This document shows positions 1-32,185 of a stretch of 32,185 nucleotides of DNA, in pieces. A program made the position numbers and the translations under genes. The stretch comes from a virus. Location of the stretch: positions 1-32,185 of the IMG/VR virus record IMGVR_UViG_3300036781_000842, one strand, 5' to 3'. Positions within the stretch are counted from its first letter, which is position 1. Each line of letters begins with the position of its first letter. The notes beneath the pieces are model-generated. The model did no database searches. It saw nothing but the letters and a program-made list of their open reading frames with translations, and had not been told where the DNA came from.

Positions 1-495
1 ATGAAACTCGATCGCCAGCTGCAGAGGCGCATTCTCGAAACGCTGCGCGAGGTCTACCCAGGGCTCGACCGTGGCGGGCTGATCAGCGATGCGAAGGAAA
101 GCCCCGAAGAAGACGATCGAATCGTGGCAAATCTCGTTTACCTCGAGGAGCACGGCCTTGTGAGAAGCGGTGTCGCCTTTTCGGTTACCGGCAGCGCGAT
201 TTACAGCGGTGCAGCGATCACTGCCGCTGGTCTGGATTTTCTCGAGGACGACGGCGGCCTCACGGCGATTCTCGGCACGGTGACCGTCAAGCTCCATGCC
301 GACACGATCCGCGACCTGATGCTCACCAAGGTCGAAGCAGCAACAATCGCCCCGGCAGAAAAATCAGCGCTCAGGAGGGCCATCTCGACGCTTTCGACGG
401 AGGCGCTCAAGGAGGCCGCGAAGAAACTCGTTGCGGCAGGCATAGACAACGCACCTGACGCTATTGCGCTTATCCGGGCAGTTCTGGGCGCGTGA
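1..495 (+). CDS. Hypothetical winged-helix-like protein
   Basis: A 164-residue protein. The first ~80 residues look like a winged helix: helices around residues 5-20 and 38-50, then a beta-wing-like stretch (residues 55-75) with the motif ITAAGLDFLEDDGG. The C-terminal half is helical and alanine-rich. Proteins of this build recur in proteobacterial prophages and islands, but no function is known to me. The frame opens at base 1 with ATG, so the true start could lie outside the window, although MKLDRQLQRRILE is a natural N-terminus. The stop overlaps a GTG (GTGA) of the next reading frame, which suggests an operon with the following small genes. Confidence 0.75.
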   Translation: MKLDRQLQRRILETLREVYPGLDRGGLISDAKESPEEDDRIVANLVYLEEHGLVRSGVAFSVTGSAIYSGAAITAAGLDFLEDDGGLTAILGTVTVKLHADTIRDLMLTKVEAATIAPAEKSALRRAISTLSTEALKEAAKKLVAAGIDNAPDAIALIRAVLGA

Positions 496-584
496 GCTCC
501 ACGGTCTCGCCGCTTGCGCGCGGGGGCAAGGCGCACGCTTCCCCAGGCTCGCGCGTTGGAAGGGTAGCGAATGCACAATTCGGC

Positions 585-794
585 ATGACGGAACCCGGCC
601 AACTCTCAGACGAAGAGCTGCTCGATCGAGCCCATCAGCTGCGGCTGCTCGCGCTGCGGGGCCACGTGAACGCCCGCGGCCCTGCGCACGAACACGAGTC
701 CGAGGTGCGCCGACGCTTCGGGCGCCCCACGACGTTGCGCTCGCCGCTCAAAGTCACACGCCCGCAGCGTCGCCCGTTCTGGCGCTTCTGGTGA
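585..794 (+). CDS. Small conserved prophage-type hypothetical protein
   Basis: A 69-residue basic protein. The acidic helix LSDEELLDRAHQLRLLALRG is followed by ARGPAHEHESEVRRRFG and an aromatic end, RRPFWRFW. I recall similar small proteins of unknown role in Burkholderiales prophages; that is from memory and not checked. The frame is open back to a GTG at 492 that overlaps the stop of the previous gene. The segment 492-584 encodes low-complexity sequence, so I chose the internal ATG at 585; the longer form is possible. No clear ribosome binding site precedes 585. The stop TGA overlaps a GTG at 791, so translation may be coupled to the next frame. Confidence 0.55.
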   Translation: MTEPGQLSDEELLDRAHQLRLLALRGHVNARGPAHEHESEVRRRFGRPTTLRSPLKVTRPQRRPFWRFW

Positions 795-1102
795 GCCTGC
801 GCGACGCGACCGCACTCGCCGCGTGCCTGCTGGTGCTGAGCCCCGGAGCGCGTGCCGATTCGGTGCAGACCTGTGGTGAAACGCCAAACCAATCGCGTTC
901 TGTGACTGTGGTGTGCGAAGCGCGAAACGCGGAGCGACAACGGAGGCAGTTCCTTGCCACATCTCGCCGTGGCCGCCAAGGTCTTGGGTGGGCGCTTCGC
1001 CGAAATGGCGTTGCTGGCCGGCATGGTGTCGGCGGGAAACTGGATGGCAAAACCCTAGCGGGGGTCGCCGCGTATAGGATGGCAGTCTACTTGCCGAGAT
1101 GA
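791..1102 (+). CDS. Possible small exported protein
   Basis: This 103-codon frame starts at a GTG overlapping the previous stop (GTGA) and ends in a TGA overlapping the next start (ATGA at 1099-1102). That double coupling is the main reason to list it. The N-terminus resembles a weak signal peptide (ALAACLLVLSPGARA, then D-S-V-Q-T-C), followed by a short segment with two cysteines. From about residue 55 the sequence turns arginine- and glycine-rich, and another frame (954-1058) looks better coded. The real protein may therefore be shorter or the site may carry a frameshift. Function unknown. Confidence 0.35.
   Translation: MSLRDATALAACLLVLSPGARADSVQTCGETPNQSRSVTVVCEARNAERQRRQFLATSRRGRQGLGWALRRNGVAGRHGVGGKLDGKTLAGVAAYRMAVYLPR
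954..1058 (+). CDS. Possible 34-aa hydrophobic peptide in an alternative frame
   Basis: A short frame starts at TTG 954, nine bases after a strong GGAGG (942-946), and ends at TAG 1058. The peptide reads roughly MPHLAVAAKVLGG then RFAEMALLAGMVSAGNWMAKP. Its codons (GCC, GTG, AAG, GTC, CTG, GGC) fit GC-rich coding better than the overlapping 791-1102 frame does. It could be a real small peptide or the displaced end of the upstream gene after a frameshift. Function unknown. Confidence 0.3.
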   Translation: MPHLAVAAKVLGGRFAEMALLAGMVSAGNWMAKP

Positions 1103-1662
1103 CTATGGACCTGACCCCTGCCCTCATCGCTGCCACTGCCTCGCTGATTGCGGCAGGTATTGCCGCGACCGCTTCGCTGCTGGTTTCCGTGCTGGCCAAG
1201 GAGCAGAAGACCTCAGAGATGCGACAGCAATGGATCGACTCGTTGCGTAACGACATTTCAGAGCTCGTTGCCGACATGCAGGTGCTCGTGGTCGCGTATG
1301 AGCGCCTGCCGACCCTCGGGTTGACTGCGGCCGAGAAGCAGAAATTCGACGAGGATCGCTATGCATCCATGCTCAACGTAAATACCTTGATGGCGCGCAT
1401 CAAGCTGCGCCTCAATCCGAAGGAACACGGAGACCTACTCATGCATGTTGAAGCGATGAAGCTGACGCTCAAAGAGCCCAACAGCGATGCGTTCGTCCTT
1501 GAACGGGACAAGCTCTTCGCGGCTGTGGCAGATGTGCTCAAGGCCGAATGGAAGCGAGTGAAAAAGGGCGAGCCGGCCTTTTACTGGGCCAAGCGCGCGG
1601 CTCTTGCGGTCGTGATCGCTGCTCTTGCACTCATTGCTGTGCTCGTCTATCGAGCTGCCTGA
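1099..1662 (+). CDS. Membrane protein with TM segments at both ends
   Basis: A 187-residue protein. A hydrophobic N-terminal segment (residues ~5-33, LIAATASLIAAGIAATASLL) and a C-terminal one (~165-185, AALAVVIAALALIAVLVY) flank a charged helical middle (~34-160). The middle contains QWIDSLRNDISELVADMQ, which resembles the soluble part of small membrane sensors or effectors seen in islands. No family recognised. The start overlaps the stop of the preceding frame (ATGA). Its 3' end overlaps the start region of the next gene, consistent with one transcript. Confidence 0.7.
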   Translation: MTMDLTPALIAATASLIAAGIAATASLLVSVLAKEQKTSEMRQQWIDSLRNDISELVADMQVLVVAYERLPTLGLTAAEKQKFDEDRYASMLNVNTLMARIKLRLNPKEHGDLLMHVEAMKLTLKEPNSDAFVLERDKLFAAVADVLKAEWKRVKKGEPAFYWAKRAALAVVIAALALIAVLVYRAA

Positions 1663-1897
1663 AGGCCTCTACTCTGGCAAATCGTCGGTCGTGCCCTGCG
1701 TCTCGATGCCGTGCATGGGCGACGGCGGCGCCTGCGGTACCGGCGGCAGCGCAGGGCTCGTGTTCTCGCGGACGCCGGGCGACTACAAGGTGACGCCCGG
1801 CGAGCGTTGGACGGTGACTTCGCGCAAGGACGGGAAGACCGTCTACAGCGGCATCGGGCCGGTCGAGGTCGTCAGGTCGTCGAACGTGCCGTTCTGA
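1625..1897 (+). CDS. Hypothetical protein with Cys/Gly-rich segment
   Basis: A protein of up to 90 residues. A cysteine- and glycine-rich stretch (residues ~24-45: PCVSMPCMGDGGACGTGG) is followed by a short beta-rich domain ending GKTVYSGIGPVEVV. The start is uncertain: TTG at 1625 or 1634 are the only nearby options, and both lie inside the upstream gene, implying coupling. Function is unrecognised. The beta-rich end with conserved-looking turns makes it more likely real than a shadow frame. Confidence 0.5.
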   Translation: MHSLLCSSIELPEGLYSGKSSVVPCVSMPCMGDGGACGTGGSAGLVFSRTPGDYKVTPGERWTVTSRKDGKTVYSGIGPVEVVRSSNVPF

Positions 1898-1979
1898 GCC
1901 CGGGACACGGCAGTCGCGCATCGGGCCATTTTGCATTCAGCCGTGATTTCCGCCTGCGCCGGCCCGACAATTCCCCGCC

Positions 1980-2489
1980 ATGGTTGTCCTGCCCCCGAGC
2001 TGCCCCGTGGACTTCGCCGAGTTGCTGCTCGACCTGCAGCGCGCCGGCATGAGCACCCGCGACATTATCGCGGCCACCGGGATCACCCGTGGTTCGATCA
2101 CCGAGTACCGGACGCGCCGCTGCACGATGCCCTCTCACAGGACGGGAGAGGTCCTGCTCGCTGCCTGGTGCGCACGCACGGGGCGCCGGCGCGACGATGC
2201 GCCGCGCAGGACGGACATCACACTCTCGTCCTCCAAGGTCTGCCGCAGCGAGCGAGGTCCCCGAGATAGCTTTGGCACCGGTGATGTCGCGCCTGCCGCC
2301 GTCGCGCTGTTCGAAGTCACATCCGGGTGGGGTCGATCACAGCCTATAAAGTCACTATCGCTCAGGGCCACCGCACCTCAACAATCCGTTCTCGCAGGGC
2401 TGGGAACTCGGCCTCGATTTTGGTCCGGTACGCCGGAGCAGCGTGCAGGTGCTGGATGTCTTCAACCTCGAAAGGCCATTGCCCGATGA
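1980..2489 (+). CDS. HTH protein with doubtful C-terminus
   Basis: The first ~75 residues look like a small helix-turn-helix protein: VDFAELLLDLQRAGMSTRD, then IIAATGITRGSITEYRTRRC as the recognition helix pair, then a helix LLAAWCARTGRR. This layout matches short Cro/C1-type HTH proteins of prophages. After about residue 80 the sequence loses protein-like character and runs over the 3' end of the opposite gene for 128 bases. The natural protein may end near 2240, with an indel having opened the frame. No good ribosome binding site is visible before the ATG. Confidence 0.45.
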   Translation: MVVLPPSCPVDFAELLLDLQRAGMSTRDIIAATGITRGSITEYRTRRCTMPSHRTGEVLLAAWCARTGRRRDDAPRRTDITLSSSKVCRSERGPRDSFGTGDVAPAAVALFEVTSGWGRSQPIKSLSLRATAPQQSVLAGLGTRPRFWSGTPEQRAGAGCLQPRKAIAR

Positions 2490-3099
2490 GCCGCCATTCG
2501 CGCTCCATGTAGAAGTTGTCGCGATGGTCATCCGGAAGATCCGCATTGAAGGGTTTGAGATAGGCAAGTAGGTCCATGGTGAGGGCGCTGCTCAAAGCCA
2601 CGAGTAGCTCCCGTTCATCCTTTGGAACCTTCCCCATTCTTCGCATCCGCGCATCCTTGTCGACACGCGCATCGAAGTGTGCCCTGAAGCCTGCGTAGGT
2701 GGCGTCCAAGTTGCGCAGCATGGTCTTGCCGAAGATACCGTCCCAATCCTCTTTGAAGGTAGGCACGTAGGCGACCGGACGCGCACCCCACTTCATCAGC
2801 TCGGAACGAGCGAAGCTAAGTCCGAATCGGCCATAGCGCGACACGTGAGGCCCCAGCGAACCGGCGGGGATGTCTGCGAAGCAAGTGATGTCCGGCGCGA
2901 TCAGTTGCTCATCAAGCAGCGACGCGCCTGGGCGAAACGTGACCCTGCGCGGGCCGCGCCCAGCTATGTCGTGAGGAGGGAAAGAGATGCAGCGCGAGCG
3001 GAGGACCTTGAGCAGCGTCTCGCAATTGCGTTCATCGTCTTCCGGCGCCGCCCGGCCAACGAAGTGAAAGAGTTCGCGCGAGGTGTACGGCTGCTTCAT
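2362..3099 (-). CDS. AbiGi-like abortive-infection family protein
   Basis: A 245-residue protein resembling, from memory, the family described as 'putative abortive phage resistance protein AbiGi, antitoxin'. Signs: an N-terminal ELFHFVGR (residues ~9-16), a central ITCFADIPAGSLGPHVSRYG (~72-91) followed by FGLSFARSELMKWGARPVAYVP, and a late EREWRLIG typical of this class. It is the last gene of a minus-strand run. The stop of the 94-aa membrane protein upstream lies 28 bases away. The AbiGii partner is not recognisable nearby, so either the family label or the partner is unusual here. Function in phage exclusion is inference. Confidence 0.5.
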   Translation of the reverse strand: MKQPYTSRELFHFVGRAAPEDDERNCETLLKVLRSRCISFPPHDIAGRGPRRVTFRPGASLLDEQLIAPDITCFADIPAGSLGPHVSRYGRFGLSFARSELMKWGARPVAYVPTFKEDWDGIFGKTMLRNLDATYAGFRAHFDARVDKDARMRRMGKVPKDERELLVALSSALTMDLLAYLKPFNADLPDDHRDNFYMEREWRLIGQWPFEVEDIQHLHAAPAYRTKIEAEFPALRERIVEVRWP

Positions 3100-3127
3100 C
3101 GACTCGGTACCACTGTTGGGGCGGGCA

Positions 3128-3412
3128 TCATCTCAAGCGCCTCGCAGCCGCCAGCAACACCACCGCGCCAACGACATCGACTGCCATCCAGGCCTCGCGC
3201 GGCAGGCGAAACTTGATCAGCGGATTGAGCACGATGGCCAGGACCGCGAGGGTCGCGGTGAGCATCTTCTGGCCCTTCCCCGCCGCGGCGACTGCGGCCC
3301 ACACCAGCACAACCGTCGCGATGCTACGGACGATCATGTAGCCCGAGTAGGGCAGCGGCGCAAGCGCCACCAGCAGAAGGATGGCCGCGAAGATCGGAGC
3401 GGGATACGGCAT
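3128..3412 (-). CDS. Small membrane protein (DUF6804-like)
   Basis: A 94-residue protein with three to four hydrophobic segments (MPYPAPIFAAILLLVALAPL; IATVVLVWAAVAAA; LTATLAVLAIVLNPL; VVGAVVLLAAA). The motif AIVLNPLIKFRLPREAW is typical of small bacterial membrane proteins of the DUF6804 type. The start is the ATG after the 17-base gap from the previous gene, and no strong ribosome binding site is seen. It lies between another small membrane gene and the AbiGi-like gene on one strand, so all three are probably co-transcribed. Confidence 0.65.
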   Translation of the reverse strand: MPYPAPIFAAILLLVALAPLPYSGYMIVRSIATVVLVWAAVAAAGKGQKMLTATLAVLAIVLNPLIKFRLPREAWMAVDVVGAVVLLAAARRLR

Positions 3413-3428
3413 CGTGAGGGGCGCCGGC

Positions 3429-3734
3429 TCAGCGGGCCGCGGCGCGCTTGACCGACGACATGACGCCGCCGAGCAGCGCGGGCACCATGAACAGCAGTCC
3501 GGGCAGCGCGAACGCCAGCGCGGCGAGCCAGTGCCAGCCGAGCACGTCACGCGCGCCGAAGAACGCGCCGATCGTCAGCGGCAAGCTGAACCGAAAGCCG
3601 AGCGCGAGGAGCACTGCGCCGGTGGCCCACCACATGCCGAGTGCGTCCTCGATCCCGATGAAACCGATGCCCGCCTGTGCGAGCCCGAAGAACATGAACA
3701 GGAGCATTGCTCCGATCGACATCACCGCACCCAT
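3429..3734 (-). CDS. Small three-TM membrane protein
   Basis: A 101-residue protein with three hydrophobic segments: residues ~3-27, ~33-60 and ~65-90. It ends in a basic tail, SVKRAAAR. The start at 3734 is supported by AGGAG seven bases upstream. It heads a minus-strand run of three genes (this, the 94-aa membrane protein, the AbiGi-like protein). No family recognised. It could be an ordinary inner-membrane protein or the membrane component of the putative exclusion operon. Confidence 0.65.
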   Translation of the reverse strand: MGAVMSIGAMLLFMFFGLAQAGIGFIGIEDALGMWWATGAVLLALGFRFSLPLTIGAFFGARDVLGWHWLAALAFALPGLLFMVPALLGGVMSSVKRAAAR

Positions 3735-3902
3735 GGCCGTCTCCTCGTTGTTGGAGGTGCAGTCTTACAGCTCGCGGCGACTGGGTCTTGCGTCGAAGAG
3801 AAATCTTGCGCGCGGTTCGTTGAATAGTGCTCGCGCTGAGCGCCTGGCTCGGCGTCTGCGCGCGCGTCGGCAGATTGGCTGCGGGGGTCTCGTGGGGCGC
3901 AA

Positions 3903-4787
3903 CTACGCGTTTGCGTCGAGGCCGTACCACATCTCGGTGTCGATTAGTTCCTGGTGACTTTCCAGGTGCTGCAGTCGCGGCAACCAGGGTTCGATCTTCG
4001 CTCGCAGCGAGAAGCGCATGGCGTCGTCGAGAACGGGCATGGTGCGCAGGATCTCTGTGAACCTTGATGCATGCGTCCCTGCTGGCCACGTCCAAGGCTC
4101 TCGAACGCGGTCACGATTGAAGTCGTCAGCTGCAGTAGCGCCTGCCCTCAGATCTTGATAGCGCATTGCGTCTTCAGGAGAGTGCGGCGCCGAGAGTGCC
4201 ATTGCCTTGGCGTTCTTCGTCGTCTGAACCTCAAGGAGCGCCTCGCGCACCGCTTTGACCAGCGGCGCGGCGGCAACGTGAAGCGCAATGCGCGCCCAAG
4301 GCTGGAGGATTTCACGAATCTTTCCCGGATCTACGCTGAGACTCCGCAGATTTGACTTCACCGCCTCCGCTCGCAGATTGCTCTGACGGACGCCAGGGGC
4401 ACTTCCCCAACGTCCCGCGCTACTCGAAAGCTCAATGATCGATTGGCTCGTAATCACAGCAAGCTGACGAAGATTTTGGAGGGTTGCGTCCGCCTCGGTC
4501 AGAACCTCCTTCAATTCGCGAGTCTTGGCTTCGAGACCGAATCCCTTCAGCACCTCGAAGCGATCGATAGAAGCCGCGAGCAAGAGCAGCAATCCCGCAA
4601 TCAGGCAAGTCACTGTCATCACCTGGTTCGCTTCCAATGCCGCATGGCAACCGAGGGCCAGATTGAACAGTCCGGCAAGCAGCAGGGCAACATTCACGAG
4701 GAGAACACAGGCTTTCCTCCCCGCCTTCGTCCACTCGAAACGCAGCAGCGAAGAACCCAAATTCTGGCGCGCGCCTTGGCTTTTCAT
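3903..4787 (-). CDS. Two-TM protein with cytoplasmic helical domain
   Basis: A 294-residue protein. Two hydrophobic helices lie at residues ~26-48 and ~56-75, followed by a coiled-coil-like stretch (~83-115, ELKEVLTEADATLQNLRQLA) and a soluble C-terminal domain with FTEILRTMPVLDDAMRFSLRAK. I chose the ATG at 4787 because GGAGGTGG ends five bases before it; the ATG seven codons upstream has none. No family recognised. The layout (TM pair plus helical soluble part) is seen in several membrane-anchored accessory proteins. A 168-base gap separates it from the next minus-strand operon. Confidence 0.65.
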   Translation of the reverse strand: MKSQGARQNLGSSLLRFEWTKAGRKACVLLVNVALLLAGLFNLALGCHAALEANQVMTVTCLIAGLLLLLAASIDRFEVLKGFGLEAKTRELKEVLTEADATLQNLRQLAVITSQSIIELSSSAGRWGSAPGVRQSNLRAEAVKSNLRSLSVDPGKIREILQPWARIALHVAAAPLVKAVREALLEVQTTKNAKAMALSAPHSPEDAMRYQDLRAGATAADDFNRDRVREPWTWPAGTHASRFTEILRTMPVLDDAMRFSLRAKIEPWLPRLQHLESHQELIDTEMWYGLDANA

Positions 4788-4854
4788 GTCCACCTCCATC
4801 CGAGGCACGGAGCATAGCCGAGGCGCACGAGGAGCCCCGGGCGCTACCCACTGG

Positions 4855-5094
4855 TCAGCGAACGCTGCAACTTCTGGCCTGCTGCAGGCCTTCGATCACC
4901 GCCTCGAGCCGCTTCTCGTCGAACTGCAAACCGCGGCCGCTCGACTTCCATTGCCCGCTGCCCTGTTCGATAAACCACACGCGGATGTAGACCACCTCGT
5001 GGCCCCGGTACTGATCGCGCGTCACGCGGATCTCGGCATCCCGACGATCGACGAGGCCCGAACATGTGAAAGCGCGCCCGCGCGCGCGACCCAT
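4855..5094 (-). CDS. Transcriptional coactivator p15/PC4-like protein
   Basis: A 79-residue protein. Residues ~20-72 fit the PC4/p15 fold, a small single-strand nucleic-acid binding domain: beta strands EIRVTRDQYRG, VVYIRVWFIEQGSGQW, the basic turn KSSGRGLQF, and a terminal helix KRLEAVIEGLQQA. The N-terminal ~18 residues are basic and unlike the family, so the true start may be internal. It starts 14 bases after the preceding gene's stop, so it is likely the third gene of the HipA-like operon. A second PC4-like coding remnant lies at 6962-7156, on the other side of that pair. Confidence 0.55.
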   Translation of the reverse strand: MGRARGRAFTCSGLVDRRDAEIRVTRDQYRGHEVVYIRVWFIEQGSGQWKSSGRGLQFDEKRLEAVIEGLQQARSCSVR

Positions 5095-5107
5095 TGTCCG
5101 CGAGAGA

Positions 5108-5974
5108 CTACGCGCGTTGCGACGCCACAGAGGCTAGGTATGCCGAAGCATCGTTGGCGCTCATGAAGCGATGCGCGACTACGTGGCGCTCTTTTGCCTC
5201 GTGAGCTACGAACTCCCACGACTCATTCAACGCGTCACGCTGTCGGCTCGTATAGGTGTCGCCTGGATCACGATAGCCCACGATGATCTCGGTCCGACGC
5301 GCAACAAAAGGCTTCTCCCGTACGAGGACTTCGAGGTCGAAAAGTTTCAGCTTCAAAGCTCTCACGTCGGCTGCGATAGCCCGCCCGGGTCGAAGAACGC
5401 CGAACTGCGCGGCGTAGTCGCCAAAGAGAAACCCCAGCCTGGCCTTCTTTCGGTGCGTCAAGGCCACAGGCACATTGAACGAGCGAGATAGCGATTCCTG
5501 CTGCGTCGTCAGCACCAGCCCACTTTGAACCTTCTCTGCCCACTCCTCGAAGGCTTTACGCGCTTCGGCGTCGGGCGACTCCGTGCTCGGAATGCCGAAG
5601 TTCGACGCAGAGAACGCACTCGACAGACGCATGGCAATGTCGTAAACCTCGTGGAGGTCTCTGGCGACGCAATCGCGCATTCCTCCAACATGAAGCCCGC
5701 CATATGGCAAAACTATTTTCTCCACAGACACAGCTTGATCGAGCTGCAGCCGAACGCTCAGGACCGTTTTTCCCACGATCAGCACCATCCCCTTGCCGGC
5801 CGCACCAAACATGCTGCCCAAGGTCGCCGGCGGGATGACCTGCCGCACCGATGACTGGCCTCGCGCCGCCCGTGCAACGATAGCAACGGTCAGCGCCTCA
5901 CCCGAGCCTGGCACGGTCTCGAGCATGATCGGCCACCATTGAGCTTCAAACAGCGGAAGTTCCGTTGGAGTCAT
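5108..5974 (-). CDS. Partner protein of the HipA-like gene (unknown function)
   Basis: A 288-residue soluble protein that starts inside the 3' end of the HipA-like gene (29-base overlap), so the two are surely one transcript. The N-terminal part (FEAQWWPIMLETVPGSGEAL) has a GE-containing opening reminiscent of DUF3037-type proteins, which I recall next to HipA-like kinases; that assignment is tentative. The middle is helical (YDIAMRLSSAF) and the last ~100 residues are rich in charged residues. No catalytic motif seen. The gene is followed 14 bases later by the PC4-like gene. Confidence 0.6.
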   Translation of the reverse strand: MTPTELPLFEAQWWPIMLETVPGSGEALTVAIVARAARGQSSVRQVIPPATLGSMFGAAGKGMVLIVGKTVLSVRLQLDQAVSVEKIVLPYGGLHVGGMRDCVARDLHEVYDIAMRLSSAFSASNFGIPSTESPDAEARKAFEEWAEKVQSGLVLTTQQESLSRSFNVPVALTHRKKARLGFLFGDYAAQFGVLRPGRAIAADVRALKLKLFDLEVLVREKPFVARRTEIIVGYRDPGDTYTSRQRDALNESWEFVAHEAKERHVVAHRFMSANDASAYLASVASQRA

Positions 5975-6788
5975 TGGTTTTCGGTGTTATGTCGGCATCT
6001 TGAAGATGCGCCTGCTCTGGCAAGACGCGACGACTTAAAAGATAGTCGAGGTGTTCCATCCTGGTGTTGAGGAACTGCATCACCTCTCGGTATATCTGGG
6101 GACCTTCTTGCAGCTTTCCGAGTTCGGGCGGCATGCGTCCAGAACCCAGTCCGAAGATGGTGCCCGCGCACTTGCGAAAACGTTCCAGGAGCGTGACCCG
6201 TTCAGAGATCCCGCGGCCCTCCATGAGGCGCATCGCAAGCCAATTTGTCACAGCGCCGTCTGGGGCGAGGCCACCCTCAAGGGCTCCTTCGTGGTCTACA
6301 AACCAAACGGCGCCTTCGGGTTCGAACAGCACGTCTCCGGGACCGCGAACTGAGTTTGCAATGAGCTCATCGAACACGGCAGATCGCTCTGCGAGCTTGG
6401 CGCGTTCAAGCGTCTCGAACATGTGGTCGAGATCGTTGATCGGGTAGGCCAAACTGCGCGGGCCGACTTGCTCACAGCCGAAGGCCAGGTGCGACGACCC
6501 GCGAGGTCCCCCGACCAAGTGGGGCGCGACGCTCACCAAAAAAGAGCGCGGACAGGGAAGGCCCATGAACGCACCAAGCTGCGACGAAATCAGCTCAGCG
6601 ACAATACGCCGCGTCGTCAGCCGGGGCTTCACGTACAGCATCAGGCCGCCGCCTCCGCTGTACGCTGGGCAGAGCCAGACTTCATTCCGCGAGCCGCTCA
6701 GGCGCACGCCCGGCGAATGCACAGACGCAGTCAAGACTTCCGGGAAACCGGAGTTCGACAGCGCGATGACATTCGAGACGGGTGGCAT
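5946..6788 (-). CDS. HipA-like kinase homologue with degenerate catalytic loop
   Basis: A 280-residue protein matching the HipA-like kinase fold (HipA_2 type). Visible parts are the ATP-lysine motif LMLYVK (K54), a conserved glutamate helix VAELISSQLGAFMGLPCP (E65), AFGCEQV (~102-108), the catalytic loop FDELIANSVRGPGDVLF (139-155), and the metal motif VWFVDHEGAL (D165). Active relatives read N-x-D-R-x-x-G-N-x-L in the loop. Here the aspartate is Val147 (GTT) and the later asparagine is Asp152 (GAC), each one base from the canonical codon. The protein is therefore predicted to be a pseudokinase or altered enzyme. The start is the first plausible ATG, without a clear ribosome binding site; the frame is open further upstream. 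Confidence 0.6.
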   Translation of the reverse strand: MPPVSNVIALSNSGFPEVLTASVHSPGVRLSGSRNEVWLCPAYSGGGGLMLYVKPRLTTRRIVAELISSQLGAFMGLPCPRSFLVSVAPHLVGGPRGSSHLAFGCEQVGPRSLAYPINDLDHMFETLERAKLAERSAVFDELIANSVRGPGDVLFEPEGAVWFVDHEGALEGGLAPDGAVTNWLAMRLMEGRGISERVTLLERFRKCAGTIFGLGSGRMPPELGKLQEGPQIYREVMQFLNTRMEHLDYLLSRRVLPEQAHLQDADITPKTNDSNGTSAV

Positions 6789-6961
6789 TTTGGAGGCGGC
6801 AACCCGGGCACCGAGCTTGTCGCCCCTCCATTTTGCACGTTCGGCGCGGGCAGTTCGGCGCGCCTTCGAGACGCCGGTCCTACAGCGACGGAGCCGCGGG
6901 TGGCGTGCGCGCGCGGTAGCGTCGCTAAGGCTGAAGGTAAGGCAAGGACCGGCGTTCCGGA
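6789..6961. other. Spacer between PC4-like remnant and HipA-like gene
   Basis: This 173-base stretch has no convincing coding sequence. The minus-strand frame of the HipA-like gene stays open through it but encodes arginine-rich sequence without family resemblance. A promoter for the minus-strand gene set could lie here; I could not identify one with confidence. Confidence 0.4.
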
Positions 6962-7156
6962 TCAAAAGGGTTCCTCCAGGTGTTGCTTCGCCGAGATCAG
7001 CGCGTCGACCAGCGCGTCCAGCTTTCCGGCTTCCACGCCCACCCCCTTTCGGCTCGGCCCCCAGTCGCCGCCGGCCTTGGGGATGTACCAGAGCCGCACG
7101 TCGATCGTGCGCACGCCTCGCCACTCGTTGACCGTGCCCCCGTTTTGCCCAGGCTG
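6962..7156 (-). pseudogene. 5'-truncated PC4/p15-like coding remnant
   Basis: The frame encodes a near-complete PC4/p15 domain: VNEWRGVRTIDVRLWYIPKA, then GGDWGPSRKGVGVE, then helix KLDALVDALISAKQHLEEPF and TGA. It opens directly after an in-frame TGA at 7157-7159 and has no ATG. The only candidate start is a GTG inside the first beta strand (the V of RGVRT), and no ribosome binding site is visible. The N-terminal part usual for this family is absent in every frame, because sequence typical of tRNA-downstream DNA begins there. I therefore read it as a gene cut at its 5' end. It may still be translated from the GTG. Confidence 0.55.
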
Positions 7157-7187
7157 TCAAAGGACAACGCTGGACAACATAGGCAAC

Positions 7188-7224
7188 AAAAAAGCCCTGG
7201 AGCGTTGATTCTCAAGGGCTTTTT
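7188..7224 (-). terminator. Rho-independent terminator downstream of tRNA-Ser remnant
   Basis: A 10-bp perfect stem, AAAAAGCCCT / AGGGCTTTTT (7189-7198 with 7215-7224), encloses a 16-base loop. Read on the minus strand it ends in a T-run, and the A-run on the other arm lets it act in both directions. It sits about 30 bases past the CCA end of the tRNA-Ser remnant, the usual place for a tRNA terminator, which suggests this flank is the original chromosomal sequence downstream of the tRNA. Confidence 0.8.
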
Positions 7225-7255
7225 GGTCATCAGCGGCCATCGTAGGCCGCACTTC

Positions 7256-7314
7256 TGGAGGAGAGGGAGGGATTCGAACCCTCGGTACTATCGCTAGTAC
7301 GCCTGATTTCGAGT
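7256..7314 (-). other. tRNA-Ser(CGA) 3' half: prophage attachment site
   Basis: Read on the minus strand from 7313 to 7256: anticodon loop CTCGAAA (anticodon CGA), 3' anticodon stem TCAGG, a long variable arm GTACTA-GCGA-TAGTAC (6-bp stem, typical of class II tRNA-Ser), T arm GAGGG-TTCGAAT-CCCTC, acceptor strand CCTCTCC, then T and CCA. The 5' half is absent: the five bases before the loop (CAGAA) cannot pair with TCAGG, so tRNA identity stops at the anticodon loop. This matches an att site formed by integration at a tRNA 3' end. The phage lies to the right, so the intact tRNA-Ser should be at its other end. The discriminator base is T, not the usual G. Confidence 0.8.
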
Positions 7315-7618
7315 TCTGCATGCGCGCAGCGCATGGGCCGCAAAGGCGCATGGATCCTGGGTTTCGGGTCTCGCGCTGTTCGCGCTGAATGCTTGTTTCG
7401 CGCCCAGTTGGTCAACTTTTCCCCCACCAACGGATACGCATAAGTTGCGGGTCCAGCAGGCCGCCCGCCACGCCGGGAACGCTCACGACCCCTCGATTCG
7501 TAATTTCATCCGCGCCGCTAAGTTGTTGATCGTAAGTAAAGTCGCGCTGTCCGTTCCAACGACCCTGCCCTGTCTTGTTCAGACCAGCGACGGGCAATCC
7601 CCCAAAATTCCCCAGGCG
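7315..7618. other. Phage-end non-coding region with repeated GCGCATGG
   Basis: No gene seen in this 304-base stretch. Next to the att site there is an inverted repeat CATGCGC-GCA-GCGCATG (7319-7335) and a second direct copy of GCGCATGG at 7346-7353, spaced 17 bases from the first. Such short repeats beside an att core may be integrase or excisionase arm sites, but this is inference. Reading frames here lack protein-like character. Confidence 0.4.
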
Positions 7619-7924
7619 CTAGTCAGTGCCGAGGCCCAAGGCGACAGCAATTCGATCGATACGCCCGGCCTGTTTTCTGGCCGCCGCTTCGAAGTCCGTC
7701 TCCCCTTGCGCCATCTTCTCTTCAAGCCCTGCTACCGTTTCCGCACTCAATTCCGGTCCATCCTCAGGCGCTTCAACGTGCAGTATTTGCCCGTCGGACC
7801 AGATTTTCAGCACTCCATAGTTGATTTTCTCGACGACCCCGGGCGACGGCCTTCGATCCAAATTGAAAGACACGCGGTGTTTGTTCTCGGTATGTTCCCT
7901 GTTCACTGAAACAATGGTTGGCAT
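7619..7924 (-). CDS. Hypothetical prophage-end protein
   Basis: A 101-residue acidic protein. A beta-rich start (MPTIVSVNREHTENKHRVSF), NYGVLKIWSDGQILHVEAPE and a C-terminal helix with AETVAGLEEKMAQGETDFEAAARKQ give it a plausible small fold. The start at 7924 is preceded by AGGA at about eight bases. It is the last phage gene before the att site on this strand, and diverges from the next gene across a 68-base gap. Function unknown. Its place suggests a lysogenic-conversion or moron-type gene. Confidence 0.65.
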   Translation of the reverse strand: MPTIVSVNREHTENKHRVSFNLDRRPSPGVVEKINYGVLKIWSDGQILHVEAPEDGPELSAETVAGLEEKMAQGETDFEAAARKQAGRIDRIAVALGLGTD

Positions 7925-7992
7925 GACGCGTCCTGAGTTGATGAAGGGCGCTATCGTACCCTGGCCTCGCCAGAAAACTGTATGCTTTCACA

Positions 7993-8430
7993 GTGCTTTG
8001 CAAGGTCTACCGAGTCTGCCGCGCCGGCGCCCAGCAGCCGAGCGAGGCCATCAGGCGGGATCGCCACGTCGGCGACCTGCTGTACAAAGTGCGGCTGTAC
8101 CACCCCGAGGCGCGCCACCAGTTCATGAAGGCGGTGCTGCTCGGGTCGGACGGTGAGACCTATCTGCTCCCGGTCATCGACGAAGCCCAGATCGAGATCC
8201 GGCCCACCGGCATCCTCATCGCCGGGAAGGAGTTGATCCCCCGCGGCCGTGGCGTCAAGAACATCAAATGCGACGTCTATCCCCAATCGTGGTGGTGCGT
8301 GCCGATCAGGCCGGAGGATCAGCCGCGCGGCGACCCGTCGCCGGCAGCTGCCCGAGCCGAAGCGCGCCGGCGCGGGGAGATCGTTGGCGACTCGATGACC
8401 AACCACTACTCGCAGCGGGGACGATCGTAA
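7993..8430 (+). CDS. Hypothetical protein of prophage accessory region
   Basis: Up to 145 residues. Residues ~24-110 look well coded: DRHVGDLLYKVRLYHPEARH, FMKAVLLGSDGETYLLPVID, EAQIEIRPTGILIAGKELI, and an aromatic segment YPQSWWCVPI. The start is unsure. GTG 7993 gives ~20 unlikely leading residues and there is no good ribosome binding site, so the true start may be internal and non-ATG. It lies opposite in direction to the lysis genes, as moron genes often do. No family recognised. Confidence 0.55.
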   Translation: MLCKVYRVCRAGAQQPSEAIRRDRHVGDLLYKVRLYHPEARHQFMKAVLLGSDGETYLLPVIDEAQIEIRPTGILIAGKELIPRGRGVKNIKCDVYPQSWWCVPIRPEDQPRGDPSPAAARAEARRRGEIVGDSMTNHYSQRGRS

Positions 8431-8477
8431 GCAGCGGTTACAGCTACGATGCCGGTTCAAGAACGAGGAGAGATTTC

Positions 8478-8999
8478 ATGCGCTACCTTCTGGCCGCCCT
8501 GTTTCTGATCGCCGCCCAACCGTCGTGGGCGCTCTACAAATGCGTCGGCGCGGGCGGATCGGTCAGCTTTCAGGAACGGCCCTGTGACGGCGCGCAGACT
8601 CAGACCGCCATCAAGCCCTTGATCGAGGCGCCCCGCCCCGCCACCGGCGATTCTGGCGGCCCGGCGCAGGCAGCACCGCCGGCGGCGGCCGGCGCACGGC
8701 CCTCACTGGCGCAGCAAAACCAGCAGGCCGAGGCGGAGCGGTTGCGATTCGAAGCCCAATACAAGCTGCGCGACAAGCTGGCCGAGCTGGAGCGACAGCG
8801 CGACCTCTGCGATCGGGAGCAGCGCGCGATCCTCGCCAATCGAGCCCGGGCGAACAACAACCTCGCCGGCGCCATGTACGAGCAGTCGGTGGCCACCGAG
8901 GCCTCGGCAGCTGCGACGCGCTGCGAAACGCGGGGCCGCGACCTCCAGGCCGAGGTTGAAGAGGCGCGCCGCGTGTGCGCCACGCGCGGCTGCACCTGA
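8478..8999 (+). CDS. DUF4124-like exported protein
   Basis: A 173-residue protein with a clear signal peptide (MRYLLAALFLIAAQPSWA, cleavage before LYKC). A short DUF4124-like start follows (YKCVGAGGSVSFQERPC), then a proline/alanine linker (~55-75) and a long charged coiled-coil helix (~78-150) with paired cysteines. AGGAG seven bases before the ATG fixes the start. Envelope location is likely. It sits beside the lysis genes but in the opposite direction and ends 11 bases from the holin stop, so the two are convergent. A role as spanin is conceivable from the coiled coil but unproven. Confidence 0.75.
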   Translation: MRYLLAALFLIAAQPSWALYKCVGAGGSVSFQERPCDGAQTQTAIKPLIEAPRPATGDSGGPAQAAPPAAAGARPSLAQQNQQAEAERLRFEAQYKLRDKLAELERQRDLCDREQRAILANRARANNNLAGAMYEQSVATEASAAATRCETRGRDLQAEVEEARRVCATRGCT

Positions 9000-9010
9000 C
9001 GCACCAGGGC

Positions 9011-9562
9011 TCAAGCCTTCGATGGCTTGATCTTCGCCGGCTCCGGCTGCGCGCCGGCGGCCAGCTCGTCCTTTCGGGCGCTGCCTGCGCTGCTGCCGAA
9101 GTAGTAGTTCACGATGCCGATCCACGCGGCCCCGAGCGAGCCGAGCATGATCGTCAGTGCTTGGTTGTCCGCCATGGACAACAGCCCCGACATCATGCCG
9201 ATCAGGATGCCGAAGAAACCACCCGTGATCAGTATCGCCAGCGCGCCGGGTATCCACGAGCGCACCGCCACCTGCATCGCTCGCGCATCTTTGCGGTCGT
9301 CGACGGCCAGGGCTTCCAGCTTTTCGATGTGGTCGTAGCCCATCTGGCGCATGTGCTCGGCGAAGCTGTTGTCGGCCTGCTTGAGGGCAAGCATCTGTTC
9401 CGGTGTTGCGCCGCTGATCGCTGTCTTCAGCGCGTCCGTCGTCTTGGTCGAGAGGCCCAGCGCGCCGGCAGCGGCGTCGAGCGCCATGCCGCCCAATGGA
9501 CCGCCGAGGGCGGTGCCAATCCACGGCGCGACCGTTTTGATGATGTCGACAAAATCAGCCAT
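9011..9562 (-). CDS. 3TM-type holin
   Basis: A 183-residue protein of the holin 3TM family type. A glycine/alanine-rich N-terminus (IGTALGGPLGGMALDAAAGALG) precedes an amphipathic middle. Hydrophobic segments lie at ~106-127 (ALAILITGGFFGILIGMMSG) and ~135-153, with the hallmark end VNYYFGSSAGSARK (~151-164) and a charged tail. It starts one base after the endolysin stop. In phages this family sits beside the endolysin and forms the inner-membrane lesion. It is the last gene of the late operon. Two other small membrane proteins precede the endolysin, so which is the true holin is not settled. Confidence 0.75.
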   Translation of the reverse strand: MADFVDIIKTVAPWIGTALGGPLGGMALDAAAGALGLSTKTTDALKTAISGATPEQMLALKQADNSFAEHMRQMGYDHIEKLEALAVDDRKDARAMQVAVRSWIPGALAILITGGFFGILIGMMSGLLSMADNQALTIMLGSLGAAWIGIVNYYFGSSAGSARKDELAAGAQPEPAKIKPSKA

Positions 9563-9563
9563 C

Positions 9564-10046
9564 TCAGTTGTCCTGTGCGGCGTACCGCAGATCGGTGGCC
9601 GCGCGGCGTGCCCACCCCTTGCTGTAAGTCGGCCAGGTGCTCAGGCCGGTCCAAAACTCGAGCCGCTCGGCGATGAACAGCATCAAGGTGTCGTTGAGAT
9701 CCTGTTGCCGCGCGGCCGCGTCGCTGACCGCCCCCCAATGGCCGTCGTCGGCCACGCCTACCGCGCGCTGCAGCTTGCGGATGGCGTTCGAGATGCCGCT
9801 GTTGACGGCGAAGTCAAACACCTGGAACTTGATGGCCGGCGCCACACTGTCTCCCACCGCGTTCCAGAAGTCGCGCAGGTAGATCGCTTTGGCGCCTTCG
9901 CGCGTCAGGCTTCTGATGTCGACGTTGGGATAGCTGCGCTTGCTGATGCCCCAGTTCGTCTCGCCGCCAGGGTCGGCGGGGTCGTTCACGTAGCCGCCCT
10001 CGCTTCCGATCAAGCGATCGAATGCGACGTCGAAAGTGGTGCTCAT
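9564..10046 (-). CDS. Endolysin, glycosyl hydrolase 108 type
   Basis: A 160-residue peptidoglycan hydrolase that releases phage by cutting cell-wall glycan. The family signature SEGGYVNDPADPGGETNWGI is at residues 15-34, with the EGGY glutamate (E16) as catalytic acid. A second conserved block follows, with FDFAVNSGISNAIRKLQRAV (~77-96). The length is normal for single-domain GH108 lysins. There is no signal peptide, so export needs a holin. AAAGG about nine bases before the ATG at 10046 supports the start. The gene lies between two membrane-protein genes and the 3TM holin, a standard lysis cassette. Confidence 0.88.
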   Translation of the reverse strand: MSTTFDVAFDRLIGSEGGYVNDPADPGGETNWGISKRSYPNVDIRSLTREGAKAIYLRDFWNAVGDSVAPAIKFQVFDFAVNSGISNAIRKLQRAVGVADDGHWGAVSDAAARQQDLNDTLMLFIAERLEFWTGLSTWPTYSKGWARRAATDLRYAAQDN

Positions 10047-10095
10047 GTCGGATGCCTTTCAAGGGTTGGATCAGGACGAGGACCGAGAGCGGGCC

Positions 10096-10413
10096 TCACG
10101 GATATCGCGTGCCGTCGGCGCGCCGCAGCTCGGCCGAGTTCGTTTCCGGTGCCGGCTCGCCATGCCAGGACTTGCGCGTCAGCACCATGAACAACATCAG
10201 GCCGCCGATGCCGGCGCCCTCATACCAATCGACAGGCCGACTGACTGCGAGGTCGAGCAGCACGCCGAGCGCGTACATGGCGAAGCACAGGTACACGAGG
10301 AACCAGCTCGCACGACTTCGCCCGCTTCGCATCAGGTCGATCCGGCACACGCAGGCGAAGAGCACCAAAGCGCAGACGCCGATGCCGGCCATCCGAAGAT
10401 AGATTTCCATCAT
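10096..10413 (-). CDS. Small membrane protein of lysis cassette
   Basis: A 105-residue protein with three hydrophobic segments (residues ~5-25, ~37-60, ~66-82) and a hydrophilic tail. Its ATG overlaps the stop of the 114-aa gene. A GGAGG just upstream serves both ATGs of the Met-Met start. The position next to the endolysin points to a holin or holin-associated role. No sequence family is recognised. Confidence 0.65.
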   Translation of the reverse strand: MMEIYLRMAGIGVCALVLFACVCRIDLMRSGRSRASWFLVYLCFAMYALGVLLDLAVSRPVDWYEGAGIGGLMLFMVLTRKSWHGEPAPETNSAELRRADGTRYP

Positions 10414-10754
10414 TGGCCTCCGAGCTTGTCGATTCGGCGCAGGCCTGCACGCAGAAGCGAAGTGACGATCACCTGTGCACCGAACCCGGCGACCAGGCTG
10501 AAGACGATCAACAAAGGCCTGGAACCGCTGGAGATCGCGGCCATGGCACCGGTGCCACAGGCCGCGCCGACCAAGGTCGAAAGGGTGATGTAGATCACCG
10601 ACCGAACGCGGCCCATCCGTTCGGCCTGGTAGAGCGCGAGCAGCGCGCCGACCATGCCCCAGATGAGCGAGTAATAGTCCACACCGAGCAACGCCAAGGT
10701 GATCGTGGACGCAGCTGCGGCCAGGGCGCCCGCAACAGAGAGTGGTTCAGCCAA
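10410..10754 (-). CDS. Putative holin/membrane protein of lysis cassette
   Basis: A 114-residue protein with three to four hydrophobic segments (SVAGALAAAASTITLALLGV; SLIWGMVGALLAL; VIYITLSTLVGAACGTG; LLIVFSLVAGFGAQVIV) and a basic C-terminal tail. This is the build of class I/II holins and of phage membrane proteins encoded with them. The start is a TTG (10752-10754) with GGGGAG about six bases upstream. The stop overlaps the next gene's start (ATGA). It follows the 75-aa tail-tip protein and begins the lysis block. Confidence 0.65.
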   Translation of the reverse strand: MAEPLSVAGALAAAASTITLALLGVDYYSLIWGMVGALLALYQAERMGRVRSVIYITLSTLVGAACGTGAMAAISSGSRPLLIVFSLVAGFGAQVIVTSLLRAGLRRIDKLGGQ

Positions 10755-10766
10755 TGTCTACTCCCC

Positions 10767-10994
10767 TTAGATATCAATGAGGTCGATCGGCAGATCGCTC
10801 GCCTCGCCCTCGATCACGCCGCCGCGCACGAAGACCGTCTGCCCGACCTCGGCTTGCCCACGGCCCTGCACGAGGCCGCCGCCGGGCAGCTGGATGACCG
10901 CGAGGCTGTCGTCGATCGAGAGCACCACGCCAGCCTGGAGCGCGGGGCCGGCCAACAGGCCCTGCAGGGCCTTCCACGGGTTAAACGTCGTCAT
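10767..10994 (-). CDS. Small tail-tip-associated protein
   Basis: A 75-residue protein. After an N-terminal FNPWKALQGLLAG helix it is a short beta domain: VVLSIDDSLAVIQLPGGGL, VQGRGQAEVGQTVFVRGGVI. This looks like an OB-like or barrel fragment. Its start lies inside the last codons of the 635-aa hub-like protein (14-base overlap), a pairing I recall from related phages, so a tail-tip role is likely. No experimental function known to me. Confidence 0.65.
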   Translation of the reverse strand: MTTFNPWKALQGLLAGPALQAGVVLSIDDSLAVIQLPGGGLVQGRGQAEVGQTVFVRGGVIEGEASDLPIDLIDI

Positions 10995-12888
10995 GGGTTT
11001 CCACTCCGATGGTTTGCCAGATGGTGAGCCGCTCGTCCGCGCGCTCGACTTCGGCCGACGTGCTGCGCACCAGGCCGATGCGCGTCACGCCGCCGTCGAC
11101 GTAGCGCACGAAGTTGCCCGGCGTGATGACACCGGTCTCTTCCAACACGGGCAGGCGCAGCGATACGGCCGCCTGACGGCCCACGTCGGCAAGCACGGGG
11201 ACGGCCCGCTGCCTGGCGCCAACCGCGGCGGTGATGAGCGCGTCGGTCACCATCGGCGCCTCGAGGTCGCCGGCGGTGCCGGTGCGCGTCGCCTGGCCCA
11301 TCCGGCCACTCTTCATGCCGCGCACGAACACGCGGTTGTAGATCGCTTTGTCGGTCCACACGATGCCCTCGCGCTGGACCACGTCGCTCGGAAGCTCGAA
11401 GTCGGGCGTCACGTCGCCCCAGTCCCAAGGCAGGGCTGGATAGCGGCGCAACACGCGCAGGGCCTTGTCCGTGGGATGAGGCTGCACATAAGCGCCGGCG
11501 GCGCCGGCGATCGCGTTGAGTGCGGTGATGTAGGTGCCCTGGTGCAACCACACGTTGGCGGGCACCAGCCAGTCGTCCGGTTGCCATCCCGCGTCCACAT
11601 CCCATCCGATGCTGACGCCGTTGAGCGTGAGCACGTCGTTGGCGAGCTGCTGCACCGTGCGGTCGCCGGTGTTGCCGAAGGTCATGACGGGCGAGTAAGG
11701 CGCATCGAGCACAGCGGCCTTTCCCCGCCCCGTCACGTTGAGATCCGAGCGGCCGAAGACGCGGTCGCGGCTGAGGCCTTCGACGATCGCGCGGTAGGCG
11801 ACGCCGTTGATGGTCGCCTCGACCTCGACAGGCACGCCACCCGTCGGCTGCAGGTCGGGCTCTGCGGCACCAGGCGCGCGCGCCGTGAACCCCCATGTCC
11901 ACGAATCGACGTCGATGGTGAGCGTCATCGCCAGCGTCGGAATCAGCACGTCGCCGTCGACGCGCTTGAGAGTGGCGGAGTTGATCACGGTGTAGATCCT
12001 TCGGACAGGAACGACGACGGTCGAGCCGGGCTCCGGGCCGCCACCCTCGTGCGCTTCGCAGAAGAACACCAGGTTGGTGTCCGCGCTCCATGGCATCTCG
12101 AACACGAGGTCCGTGCTTGGGACATAGCAAGAGTTGTCGGGAGGCACGACGGCCGGTGGGCCGAGATGTGTCCGGCCCGGCCGCGGCTGCACGCATTCCT
12201 GGTAACGATTGCCCCAACCCCGCTGCATGTGCTTGGCAGTGCCCATGAGCGAGAGGTAGGAGCGCTGCAGCGGCGCGGCGTCTTGGTATCGAACCCGGTG
12301 CTGGCCGGCGATCCCGCGGACACCGTCTTGGAAGCGCTGCGCGGTGGCGCGCTGCACGGGCTGGGCGTCCGCGTAGCGCTGGCGGTTGACGTTGGGCGTG
12401 CGACTGGCATCCTGGAACCGCATCTGCGCGACGCGCTGCACCGCGACGCTGTCCTGAAAGCGCGCGCGCAGGGATGGCCGGCGAGTTCGGTCTGAGTCCT
12501 TCCACCGAACCACGAAGCCGGCCTGCCGTGCAGTCGCGTCCTGGAATCGAGCCTCGTGATAGGCCGGCAACCTGCTCGCCTCGCCCCACCTCGCATCGAC
12601 CTCTTCCGACTGCGGCTCGGCGTCCTGCCAGCGCACTCGTGCGTTCGCGACCAGGGGGCGCCGCGTGTCGGTGAAATACTGCACCTCGCCTTCGAGCGTC
12701 GGGCCGACAAGCGTGACCTCCCCGCTCGCAACGATCCCGAGGACGACTTCGCCCTCCAGCGTCGGACCGGCAAGAACGATCTCGCCGCTGATCGTCGCGT
12801 CGCTGACGGTCGAACTGCCGTCGTCGCCGAAGACGAGATCCCCGGTGGTGAGCGGCGGGGCCTGGAAAAGGAGGTCGACTGAGGCCAC
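10981..12888 (-). CDS. Hub-like tail protein with 14-residue tandem repeats
   Basis: A 635-residue protein. Residues 1-75 contain VDLLFQAPPLTTGDLVFGDD and two copies of SGE(I/V)xLxGPTLEGEV. Residues 86-241 are a tandem repeat of 14 residues beginning R-(F/W/Y)-Q-D-A, with starts at R86, 100, 114, 128, 143, 157, 171, 185, 200 and 228. The second DLVFEMP...LVF block follows at ~260. From ~285 to the end is a beta-rich domain resembling phage tail hub proteins, with FGRSDLNVTGRGKAAVLDAP, a LNGVSIGWDVDAG segment, and late RLPVLEETGVITPGNFVRYVDGG. It starts at GTG 12888. It is probably part of the tail tip that contacts or penetrates the host envelope. Confidence 0.75.
   Translation of the reverse strand: MASVDLLFQAPPLTTGDLVFGDDGSSTVSDATISGEIVLAGPTLEGEVVLGIVASGEVTLVGPTLEGEVQYFTDTRRPLVANARVRWQDAEPQSEEVDARWGEASRLPAYHEARFQDATARQAGFVVRWKDSDRTRRPSLRARFQDSVAVQRVAQMRFQDASRTPNVNRQRYADAQPVQRATAQRFQDGVRGIAGQHRVRYQDAAPLQRSYLSLMGTAKHMQRGWGNRYQECVQPRPGRTHLGPPAVVPPDNSCYVPSTDLVFEMPWSADTNLVFFCEAHEGGGPEPGSTVVVPVRRIYTVINSATLKRVDGDVLIPTLAMTLTIDVDSWTWGFTARAPGAAEPDLQPTGGVPVEVEATINGVAYRAIVEGLSRDRVFGRSDLNVTGRGKAAVLDAPYSPVMTFGNTGDRTVQQLANDVLTLNGVSIGWDVDAGWQPDDWLVPANVWLHQGTYITALNAIAGAAGAYVQPHPTDKALRVLRRYPALPWDWGDVTPDFELPSDVVQREGIVWTDKAIYNRVFVRGMKSGRMGQATRTGTAGDLEAPMVTDALITAAVGARQRAVPVLADVGRQAAVSLRLPVLEETGVITPGNFVRYVDGGVTRIGLVRSTSAEVERADERLTIWQTIGVETHDDV
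12165..12633 (-). repeat. Tandem repeat of 42 bases encoding R-aromatic-Q-D-A units
   Basis: About ten units of 42 bases (two are 45) inside the hub-like gene. Each encodes R-(F/W/Y)-(Q/x)-D-(A/S) plus nine or ten variable residues. The arginine, aromatic and acidic positions hold, while the DNA between units is diverged, so this is an old repeat under protein-level selection. One interval of 28 residues (200-228) is a degenerate double unit. Confidence 0.85.
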
Positions 12889-12889
12889 A

Positions 12890-13285
12890 TCAGAACTTGA
12901 ACTTCAGTGCGCCGAGGATCGCGCGCGCGCCGGCATACAGCAGCGTGCCCGTGGTGCCGCTCACCTTCAGCGGGCCATCCCCGGCCATGTCCGATATCGA
13001 GCCGGAGCCGCACAGCACATTCGCGCCGTTGTAAAGCTCGAAGTTGTCGGCGCTGCCCTGCATCGTGATGAAGTCGCCAGTGAGGTCGGCCTGCGCGAAG
13101 ACAAGTTCGTGCGAGACCAACGAGGCCGCAGGCCGCGCAAACACCAGCGTCGTCAACGGCGTCGACGCGGCGTCATAGAGGATTGCGTACGCGGCGAACG
13201 TCGGGTCTGCATCGAGCAGCCCGTCGATGCCACCCGAGAGTTGCGCATCCTTGAATGCTTGAGTTGGAGTCCAGACCGCGCTCAT
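12890..13285 (-). CDS. Hypothetical tail-region protein
   Basis: A 131-residue beta-rich protein. Residues ~25-70 (FAAYAILYDAASTPLTTLVF) and ~95-131 (SGSISDMAGDGPLKVSGTTG) look like a phage tail-associated beta domain. Its ATG overlaps the stop of the preceding gene (ATGA). It sits between another 131-aa protein and the hub-like protein, so a tail-tip role is likely. Unrecognised otherwise. Confidence 0.65.
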   Translation of the reverse strand: MSAVWTPTQAFKDAQLSGGIDGLLDADPTFAAYAILYDAASTPLTTLVFARPAASLVSHELVFAQADLTGDFITMQGSADNFELYNGANVLCGSGSISDMAGDGPLKVSGTTGTLLYAGARAILGALKFKF

Positions 13286-13677
13286 GTGATCAACTCCACA
13301 CCGCCACCGGCGAGCGTGAGACCGTCGGCCACCACGGCGCGGAAACTCTTATCGTGGTCGTAGCTGATAACTGTGTATGTCTCAACCTCGTCGACATAGT
13401 CGAATGAGTAGGCGCCCGTGATTGGCGTGCTCCATATCTCCCGGATCAAAAGCCCGTCGCGCTCGCGATACAGCCGCACCCGTTCGGACACCGGCGCGTT
13501 GGGAGTGCCTTTGTCCTTTGTGGTCCCCTTGACTCGCCCTACCCCTTGGCCGAGCACGCCGGTCAAATAGTCCGCTCGGCCTCGAATAGGAAGGCTTGTC
13601 TCGATCTGTCCGTAGGTGATCGCAACGCTCGTCGCCGACAGACCTCGTATAGCGAAGGACGAAAATGCGGTAGCCAT
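13282..13677 (-). CDS. Hypothetical tail-region protein
   Basis: A 131-residue protein. After an N-terminal FSSFAIRGLSATSVAITYGQ, the segment VSERVRLYRERDGLLIREIW, STPITGAYSFDYVDEVETYT is reminiscent of carboxypeptidase-regulatory-like beta domains used as modules in phage structural proteins. It starts three bases after the fibre-like gene and overlaps the next gene by four bases. The exact function is unknown. Confidence 0.65.
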   Translation of the reverse strand: MATAFSSFAIRGLSATSVAITYGQIETSLPIRGRADYLTGVLGQGVGRVKGTTKDKGTPNAPVSERVRLYRERDGLLIREIWSTPITGAYSFDYVDEVETYTVISYDHDKSFRAVVADGLTLAGGGVELIT

Positions 13678-13680
13678 CGC

Positions 13681-14901
13681 TCAGCGCCATGGCCCGGTGA
13701 CATCAAAAAATACTATGCCTGTATTTGTTGAAGTTGATGAGTTACTCAGGGCGACGTTGGCGTTTCCAGTAGCTGCGATCAATGTTTTACCAGCAAGTGG
13801 CCCGCCTCCCGGTGCCCGGTTACCTTGCTTGAACGTTGTCCACACATCGCTCTGCATCGAGTGATAAAGACCTGGAAATAAAGCCCGCGGAGGCGCCGGA
13901 ACTGCCGCCGAAACATAATTCTGACTTAGCCAAAGGCCGCCATCGATATTCGACGGAAAGGAGCCTAAACCGAGTATGGTTGCCCCTGAATAGTGCAGCG
14001 AACTGTTCACCGACATAAAAGCATAGATGAGGTGCAGAACGGCAGATCCAAGCCCGGTGTAATCCCTCGGGAAACTCTGACTGCCGTTCGCACTTCCACT
14101 TACTGACCCGTCGTACTGAGCGGCCAGCGTCGACGCAGTTGAGTAATTCAACCCGCATGCGTAGGCATCGCCGCCTGGCTTCAGCGGGACCAGGTCGCCG
14201 AAATACCGATTGACCCCGATCTGATTTCCTGCGCTAGCCCCACTAGCAGACTGCACATTGAGATAGAAGATTCGGCCGTCACCGTGCAGTGACCACACGA
14301 CACCTGTTGAGTTCGCAGATTGACTCTTCGTCCAGTACCCGCCGCCCGACATTTGCGCAGCGGTCGGAAATGGACCTGACCCTGTATTGACATCCGTCAT
14401 TGCTTCGTACCCGACGACTCGCGCGGCAGTGGTGCCGGTGTCGTCAACGCGCAGCAAACATCCAGTCGAAGCAACGTCGCCGGATTTGTAAGCCGCGAGA
14501 TTGGTGCCGCTGTAAGGCTTGGTGAAGCCCAGTGGCGCCATCTTCATGCTGATCGTTCCGGTGGCGGTGCCGTCAGGAACTGCCGTTGCAAAGGTAATAC
14601 TCGTGGCGCCGGGCTTCGTCACGACCTTCTGTTCTCCGTTGAGATCGGCCCACCCCGTCGGCCCACCTGTCACACCTGCGATCAAGACGACGCTGTCCAC
14701 CAATGCAGCATGCGTTCCGGTGTAGGTGGCGGTAGCGACACCACTCGCGACCACCAGAGATGTCAGCGTGAGGCTGTTGAATCCATCCTTTAGGCACGCG
14801 TCTAGCAAACTGATCAACGAGCCCACCGTTCCGCTGAGAGCGGGAGCGTTTGGCATGTCGCTGGAAAAGTATTTGACGCTGGTATCCACTGGAGAAGTCA
14901 T
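13681..14901 (-). CDS. Fibre-like / receptor-binding candidate tail protein
   Basis: A 406-residue protein rich in Gly, Ser, Thr, Ala and Asn. The opening residues (to ~110) contain LTSLVVASGVATATYTGTHA and GVTGGPTGWADLNGEQ, a beta domain common in tail and fibre proteins. The body contains blocks such as GVVWSLHGDGRIFYLNVQSA and ends IVFFDVTGPWR. AAGGA before the ATG supports the start. DNA in its 3' half is visibly more AT-rich and uses rarer codons than its neighbours, a mark of recently exchanged host-range genes. Receptor binding is inference from position, composition and build. Confidence 0.6.
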   Translation of the reverse strand: MTSPVDTSVKYFSSDMPNAPALSGTVGSLISLLDACLKDGFNSLTLTSLVVASGVATATYTGTHAALVDSVVLIAGVTGGPTGWADLNGEQKVVTKPGATSITFATAVPDGTATGTISMKMAPLGFTKPYSGTNLAAYKSGDVASTGCLLRVDDTGTTAARVVGYEAMTDVNTGSGPFPTAAQMSGGGYWTKSQSANSTGVVWSLHGDGRIFYLNVQSASGASAGNQIGVNRYFGDLVPLKPGGDAYACGLNYSTASTLAAQYDGSVSGSANGSQSFPRDYTGLGSAVLHLIYAFMSVNSSLHYSGATILGLGSFPSNIDGGLWLSQNYVSAAVPAPPRALFPGLYHSMQSDVWTTFKQGNRAPGGGPLAGKTLIAATGNANVALSNSSTSTNTGIVFFDVTGPWR

Positions 14902-14911
14902 TGCTCAATCC

Positions 14912-16540
14912 TTACGCGATGGGGTTGTCGACATCGCCGCGCACGATGGTCAGGAACGAATAGTCGGCCGCGCTCTCCGGGCCCTGCTGTACGGTGCGCA
15001 CCATCCAAACGGGGAACATCGCGCCGATCGTGTTGATGCGCTGGATGTTTCCGATCGCCCAGCCGGTGCCCCAGCCGTCGACAGGGATCGTGAAGTAGGG
15101 CTCGCCCGTAATCCCGTTCACGGGCGCGGTGACCGTGTTGATGCTGCCCTCACCGATCACCCCGACGTGCTCGCCAATGATGTCGAAGGTCAGCGTGGTC
15201 TTGAAGCGCAGTGCCCAGTTTTCTGTGAAGGCACCCGCGTTGGTCACCGTGATCGGATAGCCCACGGAGTTGTACGTGCCAAGGGCAGCATTGCCGACAA
15301 GCACGTCCGAGAACGTCACGCCGTCCCACGTCGCTTGGTCGAACGTCAGCGGCACCCGAGCCTTCAAGTCGCCAGTGCGCAGGCAACTGGACACGTAGGA
15401 GCCGACTGGGAAGTCGTGCGTCAACGGCCGAGTGAAGGTGATGGTCCCATCGATCTGCGCGTCGCTCTGCAGGCCCATGTCCTCGATGCGATGCTCGACG
15501 CTCACCGGCTGGGAGTAGCCAGTCACATCCGTGAAGGTAACCGTGCCGGCTTCGAGATCCTCGGTGTAGCCTGTCTCGATGACGTGGGTGTCATGGCCGA
15601 TGACTCGCAGTCGCGACAGCCGAGTCCGGCCAACGTCTATCACGTCATCATCCGCAACGGTTTGCGGCGAGGTAACCGCCGTGTGACCGACGACAGCGAG
15701 ATCGCCTTTGCCGAAGATCGGCACGCGGCCGTCGGTCGGCAGACGCACCGGGTCGATGCCCAGCAAGTCCGCATCGAGCGGCAGATAGGTGAACGCCACA
15801 GCGTTGTAGCGCAGCGTCTCCTGACGGATGAGATCGATGAAGGCCGTTGTCAGCCCGGAGATCTCTAGGAAGGCCAGGCTGGTCGCCACCGCGCCGGCCG
15901 GCGCCGACGGCGTGACGCCCACCAGGGTCACCACGCCCGTGGTGTAGTCGATCCGGCCCTTCACGCGCGGCTGGTCGATGATGCCGTCGCTGTCCGCCGT
16001 GTAGTTGAAGGTGGTGCCGTCCTCCATGGTGCCAAGCACGCTGAAGCTGCCTGTGCGGATCGGCGCGGTCGCGACGCGGAAGGTGATCGCGTAGGTGTTG
16101 AACGGCGTGCCGGCCCCGTTTACCGGCGCGCCGGCAACTCCGCGCCAGTCCGTGACGGCGGGGGCAAGGCCAGACGCCCACGAGGTCAGCGTCACTTCGC
16201 CCTGCTCTGGCGTCAGCGTGCCTACCTTCGTGCCGTTGCCCGTGACCGGCGAGAGATCCACCTGTAAGTCGCCGTTGGCCTTCGACACATAGCGCTTCCC
16301 GCCAGCGGTGAAGCTGACGCCCGAGAGTGAGAACGCGTTGGCGAGGTAGGTCTTCAGGTGCAGCGCGTCCATATCGCCGGCGAGATCGTCCGTGCTGCCG
16401 GACGCGGCCGAATACTTTGCGGCGGCCGAAGTCACGCCGCCGAGCGCCATGGTCAGGGCCGTGCTCACCGCGATCTGCGCGAACGACGAGAGTTCGACCG
16501 CGTTGCCGGTGTCCTCGTAGGGAATAATTACGTTGGCCAT
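14912..16540 (-). CDS. Tail protein with DDG-type beta modules
   Basis: A 542-residue protein with no TM segments. The N-terminus (MANVIIPYEDTGNAVELSSF) is followed by two copies of a beta module also found in the 682-aa neighbour: residues ~74-120 (KRYVSKANGDLQVD ... VGTLTPEQGEVTLTSW) and ~163-206 (FNYTADSDGIIDQP ... GRIDYTTGVVTLVG). The rest is beta-rich, with late segments around RFKTTLTFDIIGEHVGVIGE. AAGGG seven bases before the ATG supports the start. It lies after the 682-aa protein and before the fibre-like gene. A tail-tip or baseplate-like structural role is likely. Confidence 0.7.
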   Translation of the reverse strand: MANVIIPYEDTGNAVELSSFAQIAVSTALTMALGGVTSAAAKYSAASGSTDDLAGDMDALHLKTYLANAFSLSGVSFTAGGKRYVSKANGDLQVDLSPVTGNGTKVGTLTPEQGEVTLTSWASGLAPAVTDWRGVAGAPVNGAGTPFNTYAITFRVATAPIRTGSFSVLGTMEDGTTFNYTADSDGIIDQPRVKGRIDYTTGVVTLVGVTPSAPAGAVATSLAFLEISGLTTAFIDLIRQETLRYNAVAFTYLPLDADLLGIDPVRLPTDGRVPIFGKGDLAVVGHTAVTSPQTVADDDVIDVGRTRLSRLRVIGHDTHVIETGYTEDLEAGTVTFTDVTGYSQPVSVEHRIEDMGLQSDAQIDGTITFTRPLTHDFPVGSYVSSCLRTGDLKARVPLTFDQATWDGVTFSDVLVGNAALGTYNSVGYPITVTNAGAFTENWALRFKTTLTFDIIGEHVGVIGEGSINTVTAPVNGITGEPYFTIPVDGWGTGWAIGNIQRINTIGAMFPVWMVRTVQQGPESAADYSFLTIVRGDVDNPIA

Positions 16541-16548
16541 GCGTGCCC

Positions 16549-18597
16549 TTAAGTCGTGGTCTCGACAGCCCAGTTGGGCTTGTCCTTCAGCAGATAGACG
16601 TTGTCCCAGGCGGTCAGCAGAAGCGCCAACGGCGTCGGTATCACGGTGTTCGCGTTCAACGCGAAGGTGCCTGCCGCGTAGTCGATGGTCCCGACCGCGA
16701 GCAGTGTGTTCAGGAGAACCAGGTTCAGGACGCCTGCGCCGTCGTCGGTGATGCGATAGAGGGCCGGCGCGCCCCAGTCGACGGTGGCCGTGGCGAGGTA
16801 CTTGCCCCGCAACTGCCCCGTCACCGTCAGGTCCACGGACCCAGGGGCGATGTCCGTCACGCCGAAGCTGCCCGAGCCGCTCGCGATGGTGACGGTGGCC
16901 GACGAGAGTTCGGCGGTGCCGGTCGACACGTGGATCGTGGTTCCCGGTGCGGGGATCACGGACGGACTCAGACGGAAGACGCCCTTCGCATAGTCGACGG
17001 GGCCGGTACCGTAGCCCGTGAGATTGCCGGCGCCGTCGTCGGTGACCGTTCGCAGAATGGCGCTGTCGTCTGTCCAGGTGATCGTCAGTTCGCCCGGCAC
17101 GATGCTTTTCGCGCCCGTTTCGAGGCTTGAATCTCCGCTCGTGTTGAAAGGCCAGTAGAGATTGCCGTCGTTGTCGAGCGTCAGCAGTTCACTGGTACGC
17201 GCGGCGTCGGGCTCGACCCACTGGTAGATGATCTGGCTGCCCACATCGGGAAGAGCGCCGAGCGTCACGAGCACGGTCCCGGTTGTCGGGTTCACGGTGC
17301 CCGAGCCGTAGCCGCTGTCCGGCCCGCGAATCGCGCCAGAGCCGTCGTCACTGATCACGTACCAGCGACCGGCGACCAGGTAGGAGATCGACAAGGTGCC
17401 CGGTACGGGCGACGGTTGGATCGTGCGTGCGTAGGAGATCGAGCGCGTCTCGATCTTGACCTTGAAGCCCTGAGACTGCGTGACTGCCGCCGGTGACGAT
17501 GCTGGCTGGTAGGTGACAGTGAAGGTCAGCGAGCCGGTGCCGAAGAGGTTCGTGAGCAGCGACAGGATGCCGTTGTCGTAGTCGACCGTTCCGACCTGCG
17601 TGCCGGCGTTCATCAGACGACCTCCGCTATCGGTGAGCGTCACGTCCCCGTTATTGATCGATAAGGTTTTCGGCGCGATGCCGCCACCGATGAAGAGGTT
17701 CTGCGATGTGGTGAAACCCAGCGTCACGCCCTGCACCACTGCGGTGCCCGATCCAACTACACCGGTCAGCACCTGGTTCGTGCGCGCGTCGCCGATCGGC
17801 GTTTCGATCTGCGCACTCGGGACGAGCTGCGTGAAGATGCCAGTGGCCTTGACGCTGAAGTCCCCGATCGATGCCGCCTCTTCGAGAGGCACCACGCCGC
17901 CGTATTTGGCCGCGTTGGCGACGATCGTCGTGCTCGCCTTGGTCGCGGCGGCAAGTTGCGCCTTGGTCGGGTCGATCCGCGCGGCATCGAAGCCAGGGAA
18001 GTCGGCGCGCAACGGGTCGCTGAGCGTGAGCGTGAGCACGTAGCGCTGGAAATCTCCTGCCGTGTCCGTGAAGGTCGTGAGCACCGCGGACGCGGCCGTC
18101 ACGCGCACATACTGCACGAACTGGTCGCTGAAGCCCTCGCGCTTCGTCAACGCCAGCGTGCTGCCGATCGCCGGCAGCGCGTCAGTACGCTGGATGATGG
18201 CGAGCGCCGCCATGCCTTCGATGTGGTTGCTGTAGAGATAGCCGGCATAGTTCGGCCCGACCGAGAGATAGGCTTCGATGCGCGAGATCGCATCGGCGCG
18301 CAGATCGAAGGTGTCGAGGCCGCTGAAGATGGTGACCGCGACGTTGGGATCGTTGGGCGGCTCGGCCACGATCACGTTGCCGCCCAGGTAGGTGTCGGTG
18401 TCGTCGCTCTGGACCCAGACGTGGACCTTGCGTGCGCTCACTCGGCCGGCGGCGCGGTCGGTCTCCGACACGTCGGGAAAGATCGCGTTGCTCGAACCGT
18501 CGACGACCTCGTTGGAAGTCGGCGCCCCGCCACCTTCGGGCACGTCGTCCATCACCTGGCTCTTCACGAGCTTCACGTCGCCTTTGAGGATGGTCAT
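16549..18597 (-). CDS. Large tail protein with four repeated beta modules
   Basis: A 682-residue protein. Residues ~1-300 form a unique part (with HVWVQSDDTDTYLGGNV and RIEAYLSVGPNYAGYLYSNH). Residues ~310-660 hold four copies of a module: [P]G-x-L-x-[IV], a variable loop, [VI]-[ST]-D-D-G-[AS]-G, then G-T-[VI]-[DN]-Y/x-x-x-G-x-x-x-L. Examples are ISDDGSGAIR...GTVNPTTGTVLVTL and VTDDGAGNLT...GPVDYAKGVFRL. It starts two bases after the previous stop. Tail-tip structural protein by position; the role of the modules is unknown. Confidence 0.7.
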   Translation of the reverse strand: MTILKGDVKLVKSQVMDDVPEGGGAPTSNEVVDGSSNAIFPDVSETDRAAGRVSARKVHVWVQSDDTDTYLGGNVIVAEPPNDPNVAVTIFSGLDTFDLRADAISRIEAYLSVGPNYAGYLYSNHIEGMAALAIIQRTDALPAIGSTLALTKREGFSDQFVQYVRVTAASAVLTTFTDTAGDFQRYVLTLTLSDPLRADFPGFDAARIDPTKAQLAAATKASTTIVANAAKYGGVVPLEEAASIGDFSVKATGIFTQLVPSAQIETPIGDARTNQVLTGVVGSGTAVVQGVTLGFTTSQNLFIGGGIAPKTLSINNGDVTLTDSGGRLMNAGTQVGTVDYDNGILSLLTNLFGTGSLTFTVTYQPASSPAAVTQSQGFKVKIETRSISYARTIQPSPVPGTLSISYLVAGRWYVISDDGSGAIRGPDSGYGSGTVNPTTGTVLVTLGALPDVGSQIIYQWVEPDAARTSELLTLDNDGNLYWPFNTSGDSSLETGAKSIVPGELTITWTDDSAILRTVTDDGAGNLTGYGTGPVDYAKGVFRLSPSVIPAPGTTIHVSTGTAELSSATVTIASGSGSFGVTDIAPGSVDLTVTGQLRGKYLATATVDWGAPALYRITDDGAGVLNLVLLNTLLAVGTIDYAAGTFALNANTVIPTPLALLLTAWDNVYLLKDKPNWAVETTT
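16618..17670 (-). repeat. Repeated beta-module region in the 682-aa tail protein
   Basis: Four diverged modules of roughly 55-75 residues with a shared D-D-G-x-G and G-T-[VI]-x-Y pattern. Two more copies occur in the 542-aa neighbour. This is a protein-level repeat, not a DNA-level one. Confidence 0.7.
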
Positions 18598-18599
18598 TT

Positions 18600-19004
18600 T
18601 TAGACAGTCATGAACTTGAGGGTGACGAGGTAGTAGTCGCTGTCCAGCACGTCGCTGTAGTGCACGACGGGCTTCGCATCGATCGCGGGCTTGTCCTGGT
18701 GGCGGAACATGACGCTGCGGTCGACGCCGCGAAGGTTGAGCGTCATGACCGCACCGGCGATGGCGCCCCAGGCGTTGAGCTGGTCAAGATCGGCGCGGAT
18801 CATCCATGCGCTGTCGTCGCCCTCGGGCTGCAGCGTGATCGGGCGGCCGGGCCGATCGGCATCCCCGTCGACCTGAATGATCAGTGCACCGGTCAAGCCC
18901 TCGTCGACCGATTGCTGCACCGGGCTGTACTGGTTCTCGTCGGCCCAATAGAGATCAGGGTCGAGCGGCAGCGTGTCGTCGCCGTACTTGAGGCTGATGC
19001 TCAT
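18600..19004 (-). CDS. Tail protein downstream of tape measure
   Basis: A 134-residue protein (MSISLKYGDDTLPLDPDLYW start). It is beta-rich, with VDRSVMFRHQDKPAIDAKPV and an end YYLVTLKFMTV. The ATG overlaps the tape measure stop (ATGA). By position it could occupy the place of the distal tail / minor tail protein that follows the tape measure in other siphophages, but no family is recognised. Confidence 0.65.
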   Translation of the reverse strand: MSISLKYGDDTLPLDPDLYWADENQYSPVQQSVDEGLTGALIIQVDGDADRPGRPITLQPEGDDSAWMIRADLDQLNAWGAIAGAVMTLNLRGVDRSVMFRHQDKPAIDAKPVVHYSDVLDSDYYLVTLKFMTV

Positions 19005-22000
19005 GACGACCGCCCCTTCAGGCGGCCGAGCAGATCGACCAGCGTCTTGGCATCGCCTTCGGACCCCATCGTCACCGCGCCGCCGTCGCCACCGGGCAGC
19101 TCGAGCTTCACGTTGTGCGTGGTGCTGCGCTCGGCCGGCGCTGGCTTCTGCAAGCGCGACACGGCTTGTTCGAACTGGGCCAGGGTGCGCTGCCACGCCC
19201 GCGCATCCTCTACCCCTTCTGTCGATTGAAACCCGGCGCTGAGCCGCGACGCGCTGCCGTTGACGGCGTTCTGCTGCTTGAGGGACGCGATGACGGTCTT
19301 CAGCGCGCCAACGTCGTCCGTGCCCAGCGTGCCCTGCTGCAACTTGTCGCGCAGCTGAAACTGGAGGTTGGCATCGACGGCGTTCTGCCCCGCGAGTCGC
19401 TGTTCGCGCGTGTCGCCCGTCACCGACTTGATCTGCTGGTTCGGGCCGATGATGCCGATCGAGTTCTGCGCGTCGCGCGCTTCGGCCGCGTAGGCACGCC
19501 AGGCCTCGCCTGCCCGCTGGAGGCTTTCGATGGTGTTGTGGCCATACTCGTCGGTGCGCAGCTGCACGCCGCGAATGGCGGCCTCGACGACCACCCACGA
19601 AGGGGCGATGCCCTTGTTGGCCGCAATGGCCTCGGTGGCGGTGCGCACGAAGGCGTCGCGCAGCTGATCGGCCGATCCCTGCCCGCTCGACTTCAGCGCA
19701 TCGTAGGCGTCTTGTGAGGCGGTCGCGGCCCGCTTGAGCGCCGCCTCGGTCTGCAATCCGAAGAACTGGAACGCCTCGGCCGTGCTCTGGATCCCGGGCT
19801 TGAGGTTTTCCAGCTTGAGCTTCAGTTCGTCCGCCTTGGCGGATGCCTGTTGCAACAAGCCGTCGGCGACCTTGTTGCCCAGCTGCGCCCGCATGGCCTC
19901 GATCTGCGCTTCAACCGCTTCCAGGGCCTTCTGCGTGTCGGCCGTATCGATGCCCTTGGTGAGGCTGGCCGACAGCGCCAGGCCGGTGTCGATGCCCTGC
20001 GACTTCAGGCGGTCGAGCGACTCGATGATGGCGTCGGTGTCGTTGATCGCGCTGCGCGAGGCCTTGCCGATGCCCCCGGCCAACACGTCGTACTCGAGCC
20101 CTGACCGGCGGATGGCCTCGCGTGCCGTGCCGTCGAGCACGGCGGCCATGCGTTCGGCCTCGCGCGAGGCGCCGGCAAATGCCGCCCGCGCGCGCGTCTC
20201 GAAGACGGCCAGATCCTCGCCCTTGAGTGCCTCGGCCCATGAGGCCTGGAACTGGGCCGTCGTGATCTTGGCGGCGGCCAGCAGCTTGTCCAACACGGCG
20301 CCGGCATTCTTGATCCCGGGCACGCTGGCGAGGTCGAAGTCCTTGCCGATCTTGCCGATTGCCTCGGCGGCGCTGTCGCCGTTCAGCCGTAGCTGGTCGA
20401 ATTTGGCGATGGCGCCGGCGGCTTCCTTCGATAGCTCAAACTGCCTGTCGCGCGCCTGTTGCAGCGCGATGTTCATCACCCGCAGCTGCGCGGCGTTCGA
20501 TTTCGTGGCCTCTTCCTGGAGGCGCATCTTGTCTTCGGCGTCCTGGATGGCCTTGCCGTAGCCCGACCACTTGGCGACGCCCTCGCCCAGCGAACGGCCG
20601 ATGCCGACGATTTCGGGCGCCAGCGAGGCCAAGACGATGCCCACCGGCCCGAGCAGGCCGCTGAAGCGCCCGAGCACGCTGCCGGCGGCGGCGATCTTGC
20701 CGGCGCCGGCCACCGCGCTGGTGGCGGCGCCGGCTCCCGCGGCGGCGCTCGCCCGAGCTGCAGCGGCGTTTGCGGCGTGCGCGACAGTGTTGGCCTCCAC
20801 CGCGACCGTGTTGGACTGCACCGCGGCCGTCGCGCCGGCCGTGGCGGTGGCCCATTTGTAGACATCGACCGCGAGCCCGGCGATCTTGATCGCGGCCCAC
20901 GCCTTGCCGGCGGCGTAGAGGCCGGCCACCAGCGTGTCCAGGTTCTTCGCCAGGCCGTCGATGATCTTGGCGACGTTGGCGCTCGACGCCATGCCGTTGT
21001 CGGCGGCGCCGACGTACAGCGTCCACTGCGTCTTCAGGTTCTGCAAGGACCGGCCGACCGTAGACGGCAACTGGTTGAACTCGGCCGCCACGGCCGCCGA
21101 CTGCGTGGTGAGTGACTTGATGACGGTCGCACTGGTGAGCGCGCCCTGCTCTGCCAGCTTGCGCAGCTCGCCCGTCGTGACGCCGAGGCCTTGCGCCAGG
21201 GCCTGCGCGAGGCGCGGCGCCTGTTCCATCACCGAGTTGAACTCGTCGCCGCGCAGCACGCCGGATTGCAGGCCTTGGATCAGCTGCACGATCGCCGCAT
21301 TCGACGCCTCGGCCGAGCTGCCCGAGAGCTGCACTGATTGGTTGATCGTCTCCGTCAACGCCAGGGATTGCTGCTGTGCGTCGCTCGCCGACAGCCCGGC
21401 CTGCTGTCCGGCCTGCGCGATGCGCACGAAAAGAGTACCCGTCGATTCCAGCGAGCTGTTGGTCTTCAGGGCGATGTCGGTAACGCCCTGGAAGGAGGTC
21501 TTGAACGCATCGCCTTCCCCGGTCGCCAGCTTGATCCGGGCCTGCAGGTTCTTGAATTCGTCGGCCGTGTCGGCCACGTCCTTGATCGCGCCGCCGAGGA
21601 AGCTGCCGCCGATAGCGATGGCAGCAATCGACTGGATCTTGCGCAGCTCGTCGCCGATGGACTTGACGCCATCGCGCACGGTGCGCTGGTCGGCGATCTG
21701 GCGCTGCGCGGCGCCGTTCGACGCCGCCGCAGCCTGCGCGAAGGCGGGCGCCAGGCCGAGCACGCGCTGGCGCACCTCGCCGATCGCGCCCTCCAGGTTG
21801 CGCTCGCTCTGCGCGAGTTCGGTGGTCTGGATACCGAAGCCCTGCAGACTCGTGCGCGCAGCGTTGAGGGCCGTGGCGTTGTCCTGTACAGCGCCGCGCA
21901 TGCGGATCGCCGACTCGGCCGCGGTGGTGTAGTCGGTGGCGAGTTTCTTTTCGGCGACGCCGGCGGCGGCCGTCGCGGACACCGAGGTCTTCAGTTCGTC

Positions 22001-22492
22001 GTTCTTCTGTTTGAGGAACTGGCGGCCCTCGCGGATGGAGACCAGCAGCTGCGCGTTGGCCTCGCGGTACTGGTCGGTGCTGCGCGTGCCGGCCGGGTAT
22101 TCCTGGCGCAGCGCGGCGAGCGCCTGGCGCTGTTCGTTGAGGTCGGCGGCGGCGCCTTCGGCGGCCGTGCGCGCAGCGACTTCAGCGGCGGCGAAGCGCG
22201 AGCTCTCGGCGGCGGCCTGCGGCAGTTGCTGGGCCAGCTTGTCGAGCGCGGAGCCAGCCTGCGCCAACTCGATCGACAACGCGTTCGACTCGTTGGTCAG
22301 TTGCTGGAAATTGGTGACCGCGTCTTTCTTTGCGCCGAGGTTCTTGAGCGCGTCGGCGGCGGCGTCGACCTGCTTTTTGAGGTCGCTGTCGAGCGTGTTC
22401 CCGAGCGCGCGCAACGATGCTTCGAGCTGCTCGACATCGGCCTCGCCCGTGATGCCTGCCTCGATGTCGTACTTGATCTTGGGATCGGCCAC
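19001..22492 (-). CDS. Tape measure protein
   Basis: A 1163-residue protein that sets tail length and passes into the host envelope. The first ~250 residues are long Ala/Gln-rich coiled coils. A tape-measure N-terminal-type domain lies at ~312-500 (TLFVRIAQAGQQAGLSASDA; LRGDEFNSVMEQAPRLAQAL). A hydrophobic alanine/glycine stretch at ~545-680 is typical of the membrane-inserting part, and a helical C-terminal half follows. It starts at GTG 22492 without a strong ribosome binding site. At ~1160 residues the expected tail is roughly 170 nm by the usual 1.5 angstrom per residue rule. Confidence 0.9.
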   Translation of the reverse strand: MADPKIKYDIEAGITGEADVEQLEASLRALGNTLDSDLKKQVDAAADALKNLGAKKDAVTNFQQLTNESNALSIELAQAGSALDKLAQQLPQAAAESSRFAAAEVAARTAAEGAAADLNEQRQALAALRQEYPAGTRSTDQYREANAQLLVSIREGRQFLKQKNDELKTSVSATAAAGVAEKKLATDYTTAAESAIRMRGAVQDNATALNAARTSLQGFGIQTTELAQSERNLEGAIGEVRQRVLGLAPAFAQAAAASNGAAQRQIADQRTVRDGVKSIGDELRKIQSIAAIAIGGSFLGGAIKDVADTADEFKNLQARIKLATGEGDAFKTSFQGVTDIALKTNSSLESTGTLFVRIAQAGQQAGLSASDAQQQSLALTETINQSVQLSGSSAEASNAAIVQLIQGLQSGVLRGDEFNSVMEQAPRLAQALAQGLGVTTGELRKLAEQGALTSATVIKSLTTQSAAVAAEFNQLPSTVGRSLQNLKTQWTLYVGAADNGMASSANVAKIIDGLAKNLDTLVAGLYAAGKAWAAIKIAGLAVDVYKWATATAGATAAVQSNTVAVEANTVAHAANAAAARASAAAGAGAATSAVAGAGKIAAAGSVLGRFSGLLGPVGIVLASLAPEIVGIGRSLGEGVAKWSGYGKAIQDAEDKMRLQEEATKSNAAQLRVMNIALQQARDRQFELSKEAAGAIAKFDQLRLNGDSAAEAIGKIGKDFDLASVPGIKNAGAVLDKLLAAAKITTAQFQASWAEALKGEDLAVFETRARAAFAGASREAERMAAVLDGTAREAIRRSGLEYDVLAGGIGKASRSAINDTDAIIESLDRLKSQGIDTGLALSASLTKGIDTADTQKALEAVEAQIEAMRAQLGNKVADGLLQQASAKADELKLKLENLKPGIQSTAEAFQFFGLQTEAALKRAATASQDAYDALKSSGQGSADQLRDAFVRTATEAIAANKGIAPSWVVVEAAIRGVQLRTDEYGHNTIESLQRAGEAWRAYAAEARDAQNSIGIIGPNQQIKSVTGDTREQRLAGQNAVDANLQFQLRDKLQQGTLGTDDVGALKTVIASLKQQNAVNGSASRLSAGFQSTEGVEDARAWQRTLAQFEQAVSRLQKPAPAERSTTHNVKLELPGGDGGAVTMGSEGDAKTLVDLLGRLKGRSS

Positions 22493-22573
22493 GCGGATCT
22501 CTGGATGGAAGATGGATGGGTTGCGGCGGACGGCCCCGACGACGCGATTGGACGCGGATCAGGGCCTGTTCGA

Positions 22574-23338
22574 TCAGGCAGCTGCCTTCAGCCGGACTTG
22601 ATAGGGCTCGCTATTGCCGGTCGGCACGACGAGGTAGCCGCTCAGCTCGATGCCGTTGAAGTCGTCGGCCAGGAAGTCGAAGCCGTTGCTGGAGGTCACC
22701 ACTGCCTCCCAGCATTCGGCTTCGATGTACTGGCCGTCGACCTGGTTCTCGCCTTCAAAACGCACCTGCATGCGCGCTTGCGGTCGGGTGCCACCGCGGA
22801 TCTGGTCGCCAGTGAGCGCCAAGGCGGTGACAGTGACCTTCAGCGACTCGCTCGCCTCGATCGCGCCGCTGGCCAACGCCTTGATCTCGCCGTTGGCGTA
22901 GTTGACGATGTAGTCCGTGTTTTCGACATAGGTCGTCGCCGCGGTGCTGTCCGTCACCACCGGTGCCGGCGTGCCCGAAAGGTTGCGCTTCGACAGCGGC
23001 ACGTACTTGTCGAGCTTCGCCGTGATCACTTCGGCTGTTAGAACGCCGCCCGATTGCGTCCAGGTTTCGCGAATGCCCTGGAACTGCAGCGCCATGGCAT
23101 CGACGTCCATCGCGGAGATGGTGATGTCGATCTTCGTCGGCTTGCCGACCACCACGTTGGCGATCGCCTGACCGTAGTTCTCGCGCTGCTTGGACGTCTT
23201 TTGCTTCTGATCGCTGTCGCCAGTGATCATGAACTTGTCGGCGCCGAGCGCTTCGCCATAGCCGGTGTAGGCCTGGGCCACGGGATCGTAGACATTGAGG
23301 CGCACGGCGCCGGCGCCGAGGATTGCTGGTGCAGTCAT
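22574..23338 (-). CDS. Major tail (tube) protein
   Basis: A 254-residue protein, the subunit of the tail tube. Recognised by NVYDPVAQAYTGYGEALGAD at the N-terminus, the mixed beta pattern with KIDITISAMDVDAMALQFQG (~86-105), and its place between the tail terminator and tape measure. No Ig-like extension. GGAG 10 bases before the ATG fixes the start. Only 81 bases separate it from the tape measure, leaving no room for the usual tail assembly chaperone pair. Confidence 0.8.
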   Translation of the reverse strand: MTAPAILGAGAVRLNVYDPVAQAYTGYGEALGADKFMITGDSDQKQKTSKQRENYGQAIANVVVGKPTKIDITISAMDVDAMALQFQGIRETWTQSGGVLTAEVITAKLDKYVPLSKRNLSGTPAPVVTDSTAATTYVENTDYIVNYANGEIKALASGAIEASESLKVTVTALALTGDQIRGGTRPQARMQVRFEGENQVDGQYIEAECWEAVVTSSNGFDFLADDFNGIELSGYLVVPTGNSEPYQVRLKAAA

Positions 23339-23377
23339 TTTGAAACTCCGATTGAAGAGAAGAAGAAACTCGACCCG

Positions 23378-23827
23378 TTAGATCGGGTCGCGGTAGTCGA
23401 CGGTGAAGGCGCCCAGGACCAAGCCGCCTCCGACGTCAACGTTCTCGATGCGATAGGTCACATCGCCCTCACGCATGCCGCTGATCACCTGCACGACCTG
23501 GCGCAGCGCCTTCAAGGCATCGCGGACCACGCGCTTCGCGGCGCGGTAGTCCCGATGTGCGCCCTGGCGAGGCGCCTCGGTCCGATTGATCACGCCCACG
23601 TTGAAGGTGTAGGTGCGCTTCTGCACGCCACCGGCCTGATCGATGCTCCGATCGGACACGTCTTCGAAGAAGACGATCCGGTCCCCGTCGACCAATTGAC
23701 TTGCCCTCAGCGGGTTGTCCAGGACCGTGGCCCCGGCCAACTCAACCGAATCCGCCAGCGCAGCCACAAGGGCCGCGCCGATCGAATAGGGAGCGCCTTC
23801 CGGCAGCGGATCCACGGCGATGCTCAT
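23378..23827 (-). CDS. Tail terminator-like minor tail protein
   Basis: A 149-residue protein with the mixed alpha/beta pattern of phage tail completion proteins (gpU / minor tail type): GAALVAALADSV helix, DRIVFFEDVSD, a strand TYTFNVGVINR, a helix KRVVRDALKALRQVVQ, and VTYRIENVDVG. The ATG overlaps the stop of the 110-aa gene (ATGA). Located after the attachment protein and before the tube protein, as expected. Confidence 0.7.
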   Translation of the reverse strand: MSIAVDPLPEGAPYSIGAALVAALADSVELAGATVLDNPLRASQLVDGDRIVFFEDVSDRSIDQAGGVQKRTYTFNVGVINRTEAPRQGAHRDYRAAKRVVRDALKALRQVVQVISGMREGDVTYRIENVDVGGGLVLGAFTVDYRDPI

Positions 23828-24156
23828 GCGGATGCGCTGCCGAGCAGCGCCTCCAGTTCGAGCCCGTCGTTGACCCGCTTGGGACGGTCGAGCACCTTGA
23901 AGGCGGTGCCGACAGGCACCTCGGGACCAACGGCGGCTTGCGCGACCAGCTTGTCGTCGGCGCGCACGTCCTGGCCTGCCACGAAGCGCGCGACTCGCAC
24001 GGCCACGATGGCCCGCGCGTCCAACGCTTCATCGTCCACCGTGCCGAGGATCACCATCACCGTCACGTCATCGGCCGACGGCCGAACGCGCGTGAAGGGG
24101 GTGGCGGTGTCCGGGCCGTAGAACACGGCGGCCAGGTCGTGCGCGTGGTCGATCAC
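23824..24156 (-). CDS. Head-tail attachment protein
   Basis: A 110-residue protein with the FII / phage-attach type pattern: an N-terminal DHAHDLAAVFYG helix, strands with TVMVILGTVDDEALDARA, and DDKLVAQAAVGPEVPVGTAF. It starts at GTG 24156, just after the capsid stop, and overlaps the next gene by four bases. In lambdoid phages proteins of this type join the filled head to the tail. Confidence 0.65.
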   Translation of the reverse strand: MIDHAHDLAAVFYGPDTATPFTRVRPSADDVTVMVILGTVDDEALDARAIVAVRVARFVAGQDVRADDKLVAQAAVGPEVPVGTAFKVLDRPKRVNDGLELEALLGSASA

Positions 24157-24159
24157 GGC

Positions 24160-25095
24160 TCAGGCGACCGCACTCGTCCAGAGGAAGCCGGCAGACGGAC
24201 CTGCCAGCACGGGCTGGTACGCGTCGGTGACCGGGTACATCCAGCTCTTCGGATTGCGCTCGAAATAGGGCTCTTCCACCTGCGGGTAGCCCGTGAGCCG
24301 ATAGGTGTAGCCGTAGCTGGGCGATCCCATCTCCTGCAGGCTCTTCGGCGTCGTGTAGGCCAGCAAGGCGTACTTGCCCCAGACGTCGACGAACTTCGTT
24401 CCGTCGTGGTAAACCGCATCGCCTTCGATGACCTGGTCGACTTCCAGCAGACGCGCGATCTGCTCCGTACGCAGCAACTTGTCCTCGTTGTCGCTGATCA
24501 GGTCGAGCAGACTCGGGTTGACCTTGAGCGCGCTCAGAACTTGCGGCCCGACCACCAGGACATTCGGGCGGACACCGATCTGTTGGCGGATCGCTTCCTT
24601 GGCGCCCGCGACGGCAACCGCGGGGGTCGAGTCCGCATGGCTCCACTGGGCAGTGGAGGCCAGAGTGGCCTTGTTCGAGGACGCATAGCTCGCGGCCGTC
24701 GTGGCGAGCACAGCGGCCTTGTTCTCGCGCTCCAGCGCCATGAGGTTCTGCACCGTGCGTACTGCGTTGTTACCCAGGTCGATGCCGGGTACCGCGTCGG
24801 CCTCCTGCTGCAGTTCCACCGGCACCACGCCTTCAAGGCCGTAGTCGGTCAACGCATATGGGTCGTCGCTGTACGCGAACTGCACACGCCTTGTGCCCGC
24901 ACCAGGTGCGCGACTCGTGCCGACGAGCTTGAACGCATCCGGGCCGAACTTGATGATGCGGCCTCCACGCTGGCCCACATCGACGAACGGGAACAACACA
25001 TTGGCGACGCCGGCTGACGGACTGAGGTAACCGCGGGCGACGGCCGACAGGATCGGGTCCACGACGCGTGCTTGGGCGGGATTCATTTGAGACAT
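24160..25095 (-). CDS. Major capsid protein
   Basis: A 311-residue capsid subunit. The opening MNPAQARVVDPILSAVARGY, PFVDVGQRGGRIIKFGPDAF and the LEGVVPVELQQEAD segment match a capsid type of proteobacterial siphophages. The middle (RTVQNLMALERENKAAVLAT) and the late AEVxQVIEGDAV-like part (LLEVDQVIEGDAVYHDGTKF) are typical of E-type capsid proteins. GGAG stands 9 bases before the ATG. It follows the decoration protein, as in lambda (D then E). Confidence 0.85.
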   Translation of the reverse strand: MSQMNPAQARVVDPILSAVARGYLSPSAGVANVLFPFVDVGQRGGRIIKFGPDAFKLVGTSRAPGAGTRRVQFAYSDDPYALTDYGLEGVVPVELQQEADAVPGIDLGNNAVRTVQNLMALERENKAAVLATTAASYASSNKATLASTAQWSHADSTPAVAVAGAKEAIRQQIGVRPNVLVVGPQVLSALKVNPSLLDLISDNEDKLLRTEQIARLLEVDQVIEGDAVYHDGTKFVDVWGKYALLAYTTPKSLQEMGSPSYGYTYRLTGYPQVEEPYFERNPKSWMYPVTDAYQPVLAGPSAGFLWTSAVA

Positions 25096-25147
25096 GCGAA
25101 TGCTCCAGAAATTGAGGGGAGAGGTTGCTGATCAGGCGCAGGCCGGA

Positions 25148-25513
25148 TCAGGAGGCGGCCGTGGTGAGGCCGGCATTCGGGATCAGCAGGATCTCGATGA
25201 AGCCGCCGGCAGTGCCGGCTTCCATGGCGCGCGCGAGCGGCACTTTGGCGCCGACGGTCGCGGCGACCGCTTTGCCATCGGCATCGGACATGACCGCGGC
25301 GTCGGCGGCGATAGTGCCGGCGCATTCGATGATGGTCGTGCCCTGTACATCGACGGGCAGCGGGTCGCCGATCGCGCCGCTGCTGCGTGTGACGCCGAAC
25401 GCGATCGCGCCGGCTGCCGGATAGGCGCCGGCCTGATTGACAAAGCGATTCGCTTCGACGGCCGCGCTGGCGATGACGGTCAGCGTCAGGATGGAGAGGT
25501 TTCCAGAAGGCAT
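25148..25513 (-). CDS. Head decoration (capsid cement) protein
   Basis: A 121-residue small beta protein of the DUF2190 / decoration type: ILTLTVIASAAVEANRFVNQ, AFGVTRSSGAIGDPLPVDVQ, GTTIIECAGTIAADAAVMSD, and an end GFIEILLIPNAG. It stabilises the expanded head. GGAG precedes the ATG, in the same leader pattern (GGAGCAT...CATG) as the major capsid gene that follows. It lies between the protease/scaffold gene and the capsid gene, the lambda order. Confidence 0.75.
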   Translation of the reverse strand: MPSGNLSILTLTVIASAAVEANRFVNQAGAYPAAGAIAFGVTRSSGAIGDPLPVDVQGTTIIECAGTIAADAAVMSDADGKAVAATVGAKVPLARAMEAGTAGGFIEILLIPNAGLTTAAS

Positions 25514-25555
25514 GTTGATGCTCCGAAGTTGCGGGATTGCAAACAGGCAAGGCGC

Positions 25556-25966
25556 TTAGCGCGCGTAGCCCAGTTCCTTGAGGGCATCGACGAGGTCGAT
25601 GTTCTTGGCCTTCGCGTGCGCCTGCGCCTCGACGACCTGTTCCTGCTTGGTCTTCGTCGGCTTGTCCGCAGGCGCGGCGCTGGAGCGCACGGCGGCAGGC
25701 GCGTCGTCGGCATGCTGCCGGGCCGCCGCGGTATGCGCGGCGCGCACAGCGGTGTTGACGGCGAGCGCGGCCTCGGCCGCGGTCGTCTTGCCGTCGTTGG
25801 CCAGCGTCTCCACCAGGGCCTCGTGGCCGGGTACCAGGGTGGCGCGGACGGCCGCCTGGCGTTCGCGTTCCTGGGTGGCGCCGAGCGCGGTGAATTCGGC
25901 CTGGAGGGCCGCGTACAGGGGCGCGTGGTCCTTTTGAAGGGACTCGCGCGTAACGTTGGTTTCCAT
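25556..25966 (-). CDS. Nested scaffold protein (Nu3-like internal start)
   Basis: An in-frame ATG at residue 317 of the protease gene begins METNVTRESLQKDHAPLYAA and gives a 136-residue product that ends at the same stop. A good ribosome binding site (AAGGAA) lies about nine bases upstream, at 25976-25981 on the minus strand. This is the lambda C/Nu3 design: full-length protease plus a separately made scaffold. Lambda Nu3 is of similar size. Translation from this start is inferred, not shown. Confidence 0.7.
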   Translation of the reverse strand: METNVTRESLQKDHAPLYAALQAEFTALGATQERERQAAVRATLVPGHEALVETLANDGKTTAAEAALAVNTAVRAAHTAAARQHADDAPAAVRSSAAPADKPTKTKQEQVVEAQAHAKAKNIDLVDALKELGYAR

Positions 25967-26914
25967 GTCTGGATTTCCTTGGTTGGTTGCGGAGAGGTCG
26001 TCTTCCTGCGCGGCACCGGCGCCTGTTGACTGTTTGGCCCCGCCCTTGCCCCCGACGAACCGCGCCTTGCGACGCGTCGAGAACTGGGAGGGATCGGTGG
26101 CCATCTGTTCCACCAACGCGTCCAAAGTGGCGACACCGTCCACCAGTCCTGCGTCGATGGCCTGCTGGCCGCGGAACACGCGGCCGTCGGCCATGTGTTC
26201 AAGAACTTGCTCCGAGGTCGCGCCGCGGAACTTCGCCACGTCGTCGACGAACAGCGAGTACACGTAGTCGACGTCGGCTTGGACGACCGCGCGGCTTTCC
26301 TCGCTCAGCGGTTCGTTCGACTTTGCAAGGCGCTTGTACTTGCCGGCAACGATGTGCTCTTCCTTGCTGCTCGCGTTCGGATTGAAATTGCGTGAAACGA
26401 CCACACCGATGCTGCCGACCTGCACCACCGGCCCGCTGATGTAGATCGCGTTGGCGGCAGCGCCCGACCAGTAGCCGGCACTCGCCAGCGCACCATCCGA
26501 ATGGATCACGATCGGCTTCTGCTGCGACAACGCGAAGATCGTCGCGGCGAACTCGGGCACACCAAGGACATTGCCGCCCGGCGTGTCCATCGCGAGGACC
26601 GTGGCACGAACGCGCGCGTCGACCGCAGCACTCTCGAGTTGCTTGGTGAGCATCTGCGTGCTGATGCCACCCGAAACCTGCATGAAGAGGTTCGCCTTCG
26701 GGGCCATGACACCAGAGGCTCGCAGCACGGCGACGCCGCCCTGCTCGACCGAGTAGGCCTGCTGCTCAGCGTGCAGCGGCCGGCCAAGGCGCGCCTCGAT
26801 CGCCGCGACATCGATTCGCTCGCCGCGCATGTGCGTGGCATAGATCGCCTGGATTTCCCGCAGCTTGTCGGGCTCGATGGCCCAGCAGCCAGTGATCAGT
26901 TCGAGAAGAGTCAT
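25556..26914 (-). CDS. Capsid assembly protease (S49/SppA-like) fused to scaffold
   Basis: A 452-residue protein that works in prohead maturation. Residues ~58-275 are an S49 (SppA-like) peptidase: TVLAMDTPGGNVLGVPEF, catalytic serine in SDGALASAGYW (S145), GSIGVVVSRNF, and the lysine motif AGKYKRL (K192/K194). A linker (~290-316) follows, then a charged helical scaffold domain (317-452) with NIDLVDALKELGYAR at the end. The size is close to lambda gpC (439 aa). The ATG overlaps the portal stop (ATGA). Confidence 0.85.
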   Translation of the reverse strand: MTLLELITGCWAIEPDKLREIQAIYATHMRGERIDVAAIEARLGRPLHAEQQAYSVEQGGVAVLRASGVMAPKANLFMQVSGGISTQMLTKQLESAAVDARVRATVLAMDTPGGNVLGVPEFAATIFALSQQKPIVIHSDGALASAGYWSGAAANAIYISGPVVQVGSIGVVVSRNFNPNASSKEEHIVAGKYKRLAKSNEPLSEESRAVVQADVDYVYSLFVDDVAKFRGATSEQVLEHMADGRVFRGQQAIDAGLVDGVATLDALVEQMATDPSQFSTRRKARFVGGKGGAKQSTGAGAAQEDDLSATNQGNPDMETNVTRESLQKDHAPLYAALQAEFTALGATQERERQAAVRATLVPGHEALVETLANDGKTTAAEAALAVNTAVRAAHTAAARQHADDAPAAVRSSAAPADKPTKTKQEQVVEAQAHAKAKNIDLVDALKELGYAR

Positions 26915-28554
26915 GGTTGGTCCTCGGGATTCGGCGGTGTCGACGGATCGGCGTTATCGCTGCCCGATCCCGGCGCGCGAGCTGCGCCGGCACGCGGCAC
27001 GGGCTGCATGCCGGCGTCCTTCAGCCGCTGCTGTTCGGCCGCCTTCACGTCGAAGGTGTCGTTGAAGTCGGTGCCGAACAGCTCCCACTCCGCGCGCTCC
27101 AGCGTGATGAGCCGTGCGTCGACCGCCATGGCGTAGCCGGCGATCTCGTCCTTGGGGTTGATCGACCCCATGCTGTCGCCAGGCCACAGCGCGCGCGTGT
27201 ATGCCCAGCGCATGAGCGGGTCGGTGAAGAAGCCAGGGGCGGCGATGCGGCCGATCGCGACGGCTTCGGCGAGCCATGTCTCGTAGACCGGCTGGCAGAA
27301 GCTGAGCGCCAGCCAGTTGCGTACGCTGCGGAAGTACACCCATGCGTCAAGCAATGCCGCCTTGCTGGCGCTGTAACTCGCGTTGAATTGCTTCATCAGC
27401 AGTTCGAACGGGATCGACAGGGCCATGCCCATCTGCTTGATCACCGCTGTGATGAAGGGCTCGAAATTCGGGTTGGGCCGTGCTGGGTTGGCGGTGTGGG
27501 GTTTCTCACCTGGTGCCAGGCCTACGACCATGCCCATGCCCAGCTCGATCTCGTTGCCGGGCGATCCACCGTTGGGTGCAGAGCCGTCGAAGACCGGCGC
27601 CGACGCACCCGTCGGCGTCTCGATGAAGACCGTGAAGTAGGCCGTGATGACGGCCGCCATGATCTCGGCTTCGGTGTAGCGCGAGATCTGCTTGATCGCG
27701 TCGATGATCGGCGCCAGGTACGTCAGACCGCGCGGCTGATCGGGCCGCAGCTTGCGGAAGTGGTGCAGGATGCGACGCCGGCCCGAGCGACCCAGGCGTT
27801 CGACGAACCGGCCCTTGTAGAGGTCTCCACTCTGCCCAGGGGCGTAGAGCCCACCTGGGTGCCGGTCATAGATGAAGTAGCCCGAGGGCGCGCCGCCATC
27901 ATCGAACTTCACGCCGCCTGCATACTGCGGCTGGTCGGGCGCGTTGTTGGGATTGCCAACGCGATCAGCCTCAAGCAGCTGGATTCTTAGCGCGTAGGGC
28001 TGCGTGGCCGTCCGAGTACCGTCGGGCAGCACTGTGAACGTGTCGCCTGACTCGAGTGTGGAGCGCAGGACCAGGCCCTGCTGCTGGTAGAAATTCAGCT
28101 GCTGCGCGATGTCCGATTCCGGGCTGTCGGCCCACAGGCTGAATTCGGTCTGGACCTTGCGCTTCCAAGCGAGCCCCTGTTCTGGCGTCCAATCGAGCAC
28201 GCTGAGGTTCGGCTGAGCGCTCAAGGCCATGCCAGTGCCGACGACGCGATCGACGTTCGTGTTGATCGCGCCCACGGCGATCGGGCTCGTGCGGGCCAGC
28301 TCGCGCGATTGGCCGCGCTCCGTGCGCAGATAGGGCAGCGTGTCCGCCCGCGCGTCACGCGGCGTCGAGCCCCAGCGCCGGCTGAAGAACCCGCCGCCCG
28401 GCGCCGGCGGTGCGTTCCGCTCGTCGAGCGCGCTCATCCCGCCAAAGTCGGGCATGGCCGCCAGTGCCTGAATCTTCGCGCGGGCATGCAGACGTGCAGC
28501 GGCGCGCTGCGGTGCCACCTCTGCCAGGACGCGGTCGACGATGTTGAGCTTCAT
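26911..28554 (-). CDS. Portal protein (lambda gpB type)
   Basis: A 547-residue portal subunit forming the DNA channel at one head vertex. Family marks: the N-terminal NIVDRVLAEVAPQRAAAR, VGAINTNVDRVVGTGMALSA, a central FYQQQGLVLRSTLESGDTFT, and the AEIMAAVITAYFTVFIETPT stretch. It ends in a disordered Pro/Gly/Asp-rich tail. The start overlaps the gpW-like stop (ATGA); the same frame is open further upstream, but that part is not portal-like. Confidence 0.9.
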   Translation of the reverse strand: MKLNIVDRVLAEVAPQRAAARLHARAKIQALAAMPDFGGMSALDERNAPPAPGGGFFSRRWGSTPRDARADTLPYLRTERGQSRELARTSPIAVGAINTNVDRVVGTGMALSAQPNLSVLDWTPEQGLAWKRKVQTEFSLWADSPESDIAQQLNFYQQQGLVLRSTLESGDTFTVLPDGTRTATQPYALRIQLLEADRVGNPNNAPDQPQYAGGVKFDDGGAPSGYFIYDRHPGGLYAPGQSGDLYKGRFVERLGRSGRRRILHHFRKLRPDQPRGLTYLAPIIDAIKQISRYTEAEIMAAVITAYFTVFIETPTGASAPVFDGSAPNGGSPGNEIELGMGMVVGLAPGEKPHTANPARPNPNFEPFITAVIKQMGMALSIPFELLMKQFNASYSASKAALLDAWVYFRSVRNWLALSFCQPVYETWLAEAVAIGRIAAPGFFTDPLMRWAYTRALWPGDSMGSINPKDEIAGYAMAVDARLITLERAEWELFGTDFNDTFDVKAAEQQRLKDAGMQPVPRAGAARAPGSGSDNADPSTPPNPEDQP

Positions 28555-28781
28555 GACCTCGGACGCAGGTAGGAGACGCGACGGCCGCGCGCAGAGGTCG
28601 GCTGCAGTTGCAGCAGCTCGGCGCGGATGCTTCGGATCTCGGCTTGGACTTCGGCCAGGTTCGCGCGCGTCAGGCGCCGCGCAGTCGAACCCTGGCCCAC
28701 GATGTAGTCCTGCGCTTCGAGGATTCGGGCCTCGGCCAGCAGGTACTGCGCGAGTCGCGCGGACAATTCGGCTTCGGTCAT
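28551..28781 (-). CDS. gpW-like head-tail joining protein
   Basis: A 76-residue protein: helix TEAELSARLAQYLLAEARIL, a short beta turn around YIVGQGSTARRLT, and a second helix NLAEVQAEIRSIRAELLQLQ with a basic tail. Size, helix-hairpin-helix layout and place directly before the portal match the lambda W family. The ATG overlaps the upstream stop and its own stop overlaps the portal ATG (both ATGA). Confidence 0.8.
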   Translation of the reverse strand: MTEAELSARLAQYLLAEARILEAQDYIVGQGSTARRLTRANLAEVQAEIRSIRAELLQLQPTSARGRRVSYLRPRS

Positions 28782-29491
28782 GCGAACTTCCGGCGAAGGC
28801 TCTGCGCCGCAGCATAGAAGTCGCTGGCGAAATCGGCGCGCACCGCGCGATCGGCGGCGCCAACGAAGTCCAGGCGCGGCGTGTAGTGCGGCGCCTGCCG
28901 GCTGAAGACGAAGATCGCGCGGATGCCGCGCTTCTGGTTCTTGCCGGATCGACCGCCAGCGTGCGGACCGCGCTCCCAAAGCGCTCGGGTGTGGGTCTTG
29001 CCGGCGACGCCGACGAAGTACGGGCTCCCGGTCTTCGCGAGCTGCGCCAAGATGCTCTTGACCTTGGGCACTGACAGGTTGCCGTTCACGTCCAGGATCG
29101 AACTCGACTGCGGATAGGCCCACTCGCCCGACCGCAGGATCCCCTTGAAGCGAAGCAGCCGCTCGATGCCCTTTTGGTTCCGGCCGCCGCCCTCGACCTC
29201 GGGGAACAGATAGCTCTCCGGGCGCGTTCCCTTGCCCGTCCGTTGATCCTTGACCGCGATGCGCGCGGACAGCTTGTCCTTGGTCGCAATCTCGATGCGG
29301 GTCGAGTTGAGCGTGTAGGGCGTGGGATTGCGGAACGAGGTCCGCATTTGCGCGATGACGGACTGCTGCCCGCGCTTGGCGCCCTTCGTCAGCGCGGTCG
29401 CCGCGGCGTAGGGCAGCACGCGCGCCGGCACGTCGTGCAGATCGCGGACCACGTCGGCGATCGACGGGCCGCTGCTGTGGACCACCGACAT
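28778..29491 (-). CDS. gpZ/HK97-gp10-like minor tail protein
   Basis: A 237-residue protein. The N-terminal pattern VVRDLHDVPARVLPYAAATA, then LTKGAKRGQQSVIAQMRTSF, strands such as IEIATKDKLSARIAVKDQRT, and RALWERGPH match the phage minor tail Z / HK97 gp10 type that completes the tail end joining the head. I use the ATG at 29491, which overlaps the stop of the 66-aa gene. It precedes gpW and the portal here, instead of following the capsid gene as in lambda. Confidence 0.65.
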   Translation of the reverse strand: MSVVHSSGPSIADVVRDLHDVPARVLPYAAATALTKGAKRGQQSVIAQMRTSFRNPTPYTLNSTRIEIATKDKLSARIAVKDQRTGKGTRPESYLFPEVEGGGRNQKGIERLLRFKGILRSGEWAYPQSSSILDVNGNLSVPKVKSILAQLAKTGSPYFVGVAGKTHTRALWERGPHAGGRSGKNQKRGIRAIFVFSRQAPHYTPRLDFVGAADRAVRADFASDFYAAAQSLRRKFA

Positions 29492-29691
29492 CAGGCAGCG
29501 TCCGGGGGCAGCTCTTCGACGATGATGCGCCGGCTGTCGGTCAGGTACTCGGTCGCCATGGCCGTCGGCGTGTGAATCGGCCTGGGCGGCTCGGCGCTGT
29601 CCACCCACTGCCCGTTGATCTTGTGCTGCACGCGGGTCTGGGCCTTGAACGTCGAGCCGTCGGCGTTCTCGATGCGAATCTGCTTGGTCAT
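29491..29691 (-). CDS. Small hypothetical phage protein
   Basis: A 66-residue protein: MTKQIRIENADGSTFKAQTR, then VQHKINGQWVDSAEPPRPIH and an acidic end. AAGG about eight bases before the ATG at 29691 supports this start rather than the longer open frame upstream. The stop overlaps the ATG of the next gene. No family recognised. Confidence 0.65.
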   Translation of the reverse strand: MTKQIRIENADGSTFKAQTRVQHKINGQWVDSAEPPRPIHTPTAMATEYLTDSRRIIVEELPPDAA

Positions 29692-29831
29692 GATGCTGGC
29701 CTTAAGAAGACGCCCCGGCGCCGAAGCCACCGGGGCGAAATGAGTCCGGAGACTCCCCATGAAGAAGGCTTAATTTTCTTGGCCGACACCCTGCGCTAGG
29801 GGTCTAAGTTGTCTCGCAAACAGGAGACACT
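29692..29831 (-). promoter_or_regulatory. Hairpin-rich gap in the late operon
   Basis: In a region where other genes overlap or nearly so, this 140-base gap holds three stem-loops on the minus strand. They are AAGTGTCTC / GAGACAACTT (29806-29832, directly at the stop of the HTH gene), GAGTC-CGGA-GACTC (29742-29755), and GCCCCGG...CCGGGGC with a UUCG loop (29712-29736). None has a T-run, so they are not classical terminators. RNA processing, attenuation or a protein site is possible. Confidence 0.5.
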
Positions 29832-30302
29832 TTAGGTGTTGACGACCGGCGCCGATGTGTGCGATGCAAGGCCCTGAGCGCTGTTCTGTGCGAAGGCGTG
29901 AGCAGCTGAGTCAACGCGTCGACGGAACTCCGCCAACACGCGATAGAAGTGTGGTCTCCCAATGCCAAGCGCGGCGGCCGCGGTCTTGATTGGCTTGATG
30001 CGCGCCACGTAGTAGAGATCGAAGACTTGCTTGTCCAGGCTGTTCGGCTGACAGGTGTAAGCAATATGGAACGCAGCAAGCGACGCTGCGGGTATAGCAA
30101 CCTGGCCGCCATCTCGCAGCGGCCGCGTGCTGCCGCCCTGCCTCGCTATGGTGGTGCTCACCGGCGATGCCGGCCAATAGAGTCGACGCGCGCGGCACCA
30201 TGACACCCAGTTCTCGCAGAGGTCGTCAAGGTCGCGGTCGCGCGCTTCGAGCGGGCGCGCTTCCGCGTCGTCACCTGCAAGGAGGTCCGGGCCGGCGCTC
30301 AA
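29832..30302 (-). CDS. HTH protein coupled to terminase
   Basis: A 156-residue protein. The C-terminal third (residues ~98-136) is a helix-turn-helix: KQVFDLYYVARIKPIKTAAA, then ALGIGRPHFYRVLAEFRRRV. The N-terminal part contains WVSWCRARRLY, a Trp/Cys/Arg-rich segment. The layout recalls phage antitermination Q-type or small DNA-binding proteins. The HTH is clear, the function is not. It starts at a TTG overlapping the terminase stop (TTGA), so expression is tied to the terminase. Confidence 0.6.
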   Translation of the reverse strand: MSAGPDLLAGDDAEARPLEARDRDLDDLCENWVSWCRARRLYWPASPVSTTIARQGGSTRPLRDGGQVAIPAASLAAFHIAYTCQPNSLDKQVFDLYYVARIKPIKTAAAALGIGRPHFYRVLAEFRRRVDSAAHAFAQNSAQGLASHTSAPVVNT

Positions 30303-32185
30303 CGCCGGATCCCCCGCGACATGATGCGACGGCCGGTGGGCGCGGCTGGCGCCACGATCGCCGACGCCCGAGCGGGCGGCGCCGCCGCCGGTGGCGTGGG
30401 TGCTGCCGGCTGTCCATACGTATGGACTGGTCCCGGCGCGATGGTTTCACGGGGAACCTCGGTGGCCGGCAACACGATCGGCTCTGCAGCGGGGGCGAAA
30501 AGGTCGCGGGTCAGATTCTCGGGCACCAGCTTGTCGCGCAACCGCTTCCAGTCCAGTGCCGACCACTTGTGTAGTCCGAGCTGATACGCCATGGCGAGGT
30601 TGTAGACAGAGAGATCGAGCGCCTCGTTGCGGGCGCCGTTCGGCTTGATCCATTCCCGGACTGCCCTGCCCTTCGTATAGCGCACGCGCGGCTGCTCGAC
30701 CACGAGTTGTTCGTACCAGTCCTGCGCGAGCACCTGGTGAAAGTGCATCGCGCCGGCGCCGTCCGCCAAGTGCATGCGATTGAAGAGATAGTCCTTGGCT
30801 ACGTCAGTGCCGACCGTCCACAGCTCGACCCCGCCAGGGGTCTTCGTCCCGCCCCATTCGATATCGACGCGGGACGGCGCGCTGCCGATGATCGGACGAT
30901 TCGGGCGGTTGGCGCCGTGCAGCACGGTGCAGCCGAACTGCTTTCGGCCGGAGCCGTAGTTATAGACATCCTGCGTGTTCGCGCCGCCGGCGTCCACGCC
31001 ATAGGCGCTGATCTGGATTGGCTTGCCGCCAGCCGCATGAGCGAAAGGCGTACGGCGGATTTCGTCGAGGCGCTTCCAGACGCTGCCTTCGGCGTCAGGC
31101 GGGTCCGACGGCGAGCCGTTGAGCACGACGTGGTCCACGATCCAATGCTCCAAGCCAGGACCCCAGGCTTCGATCTGGACCTCCAGGCGATTCGCCTGCG
31201 TGTCGACGGCCATCGTCAGCACCAGCGCGCCGTCCGGCACCACGCGGGGCGGGTAGTCCTCAGCGCGGTCCTGCAGCTGCTTGGCGGTCGTCACGGTTTC
31301 GCTGTTCTGATAGCTGAGCCCCAGGCGGGTGTTGTAGAACACCTGCATGGCCTCGTGATCGCCCTTCGCGAGCCGATCCTTGGCGCGCGCATACTGCCGC
31401 GCCAGCGACAGCCAGGTGATGGCGCCGACCGGCATGTAGAAGGCCGACAGAGTGACACTGATCGTCTCGCCGTCACCGCGGCTTTTGGCGACCCAGCAAG
31501 CACGGCCCCCCATCCCTTCATCAGGCAGCATTACGGCTTTGTGGTGCTCGTCGATATCGCAGCCGCATGCCGGGCAGGTGAACCACGCACGATCCATGAA
31601 GCCGGTGTCCGGGTCGCGCTGGTAGTGGAAGTTGGCGAGGTCCAGCTCGTGCAGTTCGTCGCAGTGCGGGCATGGCACGTGATAGGACTCCTGCGTCCCC
31701 ATCTCGAACAGTTCGTCGATCTTCGAGAAGCCTTTGATGCTCGGGCTGCTGGTGTAGAAGAACTTGGCGTCGCTGGCGTACTGCGTGGCGCGGGCTTCCG
31801 CGATCTCGACCGGGTCGCCTTCCTCGTCGACGCTGCGCTCGGCGCGATCGATCTCGTCGAAGTAGATGTAGGGCGCAGAAACCTCGGCCAAGTTGGCCGC
31901 CGAACCTGCCGTGTTCATGTAGAGCGTAGCGTCGCCGAGGAAATCCTTGGCCTGGACGGTGTTGCGCGAGTCGCGGCTCTTGGCCGTGGCCACGCGCTCC
32001 CGCAGCACGGGGACGTTGCGGATCATCGTCGACACGCGCGCGCTGAAGCGCTTGACCAGCGTGTCGGTGGGCTCCAGCGCAAGGATGTTGCGCGGCCGGC
32101 GATGGATGATCGCCGCGATCCAGTTCAAGGCGGTCTGTGTCTTGAACATCTGCGAGGCGACCTTGGCCACGACGCGCTTGCAGGG
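30299..32185 (-). CDS. Large terminase subunit (lambda gpA type), 5' end outside window
   Basis: The DNA-packaging motor ATPase/nuclease. The readable frame runs through the right edge (upstream codons give CKRVVAKVASQ), so roughly the first 70-80 residues are missing. Visible: the Walker A-like segment AKVASQMFKTQTAL, Walker B YIYFDEIDRA (DE at 105-106, counting from base 32170), a Cys pair CPHC and another CPAC (zinc-binding, ~167-202) as in GpA terminases, and the nuclease segment LVLTMAVDTQANRLEVQIEA with an acidic residue D323. The end is proline/alanine rich. The stop overlaps the next gene's start. The small subunit should lie to the right. Confidence 0.9.
   Translation of the reverse strand, partial: PCKRVVAKVASQMFKTQTALNWIAAIIHRRPRNILALEPTDTLVKRFSARVSTMIRNVPVLRERVATAKSRDSRNTVQAKDFLGDATLYMNTAGSAANLAEVSAPYIYFDEIDRAERSVDEEGDPVEIAEARATQYASDAKFFYTSSPSIKGFSKIDELFEMGTQESYHVPCPHCDELHELDLANFHYQRDPDTGFMDRAWFTCPACGCDIDEHHKAVMLPDEGMGGRACWVAKSRGDGETISVTLSAFYMPVGAITWLSLARQYARAKDRLAKGDHEAMQVFYNTRLGLSYQNSETVTTAKQLQDRAEDYPPRVVPDGALVLTMAVDTQANRLEVQIEAWGPGLEHWIVDHVVLNGSPSDPPDAEGSVWKRLDEIRRTPFAHAAGGKPIQISAYGVDAGGANTQDVYNYGSGRKQFGCTVLHGANRPNRPIIGSAPSRVDIEWGGTKTPGGVELWTVGTDVAKDYLFNRMHLADGAGAMHFHQVLAQDWYEQLVVEQPRVRYTKGRAVREWIKPNGARNEALDLSVYNLAMAYQLGLHKWSALDWKRLRDKLVPENLTRDLFAPAAEPIVLPATEVPRETIAPGPVHTYGQPAAPTPPAAAPPARASAIVAPAAPTGRRIMSRGIRR

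Follow-up and report, generated by a model that had tools for sequence, protein, structure and literature searches.

Gene content of the locus

The window, by which we mean the whole 32,185-base IMG/VR record IMGVR_UViG_3300036781_000842, carries on its minus strand a pair of overlapping genes. The first encodes a HipA-like kinase (positions 5946..6788, minus strand) of 280 aa, with its ATG at 6788 and a stop codon that ends at 5946, and is a predicted pseudokinase. The second encodes a partner protein of 288 aa (5108..5974, minus strand). A gene for a 79-aa PC4-like protein (4855..5094, minus strand) follows on the same strand after a gap of 13 bases, and scores 26.7 bits against PF02229, for which the cut-off is 25 bits. 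An earlier note on this DNA had placed three open reading frames here, and all three are present on the minus strand, as is the overlap of 29 bases (5946-5974) that it described between the kinase gene and the partner gene. A second PC4-like ORF (6962..7114, minus strand; 50 aa) differs from the one at 4855-5094, scores 19.3 bits and thus under the cut-off, and has no clear start codon, so that it is probably truncated at its start. Since this ORF lies upstream of the kinase gene, the pair has, by chance, a PC4-like sequence on either side.

The surroundings are those of a phage with defence-type genes, as the earlier note had supposed. An AbiGi-like gene (2362-3099, minus strand) matches PF10899 with 44.5 bits and the PADLOC AbiGi model with an E-value of 8.5e-11, and has weak relatives on two plasmids; next to it no AbiGii partner was evident. 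Beside the PC4 gene, the ORF call gives a frame of 301 aa with apparent membrane segments (3903-4808, minus strand), for which no match was found in Pfam, PADLOC, NCBIfam or PHROGs. Most of the window is taken up by a lambda-like siphophage structural block (9011-32170, minus strand) with a portal protein (PF05136) and a gpA-type terminase, the latter up to 97% identical to that of another IMG/VR record over 407 residues.

Next to the second PC4-like ORF lies the 3' part of a tRNA-Ser(CGA) gene (7256..7313, minus strand; 58 bases), which we read as an attachment-site junction. The tRNA-Ser att site of the earlier note is thus retained as an att remnant, but the tRNA itself is reduced to this 3' part; ARAGORN finds no tRNA in the window, and the window holds no second copy of the fragment. 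Within the fragment, 54 bases recur inside an intact tRNA-Ser(CGA) in record L144 and as 3' fragments in records L145 and L146. On its high-coordinate side the window gene is 46.5% identical to the gene at the same place in L146, and on its low-coordinate side there are a terminator-like hairpin and a TTGCCT...TTGTCC stretch similar to those that follow the L145 fragment. From these sequence comparisons the fragment is probably the attR end of the prophage, beyond which the pair would lie in DNA of the host or of an adjacent element; attP is the less favoured reading. L146 encodes, on the side of this tRNA-Ser fragment that faces away from the prophage, a protein of 1066 aa with a SIR2-like domain (PF13289; 4831-8031, minus strand). 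Because this protein and the AbiGi-like gene of the window both lie on that side, the tRNA-Ser site may gather defence-type cargo.

Predicted folds of the two proteins

The kinase matches the Pfam family HipA_2 (PF20613) with an E-value of 1.9e-5 and 24.5 bits, just below the curated cut-off of 27 bits, and the scores of its relatives reach 41.9 bits. It also matches phrog_3162 (E 2.4e-6) and, with an E-value of only 0.014, the PADLOC model PDC-M66A, which two of the relatives match at 5.8e-7 and 1.3e-7. The predicted model (pLDDT 85.6) resembles CtkA (VIA-align Z 14.5, rmsd 4.7, 216 aligned), and PI4KIIalpha with a VIA-align Z of 12.8. The proposal of the earlier note that the protein is a HipA-like pseudokinase is borne out by the PF20613 match and, as far as the residues tell, by the motif NSVRGPGD, which lacks the catalytic Asp.

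The partner matches phrog_21150 (E 3.5e-22 over 275 residues) and no Pfam family. In its predicted model (pLDDT 91.6, pTM 0.66) the C-terminal domain, residues 139-288, resembles the central domain of ERCC1 (VIA-align Z 10.7, rmsd 2.4, 110 aligned) as well as other XPF-family and nuclease-like domains. When the partner was compared with the PDB by Foldseek alone, no match reached E ≤ 0.001; an XPF-ERCC1 entry came closest (0.023). The N-terminal domain was barely covered by the fold search. An ERCC1/XPF-like fold predicted in this way shows no function by itself. The alignment of 39 partner sequences comprises the rows of a non-redundant set in which L002-L005 were replaced by the matching IMG/VR records L029, L044 and L045. 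Only E26 and L214 are invariant in it, and the 39 sequences therefore display no conserved PD-(D/E)xK set. Consequently, we do not claim nuclease activity for the ERCC1/XPF-like domain. Short proteins on three Pseudomonas plasmids (L006, L007 and L008) match the N-terminal ~40% of the partner only, with no kinase found nearby, and by this match they appear to be stand-alone N-terminal domains of the partner type.

Conservation and surroundings of the pair

The kinase and its partner constitute a real, conserved two-gene module. Among the 56 loci that were fetched with the kinase, the partner lies directly downstream on the same strand in 53, that is in 35 of 37 viral loci, obtained from viral contigs by means of a five-row kinase alignment, and in 18 of 19 genomic loci from species genomes. 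Many of the 56 are near-copies, and about 40 are distinct at 90% kinase identity. The three loci without the pairing are two viral ones cut by a contig end and one acidobacterial MAG with the weakest match. In most pairs the genes abut or overlap by 4 to 34 bases. Searches with tblastn placed the partner beside a HipA-like gene in a Marinobacter plasmid, a Rahnella plasmid, Alteromonas phage P24 and Acinetobacter phage qsb1, and the family is present in phages and genomes from several groups of Gammaproteobacteria. When viral contigs were scanned with the single proteins of the window, a method that reaches close relatives only, no relative of either kinase or partner was confirmed.

The expectation that the three genes travel together holds for the kinase and the partner, but not for the PC4-like gene, which was found in none of the 35 pair-bearing records and genomes searched, while the PC4 model did match one control genome; the PC4 protein of the window also had no tblastn match in the phage collection. 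The PC4-like gene is a bystander and not a member of the module, and the three-gene system proposed in the earlier note was rejected on this count.

A same-strand ORF ends near the start of the kinase gene in 42 of 46 non-redundant loci. Of these 42 upstream ORFs we scanned 35, leaving out seven; the encoded proteins matched HTH_3 in 21 cases and Peptidase_S24 in six, phage repressor types being among them. Among viral loci, a repressor-type gene often precedes the pair. Other settings include tail genes on both sides of the pair in Acinetobacter phage qsb1, porin and efflux genes in Rahnella, and further ordinary genes of chromosomes or plasmids.

Relation to described systems

The nearest described system is the pair of a HipA-like kinase and a DUF3037 protein, which acts as an anti-phage kinase toxin with its antitoxin. 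According to the excerpts available of PMC12548924, such a pair, the PADLOC candidate PDC-M66, protected against phage Bas51; loss of the kinase abolished protection, and toxicity ensued when the DUF3037 gene was lost. In the corresponding excerpts of PMC13092281, the system DS-6, renamed HipAD, consists of a HipA-like kinase and a DUF3037/DUF1829 protein, and mutation of a key predicted catalytic residue in DS-6A, which the excerpt does not specify, abolished defence. The earlier note, which could not match the set to a named system, is right insofar as the partner is unnamed, but a close functional analogue is in print, at least as these excerpts describe PDC-M66 and DS-6/HipAD (PMC12548924, PMC13092281).

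The pair of the window shares with PDC-M66/HipAD the arrangement of two genes with the kinase first and a partner of ~280 aa second, as well as a kinase of the HipA/PI4K type, its first gene being HipA-like by the PF20613 E-value of 1.9e-5 though below the cut-off. The two groups of partners can be aligned, in a single order, along most of their length. The window pair differs in that the pair family described here often sits after phage repressors, in that the catalytic Asp and Asn are swapped in the lineage of the window, and in that none of the 39 partners matches Pfam DUF3037 (PF11236) at E-values up to 1, whereas all 12 control DUF3037 proteins match it. For DS-6B, the excerpted part of PMC13092281 names DUF3037 and DUF1829, and the window partner matches neither.

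DUF3037 proteins were collected from 3 of 59 and 16 of 299 genomes, and those of ~280 aa come after a kinase gene, the gene order being that of the window. When the 39 partners were compared with 12 DUF3037 proteins from ordinary HipA+DUF3037 pairs by hhalign, the probability was 77.7 and the score 43.9, with 236 columns in one order. The highest score among 100 column shuffles was 22.4, the reversed set gave 11.4 and the kinase alignment, used as a control, 12.3; with only one or the other half of the DUF3037 set the scores were 25.8 and 25.9, which is little above the whole-set shuffle maximum. Direct membership in DUF3037 was thus ruled out at the Pfam level and retained as a remote likeness, and by profile comparison the partner would at best be a remote cousin of the DUF3037 proteins. 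For this reason, and since no Pfam DUF3037 match exists, we do not file the pair as a member of HipAD. A tree of 53 kinases separates, by one branch, the ten that are linked to DUF3037 from the 43 others.

With HipBA and HipBST the pair has the kinase fold in common (VIA-align Z 10.0 between the kinase model and the D233Q structure of HipT), but it has no HipB- or HipS-like antitoxin, and its partner is encoded after the kinase, with a predicted fold of an unrelated kind. No Pfam match to an HTH antitoxin of the HipB/HipS type was found in the partner, and no HTH gene lies directly upstream of the kinase in the window. In the cI-rexA-rexB region of lambda, exclusion genes are placed after the repressor, and the placement of the pair recalls this position. 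RexAB homology was considered on account of the position after repressors and is not claimed; the likeness to RexAB-type exclusion, including the Pseudomonas putida case as excerpted from PMC12894663, is one of position only, namely a two-gene cargo that is often found by a prophage repressor, and the pair differs by lacking a membrane protein, as RexAB does by lacking a kinase. The two PHROG entries that the window proteins match, phrog_3162 and phrog_21150, are both listed with "unknown function". In the window the kinase is followed on the same strand by the phrog_21150-type gene, and the pairing of these two families is a result of the present analysis.

A lineage with an altered active site

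A D-R-x-x-x-N loop is found in 60 of the 61 kinases of our first set, the sole exception being the window kinase, where residue comparison gives V147-R-G-P-G-D152 (6333..6350, minus strand) and the catalytic motif reads NSVRGPGD against N-x-D-R-x-x-x-N in the relatives. The closest pair to that of the window, carried by the near-identical records L113/L114 (also L137/L140), has the loop V-R-S-P-S-D. These records were found among the 34 that were searched of 47 terminase-related records, four of the 34 being positive for the partner. The partner scan added a third member with the loop of the lineage, L139, whose record is presumably isolate-derived, judging by the format of its IMG number. The lineage hence comprises three distinct sequences, or four records counting the window.

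In the alignment, all three lineage kinases have Val147 and Asp152 and in this respect do not carry intact catalytic residues (D147V and N152D in the window, L137 and L139), whereas the catalytic Asp and the metal-binding Asn are present in 40 of the 40 others. Ten other invariant residues are retained in the lineage: K54, E65, F139, D140, E141, I143, N145, R148, D165 and H166. The metal-binding D165 of the DH motif (6294..6296, minus strand) is invariant across all compared rows; together with K54 and E65 it presumably belongs to the ATP site.

The kinase of L137 is 40% identical to that of the window and 60% identical to that of L139, which in turn shares 38% with the window kinase. The partners of the window and L137 are 45% identical, so that conservation in the window is slightly lower for the kinase than for the partner (40% vs 45%); this lies inside the spread of ordinary pairs, since the difference of kinase minus partner identity is -5 to +1 percentage points in the lineage and -11 to +13 in 60 ordinary pairs. 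The trio forms one clade with an SH-aLRT support of 100, or 99 when the catalytic columns are removed. Between L137 and L139 we obtained dN 0.385 and dS 1.70 for the kinase, and dN 0.36 and dS 4.05 for the partner, and the selection reading comes from this comparison, as the values obtained against the window are saturated. Owing to the single clade and the purifying selection between its two closest members, the lineage looks like a maintained pseudokinase lineage with an altered active site, rather than the outcome of decay. Pseudogene decay as the cause of the lost Asp was rejected on the grounds that the same two swaps, with the rest intact, occur in two relatives at 38-40% identity. That the pseudokinase state appears to be common to a small lineage goes beyond the view of the earlier note.

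The lineage is rare within the data searched. Three genome samples (369, 36 and 398 genomes) yielded no further V-R member, as judged by the loop motif of the matches; the motif was not visible in the weak match L152, and the sample called "order" gave no match at all and shows little. The final viral scan returned only the same three records. Both lineage relatives of the window sit in phage genomes, where a gene of DNA-binding type overlaps the start of the kinase gene; the window copy has no HTH gene at that place. Searches of the open-licence PMC literature turned up no publication that deals with HipA-like pseudokinases in defence against phages, and within that literature the lineage is unreported.

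Discussion

Our results suggest that the window pair is a divergent, phage-associated form of the HipAD/PDC-M66 type, with a HipA-like kinase and a DUF3037-like partner, and that the kinase of this lineage works as a nucleotide-dependent scaffold or switch, a reading to which we would give about an even chance. According to this hypothesis the N-terminal domain of the partner would bind the kinase, and its ERCC1/XPF-like C-terminal domain would bind nucleic acid or another signal of infection. The complex would be made in lysogens, or from the island, and would act upon infection by another phage. In ordinary members the freed kinase would then phosphorylate a host target and growth would stop, and by analogy with the described pairs the toxin-antitoxin reading, in which a kinase toxin is held by the partner and freed on infection, fits these members. 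In the window lineage, on the other hand, the catalytic Asp and Asn are swapped while the ATP-binding Lys, Glu and Asp are kept, from which we expect that the kinase binds nucleotide but carries out no normal phosphotransfer, the signal being passed through the partner. Complex formation, nucleic-acid binding, defence and kinase-independent action are all steps that we infer.

Loss of the catalytic residue with retention of everything else makes it probable that the lineage kinase acts without phosphorylation. A pure antitoxin would be free to decay under these circumstances, yet the partner has been kept, which favours a partner with a sensing or effector role of its own. More specifically, this pseudokinase lineage, long kept with its partner, could act without phosphotransfer either as a kinase-independent defence of the HipAD type or as a phage-carried decoy against active HipAD, and we consider this possible, if somewhat short of evenly balanced.

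Other explanations should be weighed against the scaffold or switch reading. The kinase could be an ordinary toxin in which Asp152 takes over catalysis, so that the pair would be a normal HipAD-like toxin-antitoxin. K54, E65 and D165 are kept, the Asn has become Asp, the very residue lost from position 147, in all three sequences, and the presumed antitoxin is retained, all of which such a toxin would accommodate; however, Asp147 is invariant in 40 of 40 other members, phosphotransfer is unlikely in the window lineage because the base-equivalent Asp is gone, and the catalytic mutation in DS-6A, at a residue that the excerpt of PMC13092281 leaves unspecified, abolished defence. We therefore regard an ordinary toxin as unlikely. 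Counter-defence or immunity appears a little less probable still. In such a case the dead pair would be a decoy that joins active HipAD-type complexes or takes up the trigger, whereby the phage that carries it escapes or a lysogen avoids poisoning itself. An inactive kinase whose partner is maintained would suit a dominant-negative role of this kind, and both relatives are in phage genomes, but next to the window pair no active one was observed, and the window copy apparently lies outside the prophage, where an anti-defence gene helps the phage less.

Hardly different in probability from the decoy, and if anything slightly behind it, is the possibility that the pair serves to adjust the phage repressor and plays no part in defence. 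A repressor-type gene is often found directly before the pair or overlapping it, consistent with the 21 HTH_3 matches among 35 upstream proteins. Set against such control of lysogeny are the variety of repressor types and the many copies that lie elsewhere, such as among the tail genes of qsb1, by the porin and efflux genes of Rahnella and beside a patatin gene in Vibrio lentus. Finally, a three-gene system with the PC4-like protein as nucleic-acid sensor is very improbable in spite of the 13-base spacing on the same strand and the second PC4-like ORF upstream, given the absence of PC4 from 35 of 35 pair-bearing records and genomes by a model that matches a control genome.

In HipA-like defence pairs, catalysis has so far been taken as the effector, as far as the excerpts of PMC12548924 and PMC13092281 describe them. 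The lineage reported here resembles a natural separation-of-function mutant, being conserved, selected and paired without the catalytic Asp, and with it one can ask directly what the partner does, be it as antitoxin, sensor or effector, and whether inactive copies are deployed by phages against active ones. If the lineage indeed acts without phosphotransfer, the retention of the "antitoxin" after the loss of catalysis would imply that the partner itself is a sensor or effector, through its ERCC1-like nucleic-acid-binding domain, and not merely an inhibitor. The wider two-gene family, listed in PHROGs with no function, gains a concrete hypothesis.

Two further neighbours of the pair may be mentioned. 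In Vibrio lentus (L047) a gene for a patatin-like phospholipase (PF01734; 5892-7127, plus strand) directly follows the pair, and patatin-like phospholipases are an effector type in defence systems. The diverged phage records L115 and L116, which bear the pair, encode beside it a protein of ~200 aa (2612-3265 and 785-1384, respectively, both on the plus strand) without a Pfam match but with the common motif LGFHGC...DWLG.GIYFWE, which as a guess is possibly an ADP-ribosyltransferase-like partner.

Follow-up and report, generated by a model that had tools for sequence, protein, structure and literature searches.

In the structures of Mu gp44 and T4 gp27, the hub fold is found from the first residues of the chain. 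Another organization has been described for the distal tail protein gp49 of phage JBD30, which contains two tube-like domains and, as its N-terminal domain, a long loop that wraps tail fibres (PMC11445458). The protein investigated in this study, encoded in a 32,185-nucleotide stretch of viral DNA (IMG/VR record IMGVR_UViG_3300036781_000842, in the following termed the window), differs from the Mu and T4 proteins in that about 300 residues precede its hub, among them a regular array of aromatic boxes.

The gene is located on the minus strand (10981-12888), where a GTG start opens a reading frame of 635 amino acids that matches the profile of PHROG 6079 over its full length (E 2.5e-124, profile positions 4-603 of 605 against residues 4-632), while a match to PHROG 1887 (E 3.6e-13) is confined to the hub in the C-terminal half. 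Both entries carry only the name 'tail protein' and the repeat is found in neither description. In an AlphaFold2 model of the monomer based on 92 homologues, the pLDDT rises above 90 at about residue 301, and the confident region that begins there and extends to residue 632 defines the hub domain (residues 297-635, 10984-12000, minus strand). Its comparison by VIA yielded Z-scores of 19.8-22.3 for the best-matching hub proteins and of about 16-22 across Mu gp44, T4 gp27 and VgrG hubs, with values of 19.8-21.1 for the chains of Mu gp44 (294-299 aligned residues at an rmsd of 3.5-4.1 Å) and 17.8 for T4 gp27, and a Foldseek search likewise returned hubs of the Mu gp44/T4 gp27/VgrG type. We are thus confident, on the basis of the predicted model, that the C-terminal 335 or so residues form a hub of the Mu gp44/T4 gp27 type, which agrees with the original prediction of a tail hub protein with a hub-like C-terminal domain and is borne out by both the PHROG 6079 and the VIA match. 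By analogy to its fold family, this hub would be a trimeric ring of pseudo-six-fold symmetry. Since the fold match, which starts at about residue 301, begins at residues 1-4 of Mu gp44, the preceding arm is best described as an added N-terminal element.

The most pronounced feature of this arm is a tandem pattern between residues 86 and 241 (12166-12633, minus strand), which emerges from motif counts, the alignment of homologues and covariation. Ten boxes of the form R[FWYH]x[DE] start at residues 86, 100, 114, 128, 143, 157, 171, 185, 200 and 228, at intervals of 14, 14, 14, 15, 14, 14, 14, 15 and 28 residues, and a degenerate unit, LMGTAKHMQRGWGN, fills the last of these intervals, thus completing eleven slots whose ring columns are residues 87, 101, 115, 129, 144, 158, 172, 186, 201, 215 and 229. 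When the region was shuffled, it contained on average 0.30 such motifs with a maximum of 4 in 20,000 shuffles, and the autocorrelation of residue identity, which peaks at 14, 28/29, 43 and 57, exceeds that of each of 5,000 shuffles. The previously noticed period of about 14 residues in about ten units is therefore real and its coordinates had been placed correctly to within one base. At the DNA level, the units share a mean identity of 43% and Tandem Repeats Finder detected no DNA repeat over the array, which together rule out a recent tandem duplication; in light of this low identity, the array is, as judged from sequence, an old repeat that persists at the protein level.

The constancy of this pattern became evident in its comparison across relatives collected from viral contigs, bacterial contigs and phage records, the distant ones with single-protein queries, from which 177 non-redundant arms were retained and aligned with the window. 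Eleven slots recur in these homologues, with neighbouring slots separated by 14 or 15 residues in nearly all rows of the alignment and a span from slot 1 to slot 11 of 140-146 residues in 89% of the 177. The proposal that the array would constitute a strap whose length varies with the number of units, for which a comparison of copy number among relatives had been suggested, is thus contradicted by a unit number that is fixed at eleven slots. The slots are even present in a part of the homologues that can be aligned by BLAST in the hub only, and the phages bearing the array infect many proteobacteria. As the aligner could favour such a register, the raw sequences of distant relatives were scanned for chains of rings, and chains of about nine to twelve, above those of shuffled sequences, were found in Stenotrophomonas phage S1, in Acidovorax ACF1, and in proteins of Cupriavidus, Hydrogenophaga, Pseudomonas, Pseudoalteromonas and Vibrio/Shewanella type, with HS6 likewise showing a chain of about eleven rings. 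In the raw sequence of the protein of Marinobacter phage AS1 (L025 3137-5044), the hub domain is present and no 14-residue ring period is detectable, and the ring chains of uncultured phage LR797314, of Psychrobacter Y8A and of a small number of further relatives do not rise above the best shuffle. The AS1 protein contains boxes of a W-x-x-V-P type at other spacings. An alignment-free estimate of the span between anchors gave scattered values, as loose anchors misfire, and was set aside.

Within the slots, the conservation is unevenly distributed. Across all cells of the family alignment, the ring position is occupied by F, W, Y or H in 78%, with histidine contributing 19% of cells, an A or G is found at position +3 in 73% and a Q at +1 in 56%, compared to only 36% for D or E at +2 and 34% for R or K at -1. 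Of the arginine, aromatic and acidic residues that had been proposed as the conserved core, only the aromatic thus holds, and a core of arginine and acid is ruled out by these frequencies. The family-wide constraint, as it emerges from the alignment, is a planar ring followed by a small residue at +3 and often by a glutamine at +1, and the R-F-Q-D-A box is a local form of this looser rule in the subclade of the window.

A second pronounced property of the array concerns the alternation of its slots. In the alignment of the 177 arms and the window, the ring columns of the six odd slots are each 81-97% aromatic, and the fraction of F, W and Y amounts to 0.51-0.89 in odd compared to 0.32-0.47 in even slots. 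Covariation of equivalent positions is strongest at a lag of 28 residues (z of 10, compared to 4.5 at 14, 1.7 at 42 and 4.2 at 56, values that do not translate into probabilities as the sequences are related), and it is larger at lags of 56 and 84 than at 42 and 70. Given the stronger conservation of the odd slots and the maximum of covariation at this lag, the deeper period inherent to these sequences is one of 28-29 residues, and the odd slots of the window itself follow each other at intervals of 28, 29, 28, 29 and 28. The coupling at lag 28 is in register, with the ring and positions +1, +2 and +3 ranking on top, and it mostly concerns pairs of the same phase, with clear flanking contacts being absent. 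Since units of the same protein that are two apart are also more similar at positions outside of the box, part of this signal may reflect an exchange between units rather than contact.

Despite its regularity, the arm is not assigned a defined structure. Within the full-length model obtained from 92 sequences, its pLDDT ranges from 28 to 60 with no assigned helix or strand, and a model of the arm alone, whose calculation had been advised with the original prediction, was obtained from 98 sequences and shows a mean pLDDT of 55 and equally no assigned secondary structure. These low values can possibly reflect a fold that is missed by AlphaFold2 if the trimer or a partner is not included. None of the 98 arms matched a Pfam family at an E-value of 0.01, a profile search of the PDB with the arm matched none of the solved chains, and a search of the literature found no described 14-residue tail repeat, in line with the earlier statement that no described family with such a repeat was known to its author. 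The hub is therefore of a well-known kind, whereas the fixed eleven-slot arm appears undescribed within the Pfam, PDB and literature searched. It represents an aromatic ladder of invariant length in the tail hubs of a widespread group of siphophages, among them phages that infect Acidovorax, Pseudomonas aeruginosa, Stenotrophomonas and Vibrio/Shewanella hosts. This ladder may serve as a sequence signature for the annotation of hubs whose N-termini show no detectable sequence similarity, and it leads to concrete predictions on what holds such tail tips together.

A conserved and regular pattern of fixed length that lacks a predicted fold of its own suggests extended binding to a partner that repeats at a fixed step. 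We thus favour, with a probability of about one half, a function of the array as an N-terminal strap of fixed length on a trimeric hub, which would dock at regular steps on partners in the tail tip. In such a mechanism, the C-terminal 335 or so residues would make up the ring of the hub where the tail tube ends, and the arm would probably run in extended conformation over neighbouring tail-tip proteins, offering every 14-15 residues a box consisting of a flat ring, often followed by a glutamine, and a small residue at +3. With strong odd boxes that recur at a distance of 28-29 residues and weaker even boxes between them, the chain gives the impression of switching back and forth between two faces, or between sites of two kinds. 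The surface of the partner would in turn repeat at a fixed step and with a fixed extent, because the number and spacing of the slots hardly vary while other residues do. Of the original prediction, a strap or partner-binding surface is thus retained as best reading, and its variable length is not. A resemblance is found in JBD30 gp49, whose two tube-like domains are preceded by N-terminal regions, one of them the long fibre-wrapping loop, although the loop domain described there comprises 73 residues and the part of the description considered here contains no 14-residue aromatic array (PMC11445458). It is by analogy to this loop that the strap is proposed. The gp49 protein is absent among the matches listed in our sequence and fold searches, which by itself does not exclude homology. 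The lack of a detectable 14-residue period in AS1, which has the hub, speaks against the strap. A more specific version, in which each of the six strong boxes docks on one of six equivalent sites of the tail tip with the weaker ones bridging between them, and in which the count is fixed by closure on a six-fold or pseudo-six-fold partner, is speculative, and we consider it quite unlikely.

The features that suggest a strap would in part also be expected if the arm folded on itself or trimerized. In this case, it could form a beta repeat of five and a half turns, each comprising about 28-29 residues, where rings and small residues of slots of the same parity are stacked and the whole would stand on the hub as a rigid rod or knob. 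In fibres consisting of beta-solenoids or triple beta-spirals, short units recur regularly and their equivalent positions stack. Self-stacking would account equally well for the in-register coupling at exactly lag 28, and it fits the alternation of strong and weak slots and the fact that changes in length that are tolerated per step are usually of one residue only. However, unlike in such fibres, the arm of the window has no predicted strands and resides on a hub rather than in a fibre protein. The predominance of same-phase pairs, the similarity of non-box positions at lag 28, for which exchange is as good an explanation as contact, and the frequent substitution of the ring by histidine further argue against it. 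Since neither of the two AlphaFold2 models contains strands in the arm, albeit at low confidence and with a monomer prediction being insufficient to dismiss them, the beta repeat loses weight relative to the strap, and we regard it as the principal alternative, possible though somewhat unlikely.

If the array acts as a strap, its candidate partners would be sought among the products of neighbouring genes, which points to phrog_6128/9261, phrog_9600/9998 and the receptor-binding cassette. Proteins of phrog_6128/9261 are encoded upstream of the hub in all phages checked, including those with distant arm-bearing hubs. In the window and in ACF1, phrog_6128 is matched jointly by two adjacent reading frames (in the window 16549-18597 and 14912-16540, minus strand), which in Curvibacter phage PCA1 are combined in a single one of 1139 residues. 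The phrog_6128 pieces contain several beta-domain motifs of the form G-x-(I/V)-(D/N)-Y-x-x-G, and no 14-residue aromatic period was found in the three largest neighbouring proteins tested. A protein of 131 residues (13282-13677, minus strand) with a phrog_27013 domain is a candidate adaptor. The same domain forms the C-terminus of proteins of 488 and 654 residues in ACF1 and PCA1, which bear a ConA-like lectin and a SPRY annotation, respectively, and the window seems to contain an exchangeable adsorption cassette reduced to its minimum. The cassette beside the hub is variable: ACF1 and Y8A have a ConA-like lectin there, PCA1 has a protein annotated as SPRY, and an uncultured phage has FG-GAP repeats.

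This arrangement bears on the possibility that the boxes themselves constitute a repeated surface for the binding of carbohydrates or the cell envelope during adsorption. Flat rings beside glutamine and acidic residues are common in sugar binding, and such residues adjoin in the array, which is carried by a protein of the tail tip. In contrast to adhesive surfaces that track their host, the number and spacing of the boxes are fixed over many proteobacterial hosts and it is the separate lectin, SPRY or FG-GAP cassette that looks like the adsorption module, which renders sugar binding by the array unlikely and a role as adsorption surface improbable. Least probable in our view is a flexible linker derived from repeats, with little function of its own and maintained by duplication and exchange of units, as the arm without confident structure and units whose similarity within one protein exceeds expectation at every position, above all between units two apart, might suggest, since the length of neutral linkers varies, whereas here the slot number does not drift and the ring and A/G columns are held despite the low DNA identity between units.

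The array is flanked by further elements of the arm. Close to its N-terminus, phi-L-x-F motifs form a first pair (DLLF...DLVF, residues 5-21, 12826-12876) that recurs at the N-termini of homologues and is followed by a duplicated beta-like block, SGE(I/V)xLxGPTLEGEV (residues 34-48 and 55-69, 12682-12789), which substantiates the short N-terminal duplication noticed earlier. The copy number of this block varies among homologues from 1 to 4 or more, whereas the adjoining aromatic array is fixed. The conserved Tyr 71 (12676-12678), located 16 residues ahead of slot 1, is aromatic in 84% of 178 rows. Behind the array, a PG/CY linker leads to a second phi-L-x-F pair (DLVF...NLVFFCE, residues 260-277, 12058-12111), with all these elements being encoded on the minus strand.

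The gene itself is part of a structural cassette of ordinary type on the minus strand, which includes terminase, portal, protease, major head protein, major tail protein and tape measure genes, the latter followed by phrog_4408, the two phrog_6128 reading frames, phrog_9998, two small genes and then the hub. The match to phrog_4408 covers only residues 208-332 of the reading frame at 18600-19598, which as listed exceeds the likely gene, and translation probably initiates at an internal ATG that lies after the tape measure gene. Overlapping with the 3' end of the hub gene is a reading frame of 75 residues (10767-10994), possibly for a small protein of a cap or spike-like type, and at the equivalent position ACF1 carries a gene for 72 residues with a match to phrog_5076.
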